Assembly (NCBI GenBank): GCA_002050465.1
Contig: MWYX01000064.1
Span: forward strand, 1 to 64,000
Direction: 5' to 3'
DNA length: 64,000 nt
From: Chitinophagales bacterium 65-1
GTDB lineage: Bacteria; Bacteroidota; Bacteroidia; Chitinophagales; Chitinophagaceae
Shown: positions 1 through 64,000 of the stretch, one piece after another
How the letters are laid out: every line of letters starts with the position of its first letter
How positions within the stretch are numbered: position 1 is the first letter of the stretch
Position numbers and translations under genes: made by a program
The notes under the pieces: generated by a model
Seen by the model: only the letters and a program-made list of their open reading frames with translations
Told to the model about the DNA's origin: nothing
Databases searched by the model: none

Positions 1-314
1 CTATGTTTCCTTTTATTGTGGCGCCGTTTACCGGATATTTTTTAATTTCTGCTATCCTTCCTTCCGGATCTATTAAATTGCAAATACAAATTATTACTAC
101 TAACAGAGGGTAAGCCTTTATCATATACATAACCTTTAAACCAGATAGTTTCCCCGGCAGCATAATAGGGTTTGTCAAAATGGATATATATTTTTTCAGT
201 AGCTACATTGTTATTTAGAGTATCTGGTATAAACGCTGTTTGGGCAGAAATGGGTATAGTAAAAATCCAAAATAGTATTCCAGGAAAAACCTTTAATAAC
301 AGTTCTTTTTTCAT
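1..314 (-). CDS. N-terminus of a large MG2/TonB-plug-type surface protein, partial, with a frameshift
   Basis: The start codon at 312-314 opens a protein with a lysine start, a hydrophobic stretch and an ISAQ cleavage site, so it is exported. The mature part has the EKIYIHFDKPYYAAGETIWFK signature. That signature is typical of Bacteroidota alpha-2-macroglobulin (MG2)-like surface proteins, often fused to a TonB plug domain. The frame breaks near 74-77. There it stops at 42-44, but dropping one base restores a continuous reading (IDPEGRIAEIKKYP, then NGATIKGNI) to the window edge. The gene runs off the left side, so the rest cannot be judged. A longer upstream start at 410 exists but lacks family support. 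The frameshift may be real decay or a sequence error. Confidence 0.6.
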
Positions 315-408
315 TATCAAATTTTTGCAATCTAAATATAATGTATAATTTTTATTACAGAGATGTACAAATACTATTTTAATATCTTGCATAAAAGTCG
401 ACTTGCAC

Positions 409-1377
409 ATGGGTTTAAAAAAGAATGTTTTAGTTACAGGAGGTGCAGGATTTATAGGCAGCCATCTTATTGATTATTTATTATCAACTAATCAATATTC
501 CATTACATGCATAGATAACTTCGATAATTTTTACGCCCCATTTTTAAAAAGACTGAATATTAAACCTCACCTTAATAATCCTGATTTTACATTAATAGAA
601 GCAGATATAACTGATAAGGATTTGTATTTAAAATTAGATGATCATTATGATGTGATTGTACATCTTGCTGCAAAAGCGGGGGTGCGGCCAAGCATACAGG
701 ATCCTGTACTTTATCAGCATGTAAATGTAGTTGGATTGCAAAATATCTTAGAGATTGCAAAACGTAAATCAGTTAAGCAATTTGTTTTCGGATCTTCAAG
801 CAGTGTGTATGGAGTAAATCCCAACTATCCCTGGAAGGAAAGTGATACTGAATTGATGCCTGTAAGCCCTTATGCATCCTCAAAAATTGCAGGTGAATGG
901 ATTGGTAAAACATATAGCCGGTTATATGATATGAGATTTATAGCACTTCGCTTTTTTACTGTTTTCGGTCCCCGGCAAAGGCCAGATCTGGCAATAAATA
1001 ATTTTACCCGTAATATATTAAACGATGAGCCAATTGATTTTTTTGGCGGGGGAAATACATTAAGAGATTATACATACATAAAAGATATTGTTACAGGTAT
1101 AGTGTCTGCAATCCAATACCATAAAACAGGTTTTGAAATAATAAACTTAGGAAATAACAAGCCGGTTACTTTATCTCATTTAGTGTCTACGCTTGAACAA
1201 ATATTAAACAAAAAAGCTATTCTTAATAAGCTTCCTGAGCAGCAAGGTGATGTTTCTGTAACCTGTGCAGATATTTCCAAAGCAAAGCAGCTGCTAAGTT
1301 ATAATCCGCAAACAAAGCTGGAAGATGGGTTGAAACTTTTTATTGACTGGACCAACAAAATGGCTAAATCTTTTTAA
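409..1377 (+). CDS. NAD-dependent epimerase, UDP-glucuronate 4-epimerase-like
   Basis: An extended short-chain dehydrogenase of about 322 residues. The N-terminal NAD-binding motif GGAGFIGSH is present. AAKAGVRPSIQDP is a hallmark of UDP-glucuronate/UDP-N-acetyl-hexosamine epimerases. The catalytic SPYASSK (YxxxK) lies near residue 155 and the RFFTVFGPRQRPD substrate loop follows it. The enzyme would invert C4 of a UDP-sugar in the cytoplasm to supply polysaccharide synthesis. An in-frame TTG lies 6 bp upstream, but ATG at 409 fits the family N-terminus. It diverges from the surface-protein gene at the left and converges with rfbA, so it is transcribed alone. The exact sugar cannot be told from sequence. 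Confidence 0.85.
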   Translation: MGLKKNVLVTGGAGFIGSHLIDYLLSTNQYSITCIDNFDNFYAPFLKRLNIKPHLNNPDFTLIEADITDKDLYLKLDDHYDVIVHLAAKAGVRPSIQDPVLYQHVNVVGLQNILEIAKRKSVKQFVFGSSSSVYGVNPNYPWKESDTELMPVSPYASSKIAGEWIGKTYSRLYDMRFIALRFFTVFGPRQRPDLAINNFTRNILNDEPIDFFGGGNTLRDYTYIKDIVTGIVSAIQYHKTGFEIINLGNNKPVTLSHLVSTLEQILNKKAILNKLPEQQGDVSVTCADISKAKQLLSYNPQTKLEDGLKLFIDWTNKMAKSF

Positions 1378-1400
1378 TGCCTGAGTTTTTATTTTTGAAA

Positions 1401-2267
1401 TTAATAATTATCCGCCACCATTTTTAGATATTGGCCATAGCCACTCTTTTTTAAATTGTTTGCAAGCTTAAGCAAAGCCTTTTTATCAATATATTCCATC
1501 CTGTAGGCTATCTCTTCGGGGCAACCTATTTTAAAACCCTGTCTTTTTTCTATTACTCTTACAAATTCTGATGCGTCATGCAGAGAATCAAATGTCCCCG
1601 TATCCAACCAGGCAACTCCTCTATCTAAAACGCCAACTTTTAATTTTTTATTTTCCAGGTAGTATTTGTTTACATCAGTTATCTCATATTCCCCTCTTTC
1701 ACTCTTGGGAATTTCTTTTGCAATATTCACAACCTCATTATTATAAAAATATAAACCCGGCACTGCATAATGGGATTTCGGGTGTTGTGGTTTCTCCTCA
1801 ATACTTATAGCACAAAAATCTTCATCAAACTCAACAACACCATATCTTTCAGGATCACTAACCTGGTAAGCGAATATTACCGCTCCTTCAGGAGCAGCAG
1901 ATTTTTGTAAAAGTCCCGTTAGCCCGCTACCATAAAAAATATTATCTCCTAAAACTAATGCAACAGCATCTTTACCGATAAAATTTTCGCCAATTACAAA
2001 TGCCTGTGCAAGACCATTTGGAACTTCCTGCACCGCATATTGAATATCACATCCCCACTGCGAACCGTCGCTTAAAAGTTTTTTAAACTGAGATTGATCT
2101 TCAGGTGTAGTAATTATTAAAATTTGTTTTATACCTGCAAGCATCAATGTGCTTAAAGGATAATAGATCATTGGTTTATCATAAATGGGCATTAGCTGTT
2201 TACTGATACCCATTGTAATAGGATACAATCTTGTGCCTGATCCGCCTGCTAAAATTATCCCTTTCAT
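1401..2267 (-). CDS. rfbA: Glucose-1-phosphate thymidylyltransferase
   Basis: Makes dTDP-glucose from glucose-1-phosphate and dTTP, the first step of dTDP-deoxysugar synthesis. At 288 residues it has the normal length. The nucleotide-binding loop [11 protein letters not shown] is at the N-terminus, and [22 protein letters not shown] and [19 protein letters not shown] follow, all diagnostic of RmlA. Its start overlaps the rfbB stop codon (TAATG), so the two are translationally coupled. It is the last gene of the rfbB–rfbA part of the cluster; rfbC and rfbD are absent here. Confidence 0.96.
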
Positions 2268-3322
2268 TATCGTTTATGATATTGTGTTTCGTAATAATTT
2301 TGATAATCCCCGCTGGTTACATGGTTTAGCCATTCGGTATTATTTAAATACCAATCAATTGTTTTTGATAAGCCTTCTTCAAATTGTAAGGAAGGTTTCC
2401 AGCCTAATTCATTTTTTAGTTTAGTAGCATCAATAGCATAGCGCATATCATGACCAGCCCTGTCTTTTACAAAGATTATCAGCCTTTCAGATTCACCATT
2501 TTCTCTTCCTAATTTTTCATCCATTTGTTTACAAAGCTCTTTAATAATGTCAATATTCTTCCATTCATTATGTCCGCCGATATTATAGGTCTCTCCGGTT
2601 CTTCCTTTATGAAAAATAACATCAATTGCCTGTACATGGTCTCCAACAAAAAGCCAGTCTCTCACATTTTCTCCTTTGCCATAAATGGGTAAAGGTTTTT
2701 TGTTTAAAATATTATTGATACAGAGGGGAATCAATTTTTCAGGGAAATGATATGGCCCATAATTATTAGAGCAATTAGAAATAATTACCGGCAGGTTATA
2801 AGTATGATAAAATGCTCTTACAAAATGATCTGAAGATGCTTTGGAAGAAGAATATGGGCTACGGGGATCGTATGGTGTTTCTTCTGTAAAAAAACCATTA
2901 TTTCCTAAACTGCCATATACTTCATCAGTTGAAATATGATAGAATAATTTTCCATTCAGATTATCTTTCCAATATTCTTTGGCAATTTGTAATAAGGTTA
3001 CTGTGCCTAAAACATTTGTTCTAACAAAAGCTAAAGGATCAGAAATAGAACGATCCACATGGCTTTCAGCAGCACAATGCAAAACAGCAGTGAACTTATA
3101 TCCTTCAAAAAGATCATTTACAAAATCACCATTAGTAATATCACCTTTTACAAAAGTGTAATTTGGTTGATTTTCAATATCCTTTAAATTCTCAAGATTA
3201 CCAGCATATGTAAGTTTATCAAGATTTACAATTTTGTATTGCGGGTATTTATTTACAAATAATCTCGTAAGATGAGAGCCTATAAATCCGGCGCCCCCAG
3301 TTATTAAAATGATGTGATTCAT
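2267..3322 (-). CDS. rfbB: dTDP-glucose 4,6-dehydratase
   Basis: Converts dTDP-glucose to dTDP-4-keto-6-deoxyglucose using tightly bound NAD. It has 351 residues. [12 protein letters not shown] near the N-terminus is the NAD loop. [10 protein letters not shown] and [10 protein letters not shown] (with the catalytic Asp/Glu) and [12 protein letters not shown] (YxxxK) are all present, as is [15 protein letters not shown]. It overlaps the upstream acetyltransferase stop by 4 bp and shares a TAATG junction with rfbA, so the three genes form one operon. The 4-keto product can feed rhamnose or 3-amino-sugar branches. Confidence 0.97.
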
Positions 3323-3894
3323 ACTTTGCTAACCCTGTTTTCTTTTAAAAAGTATTTTTCCCCGCTTTCTCCACAAACAGCTTTTCCCTCTTCATTAAAT
3401 TTTAATTTTATCCCATATTCACTTACCCAGCCGGTTTGCCTGGCAGGGTTTCCGATTACTAATGCATATGGGGGAACTTCTTTGGTAACAACAGCACCTG
3501 CACCGATAAAGGAATATTCACCAATATTATTACCGCAAACTATTGTAGCATTTGCTCCAATTGAGGCTCCTTTTTTTACCAGTGTCTTTTTATATTCATG
3601 TTTACGAACTATAGCGCTGCGGGGGTTTATAACATTTGTAAAAACCATGGAAGGTCCCAGGAAAACATCATCCTCACAGACAACTCCTTCATAAAGTGAA
3701 ACATTGTTTTGCACCTTTACATTTTTACCTAGTTTAACACCTGAAGAAACTACTACATTTTGACCTAGATTACAATTGTCTCCTATAATACTATTTGGCA
3801 TTACATGGGTAAAATGCCAGATCTTAACGCCAATCCCTATTTTACATCCTTCATCAATAACTGCTGTAGGATGGGCAAAATAATTTTCCTTCAT
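3319..3894 (-). CDS. Left-handed beta-helix acyltransferase, WbpD/FdtC-like sugar N-acetyltransferase
   Basis: Hexapeptide-repeat protein of 191 residues. Repeats such as [26 protein letters not shown] and [26 protein letters not shown] form a left-handed beta-helix. [16 protein letters not shown] at the start and FTNVINPR resemble N-acetyltransferases for UDP-3-amino-uronic acids (WbpD/WlbB) or dTDP-3-amino-deoxyhexoses (FdtC/QdtC). Because it is the first gene of an operon with rfbB and rfbA, a dTDP-3-amino-6-deoxyhexose substrate is the likelier reading. The needed ketoisomerase and aminotransferase are not here. A start 30 bp upstream (3924) is possible; ATG at 3892-3894 fits homologues better. 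Confidence 0.8.
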
Positions 3895-3963
3895 GTTATT
3901 TATAAATTTTGCAATATTAAGCAATATCAGGCGAGGAAGTAGAGAATAGCAATCAATCTCCTG

Positions 3964-3999
3964 TTAATCCATATAATCCCCAAAATCATGGTTCAGACA
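3964..3999. repeat. Interspersed repeat, GGTTCAGACA family, copy 1
   Basis: About 36 bp ending in ATCATGGTTCAGACA, preceded by TTAATCC and TAATCCCC blocks. Close copies lie at 54259-54293 (same 15-base end) and 43628-43658 (diverged). This copy is intergenic, between two divergent genes. Confidence 0.7.
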
Positions 4000-4015
4000 A
4001 ATTACCTTTGCTGCC

Positions 4016-5902
4016 ATGCATTATGCTTCGGTTGAAAATATCAGTAAATCTTTTGGAATAAGAACGCTATTTAAGAATATTACCTTTTATGTGGAAGAAG
4101 GCGATAAAATTGCTTTTGTTGCCAGAAATGGTACAGGAAAATCTACATTATTAAAAATTATTGCAGGGTTGGATACAGTGGATAGCGGAACTGTATGGGT
4201 TCATAAAGAGGTAAAGGTTATTATGCTTCAACAGGATACGGTTTTTGATAATAATAAATCCATCTGGGATAATATTTTACGGATGGATAACCCCATTGTG
4301 AAAGTGGTTAAAGAATATGAGGTGTACTTAGAGAAAGGTGGTCACGATGAAAACAAATTGCATAAGCTTATAGATCAGCTAAGTGAATTGAATGCATGGA
4401 ATTTTGAAAGTGATCTTAAACAAATTTTAGGTAAGCTAAACCTCCATCATTTAAATGAACCGGTTAAAAACTTAAGTGGCGGACAAAGAAAGAGAGTTGC
4501 TCTTGCACAGGCATTGGTAGAATCACAGCTTCATGAAGGAAGATGTTTGTTGATATTGGATGAGCCTACCAACCATTTGGATGTTGAGATGATAGAATGG
4601 CTGGAAAATTTTCTTTCTACTCAAAAAAGCACTTTATTACTGGTAACCCATGACCGTTATTTTTTAGATACAGTTTGCAATGAGATTATTGAAATGGAAG
4701 ATGAAAAACTTTATGTGTATAGGGGGGATTATGATTATTTTTTAGAGCAAAAATCTTTGCGCCAGGAAGTACAACAAAGTGAATTACAAAAAGATAAAAA
4801 TATTTTCAGGAAAGAACTGGAGTGGATGCGTAAGCAGCCAAAGGCACGTACAACAAAATCAAAAAGCAGGCAGGATGCATTTGTTGATATCCAGGATAGG
4901 GTTAGCCGGCAAAAAGATGACCCGGAAATTTCATTACAGGTAAAGATGACAAGGCTTGGCGGAAAGGTGGTGGAGATGAAAAAGATTTATAAAAGCTATG
5001 GCGACAAACCGATAATGAAAGGTTTTGATTATACTTTTAAGAGAGGTGAACGGATAGGTATTGTTGGAAAGAATGGAGTTGGTAAATCTACCTTTTTGAA
5101 AATTGCATTGGGTAGTGAACCACCAGATAACGGAAAAATAAATCACGGCGATACTGTTGTATTTGGAAATTTTGCACAGGAAGGGTTACAATATAAAGAA
5201 GATAAAAGGGCAATTGAATATGTAAAAGATTTTGCCGAGTTTTTTCCTTTGGCTGATGGCAGTAAGATCAGCTCTACCCAATTCATGGAAAAATTTGGGT
5301 TTAATGCTCAGCAGCAATTTACACCATTGAGTAAACTTAGCGGCGGTGAAAAAAGAAGGCTTCATTTATTAAGTGTTTTGTTTCTCAACCCGAATTTTTT
5401 AATACTCGATGAGCCAACCAATGACCTCGATCTCCAAACATTAAGAACGCTGGAAGAATTTTTAAAAGATTTTCCCGGATGTATTTTAATTGTTAGTCAT
5501 GACCGTTATTTTATGGATAGAGTGGTTGACCACCTTTTTGCATTTGAAGGCGAAGGGGTTATAAAAGATTTTCCCGGCAATTATTCTGAATACAGGGAAT
5601 GGAAGGAAAGAGAAGAGACAAGTGACAAGTTAGAAGTCACCAAAGAAAGTTCATCTAAAACCCCCAACCCCCAAGCTACAAATAACAAACTGCAACATTC
5701 TTTTAAAGAGAAGTTTGAATTTGAAAAATTAGAGCAGGAAATGCCAGCACTGCAAAAAGAAAAAGTTAGTCTTGAAGAAAAAATGAATTCTGCAAATATT
5801 GGTTTTGATGAATTGCAAAAATCATCTGAAAGAATTAATGAAATTATAAAGCTTCTCGATGAAAAGGAAATGCGTTGGCTGGAATTGAGTGAGAGAATTT
5901 AA
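4016..5902 (+). CDS. ABC-F family ATPase, Uup type
   Basis: A soluble twin-ATPase of 628 residues without membrane segments. The first ATPase has Walker A ARNGTGKST (36-44), signature LSGGQRKR and Walker B LLILDEPTNHLD. The second has GKNGVGKST, LSGGEKRR and FLILDEPTNDLD. A C-terminal charged coiled coil (about 565-628) is typical of Uup, which acts on ribosomes or branched DNA. A low-complexity linker (about 530-560, TSDKLEVTKESSSKTPNPQ) joins ATPase 2 to the coiled coil. Its DNA has short direct repeats (AAGTGACAAG-like and AACCCCCAACCCCC), which suggests local repeat expansion. It is a monocistronic-looking gene followed after 26 bp by the NagX-like gene. Confidence 0.9.
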   Translation: MHYASVENISKSFGIRTLFKNITFYVEEGDKIAFVARNGTGKSTLLKIIAGLDTVDSGTVWVHKEVKVIMLQQDTVFDNNKSIWDNILRMDNPIVKVVKEYEVYLEKGGHDENKLHKLIDQLSELNAWNFESDLKQILGKLNLHHLNEPVKNLSGGQRKRVALAQALVESQLHEGRCLLILDEPTNHLDVEMIEWLENFLSTQKSTLLLVTHDRYFLDTVCNEIIEMEDEKLYVYRGDYDYFLEQKSLRQEVQQSELQKDKNIFRKELEWMRKQPKARTTKSKSRQDAFVDIQDRVSRQKDDPEISLQVKMTRLGGKVVEMKKIYKSYGDKPIMKGFDYTFKRGERIGIVGKNGVGKSTFLKIALGSEPPDNGKINHGDTVVFGNFAQEGLQYKEDKRAIEYVKDFAEFFPLADGSKISSTQFMEKFGFNAQQQFTPLSKLSGGEKRRLHLLSVLFLNPNFLILDEPTNDLDLQTLRTLEEFLKDFPGCILIVSHDRYFMDRVVDHLFAFEGEGVIKDFPGNYSEYREWKEREETSDKLEVTKESSSKTPNPQATNNKLQHSFKEKFEFEKLEQEMPALQKEKVSLEEKMNSANIGFDELQKSSERINEIIKLLDEKEMRWLELSERI

Positions 5903-5928
5903 TTAACTTTCTTTTTTCAAACCTGCAT

Positions 5929-7104
5929 ATGAAAGAAAGATTTTATTCACTTGATGTGTTTCGGGGCGCCACAGTTGCATTAATGATACTGGTAAATAAT
6001 CCCGGTTCCTGGAGTCATATTTATTCGCCACTAAAACATGCACCCTGGCATGGCGCCACACCAACTGATCTTGTGTTCCCGTTCTTTTTATTTGCTGTAG
6101 GTAATGCATTGGCTTTTGTTATGCCAAGATTAGAAGCTGCAGGCGAAGGAGTTTTCTGGAGAAAAATTTTAAAAAGAACCTTTCTTATTTTTTTTATTGG
6201 CTTAATGCTTAACTGGTTTCCCTTTATAAAGTGGGAGAATGATGTTATAGCGTTTAAACCATGGGAATATATTGATGCCAATGGAAAGGCGCAGGGGGTA
6301 AGAATTTTAGGAGTGTTACAAAGAATTGCGCTTGCTTATTTTTTCGCATCTGTAATCATTCATTTTTTTAAAATAAGAGGTGCTTTTGTTGCTGCCGCAG
6401 TAATATTATTAGGTTATTGGTTTTTGTGTGTAGTCGGCAATCCTGCTGATCCCTTTAGTTTACAAGGCTGGTTTGGAACTTCTGTTGACAAAAATATTTT
6501 AGGCGATGCACACATGTATAAAGGCGAAGGAGTCGTTTTTGATCCTGAAGGATTAATGAGTTTGTTTGCAGCAATAGTACAGGTAATATTTGGATATTTT
6601 GCCGGAGATTATATTTTAAAAAAAGGCAAAACACATGAAATGGTTAACGGATTATTTGTTGCCGGTTGTGTATTGGCGCTGGCAGGACTTTGCTGGGGGA
6701 TGGTATTCCCGATCAACAAAAAAATATGGACAAGCTCTTATACAGTTTATACAACAGGGTTAGCGCTTCTAACACTATCAGTTTTCATCTATATAATTGA
6801 ATTTAAAAACTGGCGGGGTTGGTGGAGTAAGTTCTTTGATGTATTCGGGAAAAACCCTTTGTTCATTTTTGTTTTGAGTGGTGCATTGCCCAGATTGTTG
6901 GGGCTGATAAGAATTCCTAACGGAATAAATCCTGATGGCAAACAATTATATACAACCCCCTTCGGTTGGTTTTATGAGCATATTTGCAAACCCATTTCTT
7001 CCAATCTTAATAATGGCTCCTTATTGTATGCAGTTTCTATGATACTGATGTATTGGTTAATTGTATGGTTTATGGATAAGAAGAAGATTTATATAAGGGT
7101 ATAA
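5929..7104 (+). CDS. Multi-pass membrane acyltransferase, NagX/DUF5009-like
   Basis: 391 residues with roughly ten hydrophobic segments. The N-terminus RFYSLDVFRGATVALMILVN, then NPGSW and HAPWHGATPTDLVFPFFLF are the hallmarks of the NagX/heparan-alpha-glucosaminide N-acetyltransferase (HGSNAT) family; the His of HAPWHG aligns with the catalytic His. In that family acetyl groups pass across the membrane to amino sugars, but the bacterial substrate is usually unknown. It lies 26 bp after the ABC-F gene and 76 bp before the SET operon, so cotranscription with either is possible but not shown. Confidence 0.85.
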   Translation: MKERFYSLDVFRGATVALMILVNNPGSWSHIYSPLKHAPWHGATPTDLVFPFFLFAVGNALAFVMPRLEAAGEGVFWRKILKRTFLIFFIGLMLNWFPFIKWENDVIAFKPWEYIDANGKAQGVRILGVLQRIALAYFFASVIIHFFKIRGAFVAAAVILLGYWFLCVVGNPADPFSLQGWFGTSVDKNILGDAHMYKGEGVVFDPEGLMSLFAAIVQVIFGYFAGDYILKKGKTHEMVNGLFVAGCVLALAGLCWGMVFPINKKIWTSSYTVYTTGLALLTLSVFIYIIEFKNWRGWWSKFFDVFGKNPLFIFVLSGALPRLLGLIRIPNGINPDGKQLYTTPFGWFYEHICKPISSNLNNGSLLYAVSMILMYWLIVWFMDKKKIYIRV

Positions 7105-7180
7105 TTTGTTTATATCTTAGGCACATACCAATTAAATCTTTTATATTTTTAATCCATCCCATTGTTAACAAATACTTACT

Positions 7181-7672
7181 ATGCCCAACCTTTCCAAAAC
7201 GTTAATCAATACGCTTGATTTTCCAAACTCCGGCTATGCTGAAATAAGAACAGATGTTATCACTGATGACCGTTCTTTATTTGCTAAAAAAACATTTAAT
7301 AAAAATGTTGTTATCAGCGATTTTTATTGGACAGAAGTTTATGATAAGCCTACCCGTTTAACTGTTCAGATAGGAGAGCATCAGCACATTGAGCTTTTAC
7401 CAACCTACCTGGAATGTATTAATCATAGCTGTGATCCGAATTCTTTTTTTGATATCAAAAAAAAGCAGCTTGTTTGTATAAGACCGATTAATAAAGATGA
7501 AGAGATTACTTTTTTTTACCCATCAACAGAATGGGAAATGGATGCGCCCTTTAATTGCTGCTGTAATAGCCAATATTGCGTTGGCTACATTGCAGGTGCA
7601 AAATACCTTACCATAAACCAACAAAAACGTTACAGGTTCACCGAGCTTATTCAACAGAAACTTTCTAAGTAA
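7181..7672 (+). CDS. Small SET-domain protein, putative lysine methyltransferase
   Basis: 163 residues that are almost only a SET domain. The pseudoknot motif is at 78-85 (ECINHSCDPN) and the second motif EEITFFYP at 107-114. A post-SET cysteine group (C126, C127, C128, C133) could bind zinc together with the NHSC cysteine. SET enzymes transfer methyl from S-adenosylmethionine to lysine side chains. The N-terminal SET strand (SGYAEIRTDV… RSLFAKKTF) departs from the usual GxG motif. It is first in a three-gene unit, with only 4 bp before the ATP-grasp gene. The substrate is unknown. A protein or peptide lysine is the family expectation. Confidence 0.85.
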   Translation: MPNLSKTLINTLDFPNSGYAEIRTDVITDDRSLFAKKTFNKNVVISDFYWTEVYDKPTRLTVQIGEHQHIELLPTYLECINHSCDPNSFFDIKKKQLVCIRPINKDEEITFFYPSTEWEMDAPFNCCCNSQYCVGYIAGAKYLTINQQKRYRFTELIQQKLSK

Positions 7673-7676
7673 AAAA

Positions 7677-8777
7677 ATGGGTTTCAAAAGAAATAAAGAT
7701 TTGTACAAGGTGTGGGTGTTTGCACCTTTTTTAGAAACCACTGATAATAATCTTAAATGTTATTATGATTATACGCAAAGCATATCAGAGTACACAAAAA
7801 TTTTTACAGAAATTGATTGCGACTGGGAATGGGTAAATATTACTCAGGATAACCTCGAAGCTGAGATCAAAAGAGTAAAGGCTCACTTCATCAAAAAAAA
7901 TATTGTTCTCAACCTTTGTGACGGAGATGAGCTAAATGGTTTACCGGGAATCTCTGTTATATATGCTTTGGAAAAAAATAATATTCTGTATACAGGAGCA
8001 GATGCTTATTTCTATGATATTACCACTTCTAAAATAAGTATGAAAAAAGCGTTTGACCTGGATAATGTATCTACCCCCAAATGGGTTTTGTTAAATGGAA
8101 GTGTTAATAAAAACGTCATGGAAAAACTGGGTGAATCAGCTATTGTAAAACCGGCAGTATCAGCAGGAAGTATGGGCCTGGGAATTAAGAATGTAGTAAG
8201 TAATTTTAGAGAAATGGAAAATGTTGTTGCTGATATAAGATTGGGATACAGGGGATGGAAACTTGATAACGAGGGTTTGATTGCAGAGGAGTTTATTAAA
8301 GGAAGGGAATTTACAACCTTTCTAATAGGCTCATCATCTATCCCTGCAAGTATTAAATTCTATCAACCTGTTGAAAGAGTATTTCATTCATCATTACCTG
8401 ATGAAGAACAATTTTTATCTTTTGACAGGCTTTGGGAAACGTATGATGAAGAAAGTCCAATGCCTGGCAATGAATATTTTTATCAGTACGCACCGGTAAA
8501 ATCTCCTGAATTAATCGAAGAATTACGATCTCTTAGTTTTCTTGCCTACATATCTGTGAAGGGAAACGGATATGCCCGGTTGGATTTCAGGATGGATAAA
8601 GAAACAAAATGTTTACAAGTTTTAGAAGTGAATGCTCAATGTGGTTTAAGTGAAGATGAAGACTATACTTCAATAGGAGCCATATTGCGTTTCAGTAACA
8701 AAAATTTTTCTGATATAATTTTTGAAATTTTAGATGATGCTTTGCTTCGTGAAAAAAAACCACTTATAGTACAATGA
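7677..8777 (+). CDS. ATP-grasp ligase, D-Ala-D-Ala-ligase-like
   Basis: 366 residues. The N-terminal preATP-grasp part (1-115) includes NLCDGDELNGLPGISVIYALE and YTGADAYFYD, comparable to the Ddl substrate region. The ATP-binding core has IVKPAVSAGSMGLGI (156-170; K158) and LIAEEFIKGREFT (201-213). The metal-binding acids are in YARLDFRMD (D303) and LEVNAQCG (E317, N319). The usual Ddl ending around the second D-alanine (EVNTMPGLT) is replaced by EVNAQCGLSEDED, so a dipeptide of D-alanine is not assured. The family makes an acyl phosphate from a carboxylate and joins it to an amine. Its stop overlaps the next start (ATGA), so the two are coupled. Confidence 0.85.
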   Translation: MGFKRNKDLYKVWVFAPFLETTDNNLKCYYDYTQSISEYTKIFTEIDCDWEWVNITQDNLEAEIKRVKAHFIKKNIVLNLCDGDELNGLPGISVIYALEKNNILYTGADAYFYDITTSKISMKKAFDLDNVSTPKWVLLNGSVNKNVMEKLGESAIVKPAVSAGSMGLGIKNVVSNFREMENVVADIRLGYRGWKLDNEGLIAEEFIKGREFTTFLIGSSSIPASIKFYQPVERVFHSSLPDEEQFLSFDRLWETYDEESPMPGNEYFYQYAPVKSPELIEELRSLSFLAYISVKGNGYARLDFRMDKETKCLQVLEVNAQCGLSEDEDYTSIGAILRFSNKNFSDIIFEILDDALLREKKPLIVQ

Positions 8778-10273
8778 AAATATGTGTTCTCCAACCTGAC
8801 TATTCAACGAGTAATGTAGATTATAAGAATTATGATCCGCCTCGTAATCTCTCAAAATTATTGCCTGATGATGAAGTGCATCATGTATTCTTAAATAAGT
8901 TAACTACTTACCGGCAACTCAAAAAACTAAGTAAGCAAGGATTTGATATATATATCAATTTATGCGAAGGATATTTAGATTGGTCTGTGCCTTCCATTGA
9001 TGTAATTCATTTTTTGGAGTTGCTTAATTTACCATATACAGGTCCTGATGCAACAATATATGATCCTTCCAAACCCTTGATGAAATATGTAGCGTATTGT
9101 GCCGGAGTAAAAACTCCAAATTATGTTGAAATGCGGGATAATAACAATATCGAAGCAACAATTCAACACCTCACATTTCCACTTTTTATAAAACCTGCGC
9201 ATGCAGGCGATAGTTTAGGAATTGATGAAAACTCACTCGTTCATAATTTGAATGATATAAAAAGTAAAATTAATTCTTTATTGAAGGAGGAATATGACGA
9301 CATATTGATAGAAGAATACATAGCAGGAAGAGAGTTCACTGTTCTTGTTGCAGCTAACCCGGCTTCTGACAAATCATGCAAAGTATTTAAGCCTGTTGAA
9401 TATGTTTTTTCAAATAATAAACAATTTAAAACGTATGCATTAAAAACATCCTGCCTGCATGCCGGTGCTAATGTGCCATGTGATAATAAATTGCTTGAAG
9501 AAAAACTAAAACAGGCTTCTGAAAAAATATTCACCGGGTTTTCCGGGGTTGGATATGCCCGGTTAGATTTTAGGTTAGATGCAAATGGTGAAATTTATTT
9601 CCTGGATATAAATTTTACATGTTCGGTTTTTTATGAAGATGGCTATGAAGGTTCAGCAGATTATATACTTAAATTCGACCCCATTGGTAAAACAGGATTT
9701 TTAAAAAATATCATAGATGAAGGAATAGCCAGACATGCCTCTAAACAAAAAAAATATATTCTTAAAGGAAATTCACTGGATGGGTATGGAATATTTGCAA
9801 AGCAGTTTATAAAAAAAGGTGAGATTATTTTTAAGCAGGAAACAAGTGCCCATCGTATTGTAACCAAACGATTTGTAGAAAATACCTGGGCACCTTACCA
9901 GGTTAAGGAATTTAAGAAATATGCTTATCCCATTTCTGATGAAGTATATATTCTATGGGATAATGATCCGCAGCAATGGGCTCCTCAAAATCATAGCTGT
10001 GATGCTAACACTGGCTATGATGGATTGAATTTAATTGCATTATGTAATATAAAAAATGAGGATGAATTGACATTGGATTATCAGGATCTTTTGGACGATA
10101 GAATGGATGCTTTTACATGTAAATGCGAGAGTAAAAATTGCCGGAAAAAAATTACTGGCACTCCTGGAAATTCAATTTCAGCAAAAGAGAAAGAAAAAAG
10201 GCTGATGCGATCAGGTAGATTAGTAAAAAAGAAATGGGTAAACCTCGTACCTGTTTTTGAAAATGGGAGGTAA
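8774..10273 (+). CDS. ATP-grasp–SET fusion protein
   Basis: 499 residues with two catalytic modules. Residues 1-320 form an ATP-grasp ligase, with NLCEGYLDW and LPYTGPDATIYDPSK in the substrate region. FIKPAHAGDSLGI (138-150) and ILIEEYIAGREFT (177-189) bind ATP, and YARLDFRLD (D265) and FLDINFTC (D278, N280) bind metal. The usual Glu of ExN is Asp here. Residues 327-460 form a SET domain: GYGIFAKQFIKKGE at the start, QNHSCDAN (405-412), DELTLDY (430-436) and a post-SET C449-C451-C456 group. The C-tail is basic. It probably acts with the two upstream genes on one substrate. The fusion itself is direct sequence evidence that ligation and methylation are linked. Confidence 0.85.
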   Translation: MKICVLQPDYSTSNVDYKNYDPPRNLSKLLPDDEVHHVFLNKLTTYRQLKKLSKQGFDIYINLCEGYLDWSVPSIDVIHFLELLNLPYTGPDATIYDPSKPLMKYVAYCAGVKTPNYVEMRDNNNIEATIQHLTFPLFIKPAHAGDSLGIDENSLVHNLNDIKSKINSLLKEEYDDILIEEYIAGREFTVLVAANPASDKSCKVFKPVEYVFSNNKQFKTYALKTSCLHAGANVPCDNKLLEEKLKQASEKIFTGFSGVGYARLDFRLDANGEIYFLDINFTCSVFYEDGYEGSADYILKFDPIGKTGFLKNIIDEGIARHASKQKKYILKGNSLDGYGIFAKQFIKKGEIIFKQETSAHRIVTKRFVENTWAPYQVKEFKKYAYPISDEVYILWDNDPQQWAPQNHSCDANTGYDGLNLIALCNIKNEDELTLDYQDLLDDRMDAFTCKCESKNCRKKITGTPGNSISAKEKEKRLMRSGRLVKKKWVNLVPVFENGR

Positions 10274-10372
10274 AATATCTAACAAACAAGTCTCAAATTC
10301 AGCCTAATAAAAGTTGGTTACAGTTATTGTTTGTATTTCATTACTGATCTCAATCAATAACCCTGATTAGTT

Positions 10373-11530
10373 TCATATTATTATCTTATGTGTCCCATCC
10401 CCAATCTTCACATCAATCACTTCCGCGTCTATCTGAAATTTCTTTTTATAAGCAGCTGTTGCATCAGCTAAAAAGCCTTGCACACTTTCTGTTTTTATAA
10501 TATTAATGGTGCAACCACCAAAACCACCACCCATCATTCTTGAGCCAATAACATCTTTATTTTCCCGGGCTTTTTCAACAAGAAAATCCAATTCTTTACA
10601 ACTCACTTCATATAGCTTGCTCAAGCCTTCATGCGTGGCAAACATGAGCTTTCCAAATTCAGTTAAATTATCTTCTTTTAAAAGCTTTGCAGCTTCCTGT
10701 GTTCTTAAAATTTCTTCAACTACGTACTTACAACGATCATAAACTTTCGCATCCATTTTATCTTTAAATGGTAATAATTCATCTAAGCTTTTTATATCCC
10801 TGAAAGAATTAATTCCTTTTTCTTTTTTTAATATCTCCAATCCTTTTTCACATTCTTTTCTTCTAATATTATATTCTGATGAAGCAAGTGAATGGTGAAC
10901 TTTAGTATTGATAAGCACAATTTCATATCCTTCTAATTTCAGAGGAAAATATTGGTGTTCAATACTTTTACAATCCAGTAAAATCACATTATCCTTTTTC
11001 CCGAACATATTTGCATATTGGTCCATAATGCCACACATCACTCCCGGAAAATTATGCTCAGCACGCTGACAAAGCAATGCCAGTTCTTTTCTATCCAATC
11101 CAAAATTAAAAAGCTCGTTAATACCAAATGCAAGTCCGCCTTCTACAGCAGCAGAAGAAGAAATACCAGCGCCATCTGCAATATCACCGCCGAAAACGCA
11201 ATCAAAACCCGCCACCTCTTTTTTTAATAATAAAAATTCATTCACAACACCCAATACATAATTCTTCCAGCCGGTCATTTTTTTAATATCACTGATCTTA
11301 ATAGAAAGCTTCTCATTAAAATCTACTGAATGAAAATTTATAACATCAGTATTATTTATTGCAATAGCATAATAAATTCCTTTGTTAATTGCCGCTGGCA
11401 TTACAAAGCCATCATTATAATCAATGTGTTCGCCAATAAAATTTATTCTGCCGGGAGAAAAGTATAGATTGGGAGTAGAAGTAAAATTTTCTTTAAAAAT
11501 ATCCCTGACTATTTTAGAAACTGTATTCAT
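10373..11530 (-). CDS. galK: Galactokinase
   Basis: Phosphorylates galactose at C1 in the Leloir pathway. It has 385 residues. The GHMP-kinase motifs are clear: FSPGRINFIGEHIDYNDGF at about 23-41 (sugar recognition), GAGISSSAAVEGG (ATP loop) and MGGGFGGCTINI near the C-terminus. It is the second gene after the aldose epimerase, with 4 bp between them. galT is not in the window. It converges with the SET operon across about 100 bp that show no convincing terminator hairpin. Confidence 0.95.
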   Translation of the reverse strand: MNTVSKIVRDIFKENFTSTPNLYFSPGRINFIGEHIDYNDGFVMPAAINKGIYYAIAINNTDVINFHSVDFNEKLSIKISDIKKMTGWKNYVLGVVNEFLLLKKEVAGFDCVFGGDIADGAGISSSAAVEGGLAFGINELFNFGLDRKELALLCQRAEHNFPGVMCGIMDQYANMFGKKDNVILLDCKSIEHQYFPLKLEGYEIVLINTKVHHSLASSEYNIRRKECEKGLEILKKEKGINSFRDIKSLDELLPFKDKMDAKVYDRCKYVVEEILRTQEAAKLLKEDNLTEFGKLMFATHEGLSKLYEVSCKELDFLVEKARENKDVIGSRMMGGGFGGCTINIIKTESVQGFLADATAAYKKKFQIDAEVIDVKIGDGTHKIII

Positions 11531-11534
11531 GCAT

Positions 11535-12491
11535 CTAAGTTATTAAAGTGATCTTATAAGATGTTTTAAAGTTCGCAGATTCACCGGGCTGTAATGTTTT
11601 CAAACCCATACCATTATTAAAGGCATCCGGAGCCCCGCTTATATTTTCAATAGCAATACTGTTTCTATGCGATGGCGTATACAATTGCAAATAAGGATAT
11701 GATTCATCGGTATGAATTTCTATCTCTATATTTTTTTCGCTATTCTGTAATAAGCATATTGGCTGCCCTTCAGAAAAATTTAGCGTAAAGCAATTATCAA
11801 AAAAAGTATCGCCAAGTTCTTTCAATTTATCAAATTCTTTATAGGGAATTAATTTTCCGGTAGGTAGCAGTTCGTCATTAAATTCAACCATTTCAAACGA
11901 TCTGAATTGCAACTTCAGATCATCGATCTTTGCATCCAGCGTAAAATAGGGATGCCAGCCATCCTGTAAAGGAATTGAAACCTCATCTTTATTGGTAATC
12001 TGTGTAAATACATTTAACCTGCTATGTTTTTCAAGTTCATAGGTTATAATACAAGCGTAATTAAAAGGATAACCCTGGTCAGCAGCCCTGTATTCATGCA
12101 TCATTGAAACTGCCGCACTATTTTTGTTGGACTGTCTGGCAGTTACTTTAAAAGGCTGGTCATACAGCATACCGTGTAATGCGTTATTCCTGTCGTAATA
12201 TTTTTCAATCGTAAACTCTCTTCCTTCAAAATTATATTTGCCTTTGTTTATCCTGCAAACAAAAGGTGAAAGTTTAGTTCCCAGAAATCCTTTAGAGGTT
12301 ACATTCTTTTCAAAATCTTCAGCATTATCATAACTTTCTATCACATTAAATTCTTTACCATCTTTAATAATTGTAAACGCATGTAACATAGCTGAACAGG
12401 AAGGGATGATTTCTGCAAAAGTTCCATTTCCTTCATCTTTTAATACGACCTTATCAAAACCATTTTCTGATTTATTTTGAATACTAAACAT
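11535..12491 (-). CDS. Aldose 1-epimerase-family protein
   Basis: 318 residues with the galactose-mutarotase fold. NALHGMLYDQPF carries the first conserved His, DGWHPYFTLD the second, and IAIENISGAPDAFNNG holds the C-terminal glutamate that acts as base. This set interconverts alpha and beta aldose. The tight spacing to galK (4 bp) makes beta-galactose the likely substrate, which provides alpha-galactose for the kinase. The start at 12489-12491 leaves no signal peptide, so it is cytoplasmic. It is shorter than E. coli GalM, and belongs to the YihR/GalM-like group. Confidence 0.88.
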   Translation of the reverse strand: MFSIQNKSENGFDKVVLKDEGNGTFAEIIPSCSAMLHAFTIIKDGKEFNVIESYDNAEDFEKNVTSKGFLGTKLSPFVCRINKGKYNFEGREFTIEKYYDRNNALHGMLYDQPFKVTARQSNKNSAAVSMMHEYRAADQGYPFNYACIITYELEKHSRLNVFTQITNKDEVSIPLQDGWHPYFTLDAKIDDLKLQFRSFEMVEFNDELLPTGKLIPYKEFDKLKELGDTFFDNCFTLNFSEGQPICLLQNSEKNIEIEIHTDESYPYLQLYTPSHRNSIAIENISGAPDAFNNGMGLKTLQPGESANFKTSYKITLIT

Positions 12492-12554
12492 CGAATTTTA
12501 TTTGCATGGTTGTGTTATAAATGTAATCACAAAATTAATGATCGCATGGTGAGT

Positions 12555-12615
12555 CTGCCCGACGATAGGCAAGTTAGCAACTCTCCCTATCGGGGGAGTC
12601 AGGAGGGGGCTTTTT
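12555..12615. repeat. Two adjoining interspersed repeats covering the topoisomerase IB stop codon
   Basis: The first part (12555-12573) contains CTGCCCGACGATAGGCAAG, a partly palindromic unit. The second (12579-12615) has CTCTCCC-TAT-CGGGGGAG followed by a purine-rich GGAGGGGGC run. Related copies lie at 29009-29042 and, in frame inside ileS, at 48474-48510. The topoisomerase stop codon (12599-12601) lies inside the second part. The G+C content is far above the surroundings. Confidence 0.7.
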
Positions 12616-13699
12616 CTAAAATTTTCATCAGCACTTTCTCTTCAGGTGTAAGATCGGCTTTGTTATCATTTTTTTCGATTTTATCCAGCTCTGCAGTATA
12701 TTTTTCCAGCTCTCTGCTTTCATATAATGATAAAATAAGCGGATGAACATAATACTTTTTACAAACAGTTCTTGTATTTCCCAGATCTTTTGCAACCATA
12801 TCAAGTGCTTCTACAATTTTTCTTTTTGTTTCAGTTTGGGTTTCACAGCATCCTATTGAATTTAAGGCAAGCAAAGCGTGGACAGTTCCGGCCCATGTTC
12901 TAAAATCTTTTGCCGTAAAATCACATCCCCCGCATATCTCTTTAATATATTCATTTACCATTCCCGAATCAATTGAATGTTTTCCTCCATTCTCATCAAA
13001 ATACTGAAACAGTTCTTTACCCGGAATATCCCTGCATTGTTTTACAATTTTGGAAAGCTTATTGTTTTTAATACTGATGTCATGTGAAACTCCTTTTTTT
13101 CCTTTAAACGTAAACTTTAGGTTATTTCCTTCAATTTTTACATGCTTATCTTTTAGTGTTGTTAAGCCATACGAGCCATACAGCTTTTCATAAAAATTAT
13201 TACCTACCCGTATGTTGGTTCTTTCCATCAGGCTTACTACAGCTGCTAAAACTTTTTCCTCGCCAAGAGTAGGTAAAGCAAGGTCTTTCTCCAGGCGCAA
13301 TCTTATCGAGGGTAATATCTTTCCGAATTCATAAAGACGATAAAACTTTGTTTGATTTCTAAACTTGTTCCAATCCGAATGGTATTTATATTGTTTTCTT
13401 TCTTTTACATCAACACCCGTAACCTGCAAATGGCCATTTTCTTTAGGGCATATCCAAACATTTGTCCAAGCTGGGGGAATAACCAAATGCTTTATACGTA
13501 ACAATTCTTCATCATCTGCTACTTTTTTGTCTTTAAAAAAGTATTCAAATTTTTCACCTTTTTTAATTCTTGTGATCCCGGGCTCGGTATCATTCACATA
13601 TACCAGGCTTATGGCTTTGGCTGTTTTTTCAGGATCACTGCCAATACTTTTTATTTTTCTATTTGATATCTTAATTTCTTCTCCGCTTTCTGTTGTCAT
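12599..13699 (-). CDS. DNA topoisomerase IB, poxvirus/bacterial type
   Basis: 366 residues. The N-terminal beta domain has LVIPPAWTNVWICPKENGHLQ. The catalytic domain has the RTNIRVGN(N) block, KDFRTWAGT with the active-site Arg, and NTRTVCKKYYVHP, where the second Tyr of YY is the likely nucleophile. It relaxes supercoils through a 3'-phosphotyrosine link. Many soil Bacteroidota carry one. It follows the SDR gene by 8 bp, so they likely share a transcript. Its last residues (KAPS, then the stop) are encoded by an interspersed repeat, so the C-terminus has been changed by repeat insertion. Confidence 0.92.
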   Translation of the reverse strand: MTTESGEEIKISNRKIKSIGSDPEKTAKAISLVYVNDTEPGITRIKKGEKFEYFFKDKKVADDEELLRIKHLVIPPAWTNVWICPKENGHLQVTGVDVKERKQYKYHSDWNKFRNQTKFYRLYEFGKILPSIRLRLEKDLALPTLGEEKVLAAVVSLMERTNIRVGNNFYEKLYGSYGLTTLKDKHVKIEGNNLKFTFKGKKGVSHDISIKNNKLSKIVKQCRDIPGKELFQYFDENGGKHSIDSGMVNEYIKEICGGCDFTAKDFRTWAGTVHALLALNSIGCCETQTETKRKIVEALDMVAKDLGNTRTVCKKYYVHPLILSLYESRELEKYTAELDKIEKNDNKADLTPEEKVLMKILEKAPS

Positions 13700-13707
13700 A
13701 TGCTTTA

Positions 13708-14580
13708 TTAACCATTTACGATTTCCCCGCCATTTGGATGTATTACCTGCCCTGTAATATAACTTGAATCATCACATGCAAGGAATAAAAATGACGGAGC
13801 CACTTCAACAGGCTCGCCGGCACGTTTCATCGGTACATCACTGCCGTGTTTGGCAACCTTGTCTCCGTCAAATGTGGAGACTACCAGTGGTGTCCATATG
13901 GGCCCGGGAGCAACTGCATTCACCCTGATACCTTTCTCAATTAAATTTTGTGCAAGGCTTCTTGTAAAACCTACAATTGCTGCCTTTGTTGATGCATAAT
14001 CTATAAGATCGCTGCTGCCCCTGTATGCTGTAACCGAAGTTGTATTAATAATTGTACTTCCTTTTGGCATATCGGGTAACGCTGCTTTTGTTATCCAGAA
14101 GAAGGAAAAGATATTTGTTTCAAAAGTTTTTACTAATTGTTTTGTTGAAATTTCTTCAAGGCTTTTGCTTTCCCAATGAACAGCTGCGTTGTTGACTAAA
14201 ATATCAATTCTTCCAAATTGTTTTATCGCTTTTGCCACTGCATTTATACATGCTCTTTCTTTGCTGATATCTGCTGCGATCAATAAACATTTTCTTTTAT
14301 ATTGTTGCTCTATAACATATTTTGTATCTGATGCGTCCTTTTCTTCATCATTTAAATAAACAATCACCACATCAGCGCCTTCTTTTGCAAACAGCACAGC
14401 AACAGCTCTTCCAATCCCGCTGTCGCCACCAGTAATAAAAGCAATTTTATTAGCAAGCTTCCCTGATCCTGTTGCTGCAGGATTATCAAAAACGGGTAAA
14501 GGGATCATCCTGTTTTCTTCACCCGGCTTTTCCTGCTTTTGTGATGGTCTTAATGTTTTTTTTGGATTAGTTTTTTGCAT
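13708..14580 (-). CDS. Short-chain dehydrogenase, YghA/general-stress type
   Basis: 290 residues. After a polar 35-residue leader, [20 protein letters not shown] is the NAD(P) loop (TGxxxGIG). [17 protein letters not shown] (Ser) and YASTKAA (YxxxK) give the classical catalytic triad. [13 protein letters not shown] and the long N-terminus are typical of the YghA/YhxC group of stress-linked oxidoreductases. The substrate is unknown. It sits 53 bp downstream of the acidic protein gene and 8 bp before topoisomerase IB. Confidence 0.88.
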
Positions 14581-14633
14581 CTGTTTTATTTATTTCCTGA
14601 GGAAATAATTCTACGGAATTGTAAATTAATATT

Positions 14634-14903
14634 CTATCGTGTTCTCTCTGATTCGTCTGAAGCTGAATCGTCATCAACATTTTCCAGATCGTCCTCAAGA
14701 ACATCATCTTCTTCATTAATGTCTTCCGTAAGATCCTCATCTTCCAAATCATCATCATCTATATCAGTGTCAGTGTCATTTTCCAACACGCCCTCATCAT
14801 CGGTACTGGTTGTACTTGTATCATTATCCCCTGGTGTATCCCGGTCTTCGTCACTTGTATTTTTAAATCTGTCTTGCTGGTCGTTGTTTTCATTAACTGT
14901 CAT
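14634..14903 (-). CDS. Very acidic small protein of unknown function
   Basis: 89 residues, more than 45% of them Asp or Glu, with no hydrophobic core, no signal peptide and no cysteines. It looks disordered, with runs such as DTDTDIDDDDLEDEDL. Similar acidic low-complexity proteins occur in other Bacteroidota, but I do not recognise a named family. Its place before the stress-type SDR and topoisomerase IB genes hints at a stress role, which is only inference. ORFs in the other frames here arise from the same GAN-rich repeats. Confidence 0.6.
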   Translation of the reverse strand: MTVNENNDQQDRFKNTSDEDRDTPGDNDTSTTSTDDEGVLENDTDTDIDDDDLEDEDLTEDINEEDDVLEDDLENVDDDSASDESERTR

Positions 14904-15037
14904 AAAAAAATTTTGAGATTATTAATAATTCATCAAGAGAAAATTATATGCCAATAAAATATGTATTTATTATTCTTCAACTTTGGGGTTTCGTATTTCT
15001 GTTATTCTTTAGCTTTACTAACCTTAAATATTTAAAA

Positions 15038-15427
15038 ATGACCATTTTTTCTAAAATAATAAACGGAGAAATTCCTTGTTATAAAATTGCTGAAAATGAA
15101 AATTTTTTTGCTTTTTTAGATGTGTATCCCTTAGTTAACGGGCATACATTAGTGGTACCAAAAATTGAAGTGGATAATTTTTTTGATGTACCCGATGATT
15201 ATTTAAGAGAAATGTTATTGTTTTCTAAACCTATTGCAAAAGCAATTGAAAGCGCATTTTATTGTAATCGGTGTGGAATAAGTGTTATTGGCCTGGAAGT
15301 ACCCCATGCACACATGCACCTTGTTCCTATTAATAATGCTGATGATCTTAATTTTACCCGTTCCAAAAGGAAAACTTCACCCGAAGAGTTAAAGACTGCC
15401 CAACAAAAAATATTAAAATATTTGTAG
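15038..15427 (+). CDS. HIT-family nucleotide hydrolase
   Basis: 129 residues counted from ATG 15038. TIFSKIINGEIPCYKI at the N-terminus, VNGHTLVVPK in the middle and the catalytic HAHMHLVP (HxHxH) are diagnostic of the histidine-triad superfamily. These enzymes cleave dinucleoside polyphosphates or AMP-amine conjugates. An upstream in-frame ATG (14948) would add 30 hydrophobic residues that homologues lack, so the inner start is preferred. The gene is monocistronic and converges with ruvC, with 5 bp between the stops. Confidence 0.93.
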   Translation: MTIFSKIINGEIPCYKIAENENFFAFLDVYPLVNGHTLVVPKIEVDNFFDVPDDYLREMLLFSKPIAKAIESAFYCNRCGISVIGLEVPHAHMHLVPINNADDLNFTRSKRKTSPEELKTAQQKILKYL

Positions 15428-15432
15428 AATAA

Positions 15433-16017
15433 TTATCTGAATCTCCCAGGGTTTTTTAGAATAAAATCTTTCCATCCTGCCATTTTTTTTGTTGAGCCCT
15501 TTAATAAAACATTATCCTGGAAATGATGGCAAACAGCTACTGCCAACGCATCGGTAGCATCTAAATGTTTTGGGTCATCGCTAAAGCTTAAAATACGCTG
15601 GAGCATTTTCATCACCTGTTGTTTATCTGCATTGCCATTTCCCGTAATTGATTGTTTTATTTTTCTCGGGGAGTATTCAGTAACAGGTAACCCGGATTGC
15701 ATTGCTGCTGCTATCGCTACCCCTTGTGCCCTGCCCAGCTTAAGCATGCTCTGAACGTTTTTGCCAAAAAAAGGAGCTTCAATTGCCAGCTCATCAGGGG
15801 CATGTAATTGTACCAGATCACAAACTTTATAATGAATCAAGCGTAATCTTTCGTAAGTATCTTTTTTAGCAGACAGCTTTAGTACATCCATTTCTATCAG
15901 GTTAACCGTATTGCCTGTTACTTTTATTATTCCAAAGCCCATAAGCAATGTACCGGGATCAATACCTAAAATGATTTTTGATGGTTTATGCAAAGCGAAG
16001 ATTATTTTTGAACACAT
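15433..16017 (-). CDS. ruvC: Holliday junction resolvase RuvC
   Basis: Cuts Holliday junctions together with RuvAB. IILGIDPGTLLMGFGII contains the first catalytic Asp. LAIEAPFFGKNVQSMLKLGRAQG has the Glu and the DNA-binding loop. YSPRKIKQSITGNGNADKQQV and DATDALAVAVCH supply the C-terminal acids. The start is set at ATG 16015-16017; a longer version (16053) adds an unrelated hydrophobic stretch. Even so, the leader MCSKIIFALHKPSK is longer than usual. The start codon lies only a few bases from that of the divergent membrane protein gene. Confidence 0.94.
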   Translation of the reverse strand: MCSKIIFALHKPSKIILGIDPGTLLMGFGIIKVTGNTVNLIEMDVLKLSAKKDTYERLRLIHYKVCDLVQLHAPDELAIEAPFFGKNVQSMLKLGRAQGVAIAAAMQSGLPVTEYSPRKIKQSITGNGNADKQQVMKMLQRILSFSDDPKHLDATDALAVAVCHHFQDNVLLKGSTKKMAGWKDFILKNPGRFR

Positions 16018-16024
16018 GTTCAGG

Positions 16025-17029
16025 ATGAACAAAAATATTAAATTATTCCTCAACTATGTGCTTGGTCCACTGCTTGGGGTATGGTTATTTTACTCATTAT
16101 ATCAACAGGTAAAAATACAGCCGCAACTTTACGAATCAGTAAGTTTAATTAAACAGGCACCTTTCGGTGAACAGGCCTGGAAATTCTGGTTGGTTATAAT
16201 ACTAACGTTTATTAATTGGGGACTGGAAGCCAAAAAATGGCAGGTGTTGATGATAAATCTTCAGCCAATAAATTTTTTTACCGCATTTAAAGGAGTATTA
16301 GCGGGAGTAACTCTTTCGTTAAATACACCTAACCGGATAGGCGAATATGGCGGAAGGGTTTTGTATGTAAAAGAAGGAAACAGACTAAAATCAGTTTCGT
16401 TGTCCATTGCAGGAAGTATATGCCAGCTTACAATTACTGTTTTAATGGGTTGCTTTGGATTAATATTTCTCCTGAATACAGAGCATACCCATGGAAATAC
16501 TATCATGGGTCTTTCATTTTTTTGGTTAGAGGTTTTATTATCGTTATCAGTTTTTGCTACGGTTATTCTTTTATTATTTCTTTTTCGGTTATCATGGATA
16601 ATTAGATTGTTTGAAAAAGTTCCTACATTTTCTAAATACATTCAGTACATAAGTGTGCTGGATGAATTTACTCCCAAATTATTGTTAAGGTTATTGTTTA
16701 TCTCTTTACTCCGGTATCTCGTTTTCGTCATACAATATATATTATTACTTCAGGTATTACAGGTTGAAGTTACGTGGCAGCAAGGGTTTTGGCTTATCTC
16801 TATTTTATATTTAGTAATGGCTATTATTCCGTCATTCGCAATAGCAGATCTTGGTATAAGGGGAAAATTTAGTGTAGAACTTTTAAGTTTGTATAGTGCA
16901 AATACAATAGGGATTCTGGGAACTACGTTTGGTATTTGGTTTATCAATCTTTTTGTTCCTGCACTTGCCGGCAGTTATTTTATTATAAGCAAAAAGTTTT
17001 TTAAAGACAGAAGCAACGAAGTACGATGA
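16025..17029 (+). CDS. YbhN/UPF0104-like membrane protein, lysylphosphatidylglycerol-synthase TM family
   Basis: About 334 residues with some eight hydrophobic segments and no soluble domain. WGLEAKKWQVLM, TPNRIGEYGGRVLYV and the C-terminal AIADLGIRGKFSVELL match the flippase-like LPG-synthase transmembrane family. The role in this organism is unknown; lipid transport across the inner membrane is the family idea. ATG 16016 is an alternative start. The stop overlaps the start of the DUF3108 gene (ATGA), so the two are coupled. Confidence 0.82.
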   Translation: MNKNIKLFLNYVLGPLLGVWLFYSLYQQVKIQPQLYESVSLIKQAPFGEQAWKFWLVIILTFINWGLEAKKWQVLMINLQPINFFTAFKGVLAGVTLSLNTPNRIGEYGGRVLYVKEGNRLKSVSLSIAGSICQLTITVLMGCFGLIFLLNTEHTHGNTIMGLSFFWLEVLLSLSVFATVILLLFLFRLSWIIRLFEKVPTFSKYIQYISVLDEFTPKLLLRLLFISLLRYLVFVIQYILLLQVLQVEVTWQQGFWLISILYLVMAIIPSFAIADLGIRGKFSVELLSLYSANTIGILGTTFGIWFINLFVPALAGSYFIISKKFFKDRSNEVR

Positions 17030-17826
17030 GACATTTATTGAAAAGTATAGCAACACTCCTAATTATTCTTACTGCTTTTTCTTTAAAGGCTGGAGATGAA
17101 TTTTGCGGGGTAAGAAATTCTGCATTCCGGCCTGCAGAGGTGGTTACCATGAAAGTATATTATACTACAATGGGGATGTATATAGCCGCCGGTGAAGCAT
17201 CATTTTCTGTAAGGCTTGAAAAATTTAATGGCCGCCCTGCGTATCATTGTATAGGCATTGGAAAGTCATATTCGTTCTTTGATAATTTTTTTAAAGTAAG
17301 AGATCGTTATGAGAGTTATATTGATACAGCTACTATGCTACCATTAAAATTTATCAGGGATGTTAGCGAGGGAGGATATAAAACTTATAATAATGTAACC
17401 TTTAATCATGCTGCAGGTACAGCAATAAGTACAAAAGGAGTGTATAAAATACCCAATTGTATCCAGGATGTTGTAAGCGCAATGTATTATGCAAGAAATG
17501 TAAACTTTAGTAAGTATAAAGTGAATGATAAAATACCTTTTGATATGTTTTTAGATGATGAGGTACATCATTTATACCTCAGGTATATGGGAAAAGAAAA
17601 TATTAAAACCAGGTATGGGAAATTCCGTTCCATAAAGCTTAAACCATTGCTGGTGAAGGGAACCATGTTTGAAGGCGGAGAGAGAATGGTTGTATGGGTT
17701 AGTGATGATGCTAACCGGTTAGTACTACGTGTAGAATCTCCGATTTCTGTAGGCAGCGTAAAAGTTGATATGATGGGATATAAAAATTTAAGATATCCGA
17801 TTACTTCGCTGATAAACACCAGGTAA
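17026..17826 (+). CDS. DUF3108 protein, exported
   Basis: 266 residues. MRHLLKSIATLLIILTAFSL is a signal peptide. The mature part is mostly beta strand, with FRPAEVVTMKVYYTTMGMYIAAGEASF at the start and YRNFRSIKLKPLL-type strands later (seen as YGKFRSIKLKPLL), typical of DUF3108. That family is thought to be periplasmic and possibly lipid-binding, but its function is not established. It overlaps the YbhN-like gene by 4 bp and ends directly against the MBL hydrolase gene on the other strand. Confidence 0.82.
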   Translation: MRHLLKSIATLLIILTAFSLKAGDEFCGVRNSAFRPAEVVTMKVYYTTMGMYIAAGEASFSVRLEKFNGRPAYHCIGIGKSYSFFDNFFKVRDRYESYIDTATMLPLKFIRDVSEGGYKTYNNVTFNHAAGTAISTKGVYKIPNCIQDVVSAMYYARNVNFSKYKVNDKIPFDMFLDDEVHHLYLRYMGKENIKTRYGKFRSIKLKPLLVKGTMFEGGERMVVWVSDDANRLVLRVESPISVGSVKVDMMGYKNLRYPITSLINTR

Positions 17827-18687
17827 TTAAATATCAGAAAGGTAAAAAGTGTCTTTGCTTCTTATTCCCTTTTCTGTTAATTGCAGGGTACAGCATTCAA
17901 TTAAAGGATCGTGTTCAAAAAATAAAATGTAATCTTTTTGATGGGCTTCCGTTAGAAATGATTTTTTTTCCTGTAATGTTTGTAAAGGTTGTGTATCGTA
18001 AGCCATAATGTATGGCACAGGTATATGTGCAACTGATGGAAGCAAATCCGCCATATAAACAATTGTTTTTCCATTATAATTTAGTTGGGGCAACATCATT
18101 GCTTCAGTATGACCATTCATAAACCGAACCGCAATATTTTCTGAGTAGGAAATACCATCTTTTACTTCAATGAATTTTAATTTACCACTCTGTTCAATTG
18201 GCAAAATATTTTCTTTAAGAAAACTGGCTTTCTCCCTGTCATTTGGATTAGCAGCCCATTCCCAATGAACTTCATTGCTCCAATAAGTTGCATTTTTAAA
18301 AGCCGGAACTAATTTACCTGCCTGTCCGGCAGGCAGGTCTCCCTTTTTTTCAATGGAGCCGCCACAATGATCAAAATGCAGGTGAGTAAGAAAAACATCG
18401 GTTACATCATCTTTACTAAAACCATTTTTTTCCAGTGATCCATCAAGGGTATCCTCTCCGTGTAAATAATAATGACCAAAAAATTTTTCATCCTGCTTAT
18501 CTCCCATCCCGTTATCAACTAAAATCAATCGTTCGCCATCTTCAATTAATAAACAACGCATGGCCCAGCTGCACATATTATTTTCATCAGGCGGATTTAA
18601 TTTTTGCCACATGCTTTTTGGAACAACTCCAAACATGGCACCCCCATCAAGTTTAAAATATCCTGTATTTATTGAATACAATTTCAT
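17827..18687 (-). CDS. MBL-fold metallo-hydrolase, lactonase-like
   Basis: 286 residues without a signal peptide. The zinc motif LTHLHFDHCGG (HxHxDH) is at about residues 100-110. NGHTEAMM, YMADLLPS and FFEHDPLIE supply the other His and Asp ligands. LVDNGMGDKQDEKF and this layout resemble AHL-lactonase-like proteins. Residues about 116-124 (DLPAGQAGK) are encoded by a perfect 9-bp-arm palindrome (18316-18338) directly after the metal loop, so they look like a repeat insertion. The gene overlaps the MFS gene upstream by 4 bp, which suggests that import/export and hydrolysis are linked. Confidence 0.85.
   Translation of the reverse strand: MKLYSINTGYFKLDGGAMFGVVPKSMWQKLNPPDENNMCSWAMRCLLIEDGERLILVDNGMGDKQDEKFFGHYYLHGEDTLDGSLEKNGFSKDDVTDVFLTHLHFDHCGGSIEKKGDLPAGQAGKLVPAFKNATYWSNEVHWEWAANPNDREKASFLKENILPIEQSGKLKFIEVKDGISYSENIAVRFMNGHTEAMMLPQLNYNGKTIVYMADLLPSVAHIPVPYIMAYDTQPLQTLQEKKSFLTEAHQKDYILFFEHDPLIECCTLQLTEKGIRSKDTFYLSDI
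18316..18338. repeat. In-frame palindromic repeat inside the MBL hydrolase gene
   Basis: ACCTGCCTG (18316-18324), a 5-base loop, then CAGGCAGGT (18330-18338) as its exact reverse complement. It encodes LPAGQAG in the host gene. CCTGCCTGCCGGCAGGCAGG-type palindromes are widespread interspersed elements in Bacteroidota, as far as I know. Confidence 0.8.
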
Positions 18688-20105
18688 GCTATAGCTGTCT
18701 TCTTTTTTGGATCAACAAACAATAATAAAATACCTCCGATGATAAAAAATATCATAAGCGCTAAAACCGAATTTCCCATGCCGCCATAAAATTCAGCAAC
18801 ATAACCAAAAGATAATGTTCCTATCACTGTCCCCACTTTATCACATACATCATAAAAGCTAAAGTATGATGCAGTGTCTTTAGTAGGTGGCAAGAGCTTT
18901 GAATAGGTAGAGCGTGACATAGATTGAATTCCCCCCATCACCAATCCTACTATGGTTGCAACAATATAAAACTCGTAGCTGATAGGGGTTTGGATCGGTT
19001 TCATCTGCTCTCTTACAATTCCAATTTGTTTATTTATTTCTTCCCTGGAAATATTTGGAACATCTCTTTGTTTTTCTAATACGGTAATTTTTTCGGTAAA
19101 TGGTTTTAAAACTTTAGCCTGTTTGGAAATTGCAAATGCTGAAATGCATACAACAATCCAGACACAGATAATTACTCCCAACGTGAAAATATTATTTGTT
19201 CGCTTTGATAATCTGGCAAACATAGTAGCACCTGCTATTGCCACCAGTTGAATGATGAGAATAGTAATAATTAATTGAGAAGTTTCCAGCTTTAGCTCTT
19301 CTGCTGCAAAATAGCTCGACAGATACATTACAGTTTGTACCCCCATATTATAAAAAAAGAAACTTCTTAAAAATCTTTTTGTAACCGGGTATTCGCGTAA
19401 TTGTTGCCATACTTTTTTTAATTCATAAAAACCGTTTACAAAAATATTTTTCTCAGGACGTTGTTTAGATGCTATTGACCGCGGAAGGTTTTTAAATGTT
19501 ATCTGTGCAAAGCCTGCCCACCACAAGCCTACTGCCAGAAAAGATAAACGGGTAGGCCAGGCCCCTAATCCCCAATGCATTGCATCATTAAGCATAATGG
19601 CAGCGAGGCAAATGATCATTAGAATTACGCTGCCAACATAGCCTGTTGCAAATCCTTTTGCACTTATCCTGTCCTGATCTTCTTCCGAAGCTATCTCCGG
19701 TAAGTACGCATTATAAAAAACAATGCTGCCGCAAAAACCAATGGAGCCAAATACGGAGCAAATAATACCAAATGAAATATTATCTCTGGTAAGAAAACTT
19801 AATCCAATGCAGGCTGCGGAGCCGAGGTAACAAAAGAATTGCATAAAGGCCTTTTTATTTCCTTTATAATCAGCAATTGAAGAAAGAATAGGAGAAAGGA
19901 TTGCAATTATCAAAAATGAAAATGAAATTGAGTACGATGCAAGAGCAGCCCGGTCAAAAGTCCGCCCTATAAAATCAACCTTTGCAGGTGCAATAGCAGA
20001 ATAATATGCCGGAAATATCGCTGAAACTATAACGAGTGAATACGCACTGTTTGCCCAGTCGTACATGGTCCATCCTCTTATAACATTTTTTGGAGCAGTT
20101 TGCAT
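18684..20105 (-). CDS. MFS transporter, UMF1/Atg22-like
   Basis: 473 residues with about twelve hydrophobic segments. RGWTMYDWANSAYSLVIVSAIFP at the N-terminus is the signature of the UMF1/Atg22-like major facilitator family. QSMSRSTYSKLLPP and ASYFSFYDVCDKVGTVIG are its second signature. A longer hydrophilic loop (about 330-375) contains a charged coiled stretch. The substrate is unknown; fungal Atg22 exports amino acids. It is coupled to the MBL hydrolase gene by a 4-bp overlap. Confidence 0.9.
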   Translation of the reverse strand: MQTAPKNVIRGWTMYDWANSAYSLVIVSAIFPAYYSAIAPAKVDFIGRTFDRAALASYSISFSFLIIAILSPILSSIADYKGNKKAFMQFFCYLGSAACIGLSFLTRDNISFGIICSVFGSIGFCGSIVFYNAYLPEIASEEDQDRISAKGFATGYVGSVILMIICLAAIMLNDAMHWGLGAWPTRLSFLAVGLWWAGFAQITFKNLPRSIASKQRPEKNIFVNGFYELKKVWQQLREYPVTKRFLRSFFFYNMGVQTVMYLSSYFAAEELKLETSQLIITILIIQLVAIAGATMFARLSKRTNNIFTLGVIICVWIVVCISAFAISKQAKVLKPFTEKITVLEKQRDVPNISREEINKQIGIVREQMKPIQTPISYEFYIVATIVGLVMGGIQSMSRSTYSKLLPPTKDTASYFSFYDVCDKVGTVIGTLSFGYVAEFYGGMGNSVLALMIFFIIGGILLLFVDPKKKTAIA

Positions 20106-20175
20106 TGTTGGTTAAATGAATATTGAAAATAGCGAAAAAATTATCACTATTATTAATCCAGCTTATTATACAGCT

Positions 20176-20970
20176 TTAAGATTTTAGCCATCCTGAATAA
20201 ATTAATATCAACAGTACTATACCCACAATTATTCGATAGACCCCCCACACCCTAAAGCCATACTTCTGTAAAAATGTAATAAAAAATTTTATAGCCAGCA
20301 GTGCAACAACAAAAGCTACAATATTTCCAATGCTCAATAATTTTATTTCGTCTGAAGTAAATGATCCGTTTTCTTTACTATGCATGTATAATTTATACAC
20401 CGTAGCAGCAAGCATGGTAGGCACTGCTAAAAAAAATGAGAATTCTGCAGCTGCATTCCTGGTAAGCTTTTGCTGCATACCGCCAATTATTGATGCGGCA
20501 CTTCTGCTAATACCCGGTATCATGGCAAGGCATTGCCATATGCCGATAATAAAGGCATTTACAAAGGATATTTCATTTTCATTATGGATATGAGGCCGTT
20601 TATAAGCTTTATCGATAAATATCAAAATAATTCCCCCCGCAAGCATTGCTATTGCAACAGTTAAAGAGCTATCAAGCAATGCATCAATTTTTTTTGAAAA
20701 TAAAAAACCAATTATTAATGCGGGTAATACCGCTACAGCAAGCTTTGCATAAAATTTCCATTGAGAGAAATTAAAAAACTTTTTATAATAAAGAACTACA
20801 ACAGCTAAAATTGCTCCTAACTGTATTGCAACTGTAAAAACCTTGGTAAATGCATCATCATGCGTTTGTAATAATTTTTCAGCAATGATCATATGACCGG
20901 TGGAAGAAATGGGAATAAATTCCGTTATTCCTTCAACAATAGCTATAATGATTGATTCAGTAATGGTCAT
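20176..20970 (-). CDS. uppP: Undecaprenyl-diphosphatase UppP (BacA)
   Basis: 264 residues with about eight hydrophobic segments. It recycles the cell-wall lipid carrier by removing a phosphate from undecaprenyl pyrophosphate, and can confer bacitracin resistance. AIVEGITEFIPISSTGHMII (the first catalytic motif with the EGxTEFLPISSTGH pattern) and IPGISRSAASIIGGM (the second) are both intact. It follows ftsX and the DUF3098 gene, a common Bacteroidota order, but a terminator-like hairpin lies just before its start. Confidence 0.96.
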   Translation of the reverse strand: MTITESIIIAIVEGITEFIPISSTGHMIIAEKLLQTHDDAFTKVFTVAIQLGAILAVVVLYYKKFFNFSQWKFYAKLAVAVLPALIIGFLFSKKIDALLDSSLTVAIAMLAGGIILIFIDKAYKRPHIHNENEISFVNAFIIGIWQCLAMIPGISRSAASIIGGMQQKLTRNAAAEFSFFLAVPTMLAATVYKLYMHSKENGSFTSDEIKLLSIGNIVAFVVALLAIKFFITFLQKYGFRVWGVYRIIVGIVLLILIYSGWLKS

Positions 20971-20993
20971 CTAAGTGATTGAATGTGCAACAT

Positions 20994-21021
20994 AAAAAAA
21001 GGCGATGAATAAATCATCGCC
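20994..21021 (-). terminator. Intrinsic terminator between DUF3098 and uppP
   Basis: On the minus strand GGCGATGA, a 5-base loop and TCATCGCC (21001-21021) form a perfect 8-bp stem, followed by seven T (20994-21000). It sits 24 bp before the uppP start, so it would end or attenuate ftsX–DUF3098 transcription ahead of uppP. Confidence 0.75.
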
Positions 21022-21043
21022 AAACATATTATCTTAAAAAAAA

Positions 21044-21340
21044 TTATTCAGGCTTCTTCATTATAGCAAATATTTCAATAATAAGGCCGGCAATAATTAA
21101 TATAGGGGCAATAGTGATCCGGGTTGTACTATACACGTCCTTATCCTGAAAAACATTGGGATCACTGCTTTTACCACCTGCCATCAAAAAAAATCCAATG
21201 GCCATTACCACAAGGCCTATAAGCATCCACTTGTAATTCTCTCTGCCAAATAATTGTGCGGATGGTGACTGAGTAACTGCTTTTTCTTTAGTGGTTACGG
21301 GCATCGCAGTTTTTTTATTTTGGGTTTTTGTATTTGCCAT
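21044..21340 (-). CDS. DUF3098 small membrane protein
   Basis: 98 residues. The N-terminus is polar and lysine-rich. Two hydrophobic helices follow (YKWMLIGLVVMAIGFFLMAG and APILIIAGLIIEIFAIM), joined by a short loop with the family motif GGKSSDPNVF. The function is unknown. The gene lies 16 bp after ftsX and before uppP, an order conserved in Bacteroidota, so a role in envelope growth or division is likely by association only. Confidence 0.85.
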   Translation of the reverse strand: MANTKTQNKKTAMPVTTKEKAVTQSPSAQLFGRENYKWMLIGLVVMAIGFFLMAGGKSSDPNVFQDKDVYSTTRITIAPILIIAGLIIEIFAIMKKPE

Positions 21341-21356
21341 AATTTATATTTCAATA

Positions 21357-22235
21357 TTAATAAAGATCATCCAGTTTCATTTTTAAATATTTGAGAACAG
21401 AGCGATGCGTACTGAACAGTGAGATCAGTAATCCTAATACTACCATAACCATAAATAGAAAAAGCATGCTACTGTTATCATGAAGTACCTTAAAGTAAGG
21501 CACAAGTTTTTCTGCTACAGCAATAAAAGCAATCATAAGTACAATAGCAATTCCTGCCGCTATCAATCCATTGATGATTGCTCTTATATTTAATGGCCGT
21601 GCAATAAAACTTCTTGTTGCACCTACCATTTGCATGGTTTTTATTAAGAACCGGTTGCTATACATTGCAAGCCGTATGGTATTATCAATAGAAATAATTA
21701 CAAGGATAGAAAGTATAATTGCGATAATAAGAATCCATATTGCAGCCGTTTTTACAAATTTACTCACATAGGTAACTGTATCAGTAGGATATTGAAATTC
21801 TGAAATAACATTCTGATAATTATTTGTTAGATAATTACCAAGATTGGCAAGGCTATCCTGTTGCATATAGTCAGCCTTTACAAAAAAGTCTATGCTTTCA
21901 GGAAGTGGATTATTGTCTAAAAATTTTCTCCAGGTGGTATCATTTTGCGCATTCCATTTTTCTACAGCCTTTTCTCTTGTAACATATTCAACATCTTTTG
22001 CGTAAGGCAGGGAACTTATATAATTTTTTACAGTATCAATTTGTTTTTTTGTTGCCGTTCTTTCAATCCATGCATGTACCTGGATGCTCTCTTTAAAATA
22101 TTCTCCTGTTTTGCGGATATTTAAAAATATCCAACCTACAATGCCAAATAAAAATAAAACCAGCGCTACTCCTATTATTGCATATATGTAAGATGGTTTT
22201 CCACGCTTTGCAGATGCTTTACCAAATTGAGCCAT
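21357..22235 (-). CDS. ftsX: Cell division permease-like protein FtsX
   Basis: 292 residues with four hydrophobic segments: one near the N-terminus (YIYAIIGVALVLFLFGIVGW) and three in the C-terminal FtsX domain. The periplasmic part carries VHAWIERTATKKQIDTVKNY and the EYVTREKAVEKW motif. In other bacteria FtsX and the ATPase FtsE control peptidoglycan hydrolases at the septum. ftsE is not in this window, as is usual in Bacteroidota where it is unlinked. It heads the ftsX–DUF3098 unit. Confidence 0.92.
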   Translation of the reverse strand: MAQFGKASAKRGKPSYIYAIIGVALVLFLFGIVGWIFLNIRKTGEYFKESIQVHAWIERTATKKQIDTVKNYISSLPYAKDVEYVTREKAVEKWNAQNDTTWRKFLDNNPLPESIDFFVKADYMQQDSLANLGNYLTNNYQNVISEFQYPTDTVTYVSKFVKTAAIWILIIAIILSILVIISIDNTIRLAMYSNRFLIKTMQMVGATRSFIARPLNIRAIINGLIAAGIAIVLMIAFIAVAEKLVPYFKVLHDNSSMLFLFMVMVVLGLLISLFSTHRSVLKYLKMKLDDLY

Positions 22236-22296
22236 TAGTTTACGATTATGATTATGTAAGGTGCCGGCAAAAATAATTGTTTTTACAGACGTTTAG

Positions 22297-22304
22297 TATT
22301 TTTG
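22297..22304 (+). promoter_or_regulatory. Probable promoter core upstream of leuS
   Basis: TATTTTTG fits the Bacteroidota TAnnTTTG element; TTG at 22278-22280 could be the upstream element. The leader to leuS would be about 180 bases and includes an interspersed repeat. Confidence 0.4.
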
Positions 22305-22430
22305 TGGTTACATTGTATTGCTAATATATTTTAGTTAATCCAGTGATTGGTGATTTAAGAAAGTTGAATAACATTTCTTTCACAAATTTTTTTTGGTAGC
22401 CCGCATTTGTTTTTCATAGCATCATCGTGA

Positions 22431-22458
22431 AGTTTATCCAGAGCTTGACGAAGGATCA
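22431..22458. repeat. Interspersed repeat in the leuS leader
   Basis: GTTTATCCAGAGCTTGACGA followed by AGGATCA. It resembles the widespread Bacteroidota unit TTTATCCTGAGCTTGTCGAAGGATC with a few changes. There is no second copy in this window, so the assignment rests on recall. Confidence 0.4.
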
Positions 22459-22490
22459 CTCACTTGTACCGCATACCATTATGGAACAGT

Positions 22491-25376
22491 ATGGAATATA
22501 ATTTCAGACATATAGAAAAGAAATGGCAGCAAAGATGGAAAGAAGCGGATGCTTATAAAGTAAGGAATCATTCTTCCAAACCTAAATGCTATGTGCTGGA
22601 TATGTTTCCTTATCCCAGTGGAGCAGGCTTACATGTGGGTCACCCCCTTGGATATATTGCCAGTGATATTTATGCAAGGTATAAGCGCCTGAAAGGGTTT
22701 AATGTACTGCATCCTATGGGTTATGACAGTTTTGGATTACCTGCAGAACAATATGCTTTGGAAACGGGACAACATCCTGCAGTTACTACAGAAAATAATA
22801 TAAATACTTTTCGTGAGCAACTGGATAATATTGGTTTTTCTTTTGACTGGAGCAGGGAGATACGAACCAGCGATCCGAAATATTATAAATGGACTCAATG
22901 GATATTTCTGCAATTGTTCAATAGTTATTTCTGTAACACAGAAAAGAAAGCATTACCAATATCAAAACTCATAAATAAATATGCCACTAAAGGAAATAAA
23001 GATTTTACTCCTGAACAATGGTATGCATATTCAGAAAAAGAGAAAGAAGATATATTAATGAAGCGTCGGTTGGCATACTTAGCTTATGGTGAAGTGAACT
23101 GGTGTGAGGCACTGGGAACAGTTTTAGCTAATGATGAAGTGATCAATGGAGTAAGTGAACGTGGCGGGCATCCGGTTGTAAAAAAGAAAATGCATCAATG
23201 GTATTTACGGATAACCGACTATGCCGAAAGATTGTTGCAAGGTTTGGAAACAGTGGAATTCAGTGATGCAATGAAAGAAATGCAAAGGAACTGGATCGGG
23301 AAGAGTGAGGGAGCTGAGATCAGCTTCGAGCTTCGAGCTAATAGCCATGAGCAAAGACACAGCTCACAGCTCAGGGCTCACAGCTCAAGGCTTGGCGTTT
23401 ACACTACCCGACCAGATACCATCTTCGGCGTTGACTTTATGGTACTTGCGCCAGAACATGAATTGGTGCAACAAATAACAACCTCTGAACAAAAAGAAGA
23501 AATTGAAAAATATCTTGATTATGCAAAAAGCCGTAGCGAAAGAGAGAGGCTAGCAGAAGTAAAACAAATAACGGGTGCCTTTACCGGCGCTTATGCAGTA
23601 AACCCTTTTAATGGAAAAGAGATCCCGATCTGGATATCTGAATATGTATTAGCTGGCTATGGTACAGGAGCAATCATGGCTGTGCCTTGCGGTGATCAGC
23701 GTGATTTTAATTTTGCAAAGCATTTTAATATTCTCATCACAAATATAATTGGTGAACATTTTAACGGTGAAGAAGCCAATCCCACTAAAGATGCTATTCT
23801 TACCAATTCGGATTTTTTAAATGGGATGTTAATGAAAGATGCTATTTCTGTAGTAAATAATAAATTGGAAGAACTTGGAATAGGTAAAAGAAAAATAAAT
23901 TATAAGATGAGAGATGCAGGTTTCAGCCGCCAGCGATATTGGGGTGAACCGTTTCCTATATTTTATAAGGGTGGTATTGCTTATCCTGTTGATGAAAAAG
24001 AATTACCGGTTGAATTACCGCATGTGGAAAATTACAAACCCGGTCCGGAAGGAGAAGGACCATTGGCTAATATTACTGACTGGGTTAATTTAAATGATGG
24101 CTCAACAAGAGAAACAAATACAATGCCCGGCTATGCAGGTTCATCGTGGTATTTTTTAAGATATATGGATTCGGATAATGATAAAGCATTTGCTGATAAA
24201 AAAGCAACAGATTACTGGAACCAAGTGGATGTGTATGTTGGCGGAACGGAGCATGCAGTCGGGCATTTACTCTACAGCCGCATGTGGACAAAAGTTTTAT
24301 TTGATTTAGGGTATATAAATTTTGATGAACCATTTAGAAAGTTGGTGAATCAAGGAATGATACAGGGAAGCAGCAGATTTGTATATAGATTAGATTATTA
24401 CAAACTTGATTTGATTAAAGATTTATCGGAAGGACATCAACTTTTTCTTTCAAAAAAAATTAAAGAAAAATTGCCTTCTGATGAATCAAGAATTTTGATA
24501 AACCAAGCTTTAGGAATCCATTCAGAAAGTAAAAATATTACTTGGCAAATTGCTGAACTTCATGTTGATGTAAATCTTGTTGATGGAGTTGAATTAGACA
24601 TTGATGCATTTAGGAAATGGAAAAACGGAGAATATGCAAATGCAACATTTATTTTAGAAGATGGAAAATACATCTGTGGTGTAGAAACAGAAAAAATGTC
24701 AAAATCAAAATACAACACGGTTAACCCTGATGTATTAATAGAAAAATACGGCGCCGATACCTTCCGGATGTATGAAATGTTCTTGGGGCCGGTTGAAGCA
24801 AGCAAGCCATGGGATACCAAAGGAATTGAAGGTGTTCACCGCTTTTTAAAAAAATTATGGCGTTTATTTTTTGATGAGCAAAAAGGTAAAGTCTGGACTG
24901 AAGACAAAGCCACCGATGCCGAATTAAAAGTACTGCATAAAACCATTAAAAAAATTGAAGAAGACACAGAAAGATTTTCATATAACACGGCAGTAAGTGC
25001 ATTTATGGTTTGTGTAAATGAACTGCATGATCTAAAATGCCATAAAAAAGAAATTTTAGAACCACTCCTGATCTTATTAACGCCTTATGCTCCGCATATT
25101 ACAGAAGAATTGTGGAATCAATTAGGAAATAAAGAAAGCATCCTGGATGCTCCGTTTCCAAAGTTTGAATCAAAATATTTAATTGAGTCCACAAAAGAAT
25201 ATCCCATTTCAATAAATGGTAAATTGCGTACTACTATTAATATAGCATTAAATGCTTCTCAGGAAGAAGTTGAAAATATTGTTCTTAATAATGAGGTAAT
25301 AAAAAAATGGATTGATAGTAAAGCGCCAAAGAAAATTATTTATGTAAAAAATAAGATGGTAAATGTGGTTATATAA
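22491..25376 (+). CDS. leuS: Leucyl-tRNA synthetase
   Basis: 961 residues from ATG 22491 (MEYNFRHIEKKWQ); a TTG 27 bp upstream is unlikely. Charges tRNA-Leu. The class I motif is FPYPSGAGLHVGHPLGY (HIGH-like) and the KMSKS loop is EKMSKSKYNTVNPD. The editing domain begins at YTTRPDTIFG. A long segment between the catalytic halves (RFVYRLDYYK to ILEDGKYICG) is usual in Bacteroidota LeuS. Just before the editing domain, residues about 278-300 (FELRANSHEQRHSSQLRAHS) do not look like LeuS and are encoded by tandem AGCTC-rich repeats (23316-23395). The gene ends in a strong terminator. Confidence 0.97.
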   Translation: MEYNFRHIEKKWQQRWKEADAYKVRNHSSKPKCYVLDMFPYPSGAGLHVGHPLGYIASDIYARYKRLKGFNVLHPMGYDSFGLPAEQYALETGQHPAVTTENNINTFREQLDNIGFSFDWSREIRTSDPKYYKWTQWIFLQLFNSYFCNTEKKALPISKLINKYATKGNKDFTPEQWYAYSEKEKEDILMKRRLAYLAYGEVNWCEALGTVLANDEVINGVSERGGHPVVKKKMHQWYLRITDYAERLLQGLETVEFSDAMKEMQRNWIGKSEGAEISFELRANSHEQRHSSQLRAHSSRLGVYTTRPDTIFGVDFMVLAPEHELVQQITTSEQKEEIEKYLDYAKSRSERERLAEVKQITGAFTGAYAVNPFNGKEIPIWISEYVLAGYGTGAIMAVPCGDQRDFNFAKHFNILITNIIGEHFNGEEANPTKDAILTNSDFLNGMLMKDAISVVNNKLEELGIGKRKINYKMRDAGFSRQRYWGEPFPIFYKGGIAYPVDEKELPVELPHVENYKPGPEGEGPLANITDWVNLNDGSTRETNTMPGYAGSSWYFLRYMDSDNDKAFADKKATDYWNQVDVYVGGTEHAVGHLLYSRMWTKVLFDLGYINFDEPFRKLVNQGMIQGSSRFVYRLDYYKLDLIKDLSEGHQLFLSKKIKEKLPSDESRILINQALGIHSESKNITWQIAELHVDVNLVDGVELDIDAFRKWKNGEYANATFILEDGKYICGVETEKMSKSKYNTVNPDVLIEKYGADTFRMYEMFLGPVEASKPWDTKGIEGVHRFLKKLWRLFFDEQKGKVWTEDKATDAELKVLHKTIKKIEEDTERFSYNTAVSAFMVCVNELHDLKCHKKEILEPLLILLTPYAPHITEELWNQLGNKESILDAPFPKFESKYLIESTKEYPISINGKLRTTINIALNASQEEVENIVLNNEVIKKWIDSKAPKKIIYVKNKMVNVVI
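23316..23395. repeat. In-frame AGCTC-rich repeat insertion in leuS
   Basis: A run of near-direct repeats: CGAGCTTCGAGCT, then CACAGCTCACAGCTCAGGGC, TCACAGCTCAAGGCT. It encodes about 22 residues that interrupt an otherwise well-conserved LeuS between GAEI and VYTTRPDTIFG. Confidence 0.7.
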
Positions 25377-25407
25377 AAAAAGCCCCGGATTTTTCGGGGC
25401 TTTTTTA
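25376..25407. terminator. Bidirectional intrinsic terminator
   Basis: AGCCCCG (25381-25387) and CGGGGCT (25395-25401) form a 7-bp stem (8 bp with flanking A/T pairs), with A7 before and T6 after. It can serve leuS on the plus strand and the metalloprotease gene on the minus strand, which converge here. Confidence 0.9.
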
Positions 25408-25426
25408 TCATTAGTATTATGTAAAC

Positions 25427-28000
25427 TTACTTCACCGTCAATACATCATCAATAAGAAATACCAGATTACTCCTGTGTGCTTTTGTTTCTTCGTTAGTTG
25501 ACGCAGCAGTTGCAAGCCTTGTCTTTAATTTTTTTAATGTATAACGTGCAGCAGCCTTTGATAAATCATCTACGGGTGATTGTATATGGGCAATCTGAGC
25601 CAGTTGTTTTACATAGGCTGTTTGCAGATATTGCCTGTAGGTATTTACACTGCTGTTAATATCAGCATCAAAAATACCTTTGTTCAGATCATTCATTACA
25701 TCAGCAAGGCTATATTGATTACCATACATCCGGCTGTTAGTTATGCGTTGCATAGTTACAGGATGCAGAATATGATTTAATGAAGCAGTAGCAAGTACGT
25801 TGTATATACTGCTCAACTTCGGGTCTTCAGTACTTGAAAAGAAATTAAAGCCTCTCCTCTGGGTTTGCAAATAAGGCAATAAATAAGCATCACTGGCAAA
25901 TGCATTTGGAGAGAAAACATTTTTATTTAATACAGCCATTGCTCTTTTTTGCGTGACTATTGGTACAGGTGTATAAGGCTTATTTTTGGTACCCTGACCC
26001 ACAAAGCTCCTGTCAATATAAACGCCGCCAACATAACGGCTAACAGCATTGATCATATCTAACCTTTGATTGTTTAAAAGTCCATACCTCGATCTTAATT
26101 CTGCATAGCTCTTGCCGTCTTTACTATATCTATCTTTCAGCTTTGGAACAAGGTTATTTAGCAGAGTAAAACGATCTTCGGCATATCCAAGTGCATCACT
26201 GCTCATATCACCCACATTAACACGTGGATCAATTCCGCTACCGGGCGAACGCATATCATCAGCGTCATTACCAAATGCAAGATCGTGTTCAGTACTACGG
26301 CTCAGTATTTTTTTACGAAAAGCCTCTTCTTGTTCCGCCGGTACTGGAGTATAGCCAAATTCAATTGCCCAAAGATCATAAGGGCCGGGTTTAGTGGTAT
26401 AATAATCTCCCTGCTTACTTCTGTCTATACTTACATTAATTGCCGGATAATCCATTACGCTGCCTATCAACCCTTTCTTTTGTGTTATAGCTGTATTATT
26501 TAATTCAGCAGGCGATAACATCTGGCTTGCCATCATGTTGTGGTTAAGGCCAAGCGTATGGCCCATTTCATGCAAGATCAGGTAAGTTAAAAACTGTTTG
26601 TGCATTTTTTTTACTTCCGCTTCCGGGGCTCCTGCAGCTTCTAAGGCCGTAAGTCCCGTTGTAAACTTTGCTTTTAATTCCGAAGTCAGCCTACAGCACA
26701 CATGAGTACCTTCCCTTCCGGGTATATAAAACGGTGCAGATGGCGAATTGTAAAATTCCTCAAAAATTGGCGTGGCATTTCCGCTAAACCACTCTATAGT
26801 TATATCCGAACCCAGTATTTGGCCTGTTTGGGGATTAACATGGCTTGGGCCAATAGCACCATAGTTAGGAATGGAAGAAGAAACCCACCTGATAACATTA
26901 TACCTGAGATCACTTGGATCCCAATCAGCGTTATCTGGCATCTGCTTCATTATTACAGCATTTTTAAATCCAGCTTTTTCAAACGCCTCATTCCATTTTT
27001 CTCCTGCTTCCTTAATGATCTGCCGGTATTCGTAAGGGGTTGTATTTTCTATCCACCAAACAATTGGTTCCACTGGTTCACTTAGGGCTGCTGAAGAATC
27101 TTTTTTTACCAGGTGCCACCGGTTTATTACATCTCTGGACCGGATGGGATCTATTGTAGTTAAATTTTCTTTCTGCACAGTAAAATAGCCAACACGTGGA
27201 TCATCCAGTCGTGGGCGAAAATTATTTTTGGGCATTTCTATAAAGCTGTGTTGTATTCTTACCCGTACATACCGGGCATCTGTTATATCAGCACTACCCC
27301 TATTATAAGGTGCAGGATTATCGTACGCAAGATCCACCTGAACATCTATATTTCCAGGGAATGAACGAATTACATTATACTTCGACTTTGAAGGATTAAG
27401 CGTGCCAAGGTTAAAGAAAAGTGATGGTGGTGCACCAATTGGAGTTAATGGCTTTACCGGGTCCATCTTATCTGAAAGAAATAATCCGTCAACACTTACC
27501 ATATAACCTTCTGCATCATCTACAGTATATTTTTCTGCCAGTAAAACAGCTTCAGCAATATCTACTCCTGCTGTTCTGCTTACAGGATTAGCAGAATCAT
27601 AATAAAATCTTGTATTTACTACCTGAAATTCGAGCTTGTCAAATGCTTTTACAATTTTAAACACCTCTGTACTCCGGTGCATGCTCTGGTTCAACCTTAA
27701 ACTTGTAGGGCCACTGATAGAGAAACTCTGGTAGATAAACTCTTTACCCAATTGATTTTTCTTTACAAACATTTGTAAGGAACCGGTTACGGTATCCTGG
27801 TAAATGGCAAACAGTCCTGGATATTTTTTACTGCTTTTTGTTTTTTCTGCAAGTGATACTTTTTTCACTCTTGCAGTATCGAGTGTAGGTTTAACCTCGG
27901 TGGTTGGTTTTACCAGTACAACTACCGTATCTTTTTTAATTTGTGCAGTTGCTGAAATTGCGAAAGTTGACAGGAAGCAGGCTAATAAAAATTTATTCAT
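25427..28000 (-). CDS. Large secreted zinc metalloprotease (DUF5117/DUF4953/DUF5118 type)
   Basis: 857 residues with a signal peptide (MNKFLLACFLSTFAISATAQ). The metzincin-like motif HEMGHTLGLNHN (HExxHxxGxxH) lies at about residues 476-487. Upstream are the family blocks WWIENTTPYEYRQIIKEAGE, KWNEAFEKAGFKNA and RYNVIRW; downstream IGSVMDYPAINV supplies a Met-turn-like segment. The protein would cleave peptides in the periplasm or outside the cell. Substrates are unknown. It is transcribed alone. Confidence 0.88.
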   Translation of the reverse strand: MNKFLLACFLSTFAISATAQIKKDTVVVLVKPTTEVKPTLDTARVKKVSLAEKTKSSKKYPGLFAIYQDTVTGSLQMFVKKNQLGKEFIYQSFSISGPTSLRLNQSMHRSTEVFKIVKAFDKLEFQVVNTRFYYDSANPVSRTAGVDIAEAVLLAEKYTVDDAEGYMVSVDGLFLSDKMDPVKPLTPIGAPPSLFFNLGTLNPSKSKYNVIRSFPGNIDVQVDLAYDNPAPYNRGSADITDARYVRVRIQHSFIEMPKNNFRPRLDDPRVGYFTVQKENLTTIDPIRSRDVINRWHLVKKDSSAALSEPVEPIVWWIENTTPYEYRQIIKEAGEKWNEAFEKAGFKNAVIMKQMPDNADWDPSDLRYNVIRWVSSSIPNYGAIGPSHVNPQTGQILGSDITIEWFSGNATPIFEEFYNSPSAPFYIPGREGTHVCCRLTSELKAKFTTGLTALEAAGAPEAEVKKMHKQFLTYLILHEMGHTLGLNHNMMASQMLSPAELNNTAITQKKGLIGSVMDYPAINVSIDRSKQGDYYTTKPGPYDLWAIEFGYTPVPAEQEEAFRKKILSRSTEHDLAFGNDADDMRSPGSGIDPRVNVGDMSSDALGYAEDRFTLLNNLVPKLKDRYSKDGKSYAELRSRYGLLNNQRLDMINAVSRYVGGVYIDRSFVGQGTKNKPYTPVPIVTQKRAMAVLNKNVFSPNAFASDAYLLPYLQTQRRGFNFFSSTEDPKLSSIYNVLATASLNHILHPVTMQRITNSRMYGNQYSLADVMNDLNKGIFDADINSSVNTYRQYLQTAYVKQLAQIAHIQSPVDDLSKAAARYTLKKLKTRLATAASTNEETKAHRSNLVFLIDDVLTVK

Positions 28001-28175
28001 TATTTGAATGTTTTACGTTTAAAAATAAAGAGAAAAAAGTATAAAAAATGTTATTTGTATGAGTTGGACCTATGATGTGTGCGCAGATATTTATTCTTTT
28101 TGTCGGTAAAAATGTTGCATCGTTATTTTTTGCATTCCTTTCCTTTCACAGATGTTATTGTGTAAACCAAAAAAC

Positions 28176-28946
28176 ATGGAATGGAAAGAAATGATGAACT
28201 TGCAATATATTAACAAACCTTATGCAATGAGCGTTTACGGAAATATATTACATGAGCGGTTGATAGCACATTCTCATACCTTTCATAAGGTAGTGGATTT
28301 TAATTCTGCAAAAGAAAAATTAATACATTTTAGTTTTACAGATCAGAATCAAGAGCTAACTGGTATTGATCTTACAAACACCGAAAATTTCTCTGCATAT
28401 ATTCTAAAAAAATTAAAAGATAAAAAAGCTAAATATGGGATAGGGGGCTATAATGAATTAAGGCATTTATACGAAAGAAGTGAAGTTTTTAATGGAATAA
28501 ATTTCAGCGATGAACCCCGGCGATTACATTTAGGGATAGATATTTGGGGAGAAGCGGGCACAAAAGTGTATGCTCCCCTGGGCGGTATGGTACATAGTTA
28601 TGGTTACAATAATAACTTTGGTGATTATGGAGCTACCATTATTCTTCTTCATCAATTGGATACTATAACATTTTATACTTTATACGGCCACCTTAGCCTG
28701 GATGATATTGCCAGAGTAACCGAAGCTCAGTATATTATTCGTGGACAGGTAATAGGGCATTATGGTAACCCGCAGGAAAATGGTAGCTGGCCCCCGCATT
28801 TACACTTTCAAATAATAAAAGATATGGAAGAATATAAAGGGGATTATCCAGGGGTATGTAAATTCAGCGATAGCAAAAAATTTTTGGATAATTGTCCTGA
28901 TCCTGATTTGATACTAAATATGATGGAGTATGCAGAGAGCTTATAG
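28176..28946 (+). CDS. M23-family metallopeptidase, no signal peptide
   Basis: About 256 residues from ATG 28176 (ATG 28152 is also in frame). The LytM zinc site is complete: RRLHLGIDIWG gives the His and Asp, TLYGHLS is in place, and WPPHLHFQI supplies the HxH. M23 enzymes cut peptide cross-links in peptidoglycan. No signal peptide or membrane segment is visible with either start, which is unusual for a wall enzyme; a cytoplasmic role or other export is possible. The gene is alone, with an interspersed repeat after it. Confidence 0.82.
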   Translation: MEWKEMMNLQYINKPYAMSVYGNILHERLIAHSHTFHKVVDFNSAKEKLIHFSFTDQNQELTGIDLTNTENFSAYILKKLKDKKAKYGIGGYNELRHLYERSEVFNGINFSDEPRRLHLGIDIWGEAGTKVYAPLGGMVHSYGYNNNFGDYGATIILLHQLDTITFYTLYGHLSLDDIARVTEAQYIIRGQVIGHYGNPQENGSWPPHLHFQIIKDMEEYKGDYPGVCKFSDSKKFLDNCPDPDLILNMMEYAESL

Positions 28947-29008
28947 TTTGTTGTTTTGTAGTCTATATTCCGGAGATGAAATTATGCTTCGAATTTAAAA
29001 TCACTACC

Positions 29009-29042
29009 AAAGTCTCCCTTTAGGGAGATTTAGAGGGTTTTC
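29009..29042. repeat. Interspersed repeat between the M23 gene and dxs
   Basis: AAAGTCTCCCTTTAGGGAGA followed by TTTAGAGGGTTTTC. The short palindrome TCTCCC-TTTA-GGGAGA is followed by a GAGGG block. It is the same layout as 12579-12615 and 48474-48510. Confidence 0.7.
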
Positions 29043-29069
29043 ATTATTTTTACATAATATATTAAATTA

Positions 29070-31028
29070 ATGGATATCTCTCCCGGCCCTCTTCTCAAAA
29101 CAATAAATTCACCCGCTGATCTTAAAAAGCTTAAACGTAACCAGCTTCCAAAGCTGTGCGATGAGCTTCGTCAATATATTATTGATGTGGTAAGTGTTTA
29201 TGGAGGCCATTTTGGAGCAAGCCTGGGTGTTGTAGAATTAACAGTTGCCCTGCATTATGTATATGACACTCCTTATGACCAATTGGTTTGGGATGTTGGT
29301 CACCAGGCATATGGACATAAAATTCTTACCGGCCGCAGGGATAATTTTGCAACTAACAGAAAATATAAAGGTTTGAGTGGTTTTCCTAAACGTACTGAAA
29401 GTGAGTACGATACTTTTGGTGTAGGGCATTCATCCACATCAATTTCTGCAGCGTTGGGTATGGCCATGGCTTCTCACTATAAAGGAGAAACTGACCGCCA
29501 GCATGTTGCAATAATTGGTGATGGCGCTATGACAGCCGGTTTAGCATTTGAAGGAATGAACCATGCAGGCATTGAAAACAGCAACCTCCTTATTATCTTA
29601 AATGATAATTGCATGAGCATTGACCCCAATGTGGGTGCCTTAAAAGAATACTTAACTGATATTACAACCTCTCATACCTATAATAAAATAAGAGACGATT
29701 TTTGGAAGCTCTTAGGCAAACTTCCTGTTGGTACAACCTTTTCCCGTAATATGGCTTCAAAGTTTGAAGCAAGTTTAAAAGGGTTGGTTAGCAAGAGTAG
29801 CAATCTGTTTGAAGCTTTAAGGCTTAGATACTTCGGACCAATCGACGGACATAACATCACCAAGTTGGTTGATACTTTAAAAGACTTAAAAGATATTGGC
29901 GGTCCCAAATTATTACACATCAAAACAGTGAAAGGTAAAGGATACGATCTGGCAGAAAAAGATCAAACCATTTGGCACGCCCCCGGCTTATTTGATAAGA
30001 TAACAGGAGAGATATACAAAAAAACATTTGATATTCCCCAGCCTCCAAAATATCAAGATGTATTTGGACATACCATAATTGAGCTGGCAGAAAAGAATGA
30101 AAAGATACTGGCAGTTACACCGGCAATGCCAAGCGGCTGCTCTTTAAAATATATGATGGCGAAAATGCCTAACCGTGCATTTGATGTAGGCATTTGCGAA
30201 CAACATGCCGTTACCCTAAGTGCCGGTTTGGCAACACAGGGGATGAAAGTTTTCTGTAATATTTATTCATCATTTATGCAACGGGCATACGACCAGGTGG
30301 TGCATGATGTTGCCATTCAAAACCTACCCGTAGTATTTTGCTTAGACAGGGCCGGGCTTGTAGGTGAGGATGGGCCAACGCACCATGGATGCTATGATAT
30401 TGCTTATATGCGCTGTATTCCAAACATGATAGTAAGTGCACCAATGAACGAAAGTGAACTTAGAGACCTGATGTATACCGCTCAGCTTGAAAAAATAAAG
30501 AACCCTTTTGTTATCCGGTATCCAAGAGGCGAAGCGGTAAAAGCAGAATGGAAAACAGAAATGAGGGAAATTAAAATTGGCAAAGGAAGAAAATTAAAAG
30601 ATGGAAAAGATATTGCCATCCTGTCTTTCGGCCATCCCGGGAATTTTGCAGCGGCTGCAATAAGAGATGTGAAAGCAGATAAAATTAATCCTGCACATTA
30701 CGATATGCGTTTTGCAAAACCGATAGATGAGGAATTGCTTCACGAGGTTTTTAATAAATACAATAAAATAATTACGGTAGAAGACGGAACAGTTATGGGA
30801 GGATTTGGCTCTGCCGTATTGGAATTTATGGCTGCCAATAATTATAAAGCAGAAGTAAAGATCATGGGAATTCCGGATACTATAATTGAGCATGGCTCAC
30901 CAAAAGAATTGTATAATGAGGTTGGTATTGATGCCGATCATATAGCAGATGCAATAAGAGAAATGTCCGCCAGTGCCGGTACGGACGGGCATAAAGTTGA
31001 TGTGGAAAAATTAGTAAGCCGGCAGTAG
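29070..31028 (+). CDS. dxs: 1-deoxy-D-xylulose-5-phosphate synthase
   Basis: 652 residues. First step of the MEP isoprenoid pathway: pyruvate plus glyceraldehyde-3-phosphate gives DXP. The thiamine-diphosphate site is GDGAMTAGLAFEGMNHAG with ILNDNCMSID. VWDVGHQAYGHKIL and GVGHSSTSISAALG are in the first half. DRAGLVGEDGPTHHG and RYPRGEAV are in the transketolase-like second half. Isoprenoids made here supply UppP's lipid carrier. It looks monocistronic. Confidence 0.97.
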   Translation: MDISPGPLLKTINSPADLKKLKRNQLPKLCDELRQYIIDVVSVYGGHFGASLGVVELTVALHYVYDTPYDQLVWDVGHQAYGHKILTGRRDNFATNRKYKGLSGFPKRTESEYDTFGVGHSSTSISAALGMAMASHYKGETDRQHVAIIGDGAMTAGLAFEGMNHAGIENSNLLIILNDNCMSIDPNVGALKEYLTDITTSHTYNKIRDDFWKLLGKLPVGTTFSRNMASKFEASLKGLVSKSSNLFEALRLRYFGPIDGHNITKLVDTLKDLKDIGGPKLLHIKTVKGKGYDLAEKDQTIWHAPGLFDKITGEIYKKTFDIPQPPKYQDVFGHTIIELAEKNEKILAVTPAMPSGCSLKYMMAKMPNRAFDVGICEQHAVTLSAGLATQGMKVFCNIYSSFMQRAYDQVVHDVAIQNLPVVFCLDRAGLVGEDGPTHHGCYDIAYMRCIPNMIVSAPMNESELRDLMYTAQLEKIKNPFVIRYPRGEAVKAEWKTEMREIKIGKGRKLKDGKDIAILSFGHPGNFAAAAIRDVKADKINPAHYDMRFAKPIDEELLHEVFNKYNKIITVEDGTVMGGFGSAVLEFMAANNYKAEVKIMGIPDTIIEHGSPKELYNEVGIDADHIADAIREMSASAGTDGHKVDVEKLVSRQ

Positions 31029-31099
31029 TTACCACGAATATTTATTTTTTTTGTACTTTGCAAAGTGTAAACACATTCTATAAACTTTAAACAACAAGT

Positions 31100-31576
31100 A
31101 TGAAAAAGTTATCCGCATTATTGCTGCTGATTATTAGCGTATGTGCAAATTTAAAAGCACAGGATCATACCATGAATTCAGGTACGCATGTTCGTTTAAA
31201 TGCAAATGATCTTGTTTGGAAAGATGGACCTGCCTCTTTACCTGCAGGTGCTAAAATGGCTCATATTGAAGGGGACATGTCTAAGGCTGAGCTTTTTACT
31301 ATTCGATTATCATTGCCTGCAAATTACAAGGTTCCTCCACATTGGCATCCTGCTATAGAGCATGTTACGGTAATTAAGGGAGCATTTTTTATGGGTACAG
31401 GCGATCAGTTTAATGAGGCTACCGCAATTAAATTATCTGAAGGTGCTTTTGCTTTAATGCCTGTAAAACAAACGCATTTTGCTTTTACAAAAAAGCGTAC
31501 TATTATTCAGCTTCATGGAATGGGCCCCTGGGGGATTAATTATGTAAACCCTGCAGATGATCCAAGAAAGAAATAA
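31100..31576 (+). CDS. Exported cupin-domain protein
   Basis: 158 residues with a signal peptide (MKKLSALLLLIISVCANLKA, then Q). A single cupin fold follows: PPHWHPAIEHVTVIKGAFFMG supplies HxH and the Glu-like position, and ALMPVKQTHFAF the last His. The metal and substrate are unknown. The gene sits 5 bp before the Rieske oxygenase gene, so they are probably cotranscribed, although only the cupin is exported. Confidence 0.82.
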   Translation: MKKLSALLLLIISVCANLKAQDHTMNSGTHVRLNANDLVWKDGPASLPAGAKMAHIEGDMSKAELFTIRLSLPANYKVPPHWHPAIEHVTVIKGAFFMGTGDQFNEATAIKLSEGAFALMPVKQTHFAFTKKRTIIQLHGMGPWGINYVNPADDPRKK

Positions 31577-31581
31577 ATATT

Positions 31582-32634
31582 ATGCCTGCTGAAGCCGGAT
31601 TATTTCTTAAAAATCTTTGGTATGTTGCTTTTTATGGAGCCGAGCTTAAAAAACAAAAATTATTATCAAAAGAAATATTAAGCGAAAAAATTGTTTTTGG
31701 CAGAGACGATAAAGGCGACCCCTTTGCATTAAAAGATAATTGTCCTCATCGTGGAGTGCCTTTATCGTATGGGTGGTTTGATGGAAAATGTATTCAATGC
31801 TGCTATCATGGATGGAAATTTGATACCCAGGGTACCTGTACAGAAATTCCCGCTCTTGCTCCGGAGAATAATATAAACGTTGGTAAAATAAAGACCGGAA
31901 ATTATCCGTGTAAAGAAGTGAATGGCATTATCTGGGTTTATATTTCTGATAAAAAATTAAGTGAAAATACTACTGTTAATAAATTGCCTGACCTGTTGCT
32001 AGACAGTAATAAAAAATTTAAACATGTTGAAAAAGTTGTCCTTCCCTGTAATATTGATCATTCAGTTATAGGATTAATTGATCCGGCCCATGTTACTTTT
32101 GTTCACCAGTCGTGGTTTTGGCGCTCAAAAAAATCTTTACGAATAAAAGAAAAATATTTTGAGCCCTCGCCAATGGGTTTTAAAATGAGCCGTCATGCAC
32201 CTTCTACTAATTCAAAAGGGTATAAAATTTTAAAAGGGGGAAAATCAACGGAAATAGATTTTCAAATCCCCGGTGTAAGAATTGAGCATATAAAAATAGG
32301 AGAAAAGAATGAAGTGGTCTCCATTACCACGCTAACTCCCCTCAATGAAAATGAAACTGAGTTAAATCATTTTTTTTATACAACACTTGCTGTGGCAAAT
32401 ATTTTTTGGCTGCCATTAAAAACATTGGGCAAAACTTTTATCGGCCAGGATGTTGGAATATTCAATAAATTAAAAAAAGGATTAGAAACTGATCCAAAAC
32501 TTATGTTGGTTGGGGATCCTGATACACAGGCCAGATGGTATTATGAATTAAAAAAGCAATGGAACAAAGCGCAGGAAGAAAATGTTCCATTTGTAAATAC
32601 ATTGGAGACACAAAAGTTGCAATGGGTTACTTAG
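31582..32634 (+). CDS. Rieske [2Fe-2S] ring-hydroxylating oxygenase-like protein
   Basis: 350 residues. The Rieske cluster is bound by CPHRGVPL and CCYHGWKFD (CxH…CxxH) in the first 80 residues. The catalytic domain has NIDHSVIGLIDPAHVTFVHQ, whose Asp and two His fit the mononuclear iron facial triad. This resembles the alpha subunit of Rieske oxygenases such as those acting on aromatics, sterols or pheophorbide. No reductase or ferredoxin gene is adjacent. The substrate is unknown. Confidence 0.85.
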   Translation: MPAEAGLFLKNLWYVAFYGAELKKQKLLSKEILSEKIVFGRDDKGDPFALKDNCPHRGVPLSYGWFDGKCIQCCYHGWKFDTQGTCTEIPALAPENNINVGKIKTGNYPCKEVNGIIWVYISDKKLSENTTVNKLPDLLLDSNKKFKHVEKVVLPCNIDHSVIGLIDPAHVTFVHQSWFWRSKKSLRIKEKYFEPSPMGFKMSRHAPSTNSKGYKILKGGKSTEIDFQIPGVRIEHIKIGEKNEVVSITTLTPLNENETELNHFFYTTLAVANIFWLPLKTLGKTFIGQDVGIFNKLKKGLETDPKLMLVGDPDTQARWYYELKKQWNKAQEENVPFVNTLETQKLQWVT

Positions 32635-32712
32635 TTTACTGAATTGGTTTAAGTTACCATGATTGCAAAATAATTAGAAATTAAAAATCATTCTATTTAA
32701 AAAACTAACCCG

Positions 32713-33459
32713 ATGAATAAGACGATCAAAGCAACTTTAATTTATCTGTGCTTTATTAGTAACATAGCTTATGCCCAACAACAGGATGTGGCAACTCCAG
32801 ATAAAAAGAATATTGTTAAGATAAATTTACCTGCATTGTTATTTAAAAATATTTCATTGGAATATGAAAGAGCTCTTGCAAAACGCACTTCATTGGCGGT
32901 TAATGTTCATTTTATTCCCTTTGGAATATTGCCATTTCAAAATATTTTTAAGAATATAACTGATAATTCAGATGTTAAGTATGAGCAGTTCAAGCTTGGC
33001 AGTTTTGGCGTTGTTCCGCAATTCAGATATTATGTCGGTAAAAAAGGTGCTCTTCATGGATTTTATATCGGGCCATTTATATCATATGCAAATTATAAAA
33101 TAAATCTTCCCATCAGTTACAGTAATGATACTAAAACAGGAATTTTTGATGGCAAACTTGATGCATTTACAGGGGGCTTACAAATAGGTGCACAGTTTAA
33201 AATTGGTAAAAACATGAGCCTGGATTGGTGGATATTTGGCCCAAATTATGGTTCTGCAGATGGAGAGCTTAATTTTTCCGGCACATTATCACAGGTTGAA
33301 CAGGATGAATTAAGAAGGCAATTAGAAGATCTGAAAAATGATGCCCCGTTAAAAACAATCAGATCATATTCTGTTAGCAGTACCGGCGCCAGCGTTGTTG
33401 CAAAAGGACCATGGGGAGGCTTGAGAGGATTGGGATTTAGTTTGGGATATAGATTTTAG
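32713..33459 (+). CDS. Outer-membrane beta-barrel protein, DUF3575-like
   Basis: 248 residues with a signal peptide (NKTIKATLIYLCFISNIAYA). Alternating beta strands and a final aromatic residue (GLGFSLGYRF) fit a small outer-membrane barrel. IVKINLPALLFKNISLEYERAL resembles DUF3575 proteins. An extended loop (about 195-225) is rich in charged residues. The function is unknown. It is separated from the Rieske gene by 78 bp. Confidence 0.7.
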   Translation: MNKTIKATLIYLCFISNIAYAQQQDVATPDKKNIVKINLPALLFKNISLEYERALAKRTSLAVNVHFIPFGILPFQNIFKNITDNSDVKYEQFKLGSFGVVPQFRYYVGKKGALHGFYIGPFISYANYKINLPISYSNDTKTGIFDGKLDAFTGGLQIGAQFKIGKNMSLDWWIFGPNYGSADGELNFSGTLSQVEQDELRRQLEDLKNDAPLKTIRSYSVSSTGASVVAKGPWGGLRGLGFSLGYRF

Positions 33460-33489
33460 ACTTAATCTTTTATAATATTCCATTATAGT

Positions 33490-34272
33490 TTATGCAATTG
33501 CTTCTTCCGGGGTATCAATTTCCTCCCTGTTCTCATTATACTCCACAATAAAATTATTTCTTCCCTCCCCTGTTAGTATAAAAAAATATTTTGCCTGTAT
33601 CAGTTCCAGCATATTTAAAAAAAGAAAGATTGCATGAATGCGGTTTTCACAAACTTCAAATATTTTTTCAAAAGAAATGGAGCGCTCTCTTTTAATTAAC
33701 TCAAGCATGTACTCACGGCTGCCTTCCATGGTATAATTGTACTGCATCACGGTGTGTACAGGCTGATGCCTTTTTTCATGAAGCCGTTGTGCTACTCTCT
33801 CAAAAGCCCTCATTAGCTTAAATAATGTAACCGTTTGTATTTCGGTGCCTTCACCGGCTTCTTCACCAATCCTGGCAAGTTCATCCGCAAGGTTACCTCT
33901 CTTCACCATCATCATACGTAAAGCTTCCATCTGTTGCATTTCAGTAGCCGCCTGTTTAAATTTTTTATATTCAAGTATTTTATCTATCAACTCCTGCCGT
34001 GGATCTATTTCATTTCCTTCCGCATCAATCTCTTTCCTGGGCAAAAGCATTTTTGCCTTAATACGCATTAATGTACTGATGAATAAAATAAATTCACTTC
34101 CAAGATCTACATTTAAGGCCTCGCTTTTACGAATAAAATCTAAAAACTCGTTTGTTATTTTTGTTATGGGAATATTATAAATATCCAGCTCATCCCTTTC
34201 AATAAAAAATAAAAGCAGGTCGAACGGGCCTTCGAATTGGGGTAATTTTATTTGGTAAGATTCCGTATTCAC
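33490..34272 (-). CDS. scpA: Segregation and condensation protein A
   Basis: 260 residues, the kleisin subunit of bacterial condensin (SMC–ScpAB). YQIKLPQFEGPFDLLLFFIERDELDIYNIPI is a strongly conserved N-terminus; in Bacteroidota it binds the SMC neck. The C-terminal winged-helix region (SFEKIFEVCENRIHAIFLFLNMLELIQ) contacts the SMC cap. scpB is not in the window. A composite interspersed repeat lies just upstream. Confidence 0.94.
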   Translation of the reverse strand: MNTESYQIKLPQFEGPFDLLLFFIERDELDIYNIPITKITNEFLDFIRKSEALNVDLGSEFILFISTLMRIKAKMLLPRKEIDAEGNEIDPRQELIDKILEYKKFKQAATEMQQMEALRMMMVKRGNLADELARIGEEAGEGTEIQTVTLFKLMRAFERVAQRLHEKRHQPVHTVMQYNYTMEGSREYMLELIKRERSISFEKIFEVCENRIHAIFLFLNMLELIQAKYFFILTGEGRNNFIVEYNENREEIDTPEEAIA

Positions 34273-34303
34273 AAGTAAAAGTTAGTTTTTATATAAGTCA
34301 TGA

Positions 34304-34402
34304 TCCCGATAGCTATCAGCAGTGAGAGAGGTGAAACGTGAAATATTACGGTTCCCTTACACCTTTCACGTTTGACGTTTCACGATTCACGATTCATGTC
34401 TT
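34304..34402. repeat. Composite interspersed repeat covering the mscL stop codon
   Basis: A palindrome GATAGCTATC (34308-34317) is followed by GTGAAACGTGAAA on one side and TTTCACGTTTGACGTTTCAC, GATTCACGATTCATG on the other, an imperfect inverted repeat of TGAAACG units. The mscL stop codon (34380-34382) and its last residues (MNRES) lie inside. A related copy is at 45973-46011. Confidence 0.7.
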
Positions 34403-34772
34403 GCTGCTTTCTGATTACCAAAGAATCTCTTATTTCTATTAATAATTTATCGGTAGAGGAAACTTCTGCAACTATAGCTTCTCTTTTCTTAAGTTTATTC
34501 ATTGCCTTTATCACTAAAAAAATAATAAATGCAATAATTAAAAAATCAACCATAGCCTGTATAAACAAGCCATATTTTATGTCAACCCCGTTAACATTTG
34601 TTGTTAAAGTGGCAAAATTACTCCCGATTAAAGAGCCTATGAAGGGCATTATAATATTATCTACCAATGAAGTGATAATTTTCCCGAAGGCAACACCCAT
34701 TACTAATGCGATAGCTAATTCCAGCATGTTGCCTTTCATTACAAACAGTTTAAATTCTTTAATGAAGCCCAT
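34380..34772 (-). CDS. mscL: Large-conductance mechanosensitive channel
   Basis: 130 residues, inner membrane, opens under tension to release solutes. GFIKEFKLFVMKGNMLELAI is the N-terminal amphipathic helix and TM1 start; the two membrane helices (to GVAFGKIITSLVDNIIMP, and QAMVDFLIIAFIIFLVIKAM) are clear. The Lys/Arg-rich C-terminal helix is present. The last residues are encoded by an interspersed repeat that supplies the stop codon, so the normal tail was probably replaced. Confidence 0.95.
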   Translation of the reverse strand: MGFIKEFKLFVMKGNMLELAIALVMGVAFGKIITSLVDNIIMPFIGSLIGSNFATLTTNVNGVDIKYGLFIQAMVDFLIIAFIIFLVIKAMNKLKKREAIVAEVSSTDKLLIEIRDSLVIRKQQDMNRES

Positions 34773-34805
34773 AGTTATAAGTTTTAATTATTATAGAATT
34801 GTTTA

Positions 34806-35564
34806 TTACATACTTTGTTTAGATTTCATCTCCGGAAATTTCATTTCAAGGTTTTTTAATGTATCGTACAACTTACTTGCTATTAAGTGCTCCTTGTACC
34901 AGTTTTGATCACTGGGTATAATAGTCCATGGAGGTTGATTGCAATTGGCAAAAGCATCTTCATACATTTTCTTATACTCACCCCATAATTCTCTTTCTTT
35001 ATAATCATTCTCATTGTATTTCCACATTTTTGCCGGATTGGTTTTCCTTTCTTCCAGCCTTTCAAGCTGTTCTTCATGTGAAATATGTAAATAAAATTTA
35101 AGAATGTGTGTATGGTTATGTTGCGTTAACAATTCTTCCCAATCGTTGATTGCCTTCATCCTTTTTTTAGCGGTTTCGTCATCACACCATTTACGTACAC
35201 GGGTTATTAAAATATCCTCGTAATGGCTTCGGTTAAAAATCTGTATCATTCCTTTTGCAGGAGCATGGTGGTGAATCCTCCACAAAAAATCATGACTTAA
35301 TTCCTCATCTGTGGGAGCTTTGTAGCTTTTTACGGTGACACCCTGCGGATTTAGGTGGCCAAAAATATTTCTTATTACGCCATCCTTTCCGCTGGCATCC
35401 ATTCCTTGTAAAATAACCAAAAGGGAGTGCTTGTTTTCTGCATATAAAAGATTTTGCAACTCATTTATCTCTTCAAGAATCTTAATTGTTTTTTCTTTTG
35501 TTGTTTTCTTATCCAGATCTTTCTCTGCTTTGGTGCTTATTTTATCAAGATAAATATCTACCAT
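34806..35564 (-). CDS. Polyphosphate kinase 2 family protein
   Basis: 252 residues. The P-loop LQGMDASGKDGVIRNIF is at about 50-66. HHAPAKGMIQIFNRSHYEDI and the lid residues (RVRKWCDDE) follow, and WKYNENDYKERELWGEYKKMYED is typical of PPK2 class proteins. These phosphorylate nucleosides or nucleotides with polyphosphate. It is a single-domain form of the usual length. Whether it prefers AMP, ADP or GDP cannot be told by eye. Confidence 0.93.
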   Translation of the reverse strand: MVDIYLDKISTKAEKDLDKKTTKEKTIKILEEINELQNLLYAENKHSLLVILQGMDASGKDGVIRNIFGHLNPQGVTVKSYKAPTDEELSHDFLWRIHHHAPAKGMIQIFNRSHYEDILITRVRKWCDDETAKKRMKAINDWEELLTQHNHTHILKFYLHISHEEQLERLEERKTNPAKMWKYNENDYKERELWGEYKKMYEDAFANCNQPPWTIIPSDQNWYKEHLIASKLYDTLKNLEMKFPEMKSKQSM

Positions 35565-35684
35565 GCGGTTTGGGTTTAAAAGGTTCCATAAGTTTCAAGA
35601 GTTTTCAAAAGTTAATTAAATATCCAATAAAAGTAATATAAAAGATTTATGTGGGAGTGGGTGTAGATAAACTTCCTAAACTTA

Positions 35685-36575
35685 TTAAGCTTTTGAAACA
35701 TCTAACTCCCTTCTAAGCTGCTTTGCTGTTTTTGTACTTCCATCATGACTCCAGCCGGGAGGCATCACTAAATATTTTATTTTGGTTAAGAGAGAGGTAG
35801 CTTTTTTCAAATCCTGCCCCATATCTTTCCATTCATGAAAAATAATTTTGGCAGGATGGTATGGATTATTAAGTGGTTTTGAAAGTCCGTACTTAATGGG
35901 GTCTTCTCTTACTTCCTCCTGAAAAGTTCCAAATAAGCGATCCCATATTATCAGAACCATTCCCATGTTTTTATCAAGGTACCGGATATTACTTGCATGA
36001 TGTACACGGTGGTGGGATGGACTTACAAATATTGCTTCGAACCATCCGGGCATTTTATTAATATACTTTGTATGTACTAATATGCCATAAATCTGCGTAA
36101 GCGAATACATAAATACAATATCTACGGGCTTAAAACCTAAAAGCGCCAATGGTATAAAATATATAAACCGATACATAGGCTGTAATACTGAAGAGCGGAA
36201 GCCTGTAGTTAAATTGAATTCTTCTGAAGAGTGATGAGTTACATGAACAGCCCAAAAAAGCCTGCAATAATGGTCAACCCTATGTTCAATATAAAACAGC
36301 AGATCTTCAAGTATAAATAGCAATCCCCAGTATATAACAGGATTAAAAGAAAGATCAACAAAACTAAAATTGAAAAACCAAAGCAGGATCACCAGATACA
36401 CAGCCCTGAATAAAAGATCAATACCTCCATTTACCACACAGAGGTAAACATTCATTAAACTATCCTTTAGCTTATAATATTTTTTTAAGTGAATATGGCT
36501 AAGCAATATTTCAACTCCTATTATTAAAAAATACAGTGGGGTAGAGATTAATATTAGAAATTGTTCTTTCAGCAT
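35685..36575 (-). CDS. Fatty acid hydroxylase/sterol desaturase-superfamily membrane protein
   Basis: 296 residues with about five hydrophobic segments. The di-iron histidine boxes are all present: EHRVDHYCRLFWAVHVTHHS (HxxxH…HxxHH) and SPSHHRVHHASN (HxxHH). Members add hydroxyls or double bonds to lipids in the membrane. The substrate here is unknown. The stop is near, but not coupled to, frr (9 bp between frr end and this start). Confidence 0.88.
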   Translation of the reverse strand: MLKEQFLILISTPLYFLIIGVEILLSHIHLKKYYKLKDSLMNVYLCVVNGGIDLLFRAVYLVILLWFFNFSFVDLSFNPVIYWGLLFILEDLLFYIEHRVDHYCRLFWAVHVTHHSSEEFNLTTGFRSSVLQPMYRFIYFIPLALLGFKPVDIVFMYSLTQIYGILVHTKYINKMPGWFEAIFVSPSHHRVHHASNIRYLDKNMGMVLIIWDRLFGTFQEEVREDPIKYGLSKPLNNPYHPAKIIFHEWKDMGQDLKKATSLLTKIKYLVMPPGWSHDGSTKTAKQLRRELDVSKA

Positions 36576-36584
36576 ACATTAAGT

Positions 36585-37148
36585 TTATACTGACATTATC
36601 TCTTTTTCTTTAGCTGTTAAATGTTTTTCCACCAGAGATATAAATTTATCTGTGATTTCCTGTATCTCTGTTTCAGCATCCTGTGACTCGTCTTCACTAA
36701 GCCCTTCTTTCTCCAGCTTTTTAATTTGTTCAATGGCTTCACGACGAATACTTCGCACCGCAACTTTCGCCTTTTCGCCTTCTGCATTACTGCGTTTTAC
36801 CATTTCCCTTCGTCTTTCTTCAGTTAAAGGAGGTAAAAAAAGACGGATAATATTTCCATCATTTTGAGGATTGATACCAATATTGGCTGCTATAATTGCT
36901 CTTTCAATAGGTTGAAGCATATTTTTTTCCCAGGGCTGAATAGAAATTGTTCTTGCATCCATAGCACTTATATTTCCCACCTGGTTTATAGGGGTGGTAT
37001 TACCATAGTAATCCACAAAAATACCATCAAGCATAGTTGGATTTGCTTTACCTGCCCGAATTTTAACCAACTCTGCCTCCAGATGGTTAATTGCCTTCGT
37101 CATAGATTCTTTACCCTCTTCTAATATAAATGAAAGATCGTCTGTCAT
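36585..37148 (-). CDS. frr: Ribosome recycling factor
   Basis: 187 residues from ATG 37146-37148 (MTDDLSFILEEGKES); an upstream in-frame start at 37184 adds unrelated residues. Splits ribosomes after termination together with EF-G. ELVKIRAGKANPTMLDGIFVDYYG and NIGINPQNDGNIIRLFLPPLTEERR are diagnostic. Its usual partner pyrH is not adjacent. Confidence 0.97.
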   Translation of the reverse strand: MTDDLSFILEEGKESMTKAINHLEAELVKIRAGKANPTMLDGIFVDYYGNTTPINQVGNISAMDARTISIQPWEKNMLQPIERAIIAANIGINPQNDGNIIRLFLPPLTEERRREMVKRSNAEGEKAKVAVRSIRREAIEQIKKLEKEGLSEDESQDAETEIQEITDKFISLVEKHLTAKEKEIMSV

Positions 37149-37254
37149 ATATTTAAATAAATAAGCGAAATAATGAATAACCACCCGATTACATACAAAG
37201 TTGTAAACGGTTACAAATTTAATACAAAGAGGCTGATAAAGTTAAACCAATAGC

Positions 37255-38382
37255 TTAGTTCTGTTCAACAGGTTCGTTTGCAACCGCAAGAATTTTATGA
37301 GATTTAAGAATGCCGGCTTCATGTTCCCTTACTTCTGTAGCAGCAAATTTTGATCTGGGTCGGCTATAATAAATGATTGATACTAATATTAGGGCAGTAG
37401 CACCTAATGCAGCAATCACTATTGTGGTTCCCTGTGCCCTCAGAATATATGCCAGGCCAATGAAAATAATATTGGTAGTAACGCAAATTAGTGTAATCAT
37501 TTTTTGGGAGAGGCCAAAGTCGAGTAAAAAATGGTGAATATGATTTCTATCGGGGCTAAAGGGTGAGCGTCTTTTGAAAATACGTAAACTAAATACTCTA
37601 AGTGTATCAATTAAAGGAATTATTAAAATGGCAAAAGCAATAGCCGGAGCCGACAATAATGGTAAATTAGCCTCAGGATTAGAAGCTATCGTCATAAATT
37701 TAATTGCAAAGATTGAATTCAATAATCCAATTAATAAAGATCCTGTGTCACCCATAAATATTTTGGCTGGAGAAAAGTTATAAATAAGAAAAGCAATAAG
37801 GCTGCCTGCCAATGATAGTGCCATTACTGAATACATTAATTCACCCGTAATAAAAAAGTAAATACCAAATAAAACAGAGGTCAGTAATCCAAGACTGCCG
37901 GCTAAGCCATCTACCCCATCAATTAAATTAAAAGAGTTGGTAATAACTATAATAGTAAAAATGGTAAGTATATAACTGGCAATTTGTGGTATTTGATAGA
38001 GGTTTAAAAATCCATATAAATTGTCTATTCTAATACCACCAAATTTAATAATGATACCTGCTGCTATTAATTGCCCTATAAATTTTTTAGTAGCAGATAA
38101 AACCAGGATGTCGTCTTTAATGCCAAGGAAGAAAATAACCATGGCCGCTGCCAGGAAGTATTGCAATTCATTTGTAGTAGTATCAGGTACTCCCATCAAT
38201 GTGGCGATAATAAATCCGGCAAAAATACCAAGTCCGCCAAGGGTTGGAACTACTGATTTATGAACCTTGCGTTCATCCGGCTCATCAAATAACTTTTTAT
38301 CTTTTGCCACCTTAATTATAGGTGGAATGGCAAAAAAGGTGATAAGAAACGCTAATGCTGAACTTAGTAAAATATTATCCAT
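37255..38382 (-). CDS. MraY/WecA-family undecaprenyl-phosphate glycosyl-1-phosphate transferase
   Basis: 375 residues with about eleven hydrophobic segments. The catalytic Asp motifs FLGIKDDILVLSATKKFIGQ and NLIDGVDGLAGSLG and the MGDTGSLLIG loop place it in the WecA/TagO branch. RSPFSPDRNHIHH is the C-terminal His motif. It would start O-antigen-like or other polysaccharide chains by moving a sugar phosphate to undecaprenyl phosphate. The gene is transcribed alone. Confidence 0.92.
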   Translation of the reverse strand: MDNILLSSALAFLITFFAIPPIIKVAKDKKLFDEPDERKVHKSVVPTLGGLGIFAGFIIATLMGVPDTTTNELQYFLAAAMVIFFLGIKDDILVLSATKKFIGQLIAAGIIIKFGGIRIDNLYGFLNLYQIPQIASYILTIFTIIVITNSFNLIDGVDGLAGSLGLLTSVLFGIYFFITGELMYSVMALSLAGSLIAFLIYNFSPAKIFMGDTGSLLIGLLNSIFAIKFMTIASNPEANLPLLSAPAIAFAILIIPLIDTLRVFSLRIFKRRSPFSPDRNHIHHFLLDFGLSQKMITLICVTTNIIFIGLAYILRAQGTTIVIAALGATALILVSIIYYSRPRSKFAATEVREHEAGILKSHKILAVANEPVEQN

Positions 38383-38704
38383 GCCTCATTATTATAATAT
38401 GCAAATAAATTAAGTTTATATTGAAACCTTGCTGCATTAGACCCATCCTAAAGAGAATATGCTGCTTGCGTGTTTAGATTAACAATAAACTTGTATAGTG
38501 TTAAATACTATAACAAAAGTTGCATTAGTTATTAAAACTTTATATATACCGCCTTAAGTTCAATATACTTACTCTGTAAAAATAAACCAAGAATAACAAA
38601 AAAACGAATCTTACCATAATATTCAATTTATATGCCGAAAAAAATGAATTTGTCCTATTACAGCTTTTAATGTAGGTTCGCTTTCATATAAAAAAGTTTT
38701 TTAA
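38383..38704. other. Intergenic region, no gene seen
   Basis: 322 bp, very AT-rich, between divergent WecA-like and transketolase genes, so it should hold both promoters. A small inverted pair TATAGT/ACTATA occurs near 38497-38513. No confident promoter, hairpin or RNA was identified. Confidence 0.4.
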
Positions 38705-39538
38705 ATGAACGATCTAAAAGCAATAACCTCACAGGTAAGGAGAGACATTATAAGGATGGTATATGATGCACAAAGTGGCCATCCAGGAGGATCCTTAGGA
38801 TGTACTGAATTTTTTACTGCATTATATTTTGAAATAATGGATAGACAGACAGGCTTTGATATGGATGGCATAGGAGAGGATATTTTCTTTTTATCAAACG
38901 GACATATTTCTCCGGTATGGTATAGTACATTGGCAAGGGCAGGATACTTTCCTTTAGAAGAGCTCAAAACTTTTAGAAAAATAAACTCACGCCTGCAGGG
39001 GCATCCCACTACCCATGAGGGATTACCAGGTGTAAGGGTAGCATCGGGTTCCTTAGGACAGGGAATGAGTGTAGCGATAGGGGCTGCGTTGGCTAAAAAG
39101 CTAAATAATGACGACCACATCGTTTTTTCGTTGCATGGAGATGGCGAATTGGATGAAGGACAAAACTGGGAAGCAATCATGTTTGCGGCACATCATAAAG
39201 TAGATAACCTGATTGCTACCATAGACTGGAACGGTCAGCAAATTGACGGACCAACAAAAAAAGTGATGAACCTCGATAACCTCCATGCAAAATTTGAAGC
39301 ATTTAACTGGCACGTACTTGAAATGGATGGCAATGAAATGGATCAGGTTATTGCAGGGCTGAATAATGCTAAGTCATTTGTTGGAAAAGGTAAACCTATT
39401 GTAATTTTAATGAAGACAGAAATGGGTTATGGAATTGATTTTATGAAAGGCAATTTTGAATGGCATGGTGTTGCGCCAAATGATGAGCAGTTAAAAGTGG
39501 CTTATGCACAGTTGCCCGTTACATTAGGGGATTATTAA
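38705..39538 (+). CDS. Transketolase, N-terminal (TPP-binding) subunit
   Basis: 277 residues covering only the N-terminal half of transketolase. GSLGQGMSVAIGAALAKK, HGDGELDEGQNWEAIMFAAH (the thiamine-diphosphate GDG motif) and ATIDWNGQQIDGPT are intact. GHPGGSLGCTEFFTALYF is the N-terminal block. In split transketolases a C-terminal subunit gene usually follows at once; here the next gene is a lolC-like permease on the other strand. The partner must lie elsewhere if the enzyme works. Confidence 0.93.
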   Translation: MNDLKAITSQVRRDIIRMVYDAQSGHPGGSLGCTEFFTALYFEIMDRQTGFDMDGIGEDIFFLSNGHISPVWYSTLARAGYFPLEELKTFRKINSRLQGHPTTHEGLPGVRVASGSLGQGMSVAIGAALAKKLNNDDHIVFSLHGDGELDEGQNWEAIMFAAHHKVDNLIATIDWNGQQIDGPTKKVMNLDNLHAKFEAFNWHVLEMDGNEMDQVIAGLNNAKSFVGKGKPIVILMKTEMGYGIDFMKGNFEWHGVAPNDEQLKVAYAQLPVTLGDY

Positions 39539-39550
39539 AAATTTAATTTA

Positions 39551-39654
39551 ATGTGAAGGTCAATGGGGTCAATGAGTCATTGATCATTTTGTTCTAATTA
39601 CTAATTTCCATTAAGAGTTGCATATTTTCACATTGACTTACTGACTAATGACCA
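39551..39654. repeat. Interspersed TCAATG/CATTGA repeat
   Basis: ATGTGAAGGTCAATGGGGTC, AATGAGTCATTGA on the left, and CACATTGACTTACTGACTAA, TGACC on the right, form a loose inverted repeat around an AT-rich centre. Similar units (TCAATTGTCAATTG, AATGACTTAATGAC) are found inside ileS at 49981-50048. Confidence 0.5.
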
Positions 39655-39661
39655 AATAATA

Positions 39662-40882
39662 TTAACTCCTCAACTCAAAAGCTTGCCTCGCTGCTTTACG
39701 GGCAGGAAGCCATGCAGCAATAAAAGCAATAATCAATGCTGTGGATGCAACCAATAAAAAATCTGTAGCAATAAGTTTTACGGGAAAATAATCTATAAGA
39801 AAAGAATTGCCTGTAAGTTTTATCAACTTAAATTGTGATTGCAGAGCACAAATAATGGTTGCCAAACACAAGCCAATAGCTGCTCCCGTAACAGCCAATA
39901 TCAATCCCTCACTCAAAAATATTTTTAATATCAGGCTTTTATCAGCGCCTAATGACTGCAACACACTAATATCTTTTCTTTTTTCCAATACAAGCATAGT
40001 CAGAGCGCTTATCATATTGAATGCCGCGATAATGAGAATGAGTGTAAGTACCGCATAAATAGCCCACTTCTCCACTTTCATACTGGTGTACAAACTTGTA
40101 TTTTGCTGATACTTAGTTTGCACGGTATACTTACTTCCCAGCATTTTTTGTAAAGCGTTCGTTACATCATCTGTTTCTTTAGGGTGTGATAAGGCAATTT
40201 CAACAGCACTATATTCATTAGCGGCATAATTCATCTGATGCTTTATAAAATCAATATTGGTAATAACATATTTATTGTCAAAATCCTGCTGAATGGCAAA
40301 GCTGCCTGAGGGATATGCATTGCCTTCACTTAAAGATTCTGAAGGGTCGGAGGAAGCATACCCTATTTTTTTTGGCAGAAAAACAGTAAGTGGTGTTAAG
40401 CTTTTATCAGCCTGAACTCCCACAGCATATTCAATTCCGGCACCCAATATTAATTGCGGCTCATCAGCAGAGCCGGTTTCAAATACTCCATTAAGCATTT
40501 TTTGTGGTACACCTGAAACATTATTGTAATTATCATCTACTCCTTTCAAAAAAACAACAGTTTGCAAATCACCGTTCTGTAACAAGGCTTTTTCCTGTGC
40601 AACAAGTGAAATGTTCTTTACTTCTTTAAAATTTTTAATAGAATTAATTTGCTCTGCTGTTAGCAGAATGGTTTTTCCCCTGGAAGCAATTACCCTTACG
40701 TCGGTATAAAAATTAGAATAAAGTGAACGTACCAGGTCCTCAAAGCCATTAAACACACTTAAAACCAATACCTGGCACATGGTTGAAAATGCAATAACGC
40801 AAACAGTAACCCAGCTTATAATATTTATCGCATTGGTGCTTTTTTTTGCTTTAAAATATCTCCATGCAAATGTGAGGTACAA
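39662..40882 (-). CDS. FtsX-like permease, LolC/LolE type
   Basis: 406 residues. The N-terminal helix (INIISWVTVCVIAFSTMCQV) is followed by a MacB-like periplasmic domain. Three C-terminal helices follow, the first with LTLILIIAAFNMISALTMLVLEKRKDISVLQSLGA. The conserved KRKDI and SLGA identify lipoprotein-releasing permeases, which pull lipoproteins from the inner membrane. The ATPase gene is not adjacent. In many Bacteroidota this gene follows rbfA; here an accessory island (about 41-43.6 kb) lies between them. Confidence 0.87.
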   Translation of the reverse strand: MYLTFAWRYFKAKKSTNAINIISWVTVCVIAFSTMCQVLVLSVFNGFEDLVRSLYSNFYTDVRVIASRGKTILLTAEQINSIKNFKEVKNISLVAQEKALLQNGDLQTVVFLKGVDDNYNNVSGVPQKMLNGVFETGSADEPQLILGAGIEYAVGVQADKSLTPLTVFLPKKIGYASSDPSESLSEGNAYPSGSFAIQQDFDNKYVITNIDFIKHQMNYAANEYSAVEIALSHPKETDDVTNALQKMLGSKYTVQTKYQQNTSLYTSMKVEKWAIYAVLTLILIIAAFNMISALTMLVLEKRKDISVLQSLGADKSLILKIFLSEGLILAVTGAAIGLCLATIICALQSQFKLIKLTGNSFLIDYFPVKLIATDFLLVASTALIIAFIAAWLPARKAARQAFELRS

Positions 40883-41048
40883 AATGTTTTGTAATTAAAG
40901 TTTATAAATATCTGTAAAACTAATTATCTGTATCAATAAAATTTTACTAGTAATTCACAATCCCTTTAAGAAATATATTAGTAACAAAGCAAAAGTGCTA
41001 AAGATTTATCCAATGTATTAGATTTGGAACACTATTAACTAAATTAAA

Positions 41049-41891
41049 ATGGAAAAAAACAATAGAAAAGTTGATTCTAAAGAAGTAGGCCTTGAAATCG
41101 GATTGATTTTCTTCAAGCATTTTTTAAATACCGAATATCTGCATTATGGTTTTTTCGATGATGAGCTTCCGGCTGATATTGCCAATTTGGCGAAAGCTCA
41201 GCAGAATTATGCAGATTTTTTAATGTCTCATATTCCCACCGGTACAAAAACTATCCTGGACGTTGGTTGTGGATCAGGAAAATTTGCATTGGAATTAATT
41301 AAAAAAGGATATACAGTTGACTGCGTTTCTCCGGGCACTATTCTTACAAATCATGCCAGAGGTGTATTGGGAGATAAAGTGCAAATTTATCAGAGTAAAT
41401 TTGAAGATGTAAAAACTGATAACAAGTATGACTTAATTCTTTTCAGTGAAAGCTTTCAATATATTCCAATGGATAATTCTTTCACAAACGGATTGAATGC
41501 TTTAAATTCAGGCGGACATATTATGATATCTGATTTTTTTCAGATAGATGTGGAAGGAAAAAGCCCACTTGGCGGAGGACATAATTTTAAGGAATTTCAG
41601 GAAATAATTAAAAAATATCCGGTAAAGCTTATCAAAGAGCAAGACATCACTAAAGAAACTGCTCCTACTATAGATATAGTGAATGGTTTATACATGGAAG
41701 TATTATTTCCAATAACAAATCTTATTTCTCTTTTGGCAGAAGACCGGTTTCCCTTAGCAGTAAAGTTTATTAAGTGGAAATATAAAAAGAAATTAGAGAA
41801 GCTGCAGAATAAGCATTTTAAAGGTGAAAGAAATGCAATAAACTTTATAAAATATAAAACTTACAGATTCCATCTTTTTCAAAAAACGTAA
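41049..41891 (+). CDS. Class I SAM-dependent methyltransferase
   Basis: 280 residues. Motif I ILDVGCGSGKFALELIKKG begins at about residue 74. YDLILFSESFQYIP and GGHIMISDFF are the post-I regions. NTEYLHYGFFDDE ahead of motif I resembles methyltransferases acting on small molecules or lipids. The C-terminal third is basic. The substrate is unknown. The gene sits in the island between lolC and rbfA, beside an interrupted outer-membrane gene. Confidence 0.85.
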   Translation: MEKNNRKVDSKEVGLEIGLIFFKHFLNTEYLHYGFFDDELPADIANLAKAQQNYADFLMSHIPTGTKTILDVGCGSGKFALELIKKGYTVDCVSPGTILTNHARGVLGDKVQIYQSKFEDVKTDNKYDLILFSESFQYIPMDNSFTNGLNALNSGGHIMISDFFQIDVEGKSPLGGGHNFKEFQEIIKKYPVKLIKEQDITKETAPTIDIVNGLYMEVLFPITNLISLLAEDRFPLAVKFIKWKYKKKLEKLQNKHFKGERNAINFIKYKTYRFHLFQKT

Positions 41892-41968
41892 TTAGTGTTA
41901 TTTGGGTATTTAGATGATTTCTCACTAAGGCTGCCTGCATAAGGAACAACAAAAGAAGGGAAGTATAA

Positions 41969-42313
41969 CCGGGTCCCTTTAACAACATATATTTATCAAT
42001 AACAGATTTTAGAATAACACATACAAATATTTTTTACCAGGTTTATTATGAAAGAAGTTTATTAAAAAAAATACCAGCGTTTAAATGCCAATTAGGTCTG
42101 TTCTATTTAAGAATGAATCAGCAGGAAATAGGATTAGAGAATTTTTCCAACACTATAGTTTTGGATGAAAGAAACTTCAAAAACAGTAAGCTTGAAGAAG
42201 GTGTTACTTTTTTGGGCATTCATTATTCAAAAAAAATTGATACAAAATTTGAGTTGGGAATTAAAAGCAGAGTTTACTACTTAGTTTCAACAGGTACATT
42301 TGAAGCAATACCA
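41969..42313 (+). pseudogene. Outer-membrane beta-barrel protein remnant, interrupted by insertion
   Basis: From 41969 to 42313 a stop-free frame reads ITDFRITHTNIFYQVYYER and FSNTIVLDERNFKNS, then KFELGIKSRVYYLVSTGTFE and AIP. This looks like the last strands of an outer-membrane barrel. No proper N-terminus or signal peptide is seen; a stop lies just upstream, and another frame carries similar-looking residues, so a frameshift is likely. The frame is broken at 42314 by an inserted element. Its last residues (PTLTYNF, stop) appear in frame at 43576-43599, beyond the element. The in-frame ORF that runs on into the element is not a gene. Confidence 0.65.
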
Positions 42314-43575
42314 TGTTGGGCGTATGTGCTGTCCTTACTTATCTACTTTGTTATTGTATGGAATATAATTTTGCCATCGCCATGGTATACAAGTATTGCC
42401 TATTATAGTTTCTATAAGTTCCTGAAATATTTTTTCTCCATTTTCGCTATTTATCATGATTATAATCGATGTGCCCTTGTCAATAAAATTGATATTATAA
42501 TTTTTCCAAGCGCCACCATTTCCTTCTTTAAAAAATGCTTTGCCATACTGACAATCCAGAAGCCCCCAACCCAGACCATAAGATAAATGAATGGCATCAT
42601 TTTCAGTGGTGGTTTCTTCTGTTATTGGTGGAAATTGTGTTTTTGAATGTATGGTAATTTGAGGCGAAAGCATCTCCTTATACATACTTTTTTTGATTCC
42701 TTTTTGTTGCATCACATTTTCAATAAACCTTGCATAATCGGCCATGGTAGTCACTAAAGAACCACCTGCAACAGGCTCTTTGCGTTTCTTTTTTGAATCT
42801 ATAGCACCATTATTCATATGTCCTACAGCTACATTGTCATCGCCAAACGAATCATGCCATATATAACCTGTTCTTGTCATTCTCAACGGTTTAAATATTT
42901 TCTCCTGAGCCAGTTCATCAATATTTTTTTGAGTGATTTCTTCAACTGCCAATTGCAGAAGTTTAAAACCTTCACCAGAGTAAGCATATTTTTCTCCGGG
43001 TGCAAAATAAATTTTAATAACACCCAATGAATCCATTTCGTCAGATTTAGGATTAAACCATCTTACATTTGGCAACCCACTTGTATGACTTAAACACATT
43101 CGTGGGGTTATTAGTTTCCATCTGTCGTCATTCTTTAAGTCTGAAAAATACTCATAATCGGGAATTGGTTTTTTCAGGTATTTATAAATTGGCTTGTCTA
43201 AATCAATAATTTTTTCCTCCACCAACTTCATAACCAAATACCCAAAAACAGCCTTGCTGAAGGAAGCTGCATATACAATTGTGGATGTGTTTAATAATGT
43301 GTTGTCAGGTTTATTTTTAAAACCATATGATTTAATAAAAACGGTTTTTTTATTATTCAGTATTGCTAAATTTAACCCCTGAACATTTGCGGCATCCATC
43401 AATCTTTTTACTGTTTTATCAATTTCAGCGGATGAAACTTCACTTCCATCAAGTCTTGTTACTTTTTTTGTTTGTCCATTGATGCTGCTAAATGATAGAA
43501 AAAGTGCAAATAATATTGTATACTTCATATTTTATGGTTTGTCTGTAACAGTGTTTAATAGCATTACGCCCAACA
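42314..43575. mobile_element. Inverted-repeat-bounded single-gene insertion (no transposase)
   Basis: The left end TGTTGGGCGTA (42314-42324) and right end TACGCCCAACA (43565-43575) are exact reverse complements. Between them is only the serine-hydrolase gene, whose stop is 11 bp inside the left repeat and whose start is 36 bp inside the right one. ACC occurs on both outer sides (42310-42312, 43575-43577) and may be a 3-bp target duplication. Removing the element joins GTFEAIP to PTLTYNF-stop in frame. No transposase or integrase is present, so any mobility would need outside enzymes. Confidence 0.7.
42335..43528 (-). CDS. Beta-lactamase-family (class C/DD-peptidase-like) serine hydrolase
   Basis: 397 residues with a signal peptide (MKYTILFALFLSFSSINGQT). 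The serine motif is AASFSKAVFG (SxxK). YAYSGEGF is the Y-x-[SN]-like motif and FFKEGNGGAWKN occupies the KTG/HxG site. Related proteins are esterases, D-aminopeptidases or penicillin-binding hydrolases. Resistance is not implied. It fills almost the whole of an inverted-repeat-bounded insertion, and its promoter would have to fit within the 36-47 bp before the start. Confidence 0.88.
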   Translation of the reverse strand: MKYTILFALFLSFSSINGQTKKVTRLDGSEVSSAEIDKTVKRLMDAANVQGLNLAILNNKKTVFIKSYGFKNKPDNTLLNTSTIVYAASFSKAVFGYLVMKLVEEKIIDLDKPIYKYLKKPIPDYEYFSDLKNDDRWKLITPRMCLSHTSGLPNVRWFNPKSDEMDSLGVIKIYFAPGEKYAYSGEGFKLLQLAVEEITQKNIDELAQEKIFKPLRMTRTGYIWHDSFGDDNVAVGHMNNGAIDSKKKRKEPVAGGSLVTTMADYARFIENVMQQKGIKKSMYKEMLSPQITIHSKTQFPPITEETTTENDAIHLSYGLGWGLLDCQYGKAFFKEGNGGAWKNYNINFIDKGTSIIIMINSENGEKIFQELIETIIGNTCIPWRWQNYIPYNNKVDK

Positions 43576-43599
43576 CCTACATTAACGTATAATTTTTAA
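43576..43599 (+). pseudogene. Last codons of the interrupted outer-membrane barrel gene
   Basis: Eight codons reading PTLTYNF then stop. Barrel proteins end on an aromatic residue, as here. It joins in frame to the 41969-42313 remnant when the inserted element is removed. It is too short to stand alone; the argument rests on the junction. Confidence 0.6.
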
Positions 43600-43627
43600 A
43601 TGGAGTTGATCCTTCAAGAAATACTTA

Positions 43628-43658
43628 TTATCCTAATCCCATAAATCATAGTTGAGAC
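43628..43658. repeat. Interspersed repeat, GGTTCAGACA family, diverged copy covering the rbfA stop
   Basis: TTATCCTAATCCCATAAATC followed by ATAGTTGAGAC. Matches copies at 54259 and 3964 with a few changes. The rbfA stop codon (43646-43648) and its last residues (KSQL) fall inside. Confidence 0.6.
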
Positions 43659-44014
43659 TTATCCTCTTTTTTTATCTTCTCCAACAACTCTTCCATCCTA
43701 AAAACATAATCCAGGGTATCATCAATATAAAAAGTTATTTGGGGTATGCTGCGCAACTGATGGCGAACCCTGTTGCCTAATTCCTTCCTTATCTCTTTAC
43801 TTTTTTCCTGGATCTTTGTAAGCATTGCATCATTATCTTTTATCTGGAAAAAACTCAGGTAAACTCTTGCCTCAAAAAGATCAGGGGTAATTTTCACTGA
43901 AGAAATAGAAACCATTCCTCCATCCTGCATATTTAAACCCATCCTTAAAAAAATATCATTAAGCTCATGAATTATAACGCCGGCCACCTGTTTTTGTCTT
44001 TTTCCCTCTGTCAT
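43646..44014 (-). CDS. rbfA: Ribosome-binding factor A
   Basis: 122 residues. Helps mature the 30S subunit, including 16S rRNA 5' processing. RQKQVAGVIIHELNDIFLRMG at the N-terminus, SISSVKITPDLFEARVYLSF in the KH-like core and QLRSIPQITFYIDDTLDYV (conserved P-x-l-x-F-x-D) are all present. The final residues come from an interspersed repeat that carries the stop codon. Confidence 0.95.
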   Translation of the reverse strand: MTEGKRQKQVAGVIIHELNDIFLRMGLNMQDGGMVSISSVKITPDLFEARVYLSFFQIKDNDAMLTKIQEKSKEIRKELGNRVRHQLRSIPQITFYIDDTLDYVFRMEELLEKIKKEDKSQL

Positions 44015-44157
44015 TTTTATATAAGATTGGTGGTTGTAAAATTAGTTACTTTGCAAATGCATTTCAAATTTTTGCAAACCATGTGGTTTGTGGGGAACAC
44101 AAACCATGGCAACAGCCTTGTCGCTTTCCCCACCAGCTACTATTCCTTACATCATAG

Positions 44158-45984
44158 ATGAAGAGTTTACGATCGATTTTCAGGTATATATCAAAATATC
44201 CCAAACTAATTTTCGCTTATTTCAGCTTCAATATCTTATCATCGCTGTTTTCTGTTATTTCTCTTGCTTTACTTAGTCCATTTTTACTGCTGATCTTTAA
44301 AAAAGTGGATACCCTTAATGTTGCGTCTAATCCCGATTCCTTTTTAGCAGCCATAAATCCTATCAATAAATTTAAGGCTGAATTATATAATATAATAAAT
44401 TCTCCCAACGGCGACATAAAAGCACTGGCAATTATTTGTTTGGCAGTACTTGTATCCGTTATTCTTAAAAATATTTTTTTGTATCTGTCTATGTATTATC
44501 TTAATCCTATACGCAATAATATTATTAATGATATGCGTACATCGATGTATAAAAAGATTATTGCATTGCCCATCGGGTATTTTAATGATCAGCGGAAAGG
44601 AGATATTATGAGCAGACTTACAAATGATCTGAGTGAAGTGGAAGGTTCTACAGTGGGGGTGCTGGAAACATTATTCAGGGAACCTATTTCTATTTTCCTG
44701 TTCTTTATTTATTTAGTGATGTTGAGCCCCGAGCTAACTTTATTCCTGGCGATCTTCATTCCACTTTCAGGTTTTATTATCGGGAGGATAGGACGTTCCT
44801 TAAAAAAACAAAGTACAAAAGTACAGGAAAAACTAGGCGCCATATTGTCTACCATTGATGAAACACTCGGGGGTATCAGAATTATTAAAGCATTTAATGC
44901 AGAGAAAAAGCAACTCGATAGGTTTACGCAACAAAATACTGAACTACTCCAAATAAAGAACAAAGCTAACAGGCGCAGGGACCTTGCATCTCCTGTATCT
45001 GAAATATTGGGAGTTATAGCTGTAGTTTGTGTATTGTGGTATGGCGGACGTTTAGTATTACGGGGAATTTTTTTAGATCCCGGAGATTTTTTAGCATACA
45101 TCGCAATTTTTTCTCAATTGATACAACCCTTAAAATCTTTATCCACAGCATCATACAATATTAAGAGAGGTGCAGCAAGTATTGAAAGAATTGAATATTT
45201 AATAAAAGAAAATGTATCCATAAAAGAAAATCCAAGTCCTGTACAGTTAAAGCATTTTAATAACTCAATTCAATTTAAGAAGGTTGGATTTTTATATGAG
45301 GATAAGATTATTTTGGATAGTGTGGACCTTACTGTTGAAAAAGGGAAAACTATTGCATTGGTAGGTTCATCCGGCGCAGGTAAAAGTACATTGGTTGATC
45401 TTATTCCCCGTTTTCACGACGTAGGCGTAGGTGAATTATTGATAGACAATATTAATATAAAAGAATATTCTTTATCATCCATTCGCGATCACATGGGCAT
45501 TGTAACGCAGGAAGCAATTCTTTTTAATGATACCATAGCCAACAATATTGCGCTCGGCAAGGATAACCCAACTGAAGAGCAAATAATTAATGCAGCTAAA
45601 ATTGCCAATGCCCATAATTTTATTCTACAAAAGGAAAATGGCTACCAAACCAACATTGGTGACAGGGGAAATAAATTAAGCGGCGGAGAAAAACAACGCA
45701 TTACTATTGCAAGGGCTGTTTTAAAAAATCCTCCGATATTAATTTTGGACGAAGCAACATCATCTCTTGATACAGAAAGCGAGCGCCTAGTGCAGGATGC
45801 AATTTATAACCTTATGGAAAATCGTACCAGTATTGTAATTGCTCACAGGCTTAGTACCATTCGCCATGCAGATGAGATAATTGTTTTACAACAAGGTAAA
45901 ATTGTAGAAAGGGGCACTCATGATTCTCTTATAGAAAAAAGTGGATTTTATAAGCGCCTGGTTGATATGCAGGAAGTGAAGTGA
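44158..45984 (+). CDS. ABC exporter, MsbA-like (fused permease and ATPase)
   Basis: 608 residues. Residues 1-335 form a six-helix exporter membrane domain with GYFNDQRKGDIMSRLTNDLSE as intracellular loop. The ATPase has Walker A LVGSSGAGKST, signature LSGGEKQR, Walker B ILILDEATSSLDTESE and a switch His in VIAHRLSTIRHAD. It resembles lipid A flippase MsbA, but multidrug or lipid export cannot be told apart. The stop codon lies at the start of an interspersed GTGAAACG repeat. Confidence 0.9.
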   Translation: MKSLRSIFRYISKYPKLIFAYFSFNILSSLFSVISLALLSPFLLLIFKKVDTLNVASNPDSFLAAINPINKFKAELYNIINSPNGDIKALAIICLAVLVSVILKNIFLYLSMYYLNPIRNNIINDMRTSMYKKIIALPIGYFNDQRKGDIMSRLTNDLSEVEGSTVGVLETLFREPISIFLFFIYLVMLSPELTLFLAIFIPLSGFIIGRIGRSLKKQSTKVQEKLGAILSTIDETLGGIRIIKAFNAEKKQLDRFTQQNTELLQIKNKANRRRDLASPVSEILGVIAVVCVLWYGGRLVLRGIFLDPGDFLAYIAIFSQLIQPLKSLSTASYNIKRGAASIERIEYLIKENVSIKENPSPVQLKHFNNSIQFKKVGFLYEDKIILDSVDLTVEKGKTIALVGSSGAGKSTLVDLIPRFHDVGVGELLIDNINIKEYSLSSIRDHMGIVTQEAILFNDTIANNIALGKDNPTEEQIINAAKIANAHNFILQKENGYQTNIGDRGNKLSGGEKQRITIARAVLKNPPILILDEATSSLDTESERLVQDAIYNLMENRTSIVIAHRLSTIRHADEIIVLQQGKIVERGTHDSLIEKSGFYKRLVDMQEVK

Positions 45985-46011
45985 CGTGAAACGTGAAAGG
46001 GAAAGTGAAAA
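45973..46011. repeat. Interspersed GTGAAACG repeat covering the exporter stop codon
   Basis: GAAGTGAAGTGACGTGAAAC followed by GTGAAAGGGAAAGTGAAAA. Shares CGTGAAACGTGAAA with 34304-34402. The stop codon (45982-45984) is inside. Confidence 0.6.
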
Positions 46012-46042
46012 GCTATAGGATTATGAGCCGATGAACATAAAA

Positions 46043-46957
46043 CTATTTTGCTATCCCCATTTTTGCTTCTATCGAGAGTGTAGCATGTGGCACCGCACGT
46101 AAGCGGGCTTTATCAATTAACCTACCCGTTACCCTGCAAATACCATACGTTTTATTTTCAATTCGCATCATTGCTTTTTCTAGATGATCAATAAAAGTGA
46201 TCTGCCTGCTTGCCATTTGGCTTAATTGTTCTCTTTCCATACTAAGGCTGCCATCTTCCATAGTCATATACCGGTTATCAGTGTCATCTCCCCCCATTTC
46301 ATCTTTTCTTGTAATTAATCCCTGAAGGTAACCGAGTTCTTTTTTAGCAGTTTCCAGTTTTCTCTGGATCAACTCTCTAAACTCGTTAAGTTCCGGATCG
46401 CTGTAACGCATTGTTGGTCCATTATTTTCGTAAGGTGCCTGGTCTAAAACTGACTTAGTAAACTCAGGTTCGTACTTCCGGGCTTTTGTAGTCGTAATTT
46501 TTGGTAACACTACAGGTTTTGGAGGTGGAACTTTAATATCTTTCGCTTTTGGTAAAGGCTTTAATTCAGGTTTTTTAGTTTCTGTTTTCTTTGATTCTGC
46601 TTTGATAGGTTTTTTTACAGAAGCTGCAACTTTATTTATTGCAGCAGATTTTTTTTGGATTATTTTAGCAGCTTTCTTAATGGGCATAGATTTTTTTATT
46701 GGAGCTGCTTTTTTGGGTGCTGCTTTTTTTGCAACGGGCTTAGACGCTTTTTTAACTGGAGCAGATTTCTTAACAGGTTTTGTAGGTTTTTGGGATGATT
46801 TTGTTTTAGCAACAGGTTTTTTAGGTACCGGCTTCGAAGGCTTAACCGTTTTTTTTGTTGCCGGCTTTTTAACCTTTTTAACCGCAGCTTTTTTAGCTGG
46901 TGCCTTAGAAGCAGGTTTTTTAGAAACGGTTTTAGCCGTTTTTTTGTTTGTTGCCAT
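46043..46957 (-). CDS. DksA/TraR-like protein with a long lysine-rich tail
   Basis: 304 residues in two parts. Residues 1-160 are a Lys/Ala/Pro-rich tail (repeats of KKPA, KKAAP and KPVKK), like histone H1 or AlgP/Hc1 proteins. Residues 185-304 form a DksA/TraR-type domain: coiled coil (ELIQRKLETAKKELGYLQGL), then YGICRVTGRLIDKARLRAVP at the zinc-finger place. Only one of the four finger cysteines remains, so zinc is probably not bound. DksA proteins act on RNA polymerase with ppGpp; the basic tail should bind DNA or RNA. It ends just before the ileS stop-side neighbour and follows ileS by 1 bp, so it is cotranscribed with ileS. Confidence 0.85.
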   Translation of the reverse strand: MATNKKTAKTVSKKPASKAPAKKAAVKKVKKPATKKTVKPSKPVPKKPVAKTKSSQKPTKPVKKSAPVKKASKPVAKKAAPKKAAPIKKSMPIKKAAKIIQKKSAAINKVAASVKKPIKAESKKTETKKPELKPLPKAKDIKVPPPKPVVLPKITTTKARKYEPEFTKSVLDQAPYENNGPTMRYSDPELNEFRELIQRKLETAKKELGYLQGLITRKDEMGGDDTDNRYMTMEDGSLSMEREQLSQMASRQITFIDHLEKAMMRIENKTYGICRVTGRLIDKARLRAVPHATLSIEAKMGIAK

Positions 46958-46958
46958 A

Positions 46959-49900
46959 CTAATCTCTTTTTTTAGTTATACTTACTTTAAGTTGATAATC
47001 ATTAACTTCTATATTAAAACCATCTTTAATTTCCGACAGAAATTCAAGATTATCTGCCAAAATTTCGGCGCAAATATAGTCATAATATTGAGTAATTGAG
47101 TGCCTCATAGCCTCATTTTCTTCTACTTTAACCAATATTTTGTCAGTCAACTCCAGATTTTGCTCTTTCCTGATATTTTGAATACGGTTCACAAATTCAC
47201 GGGCTTCACCTTCCATTTTTAATTTTTCGGTAATAGTTATATCTAGTGCAACTGTAAGAGATCCTTTAGATGCTACTTCATAGCCGGGGAGTTGATCAGT
47301 GATTATTTCCAGATCCTCATTTGTAATATATATAGGGTCCTCGTTTTTTGATTCAAAGTCAGGGTTTAATAGATATTCTCCTTCCTCCATTTTATCTATT
47401 TCTATATTGTTGAGCTGTTGAATTTTTTCAGCGGCCCATTTCATTTTAGGTCCCAGTTTCTTACCTAAGGTTTTAAAATTGGCCTTTGCCTTCTTTCTTA
47501 TAAAATTATTATCTGCAGAAAGCATTTCAATTTCTTTAATATTAGTTTCACTCTTAATAATTTCCCCTACTGATATTATATTATCTGAAAGATCCGATTC
47601 AATAGCAGGTATTAAAACTTTTTGCAATGGCTGTCTTACTTTAATATTTACTTTTTTACGAAGTGACAATATTAGTGAAGAAACATCTTGTGCCAGCTGC
47701 ATTCTTTTTTCTAAAGAGGTATTTATGACAGCGGTATTTGCTTTTGGAAAATAAGTATGGTGAACTGAACTGTACTTATTTTTTTTAGTAATATTATTAA
47801 GATTAGCAAATAACCATTCGGCAAAGAACGGAGCAATCGGGGCAACAACGCCGCTTATAGTTTCCAAACATTCATATAAAGTTTGATAGGCACATATCTT
47901 ATCATGTTCGTATTCTCCCTTCCAAAAACGCCGCCGGCATAAGCGTACATACCAGTTGCTTAAGTGTTCATCTACAAAATTTTCTATTGCTCTACCTGCC
48001 GGGGTTGGTTCATAATTATCTAAATTCTCCTGAACAGTTTTTACCGTGCTATTTAAAGATGATAAAATCCAACGATCAATTTCCGGCCTCTCGGCAACGG
48101 AAATATATTTTTCTTTAAAAGCGAAAGCATCCACATTGGCATACAAGGCAAAGAACTGGTAGGTATTGTAAAGCGTTCCAAAAAATTTGCGCTGAATTTC
48201 TTTTATACCTTCAATGTCAAATTTTAAACTATCCCATGGGGATGCATTGGTGATTAAATACCAACGGGTGGCATCGGGTCCAAAGATGCTTAGTGTTTCA
48301 AATGGATCAACAGCATTTCCTAAACGCTTGCTCATTTTATTGCCATTTTTATCCAGCACCAAACCATTACTTACAACAGTTTTATAAGCAACACTATCAA
48401 ATAATAAAACACTTAAAACATGTAAGGTATAGAACCAGCCTCTTGTTTGATCAACACCTTCGGCAATAAAATCGGCCCCCTCCCAACCTCCCCCGGTGGG
48501 GGAGGAGCCTTGAAGTTTATTCCAATAGTTAATACATTCCTCTTTTGTTGGATTTATATCTTTCCTTTTTTTGGGTAATCCCCATTGAGCATAAGGCATT
48601 GCACCGCTGTCAAACCAAACATCTATTAAATCATTTACTCTAACATATAAATTAATGTCATCTAATGATCCATTTCTTGCAAATACTATTTTATCAACAT
48701 AAGGTTTATGAAAATCTATTTTAGGGAGATTTTCATCAGTAATTTCAGAGATGTAATTTTCAATTATTCTTAACGTGAATCGAAATTTATCAATTAATAA
48801 TTCTTTATTAAATCCGTTTTTTTCTACTAATCCTTTAAGGTGCTCAAAAGAGATATAGCTAAAACTATTTGCAGGGAATTGTTTATTGTATTCATTAATT
48901 TTATTTATTAAATCTGAATTATGTTTCAGAATATCTGTAGTTATTTTTTCAAAATCAATTAAAAATCCTTTACAATTCCATCCACCCGAAGATTTGATAT
49001 TTTTTAAGTCATTTTTGCTTCCCACGCAAAGCTGATCAAAAGGTTGGCTTATTCTTTTCTCATCAAAAAAATCTCTATTTGTATTATCTGAATGGTAATT
49101 AATGTCTGGATCTACCTGTCCACATTTCCATATCGGTAATGGCGTTCCCCAATAGCGACTTCTACTAAGGTTCCAATCTACCATATTTTCCAGCCAGTTT
49201 CCAAACCGGCCGGTGCCGGTAGAAGCAGGTTTCCAGTTAATGGTTTTATTTAATTCAATCATCCTGTTTTTTACAGCCGTTGTTCTTATAAACCATGCAT
49301 CCAGCGGATAATAAATGATAGGCTTATCGGTGCGCCAGCAATGCGGATAATTATGCTCATATTTTTCTACCTTAAAAGCCCTGTTCTCTTTTTTAAGTTT
49401 AACTGCGATATCAACATTTACATCTACATAATTTTTTTCATTCCGGTAATCTTTTACAAACCGCCCACTGAATTCACCTACTCCATCAATAAATTTTCCT
49501 TCTTTATCAACAAGAGTTAAAATTCCAAGGTTATTTTTTTTTCCTGCTTTAAAGTCATCAGCACCAAAGGCAGGAGCCGTATGCACTATACCTGTTCCAT
49601 CTTCTGTAGTTACAAAATCTCCTAAAATAACTTTGAATGGTTGGGCACCGGGTGTTGTCTCCAGAATTTTTTCAATTGTATTTGCTTCAGAAGGCAATAG
49701 TTGTTCAAATTTAATAAACTCAAATTCACTGCCTTTACATTCAGCCAGTATTTTCCATGGAATGTTTTTATCCCCATCTTTAAAAGAATCAAAATCACCA
49801 TTTTCATCTTCCGTCTTAAAATATTTATTTATTAGTGCCTGGGCAAGAATTACATTAATAGGAAGATTAGTGTAAGGATTAAATGTTTTAATAACAACAT

Positions 49901-50705
49901 AATTAATCTTTGGGCCTACCGTTAATCCTAAATTAGAGGGCAGCGTCCATGGAGTTGTAGTCCATGCTAAAAAATAAATGTCATAAGTCATTAAGTCATT
50001 TGGATCAATTTTCTTATACCATTGACAATTGACAATTGACTCATTGACTGCCTTGAACATTGCCACAACACTGGTATCCTTTACATCTTTATAAGTGCCG
50101 GGTTGATTCAATTCATGAGAGCTTAAGCCGGTACCTGCACCGGGAGAATATGGCTGAATACTCACATCCTCATACAATAAATTTTTATTGTACAATTCTT
50201 TTAAGCACCACCACAAGGTCTCTATGTATTTATTTTCAAAGGTGATGTATGGATGTTGAAGGTCTACCCAATAGCCCATTTTTTTGGTAAGATCATCCCA
50301 CTGGTCTTTAAATTTTAAAACCTCACGGCGGCAGGTAGCATTATAATCTTCTACTGATATTTTTTTGCCGATGTCTTCTTTTGTTATACCTAACAGTTTT
50401 TCAACACCTAACTCAACCGGCAACCCATGCGTATCCCATCCTCCTTTACGTTTTACCTGGAAGCCTTGCATGGTTTTATATCTGCATACTAGATCTTTTA
50501 ATGTTCGGGAAATCACATGATGAATGCCGGGCATTCCATTTGCACTCGGCGGACCTTCATAAAAAACGAAAGGTGGATTACCTTCTCTTAACTCAACACT
50601 TTTCTCAAATACTTTATTATTATCCCATCCAGCCAAAATTTCGGCTGCAATTCCCGGTAAATTCAATTGTTGATATTCCTTATAGCGCTTACTCATCCTG
50701 GCCAA
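46959..50705 (-). CDS. ileS: Isoleucyl-tRNA synthetase with several insertions
   Basis: 1248 residues, about 100 more than usual for Bacteroidota. GPPSANGMPGIHHVISRTLKD holds the HIGH-like motif, LAWTTTPWTLPSN the editing site and NGNKMSKRLGNAVDP the KMSKS loop. Three segments look foreign. Residues about 219-242 (NESIVNCQWYKKIDPNDL) are encoded by TCAATTG/AATGAC-type repeats. About 731-742 (QGSSPTGGGWEG) are encoded by an interspersed palindrome. About 570-660, between SQPFDQLCVGS and DINLYVRVNDLIDVWFDSG, is a long AT-rich stretch. The catalytic motifs are intact, so the enzyme is probably active. It is upstream of the DksA-like gene. Confidence 0.96.
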   Translation of the reverse strand: MARMSKRYKEYQQLNLPGIAAEILAGWDNNKVFEKSVELREGNPPFVFYEGPPSANGMPGIHHVISRTLKDLVCRYKTMQGFQVKRKGGWDTHGLPVELGVEKLLGITKEDIGKKISVEDYNATCRREVLKFKDQWDDLTKKMGYWVDLQHPYITFENKYIETLWWCLKELYNKNLLYEDVSIQPYSPGAGTGLSSHELNQPGTYKDVKDTSVVAMFKAVNESIVNCQWYKKIDPNDLMTYDIYFLAWTTTPWTLPSNLGLTVGPKINYVVIKTFNPYTNLPINVILAQALINKYFKTEDENGDFDSFKDGDKNIPWKILAECKGSEFEFIKFEQLLPSEANTIEKILETTPGAQPFKVILGDFVTTEDGTGIVHTAPAFGADDFKAGKKNNLGILTLVDKEGKFIDGVGEFSGRFVKDYRNEKNYVDVNVDIAVKLKKENRAFKVEKYEHNYPHCWRTDKPIIYYPLDAWFIRTTAVKNRMIELNKTINWKPASTGTGRFGNWLENMVDWNLSRSRYWGTPLPIWKCGQVDPDINYHSDNTNRDFFDEKRISQPFDQLCVGSKNDLKNIKSSGGWNCKGFLIDFEKITTDILKHNSDLINKINEYNKQFPANSFSYISFEHLKGLVEKNGFNKELLIDKFRFTLRIIENYISEITDENLPKIDFHKPYVDKIVFARNGSLDDINLYVRVNDLIDVWFDSGAMPYAQWGLPKKRKDINPTKEECINYWNKLQGSSPTGGGWEGADFIAEGVDQTRGWFYTLHVLSVLLFDSVAYKTVVSNGLVLDKNGNKMSKRLGNAVDPFETLSIFGPDATRWYLITNASPWDSLKFDIEGIKEIQRKFFGTLYNTYQFFALYANVDAFAFKEKYISVAERPEIDRWILSSLNSTVKTVQENLDNYEPTPAGRAIENFVDEHLSNWYVRLCRRRFWKGEYEHDKICAYQTLYECLETISGVVAPIAPFFAEWLFANLNNITKKNKYSSVHHTYFPKANTAVINTSLEKRMQLAQDVSSLILSLRKKVNIKVRQPLQKVLIPAIESDLSDNIISVGEIIKSETNIKEIEMLSADNNFIRKKAKANFKTLGKKLGPKMKWAAEKIQQLNNIEIDKMEEGEYLLNPDFESKNEDPIYITNEDLEIITDQLPGYEVASKGSLTVALDITITEKLKMEGEAREFVNRIQNIRKEQNLELTDKILVKVEENEAMRHSITQYYDYICAEILADNLEFLSEIKDGFNIEVNDYQLKVSITKKRD
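48474..48510. repeat. In-frame G+C-rich palindromic repeat inside ileS
   Basis: CCTCCCCC (48487-48494), GGT, GGGGGAGG (48498-48505) is a perfect 8-bp inverted repeat, preceded by GGCCCCCTCCCAA. Same layout as repeats at 12579 and 29009. Confidence 0.75.
49981..50048. repeat. In-frame short tandem repeats inside ileS
   Basis: Two blocks: TCATAAGTCATTAAGTCATT (49981-50000) and CATTGACAATTGACAATTGA followed by CTCATTGAC (about 50020-50048). The units resemble the intergenic repeat at 39551-39654. Confidence 0.6.
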
Positions 50706-51027
50706 AAAATCTTTGTGGAAAAAAGGATGCGAAGGTAAGGAATTTATACCCCACTTAAGTATAAAAGCACTTTAGTGAAAATGTATAATGGTAATAAATT
50801 TATAGGCTTACTATATACTTCTACGGGTTCTTTTATTTGGCATAATGTTGGGCATTTAGCTTTGCTAACAAACAAATCCTTGTGGATGTGATGGCCGTTG
50901 CTGATGAAACATGAAAAACTCTATTCGGTCGTAAATACTAAAAAGTATATAAAGATTTAATCTTTGCTGGTTTAGGGTTTATTAGGGCAAGAACGGGGAT
51001 GTATTATCTCCGCTCTTTTTTAATTAA
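50706..51027. other. Intergenic region between hemL and ileS
   Basis: 322 bp without a convincing gene. It contains TGTTGGGCATTTAGC (50845-50859), like one end of the 42314-43575 element but without a partner. Near 50991-51015 GAACGGGGAT/ATCTCCGCTC form an imperfect 10-bp stem with T6 on the plus side and an A-run on the other. That may end the heme operon, with ileS starting from its own promoter in this region. Confidence 0.4.
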
Positions 51028-52308
51028 TTATCCCTGAAAACTATCTGCAGCCTTTATTGTTTCATCCAGGTTCTCATAAGTTAATGCATTGCTCAAAAAC
51101 CAGCTTTCATATGCTGAGGGTGGTAAGTAAACTCCATGCTCAAGCATATGGTGAAAAAATTTATTAAAAAGTGGAATATCAGCTTTGGATGCAGTTTCGA
51201 AATCTGTTATATCATGATCACAAAAGTGAATGCTTATCATACTGCCCAGACTGTTAATCCGATGCTTAATTCCTTTTTTATTAAAAACTTCAGGCAGGCC
51301 TTTTTTCAGATAGCTGCACTTTTCATCCAACTCTTTGTATATGCCAGGGTTATTCTTTAATTCTGTTAGCATGGTATAACCCGCAATCATAGCTATGGGA
51401 TTGCCACTTAAAGTTCCCGCCTGGTAAACATTTCCTAAAGGAGAAATGTGCTCCATAATTTTTCTCCTACCGCCGAAAGCTCCCACCGGTAATCCGCCTC
51501 CAATTACTTTTCCATATGTAACCAGGTCTGCATCAATATTTAGTTTTTCCTGTGCACCGCCTAATGACAATCTAAAACCTGTCATTACTTCGTCAAAAAT
51601 AAAAATAATATTTTCCTCATCACAAATTTTTCTAAGTCCTTCTAAATAATTTTTTTGCGGAAGAATACATCCCATATTTCCCGCAACCGGTTCGATAATT
51701 ACGGCTGCGATTTCATTTTTATTTTCTTCAACAAGTTTTTTTACTGCTTCCAAATTATTGTAAGGAGCTGTTAAGGTATCTACAGAAACACCTGCAGTAA
51801 CTCCGGGCATTGTTTGAATATTTAATGTTGCTACACCGCTACCTGCTTTTACTAAAAAAGAATCTGCATGCCCATGGTAACAACCTTCAAACTTAATGAT
51901 CTTATTTTTTCCTGTATAACCTCTTGCCAATCTTATTGCGCTCATGCAGGCTTCAGTGCCACTACTAACCATTCTTATCAGATCAACATTCGGCACCATA
52001 CTTTTTATTAATTCTGCCATTTCAATTTCCAAAAGGGTAGGAGCACCAAAAGAGGTTGAATCAAGCGCTTTTTCCTGAATTGCTTTTACCACTGGATCAT
52101 AGGCGTGACCTAATATCATAGGGCCCCATGAATTGATATAATCGATATATTTATTTCCATCCTCATCTAGCAGGTATGCTCCCTTTGCTGACTTTATAAA
52201 TACAGGTGTGCCGCCTACACTTTTAAATGCCCGGACAGGAGAATTAACTCCGCCAGGAATTGATTGCTTGGCTCTTTCAAAAAGTTCGTTGCTGTTATTA
52301 TTATTCAT
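51028..52308 (-). CDS. hemL: Glutamate-1-semialdehyde 2,1-aminomutase
   Basis: 426 residues. Second C5-pathway step, which gives 5-aminolevulinate. [54 protein letters not shown] and [15 protein letters not shown] are diagnostic. The PLP lysine is in [19 protein letters not shown]. It is last in the heme operon, 5 bp after hemB. Confidence 0.97.
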
Positions 52309-52313
52309 GAAGA

Positions 52314-53291
52314 CTAATGATTTATTAACCTTACTGCATCTTTTGCAAAGTAAGTAGCTATCAAATCTGCACCTGATCTTTTCATTGAAGTAAGGGTTTC
52401 AAGAATGGCTTTCTCCTCGTCTATCCAACCCATTTTCGATGCTGCTTTTATCATTGCATATTCACCACTGATGTTATAACAACTTACCGGCACATCAACT
52501 GCATCTTTCACTTCACGAATCACATCTAAGTAACTTAAAGCAGGTTTAACCATAACTATATCTGCTCCTTCTTCCACATCCATTACTGCTTCCCTAATGG
52601 CCTCTATGCGATTGCTGTAATCCATCTGGTAAGTTTTTTTATCTCCAAAACCGGGAGCAGAATCTAACGCATCTCTGAATGGGCCATAAAAGCAGGAAGC
52701 ATATTTTGCACTGTACGCCATGATGCCTGTCTTTGTAAAATTATTCTCTTCCAAGGCCTTTCTTATTGCACCAATTCTTCCGTCCATCATATCACTTGGT
52801 GCAACAAAATCAGCACCAGCCTGGGCATGACTCACACTCATCTTTGCCAACACTTCCACTGTTGCATCATTTACAATTTCTCCATTTTCCACAATTCCAT
52901 CATGCCCATAAGATGAAAATGGGTCCAGCGCAACATCAGTCATAATTATCATTTCCGGGCAAGCATCTTTAATTGCTTTAATGCTGCGTTGCATTAAGCC
53001 ATCAGGGTTTAAAGCTTCAGTGCCTTTATTATCTTTTAATTCATCTTTAGATTTTACAAATAGCAGAATGCTTTTTATGCCAATGCCCCATAGTTCTTTA
53101 ACTTCTTTTACTGTTACGTCAGTACTCATTCTAAAATAGTTTGACATAGAAGAAATTTCCTCCCGTTGATTTTCTCCTTCAACAATAAAAAGCGGAGCAA
53201 TAAAATCATTAGAAGTTAAAATTGTTTCCGCAATCAAACTTCTTATTGCAGAGCTGCTTCTTAATATTCTGTTTCTTCTTTGTAAATACAT
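52314..53291 (-). CDS. hemB: Delta-aminolevulinic acid dehydratase (porphobilinogen synthase)
   Basis: 325 residues. Joins two aminolevulinates into porphobilinogen. The two active-site lysines are in [16 protein letters not shown] and [29 protein letters not shown] is present. The Asp/Cys metal segment reads [14 protein letters not shown] without the zinc cysteines, so it is a magnesium-type enzyme. It lies between hemF (23 bp) and hemL (5 bp). Confidence 0.97.
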
Positions 53292-53314
53292 ACTACTAAA
53301 TTAAAATGTAAAAT

Positions 53315-54226
53315 TTAATTGATCCAGTCTATTGGATGTAAACAAACCTGTAACAATTTATCCTCTTCACTTCCAGGCTCTGGCTGATAATTATATTCAA
53401 ATCTTACAGTTGGTGGAAGGCTCATTAATATACTTTCTGTTCGGCCGTTTGTTTTTAAACCGAATAATGTTCCCCTGTCGTGAATAAGATTAAACTCAAC
53501 ATACCTTCCTCTTCTTATTTCCTGCCAGTGTTTTTGTTTTTCTCCGAACGGCACATCTTTTCTTCTTATCACAATCGGCAAATATGCATTTAAGAAACAA
53601 TTGGCATTAGCTTGCTGAAAAGCAAACAGGCGTTCTGCATCTTCTTCGTCCTTTGGTCGTTGATAATCGTAAAATACGCCACCAATTCCCCGGGCCTCAT
53701 TATTGCGGTGGTTATTTACAAAATATTCATCGCAATTTTTTTTGAATAAAGCATATAATTCTTCTCCATAATGATCAATGGCTTTTTTTAAACTGCTGTG
53801 AAAATGTTTTGCATCTTCTTCAAATAAATAATATGGAGTAAGATCAGAGCCGCCACCAAACCAGCTATCTATCCTGGTTCCACCAGCATCATATAATTCA
53901 AAATAACGCCAGTTTGCATGCACCGTTGGTGCATAAGGATTTTTTGGATGAAGAACCAGAGAAATACCCGCCGCAAAAAACTTGCTTTCGCTAACATTGA
54001 ATGCCTGTTGCATTGTTTCAGGCAATCTTCCAAAAACCTTTGAAGTATTTACTCCCCCTTTTTCAAAAATATTTCCATTTGAAATGATTCGGGATATTCC
54101 GCCACCACCTTCTTCTCTTTTCCATTCGTCGTTAAGAAATTTTTCTCCATCTAATTCTTCTAAAGCGATACAAATATCATTTTGTAAAGTCTTAATAAAT
54201 TCTATCCAATTTTGTTTGATACTCAT
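53315..54226 (-). CDS. hemF: Oxygen-dependent coproporphyrinogen III oxidase
   Basis: 303 residues. Oxidative decarboxylation of coproporphyrinogen III with oxygen. HPKNPYAPTVHANWRYFEL and SWFGGGSDLTPYYLFEEDA are the family hallmarks, as is GRYVEFNLIHDRGTLFGL. An oxygen-dependent enzyme points to an aerobic lifestyle. No radical-SAM hemN is in the window. It follows hemE after 60 bp that hold an interspersed repeat. Confidence 0.97.
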   Translation of the reverse strand: MSIKQNWIEFIKTLQNDICIALEELDGEKFLNDEWKREEGGGGISRIISNGNIFEKGGVNTSKVFGRLPETMQQAFNVSESKFFAAGISLVLHPKNPYAPTVHANWRYFELYDAGGTRIDSWFGGGSDLTPYYLFEEDAKHFHSSLKKAIDHYGEELYALFKKNCDEYFVNNHRNNEARGIGGVFYDYQRPKDEEDAERLFAFQQANANCFLNAYLPIVIRRKDVPFGEKQKHWQEIRRGRYVEFNLIHDRGTLFGLKTNGRTESILMSLPPTVRFEYNYQPEPGSEEDKLLQVCLHPIDWIN

Positions 54227-54258
54227 ATTCTTTTTTGAACATCAATAAATATTTCCCA

Positions 54259-54293
54259 TTAATCCTCTAATCTCATAAATCATGGTTCAGACA
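54259..54293. repeat. Interspersed repeat, GGTTCAGACA family, covering the hemE stop
   Basis: TTAATCCTCTAATCTCATAA then ATCATGGTTCAGACA. The last 15 bases are identical to 3985-3999. The hemE stop codon (54287-54289, read from TCTGA on the minus strand) lies inside. Confidence 0.7.
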
Positions 54294-55312
54294 TATTCTT
54301 TTACTGCATCCACAAAAGCCTTTGCATTATCTACCGGGATATTAGGAGTTATTCCATGACCAAGATTCACAATGTAATTCTGTACTCCAAAAGCTTCAAT
54401 CATTTCTTTAACTGCTTTTTTAATTTCAGGGATCGGTAATAATAATTTTGCAGGATCGAAATTCCCCTGTAAGGTGACATTATTATTAGTTAATTCTCTT
54501 GCATATTGTGGAGAGATGCACCAGTCAATTCCCAATCCAGAAGCATTACTGTTGCTCAGATCTTCTAATGCATACCAGCTTCCTTTAGGAAATAAAATTA
54601 CAGGAGCATTATCCTTTAGTGCATCAGCAATTTGTATAAGATATGGTTGTGCAAAGGTTTTAAAATCCTTAGGGCTCAAACATCCGCTCCAGCTATCAAA
54701 GACCTGTACAACATCAGCACCAGCTTTGGTTTGCGCTTTTAGGTATTTTATAGTGATGTCAGTTATTTTTTGTAATAACAGATGAGCCAGTTGTGGTTGC
54801 GTAAAACAAAATTGCTTAGCTTTTTCCCATGTCTTGTTCCCTTTGCCTTCAACCATATAACAAAGAATTGTAAATGGCGCTCCTGCAAAGCCAATAAGGG
54901 GAACCCTTCCATTCAATTCCTCTTTAATAAGGGTCAATGCTTTCATTACGTAACTTAAACCCTCTTCAATATTGTCAGTTACCAGGGCATCAATATCTTT
55001 TTGATTCTTGATTACATTTGGTAAATACGGTCCTTTTCCTTCTTCCATTAAAACCTCAGTACCCATTGCCTGTGGAATAACCAAAATATCTGAAAAAATA
55101 ATTGCAGCATCTACACCAATCTGATTAATAGGTTGGAGAGTAATCTCACAAGCAAGTTCCGGCGTTTGTACACGTGTAAAAAAATCATACTTAGCTTTTA
55201 GCTTCATATAATCAGGCAAATATCTTCCTGCCTGCCGCATCATCCATACAGGTGGCCGCTCCACTTTTTCCTTTCTTAATGCTCTTAATAATAAATCATT
55301 CTTCAATTGCAT
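54287..55312 (-). CDS. hemE: Uroporphyrinogen decarboxylase
   Basis: 341 residues. Turns uroporphyrinogen III into coproporphyrinogen [20 protein letters not shown] holds the substrate-binding arginine motif and [12 protein letters not shown] the conserved Asp. [16 protein letters not shown] and [14 protein letters not shown] are also typical. Its stop codon lies inside an interspersed repeat, so the C-terminus was trimmed or extended. It starts 1 bp after the hemD stop. Confidence 0.97.
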
Positions 55313-55313
55313 G

Positions 55314-56030
55314 CTAAACAGTTTTGGCGATGCTGAAATGCGTTATCACCTGATCGATCAGGTTTTCCTGTCCGGGTGTTTCAGCGGTTATTATTTCTCT
55401 TGTCACATGCTGAAGAATTGAATCAGCTGTTGTTTTTCCTACAGCAAAAACCTGTATCTCTTCGTTAAGTTTATTTAAACTGAAATAACTTTTTACTGCA
55501 CTCGGACTGAAAAATAAAATGCCATCATAATTTTTTCTTGACATCTTTTGCGGAGTTTCTAATGTTTCATAAACAATTATTTCTTCCACCTCACGTCCTT
55601 CAGCTTTTAATTTATTTGGCAATTCTTCTCTGCGTTGATTGCCGCAAAAGAAATACACTTTTTTTATTTCCTCATCATCCAAAATAACACTGCCAAGATC
55701 TTCTGCATTGTCTGCTATGCCTGCAATTCTCTCTGCTCCAAATATTTTTTCAGCTGTTTTTTTTGTGGCTTGTCCTGTGCAAAATATTTTCCATGGTAAT
55801 TCAGTATTTACAATTTGATCAAATGCCAATGCTGCATTTTTGCTTGTAAAAACAGCGGTAATACTTTGTTGCAAAAAACCTCTTAAAATATTTTTTAACA
55901 CATCATCTTTTATAGGTTCTGTTCTGATAAAAGGAAGCTCATCAATTTCAATATCATTTAAAGAAGCCTTATCAATAGCTTCCTGGCTTAATGCTTTTGT
56001 GCTTAATATTTTCAGCTTAGCTTTTTTCAT
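55314..56030 (-). CDS. hemD: Uroporphyrinogen-III synthase
   Basis: 238 residues. Closes and inverts ring D of the linear tetrapyrrole made by HemC. The family is poorly conserved. [24 protein letters not shown] and [13 protein letters not shown] are the recognisable pieces. Its place between hemC (14-bp overlap) and hemE (1 bp) supports the call strongly. Confidence 0.93.
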
Positions 56031-57042
56031 TTCTGATGGCCTGAATTATGTTTTGCGCGGTTGGGTTTTTTAATATTTCCTGTGCTGCATCAATGCCTAC
56101 CTGTCCGCAGATTTCTATAGGAATTCTCTTTTCAATCTCAATTAAATCACTCCCATCTGGGCTACAAATGTTGCCTTTAAAAATTATTTTAGTACCTCTT
56201 ACTTTTGCCAATGCACTTATTGGTGTAGAACATCCTCCGAGCAACGTACGTAAAAATTCTCTTTCAAGCTTTGTACATAATGCTGTATTTGCATCATTAA
56301 ATTTTTGACAGATTTCAAAAGACATTGAATCATCTTCTCTGCAAACTGCCATTATTGCTCCCTGTGCAGGAGCAGGCAGCATCCAATCAAGGTCAACAGA
56401 ATTTTCAGGACGAAGATTTATTCTTTCTAAACCTGCTGCAGCAAAGATGGCACCATGCCAGTTGCTTTCTTTTAATTTGCGCAGCCGGGTATTAATATTA
56501 CCTCTAAGATTTTCAATTTTATCTTCTTTGTTTCTATTTAACCATTGAGCAATGCGCCGGATAGAACTGGTGCCAATGATAACCTGCTCCGTTTCTCCCT
56601 CTTTATATTTTTTTCTTAAAGGAATAACAAGATGACTAACTGTATCTCTTCTACCTCCACCACTTGACCACAAAAAACTATCTCTTAAAAGCCTACCTTC
56701 AGTAACAGCAAGGTCTGGATGCAGTACCAAAATGTCTTTATGTGAACCTCTCTTTAATACTGCCGCCTGTTTAATTCCCTTTGCCAATTGTGTGGGTACA
56801 TCCTTCATTGAGTGAACTGCTATATCAATTTTTTTTTTGAGAAGAGCAGCATCCAGTGTTTTTGTAAAAATTCCCTGCACACCCAATTCATACAAAGGAG
56901 TAACAGTATCAACATCACCTTCGCTTTTTATGTACACTAATTCTGATTCAACACCATTTTCTTTTAAAAGATTTTGAACCTGTGTTGCCTGCCAAACAGC
57001 CAATTCACTTTCACGAGTACCTATTTTAAGAATTTGCTTCAT
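56017..57042 (-). CDS. hemC: Hydroxymethylbilane synthase (porphobilinogen deaminase)
   Basis: 341 residues, some 30-35 more than usual. IGTRESELAVWQATQVQ, IAVHSMKDVPTQL, GTSSIRRIAQWLNR, NLRGNINTRLRKL and the cofactor cysteine C271 in LLGGCSTPIS are intact. The extra length lies at about residues 112-150, between LHPDLAV and QVIIGTSS, a surface loop by family comparison. Starts 17 bp inside hemA and ends 14 bp inside hemD. Confidence 0.96.
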   Translation of the reverse strand: MKQILKIGTRESELAVWQATQVQNLLKENGVESELVYIKSEGDVDTVTPLYELGVQGIFTKTLDAALLKKKIDIAVHSMKDVPTQLAKGIKQAAVLKRGSHKDILVLHPDLAVTEGRLLRDSFLWSSGGGRRDTVSHLVIPLRKKYKEGETEQVIIGTSSIRRIAQWLNRNKEDKIENLRGNINTRLRKLKESNWHGAIFAAAGLERINLRPENSVDLDWMLPAPAQGAIMAVCREDDSMSFEICQKFNDANTALCTKLEREFLRTLLGGCSTPISALAKVRGTKIIFKGNICSPDGSDLIEIEKRIPIEICGQVGIDAAQEILKNPTAQNIIQAIRNEKS

Positions 57043-58237
57043 AATCAGGATGGAGATGAGTATTTAAAGCATGTATATACAAGCATCCTTTGTTGTTTTC
57101 TGTTTTTAATTGTAAAGCGAGAGATGAAACTGTTTTATGTATTTTTTCTTTGTTACTAATAGAGGCTTTTTCAATTACCAGTTCATTCAAATGCAATTTC
57201 ATTTTGCGCAGAACAGGATTATTCGCCTGCAATACACACCATTCTTTTAGTTCCTCGATAGTGTCATCAATAATTTGTAATGCTTTTGGAATTTCCGCTT
57301 TCCGCTTGTCAATTGTTTTATTAAGAATGGCAGAGATTTCATCTACATTCATTAATTCTGTTCCCGGTATATTTTTCACTGCAGGATCAACATTCTGCGG
57401 AATGGATAAATCTAAAATCAATCTGGATTTTTCTTCAATAAAAAATGAAGGAAGTATAGAATACGATTCTGATGAGGTGCTAACAATAACTACATCTGCC
57501 TGGTTAACTGCCCCGGGCAAATCTTTATAGTTAATAAAGCCGGCATTACATTTTTTTGCAAGCTCAGCTGCTTTTTCATCTGTGCGGTTACAAAATATTA
57601 AATTGCATCCGTGCAGGTAAGTAGTAAGATTTGTAGCTACATTGTTACCGAATTTCCCTGTACCAAAAAGAAGTATTTTTTTATTTCTAATATCAGGGAT
57701 CTTTTCTTTAATTATTTCAATTGCGGCATAAGAAACCGATACAGTACCTGAACTTAGCTTCGTTTCTGTTTTAATTTTTTTTGAAGATTCTATTGCAAAA
57801 TTTATAATTCTTTCCAAAAAATTATTGATACAGTGGTGTTGTTTTGCAAATTTTGCAGCCATTTTCAGCTGAGATAAAATTTCATGATCGCCTATTATCT
57901 GAGAATCGATGCCTGCAGCCATCTTAAATAGATGTTCTACGGCTTTTATACCAGTATGAGTATATCCCTGCTCTACGAAATCCTTTATTCTACCCTGTGT
58001 ATGAAGACATAATAATTCTATAAGTTCCTGCGGAGAAGAAGTAATACCATAAATTTCAGTGCGGTTACAGGTTGATAAAACAAAAGCCCCCGGAATATGC
58101 TTTTTCACAACTTCATTTAATAACTGATCACATTGTTCGGTGGTCAAAGAAAACTTCCCTCTTACAATTACATCACTCTTGCGATAATTGATACCGGCAA
58201 TACAAAAATCAGGAAGATCGTTATGGATATTGATCAT
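57026..58237 (-). CDS. hemA: Glutamyl-tRNA reductase
   Basis: 403 residues. First C5-pathway step, from glutamyl-tRNA to glutamate-1-semialdehyde. VLSTCNRTEIYGI carries the catalytic cysteine. LFGTGKFGNNVATNL is the NADPH loop and FLERIINFAIESSKKIKTET the linker helix. The C-terminal dimerisation domain is present. It heads the seven-gene minus-strand heme operon and diverges from hemH. Confidence 0.96.
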   Translation of the reverse strand: MINIHNDLPDFCIAGINYRKSDVIVRGKFSLTTEQCDQLLNEVVKKHIPGAFVLSTCNRTEIYGITSSPQELIELLCLHTQGRIKDFVEQGYTHTGIKAVEHLFKMAAGIDSQIIGDHEILSQLKMAAKFAKQHHCINNFLERIINFAIESSKKIKTETKLSSGTVSVSYAAIEIIKEKIPDIRNKKILLFGTGKFGNNVATNLTTYLHGCNLIFCNRTDEKAAELAKKCNAGFINYKDLPGAVNQADVVIVSTSSESYSILPSFFIEEKSRLILDLSIPQNVDPAVKNIPGTELMNVDEISAILNKTIDKRKAEIPKALQIIDDTIEELKEWCVLQANNPVLRKMKLHLNELVIEKASISNKEKIHKTVSSLALQLKTENNKGCLYIHALNTHLHPDYEANS

Positions 58238-58251
58238 TACTTATATAAAAG

Positions 58252-58259
58252 CAAAAATA
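58252..58259 (-). promoter_or_regulatory. Probable hemA operon promoter core
   Basis: On the minus strand TATTTTTG fits TAnnTTTG and ends 15 bp before the hemA start, so the leader would be very short. Confidence 0.55.
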
Positions 58260-58374
58260 TTTGCACTGAAAGCGGGAATAGTCATTGTTAAGTCATAAAA
58301 CTTTTATTCGGTAAATATTTGGTCTGAAATGGACGAATTATTATCTGAACGGGCATTAATTGTTTTTGCCCTGT

Positions 58375-58382
58375 TACATTTG
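58375..58382 (+). promoter_or_regulatory. Probable hemH promoter core
   Basis: TACATTTG fits TAnnTTTG, 14 bp before the hemH start. With the hemA promoter it lies in a 158-bp divergent region, so both could be co-regulated. Confidence 0.5.
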
Positions 58383-58395
58383 CAAATATTTTTAA

Positions 58396-59448
58396 ATGAT
58401 GTCAATAATTAAAAGAGGAGTTATTTTAATGAATTTGGGTTCCCCTGATTCAACTGAAGTAAAAGATGTAAAAAAATATCTTAACCAGTTTTTGATGGAT
58501 GAACGTGTGATCGATTATCCGTATTTATTAAGGTTATTATTAGTTAAAGGAATTATAACTCCAAGGCGGGCACCTAAATCTGCAGAGGCATACAAAACTA
58601 TATGGACAAAAGAAGGTTCACCATTGGTAGTTTTCACAAAGAAATTACAGCAGGCTTTGCAGAATGAAATAGAAGAGCCTGTTGAAATAGCAATGCGCTA
58701 CGGCAATCCATCACCTGAAGCGGCTTTTGAAGCAATATTGAAAAGAGAAGCCGGCATTGAAGAAGTGATCGCTTTGCCGCTTTACCCACATTATGCAATG
58801 AGCAGCTATGAAACTGCTGTAGAGTATGCATGGGAAATCTATAAAAAGAAAAAATATTCTTTTAAGCTCACATTTATAAAACCATTTTATAAAGAGGAGA
58901 ATTATTTGCATGCACTTGCAGAAAATATCAAACCATATTTAGAAAAAGAATACGACCATCTTTTATTTAGCTATCATGGTGTTCCGGGCAGGCATATCCG
59001 CAAGAGCGATGTAACACAGGGCCATTGTTTGAAAACAGATAACTGTTGCGAAGTAGCTTCGCATGCACATGAATTTTGTTATCGCCACCAGGTAATAACT
59101 ACAACCAAATTAGTAACAGATGCTTTGAATATTCCCAAAAGCAAATACAGCATTTCTTTTCAGTCACGGTTAGGGAAAGGATGGCTTACACCTTTTACTG
59201 ATATTCGGTTACACGAATTGCCTGCCGAGGGAATTAAAAAATTATTGGTTGTATGCCCGGCCTTTGTAAGCGATTGCCTTGAGACCTTAGAGGAAATAGC
59301 AGAAAGAGGAAAAGATATTTTTATGAAAGCAGCTGGCGAATCTTATGAAATGATACCATGTCTCAATACGAATCCATTATGGGTAAAAACAATTGAGAGT
59401 TATATACAAAGTATTAAAGAAGAGAAAACTGAAATGGTATTACGTTAA
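58396..59448 (+). CDS. hemH: Ferrochelatase
   Basis: 350 residues. Inserts Fe(II) into the porphyrin. GVILMNLGSPDSTEVKDVKKYL at the N-terminus, FSYHGVPGRHIRK with the catalytic His and SFQSRLGKGWLTPFTD are diagnostic. CLKTDNCCEVASHAHEFC gives four closely spaced cysteines, which could be a metal or Fe–S site. ATG at 58399 is an equal start choice. It is followed after 9 bp by hemJ. Confidence 0.96.
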   Translation: MMSIIKRGVILMNLGSPDSTEVKDVKKYLNQFLMDERVIDYPYLLRLLLVKGIITPRRAPKSAEAYKTIWTKEGSPLVVFTKKLQQALQNEIEEPVEIAMRYGNPSPEAAFEAILKREAGIEEVIALPLYPHYAMSSYETAVEYAWEIYKKKKYSFKLTFIKPFYKEENYLHALAENIKPYLEKEYDHLLFSYHGVPGRHIRKSDVTQGHCLKTDNCCEVASHAHEFCYRHQVITTTKLVTDALNIPKSKYSISFQSRLGKGWLTPFTDIRLHELPAEGIKKLLVVCPAFVSDCLETLEEIAERGKDIFMKAAGESYEMIPCLNTNPLWVKTIESYIQSIKEEKTEMVLR

Positions 59449-59457
59449 TTCATCAAC

Positions 59458-59988
59458 ATGTATTTCTACATAAAAGCCTTGCATATAATTTTTGTTGTAA
59501 CCTGGTTCAGCGGGTTGTTTTATATAGTAAGATTGTTTGTATACAGTGCAGAAGCCAATATAAAACCTGAACCGGAGAGGGCAATACTACTGAAACAATT
59601 CAGCATAATGCAAAAGCGACTCTGGTATGGTATTACATGGCCTTCTGCTATACTTACATTGATCTTTGGAGGGTGGCTTTGGTATTTATATTACAGTTTA
59701 CCCACATGGCTTTTGGTTAAGCTTTGTTTTGTGGCGGCTTTATTTTTATATCATCTTTCGTTGCATACAATTTTTAAGCAGCAGGCAAAAGGTTTTTTTA
59801 AATATACTTCACAGCAATTACGTGCATGGAATGAAATGGCGACGTTATTTTTAATCTCAATAGTTATGCTGGCCGTGGTAAAACAAATGCTTAGTGTGGT
59901 ATGGGCAATTGCAGGGCTGATTGTATTTGCAATTATACTAATGACTGCAATAAGACTATATAAAAAGATCAGGGAAAGCAAACAGTAA
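59458..59988 (+). CDS. hemJ: HemJ-type protoporphyrinogen oxidase
   Basis: 176 residues with four hydrophobic helices. MYFYIKALHIIFVVTWFSGLF contains the conserved His, and KQFSIMQKRLWYGITWPSAI and LWYLYYSLPTWLLVKL are family blocks. HemJ oxidises protoporphyrinogen IX in the membrane and replaces HemG/HemY. No hemG or hemY is seen, so HemJ completes the pathway between hemF and hemH. It follows hemH by 9 bp. Confidence 0.9.
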   Translation: MYFYIKALHIIFVVTWFSGLFYIVRLFVYSAEANIKPEPERAILLKQFSIMQKRLWYGITWPSAILTLIFGGWLWYLYYSLPTWLLVKLCFVAALFLYHLSLHTIFKQQAKGFFKYTSQQLRAWNEMATLFLISIVMLAVVKQMLSVVWAIAGLIVFAIILMTAIRLYKKIRESKQ

Positions 59989-60136
59989 TTTTTTATTTTA
60001 CATTTTATAATGAATAAAATATTAAAATTCCCCTGTTAGCATAGTCTTTTATCTTTCAAAATTATCTATAGTTGTAGAATTCCTTCTTTCGTAAAATTCT
60101 TTTCCCATTATCGCAACTAACTTTTTTGCTGCAGGT

Positions 60137-60144
60137 TATTTTTG
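60137..60144 (+). promoter_or_regulatory. Probable promoter core of the TonB-dependent receptor gene
   Basis: TATTTTTG fits TAnnTTTG, 23 bp before the start codon. Confidence 0.5.
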
Positions 60145-60167
60145 CAACTTATAAATAATTGTGATTA

Positions 60168-62366
60168 ATGAAGTATAGATTTTTATGCATGATTGGTTTG
60201 TTAACTGCTGCAAATGCCATTGCCCAGGCGCCTGAGAAAAAACAACTGGATACATTACATTTAAATTATTTACCTGAAATAACGGTGGTGGGGCGAGGCA
60301 GTAAAAGTGACTATCAACAAATGCCTGAAATTGTTGGTACAAATATTTATGCGGGAAAAAAATCATCATTGATCGTACTTGATAATGTTCAGGGGAATGT
60401 TGTTACAAATACTATGCGTCAGGTATTAGCCAAAGTGCCGGGAATACATATTTGGGAAAGCGACCCGAGTGGTATCCAGATAGGTATTGCTGCAAGAGGG
60501 TTAAGCCCTAACCGCAGCTGGGAATTTAACGTTCGCCAAAATGGATATGATATTGCCGCTGATCCATTTGGATATCCGGAGGCATATTATAATCCACAAT
60601 TACAGGCTGTACAAAGAATTGAAATTGTAAGAGGACAGGGATCATTGCAATACGGGCCGCAGTTCGGGGGCTTGGTAAACTATATTTTGCGAAATGGTAG
60701 TGAAATCAATAAAAAATTTGAGGTTGAAACACAGCAAACAATAGGTAGCAATGCATTATTTAATAGTTACAATGCTATAGGAGGCAAAACCAAAAAAGTA
60801 AATTATTATTCTTTTTTCGATCATCGAAATGGTAAAGGATGGAGAGAAAACAGTAAATATTTTACAAATGCCGGATTTGGAACAATCACCTATAATTTCA
60901 CACCTAAGCTTTCTTTAACTGCAGAAGTTATGCATTCGCATATTCGCAGTCAGCAGTCAGGAGGTTTAACCGATTCACTTTTTAACATCAATGCAAAAGA
61001 AAGTTTTCGTAGCCGTAACTGGTTTGATATTACCTGGACAAATCCTGCTATAACAGTTACTAATAAGATGAGTGAAAAGGCCCGATGGACAACAAAATTA
61101 TTTGCAACGATTGGAGACAGGAATAGTGTAGGCTTTACCCCATCTATCACAACAAAGGACAGCATTAACTCTTTAACAGGTGAATACAACAACAGGGTTT
61201 TAAACCTTGATCAATACAGAAATTTTGGATTGGAGAGCCGTATAATAACAGATTATCTATTAGGCAAGATGAATAATACTCTTTCAGGCGGTATTCGTTT
61301 TTATACAGGAATCACGCATAGAAAAGCAGATGGCAAAGGAACAACAGGAACAGGATATGATATGACCGTAATTGGAAATTATCCCCGTGATATAAATTTT
61401 AAATCAAGAAATGCTGCTGCATTTATAGAAAACATTTTCAGGCTAACACCCAAATTAATACTTATACCGGGTCTGCGATTTGAATGGCTGGAAGGCTCTG
61501 CCTCAGGTCGTAATGGTTTTACATCAGGCGGAGTCGGCATTATATTGCAGAATATAAAACGGAGCCGGAACTTTTTGCTTGCAGGAATAGGTGCTGAGTA
61601 TCATGTAACAAAAGGAACAGAGATCTATGCTAATATTTCGGAGGCTTATCGGCCAATTCAATTTGCAAATCTCCAGGCTCCTCCAACAACAGATCTAATA
61701 GATCCAAACCTTAAGGATGCCAAAGGGTATAATGCTGACCTGGGTTATCGCGGCAAGGTGAGCAATTTTCTTCAATTTGATATAAGCAGCTTTTATCTTG
61801 AATACAATAATCGGGTGGGAACAATTACGCCTGCCGGTGCAACGTATCGCCTGGTTACTAATGTGGGAAACAGTACCAGCAAAGGTTTAGAAGGATATGC
61901 TGAGGTGAATATAATTAAAGCTTTATCTGAATCAAAAAATACAGATTTCATTTTATTTGGCTCATACAGTTATACAGATGCTAAATATAGTGCTGATCAT
62001 AAGGATGCTGCCACAAAAGGTAAGAGGGTTGAAAATGCGCCAGAAAATATTTTCAGAGGCGGAATGTCTTTCGGCTATAAAAACTTTTTACTTACCGGCC
62101 AGTTAAGTTATGTGGGCAAAACTTTCAGCGATGCAAATAATACTGTGCAATCTGTTGCCAATGGTCAAACCGGTTTAATTCCTGCTTACTCTATAACTGA
62201 TGTTACAGCTAAGTATAAGTTTAGCAAAAACCTGAACATAAAAGGCGGAATTAATAATCTTTTTGATGAAAGATATTTTACACGCCGTGCAGCAGGCTAT
62301 CCTGGTCCGGGATTATTACCCGGAGACGCCAGAAATTTCTTTATAACTATAGGAGCTAAGTTGTAA
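60168..62366 (+). CDS. TonB-dependent outer-membrane receptor, FecA/siderophore-like
   Basis: 732 residues with a signal peptide ending at ANAIAQA. The plug domain has NVVTNTMRQVLAKVPGIHIWE and IAARGLSPNRSWEFNVRQNG, then IEIVRGQGSLQYGPQFGGLVNY. The barrel ends with NNLFDERYFTRRAAGYPGPG and GDARNFFITIGAKL. There is no carboxypeptidase-like leader, so it is not a SusC. It resembles iron(III)-dicitrate or siderophore receptors. It converges, almost touching, with an AraC regulator gene, and follows the heme genes, so iron or heme uptake is likely. Confidence 0.88.
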   Translation: MKYRFLCMIGLLTAANAIAQAPEKKQLDTLHLNYLPEITVVGRGSKSDYQQMPEIVGTNIYAGKKSSLIVLDNVQGNVVTNTMRQVLAKVPGIHIWESDPSGIQIGIAARGLSPNRSWEFNVRQNGYDIAADPFGYPEAYYNPQLQAVQRIEIVRGQGSLQYGPQFGGLVNYILRNGSEINKKFEVETQQTIGSNALFNSYNAIGGKTKKVNYYSFFDHRNGKGWRENSKYFTNAGFGTITYNFTPKLSLTAEVMHSHIRSQQSGGLTDSLFNINAKESFRSRNWFDITWTNPAITVTNKMSEKARWTTKLFATIGDRNSVGFTPSITTKDSINSLTGEYNNRVLNLDQYRNFGLESRIITDYLLGKMNNTLSGGIRFYTGITHRKADGKGTTGTGYDMTVIGNYPRDINFKSRNAAAFIENIFRLTPKLILIPGLRFEWLEGSASGRNGFTSGGVGIILQNIKRSRNFLLAGIGAEYHVTKGTEIYANISEAYRPIQFANLQAPPTTDLIDPNLKDAKGYNADLGYRGKVSNFLQFDISSFYLEYNNRVGTITPAGATYRLVTNVGNSTSKGLEGYAEVNIIKALSESKNTDFILFGSYSYTDAKYSADHKDAATKGKRVENAPENIFRGGMSFGYKNFLLTGQLSYVGKTFSDANNTVQSVANGQTGLIPAYSITDVTAKYKFSKNLNIKGGINNLFDERYFTRRAAGYPGPGLLPGDARNFFITIGAKL

Positions 62367-62369
62367 GTA

Positions 62370-63305
62370 TTAATGAAACAGCAGTTCACAAGGTTTTAAG
62401 CCGGTGTGTTTTTTAAAGGCGGTAGAAAAGTGAGAGATAGAAGAATAGCCAAGCAGTGAGGAAACATCTGTTACACTCAATCCCTTTTCATACAAAAGAT
62501 ATTTAGCATGTTCCATCCGCTGGCTTTGAAAAAAGTCAAAAATGGTGGTGCCATACATTTCTTTAAATCCTTTCTTTAAATAACACTCATTTATAGCAAC
62601 CTTACGGCTTAGCGCTTTAATGGTAAGGGGTTCGCTGATATGCTGCAATAAAATTTCCCTGGCATTTCTTATCTTTTCCCTGTCAGCTTCATTGGCTAAA
62701 AACTTGCTGGTGAAGTTATCAAGGCTATCACCTGTCATGCATTCCATACTATATAAAAGCAACATTTGCGTTTGTGCATTTATATAAATATTTTCAAGGC
62801 TGTCAGAATAAGAGTGATTGAGTAAAGCTTCCAGCACCATTTTGGTTTTACTGCAAAGCGGCATTATCCTGCTGAAGCTGGTGGTGTGCTTAAAATTTAA
62901 TATATCATCAGAAAACGTGGTTTGTTTTATTCCCTTTACAAATTGGGAAAGATGAGAGGGTGTAAATTTAAAACTCACCAGATCTATTGTATCAATTTTT
63001 TCTTCGCAATTAACTGATTGATGAAATTTACATGAATTACATTCAGTATTTTTTGCTCTGCAATATGTGTTACCTGAAATACAAAATTTCAATTCAAGAT
63101 GATGTTGTTTTGGCTCATCTTTTTTAAAATGATAAACCATCATACCCGTATCCTCAATATTTGTCTGCGGTAATTTTTTAAACCTTTTTATAGTATACTG
63201 AACAGACCCTGGAATAGTTTGCTCCTTCTCCTGCAGTAATAAAATTGGTTCCTGGATTACAGCGTGCTTTTGAGCAATTGATAATATGTCAGAATATTTT
63301 TCCAT
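62370..63305 (-). CDS. AraC-family transcriptional regulator with a cysteine cluster
   Basis: 311 residues from ATG 63303-63305 (an in-frame start 18 bp upstream is less likely). The C-terminal 100 residues form the double helix-turn-helix (NECYLKKGFKEMYGTTIFDFF and VTDVSSLLGYSSISHFSTAFKKHTG). The N-terminal part carries C75-x6-C82-x6-C89-x2-C92-x7-C100, spacing that could hold a metal or Fe–S cluster. It is 3 bp from the receptor stop, tail to tail, so it probably controls that gene, likely in response to iron or a siderophore as PchR does. Confidence 0.85.
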   Translation of the reverse strand: MEKYSDILSIAQKHAVIQEPILLLQEKEQTIPGSVQYTIKRFKKLPQTNIEDTGMMVYHFKKDEPKQHHLELKFCISGNTYCRAKNTECNSCKFHQSVNCEEKIDTIDLVSFKFTPSHLSQFVKGIKQTTFSDDILNFKHTTSFSRIMPLCSKTKMVLEALLNHSYSDSLENIYINAQTQMLLLYSMECMTGDSLDNFTSKFLANEADREKIRNAREILLQHISEPLTIKALSRKVAINECYLKKGFKEMYGTTIFDFFQSQRMEHAKYLLYEKGLSVTDVSSLLGYSSISHFSTAFKKHTGLKPCELLFH

Positions 63306-63473
63306 TAAATTAAATAGGTGCAAAGATAAACAACCACAGATGACAATCGTTGGGCAAATGTCATGCTATTGTAAACTAATAGTAAACTAAGACAAAGGAA
63401 AATATGAAATAGTACCATCTAAAAGTAATATTATACCAATAAAACATTACGGTTATAGTTATTGGGAATTTAG

Positions 63474-64000
<527 letters not shown>

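Follow-up and report, generated by a model that had tools for sequence, protein, structure and literature searches.

How a single gene came to lie inside another one, and whether it could leave again, is the question raised by a segment of 1,262 bp (42314-43575) that interrupts an outer-membrane barrel sequence and is bounded by an 11-bp inverted pair. The original prediction described it as a non-autonomous unit of one gene, moved by an outside enzyme, the removal of which would restore the frame of the interrupted gene. We analysed the locus within its window, that is, the whole stretch of 64,000 nucleotides, and worked with the following features (5' and 3' ends of the unit are named relative to its gene):

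39662..40882, minus strand: permease of the ABC type (LolE-like), bordering the island on the left; three congeners have it at 89-90% identity
40905..43645 (approximate), no strand: island with methyltransferase, barrel remnant, and hydrolase unit, absent from congeners
41049..41891, plus strand: class I methyltransferase gene, within the island
41948..42313, plus strand: 5'-truncated outer-membrane barrel remnant by homologue alignment, certain homology ending at GAAGCAATA (42302-42310)
42314..42324, minus strand: 3' end of the unit, which reads TACGCCCAACA on this strand and contains GCCCAAC, an R''-type box
42335..43528, minus strand: gene for a serine hydrolase of 397 aa, assigned to the S12/Beta-lactamase fold family by PF00144 profile match
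43565..43575, minus strand: 5' end of the unit, TGTTGGGCGTA, containing GTTGGGC, an integron R'-type box
43572..43599, plus strand: resumed barrel 3' end, AACACCTACATTAACGTATAATTTTTAA, reading (L/x)TPTLTYNF-stop in the alignment with 13 homologous loci
43646..44014, minus strand: rbfA, right-hand flank of the island, last codons different from those of congeners

On both sides of the segment (41948-42313, and from 43572 onward), the sequence matches a family of outer-membrane barrels over its C-terminal half. The 13 homologous loci come from two genomes of the genus (G017 and G006) and eleven further genomes of the family, the best being 65% identical; they share the end consensus EA-[VIL]-T-[LF]-T-P-[TA]-L-[TS]-Y-x-F, of which EAVTLTPALSYNF is an example. 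The predicted barrel gene and its continuation across the junction are borne out by these loci, as the C-terminus resumes just outside the unit. Also, deletion of the 1,262 bp does fuse GTFEAIP to PTLTYNF-stop in frame, as had been claimed. In the joined barrel, EA and P-T-L are separated by two residues, versus four in all the 13 homologues: the join, two codons short, is thus in frame but differs from the original sequence, and compared with the homologues about 5-6 nt of target were apparently lost. Furthermore, the first ~90-115 residues of the barrel are missing, its homology starting at 41948, just past the methyltransferase stop (41891), and an in-frame TAA is present at 41966-41968. 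Because of this N-terminal loss and this stop codon, we read the barrel as a dead remnant, in which excision would repair nothing useful; of the claimed restoration, the frame stands and the working gene does not.

The junction itself shows no target duplication. Read as coding sequence, AACACC (43572-43577) belongs to the barrel ('(TT)A ACA CCT'), with which the right-hand repeat shares its A and AAC. The ACC found at both ends, which had been proposed as the flanks of the insertion, fails as a duplication, the right-hand copy (43575-43577) overlapping the repeat. With the barrel homologues aligned, no target duplication was found outside the repeats. The one duplication that could be written, 2 bp of CA, falls within the repeat and presupposes a target with two codons fewer than in every homologue. 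The barrel-side breakpoint, ...AACACC, would correspond to a target GGTG^TT on the unit strand, as judged from the 13 loci and given the 5-6 nt of target that are missing. The search for barrel homologues returned no true empty site.

On a wider scale, rbfA and the permease gene are adjacent in 11 congeneric genomes, with ~40-60 bp between them, versus ~2.7 kb in the window. This adjacency indicates that the hydrolase unit is nested in a foreign patch larger than itself. The methyltransferase gave no match at E<=1e-40 in the 194 other genomes of the family. The island border also altered the C-terminus of rbfA (43646-43680), its last codons being unlike those of congeners. From these comparisons we conclude that the hydrolase unit is inserted and not native.

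The interval holds one gene (42335-43528, minus strand), so the hydrolase is, as predicted, its sole content. Its product matches the Pfam Beta-lactamase family PF00144 with an E-value of 5e-44 (151 bits, curated cut-off 27), has a signal-peptide-like N-terminus, and carries an SFSK motif; among solved structures, it is closest to a PBP-related beta-lactamase and to esterases. As it falls below every specific NCBIfam equivalog cut-off, it corresponds to no named beta-lactamase or peptidase. The plasmid search returned proteins less than 31% identical only and no DNA match, and the viral contigs gave no match.

Then, we considered the ends of the unit. On the forward strand, TGTTGGGCGTA occupies 42314-42324 and TACGCCCAACA occupies 43565-43575; they are complementary at 11/11 bp, and the exact reverse-complement ends of the original prediction are confirmed letter by letter. 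The 5' box lies 47 bp before the hydrolase start codon, and the stop codon lies 10 bp before the 3' box. Perfect 11-bp inverted pairs are not rare in this AT-rich DNA (three in 2.4 kb), and 15 out of 5,000 dinucleotide-model sequences of the two flanks of the hydrolase gene reach 11/11 pairing. What gives the pair its weight is therefore its position at the two breakpoints, defined independently by barrel homology, and not the inverted pairing as such: among 300,000 random placements in the window, only 39 put an 11-bp pair within a few bases of both breakpoints. A generic scan for paired ends starting with GTTRRRY and lying 0.35-2.6 kb apart found the 42314/43575 pair as the sole one in the window.

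The relatives of the hydrolase gene were then compared for their ends. The closest are L045 (80% identical), L222 (77%), and L046 (73%), the others being 57-72% identical. L045 has TGTTAGGCGAT 43 bp upstream of its start and ATCGCCTGACA 8 bp past its stop, paired at 10/11 positions, so that the box distances are -43/+8 versus -47/+10 in the window. Compared with the pair of the window, the L045 pair shows three changes, each two-sided (G-C to A-T, T-A to A-T, and A-T to T-A), and the outer TGC/GCA is common to the ends of both. Taken alone the L045 pairing is unremarkable, 324 out of 5,000 shuffles reaching it, and the value of the pair lies in its matching position and core letters, not in its pairing strength. 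The L045 unit, too, lies inside another gene: an MKRKILAGLLC start precedes the 5' box, and the 3' box is followed by the final ~25 codons of a paralogous hydrolase gene, GDTFTPWQWERYWPY. Among the other TGTTRGGCG sites examined in the L045 genome, none had a partner. The paired ends of L045 are, in our view, the strongest support, and suggest that the hydrolase gene and its boxes form a one-gene unit; such a paired-end unit is known from two genomes only, that of the window and that of L045.

The two copies also share letters around the 3' box. The sequence GTATTGCT[T/G]CAA is found within a few bases of it in both the window (42311-42325) and L045 (1660-1690), and GTATTGCTKCAA, common to both, stands just past it, where it is barrel sequence in the window. 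The shared letters past the 3' box could reflect either a common target preference, microhomology, or coincidence.

The absence of these ends from related hydrolase genes was the outcome that the original prediction had named as contrary to it, and the relatives gave a divided answer: L045 has paired ends, and most others do not, some of them having the 3' box alone. A 3' box (consensus about GCACAAACGCCTAACA) follows the stop codon in L045, L046, L049, and L160, and in a weaker form in L222 and L224; except for L045, these loci have no paired 5' box. In L047, L048, L158, and L159 no 3' box was found. In addition, the start of the L049 hydrolase overlaps an upstream HTH gene in an operon-like arrangement. 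Together, the 3' box without a 5' box and the upstream overlap in L049 mean that the 3' box may be the native 3' flank of the hydrolase gene, the 5' box alone being special. As for the surroundings of these loci, the genes downstream of the L049 hydrolase relative (3370-6840) are presumably AbiEi/AbiEii-like, judging from their translation, and the L046 relative (1-1603) comes, by our reading, after a small lipoprotein-like gene and the end of a protein with Rhs-like repeats. At L041 (2523-2870; G005:C411), the N-terminal part of a small unrelated gene stands directly before the last ~50 codons of a hydrolase-family gene; no paired ends were found at this C-terminus remnant.

The idea that such units form a family found no support in the genomes searched. 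The assembly of the window (draft, 1.96 Mb, ~80% complete) contains no further exact TGTTGGGCGTA, and none of its sites with one mismatch form close inverted pairs; two of these, which the window has at 7180 and 32770, were considered as unit ends and discarded, since they lie in genes or at gene starts. In 59 related genomes, the sites matching TGTTRGGCGTAA lie nearly all within coding ORFs, and their total is near that of the control.

On this evidence our leading reading, held tentatively, is that 42314-43575 is a one-gene unit that was acquired horizontally, has integron-like ends, and is moved in trans. The unit consists of the serine-hydrolase gene and two mutually pairing terminal boxes, and was inserted, in antisense, close to the 3' terminus of a barrel gene that was already decaying or decayed later, within the small foreign island that separates rbfA from the permease gene. 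It would most probably act in the manner of an integron gene cassette. In a circular form the boxes would join into a single stem (TACGCCCAACA/TGTTGGGCGTA), and a circular or tandem junction would read TACGCCCAACATGTTGGGCGTA; the joined circle end folds much better than shuffles (z -4.3). A tyrosine recombinase acting in trans would insert the circle at a G^TT target (GGTG^TT on the coding strand of the unit). Should the unit derive from an integron, the loop part of its attC would since have been lost. Against a cassette, the join is 6 nt shorter than the homologues, which clean recombination would not give. Of the non-autonomous one-gene unit first proposed, the foreign insert with inverted ends in a barrel sequence is retained, with the ends of L045 in its favour, and the reversible insertion that repairs a working gene is abandoned.

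We favour the paired-end single-gene unit, with ordinary illegitimate insertion close behind it. Illegitimate or microhomology recombination could have pasted the hydrolase gene and its native flanks into the barrel remnant by means of short shared sequences, GGTGTT on one side and a TATTGCTTCAA-like sequence on the other, the pairing being inherited from the flanks or partly due to chance. This is a real possibility, if somewhat less probable: it fits with L046, L049, and L160 having a 3' box but no 5' box, with the GTATTGCTKCAA common to the window and L045, as if donor and target were homologous, with the small deletion of target (about 5-6 nt), and with the searches made, in which a recombinase, further copies, and a target duplication were all not found. 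It leaves unexplained the perfect 11-bp pair exactly at both breakpoints (the 39/300,000 placements) and why the pairs of the window and L045 differ by changes on both sides at corresponding positions.

A mobile insertion cassette (mic) appears unlikely. Such transposon-like elements are non-autonomous: terminal inverted repeats enclose a passenger gene, and the transposase that moves it comes from a related insertion sequence (IS). The anatomy is that of mic-qnrS2 and mic-qnrD (PMC2600179, PMC5444012, PMC3913671), the ends are of the TG...CA type, and the 2-bp CA duplication that can be written would be as in mic-qnrD. Against this, the ends are short (11 bp), the CA duplication falls inside the repeat, and the two known copies, those of the window and L045, have different ends; moreover, neither an IS nor another copy was found with these ends in the own genome by pattern, or with TGTTRGGCGTAA in the 59 relatives. 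An invertible DNA segment, in which the inverted ends around the one gene would be recombination sites that flip it, is very improbable, since the split barrel coding sequence means that the whole segment was gained, the orientation of the gene relative to the 5' and 3' boxes is identical in both known copies, and no invertase gene was found in the neighbourhood.

Single genes out of place without adjacent machinery are frequent in bacterial genomes. If the short, co-changing paired ends described here are recombination sites, they would offer a handle for finding one-gene units in Bacteroidota; if they are not, the locus is a caution that inverted ends can surround an ordinary acquired gene.

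Among the known systems, the first to be compared is the integron gene cassette. The boxes follow the integron consensus, R' GTTRRRY and R'' RYYYAAC (PMC12901181). GTTGGGC before the gene and GCCCAAC after it have the form, the order, and the mutual pairing of integron boxes; the likeness noted in the original prediction is real, and the attC body is indeed absent. After the R'' box we found no L'', loop, L', or second R', and no GTTRRRY partner; the barrel coding sequence begins ~4-10 nt from R'', and the 80-nt stretch after it folds no better than shuffles. No integron integrase above the TIGR02249 cut-off was found in the own assembly (~80% complete) or in the two congeners searched. Within the family, one of 195 genomes has a match over the cut-off, in a broken gene with one stop (L195, G212:C24:31071-31796), and no attC was recognisable near it. 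The attC-like pattern ACGCCYAAC-N20-50-GTTRGGCGT matched in two of the 248 genomes of the order, a chance-level result, with controls equally frequent. Integrons are very rare in Bacteroidetes according to IntegronFinder 2.0 (PMC9024848).

The unit shares with integron cassettes a single gene with no machinery of its own visible, a GTTRRRY start and a complementary RYYYAAC end that pair with each other, and what may be a G^TT-type target, with no target duplication. It differs from them in that the attC body is absent, the integrase was not found, and the unit stands single. By the tests run it is not an integron cassette, though it plausibly works like one. It is improbable that the unit represents a class of minimal Bacteroidota cassettes, in which the attC would be reduced to its outer stem, the complementary box pair would be the sole recombination signal, and the recombinase that moves them between genes would be other than the classical integron integrase.

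The second comparison is with the mics. mic-qnrS2 (1,375 bp, one gene, 22-bp imperfect repeats) has been reported to disrupt a metalloprotease gene on plasmid pAC3 (PMC2600179, PMC5444012, PMC3913671), and MIC231A1 carries a D-stereospecific endopeptidase gene (PMC3913671). Like MIC231, mic-qnrS2, and mic-qnrD, the unit is a single passenger between inverted repeats, without a transposase, which interrupts a gene; unlike with them, no 22-24-bp repeats, no target duplication, and, as for MIC231, no related IS were found here. The passenger offers a further parallel, the D-stereospecific endopeptidase of MIC231A1 being also among the S12-like serine hydrolases.

Finally, the XerC/D p-dif modules of Acinetobacter are single genes flanked by inversely oriented recombination sites and moved by an outside tyrosine recombinase; the known ones are carried on plasmids. 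The end letters of the window unit are presumably unrelated to dif; the arrangement would nonetheless be the same, a single gene flanked by inverted ends with, as proposed, its recombinase located elsewhere.
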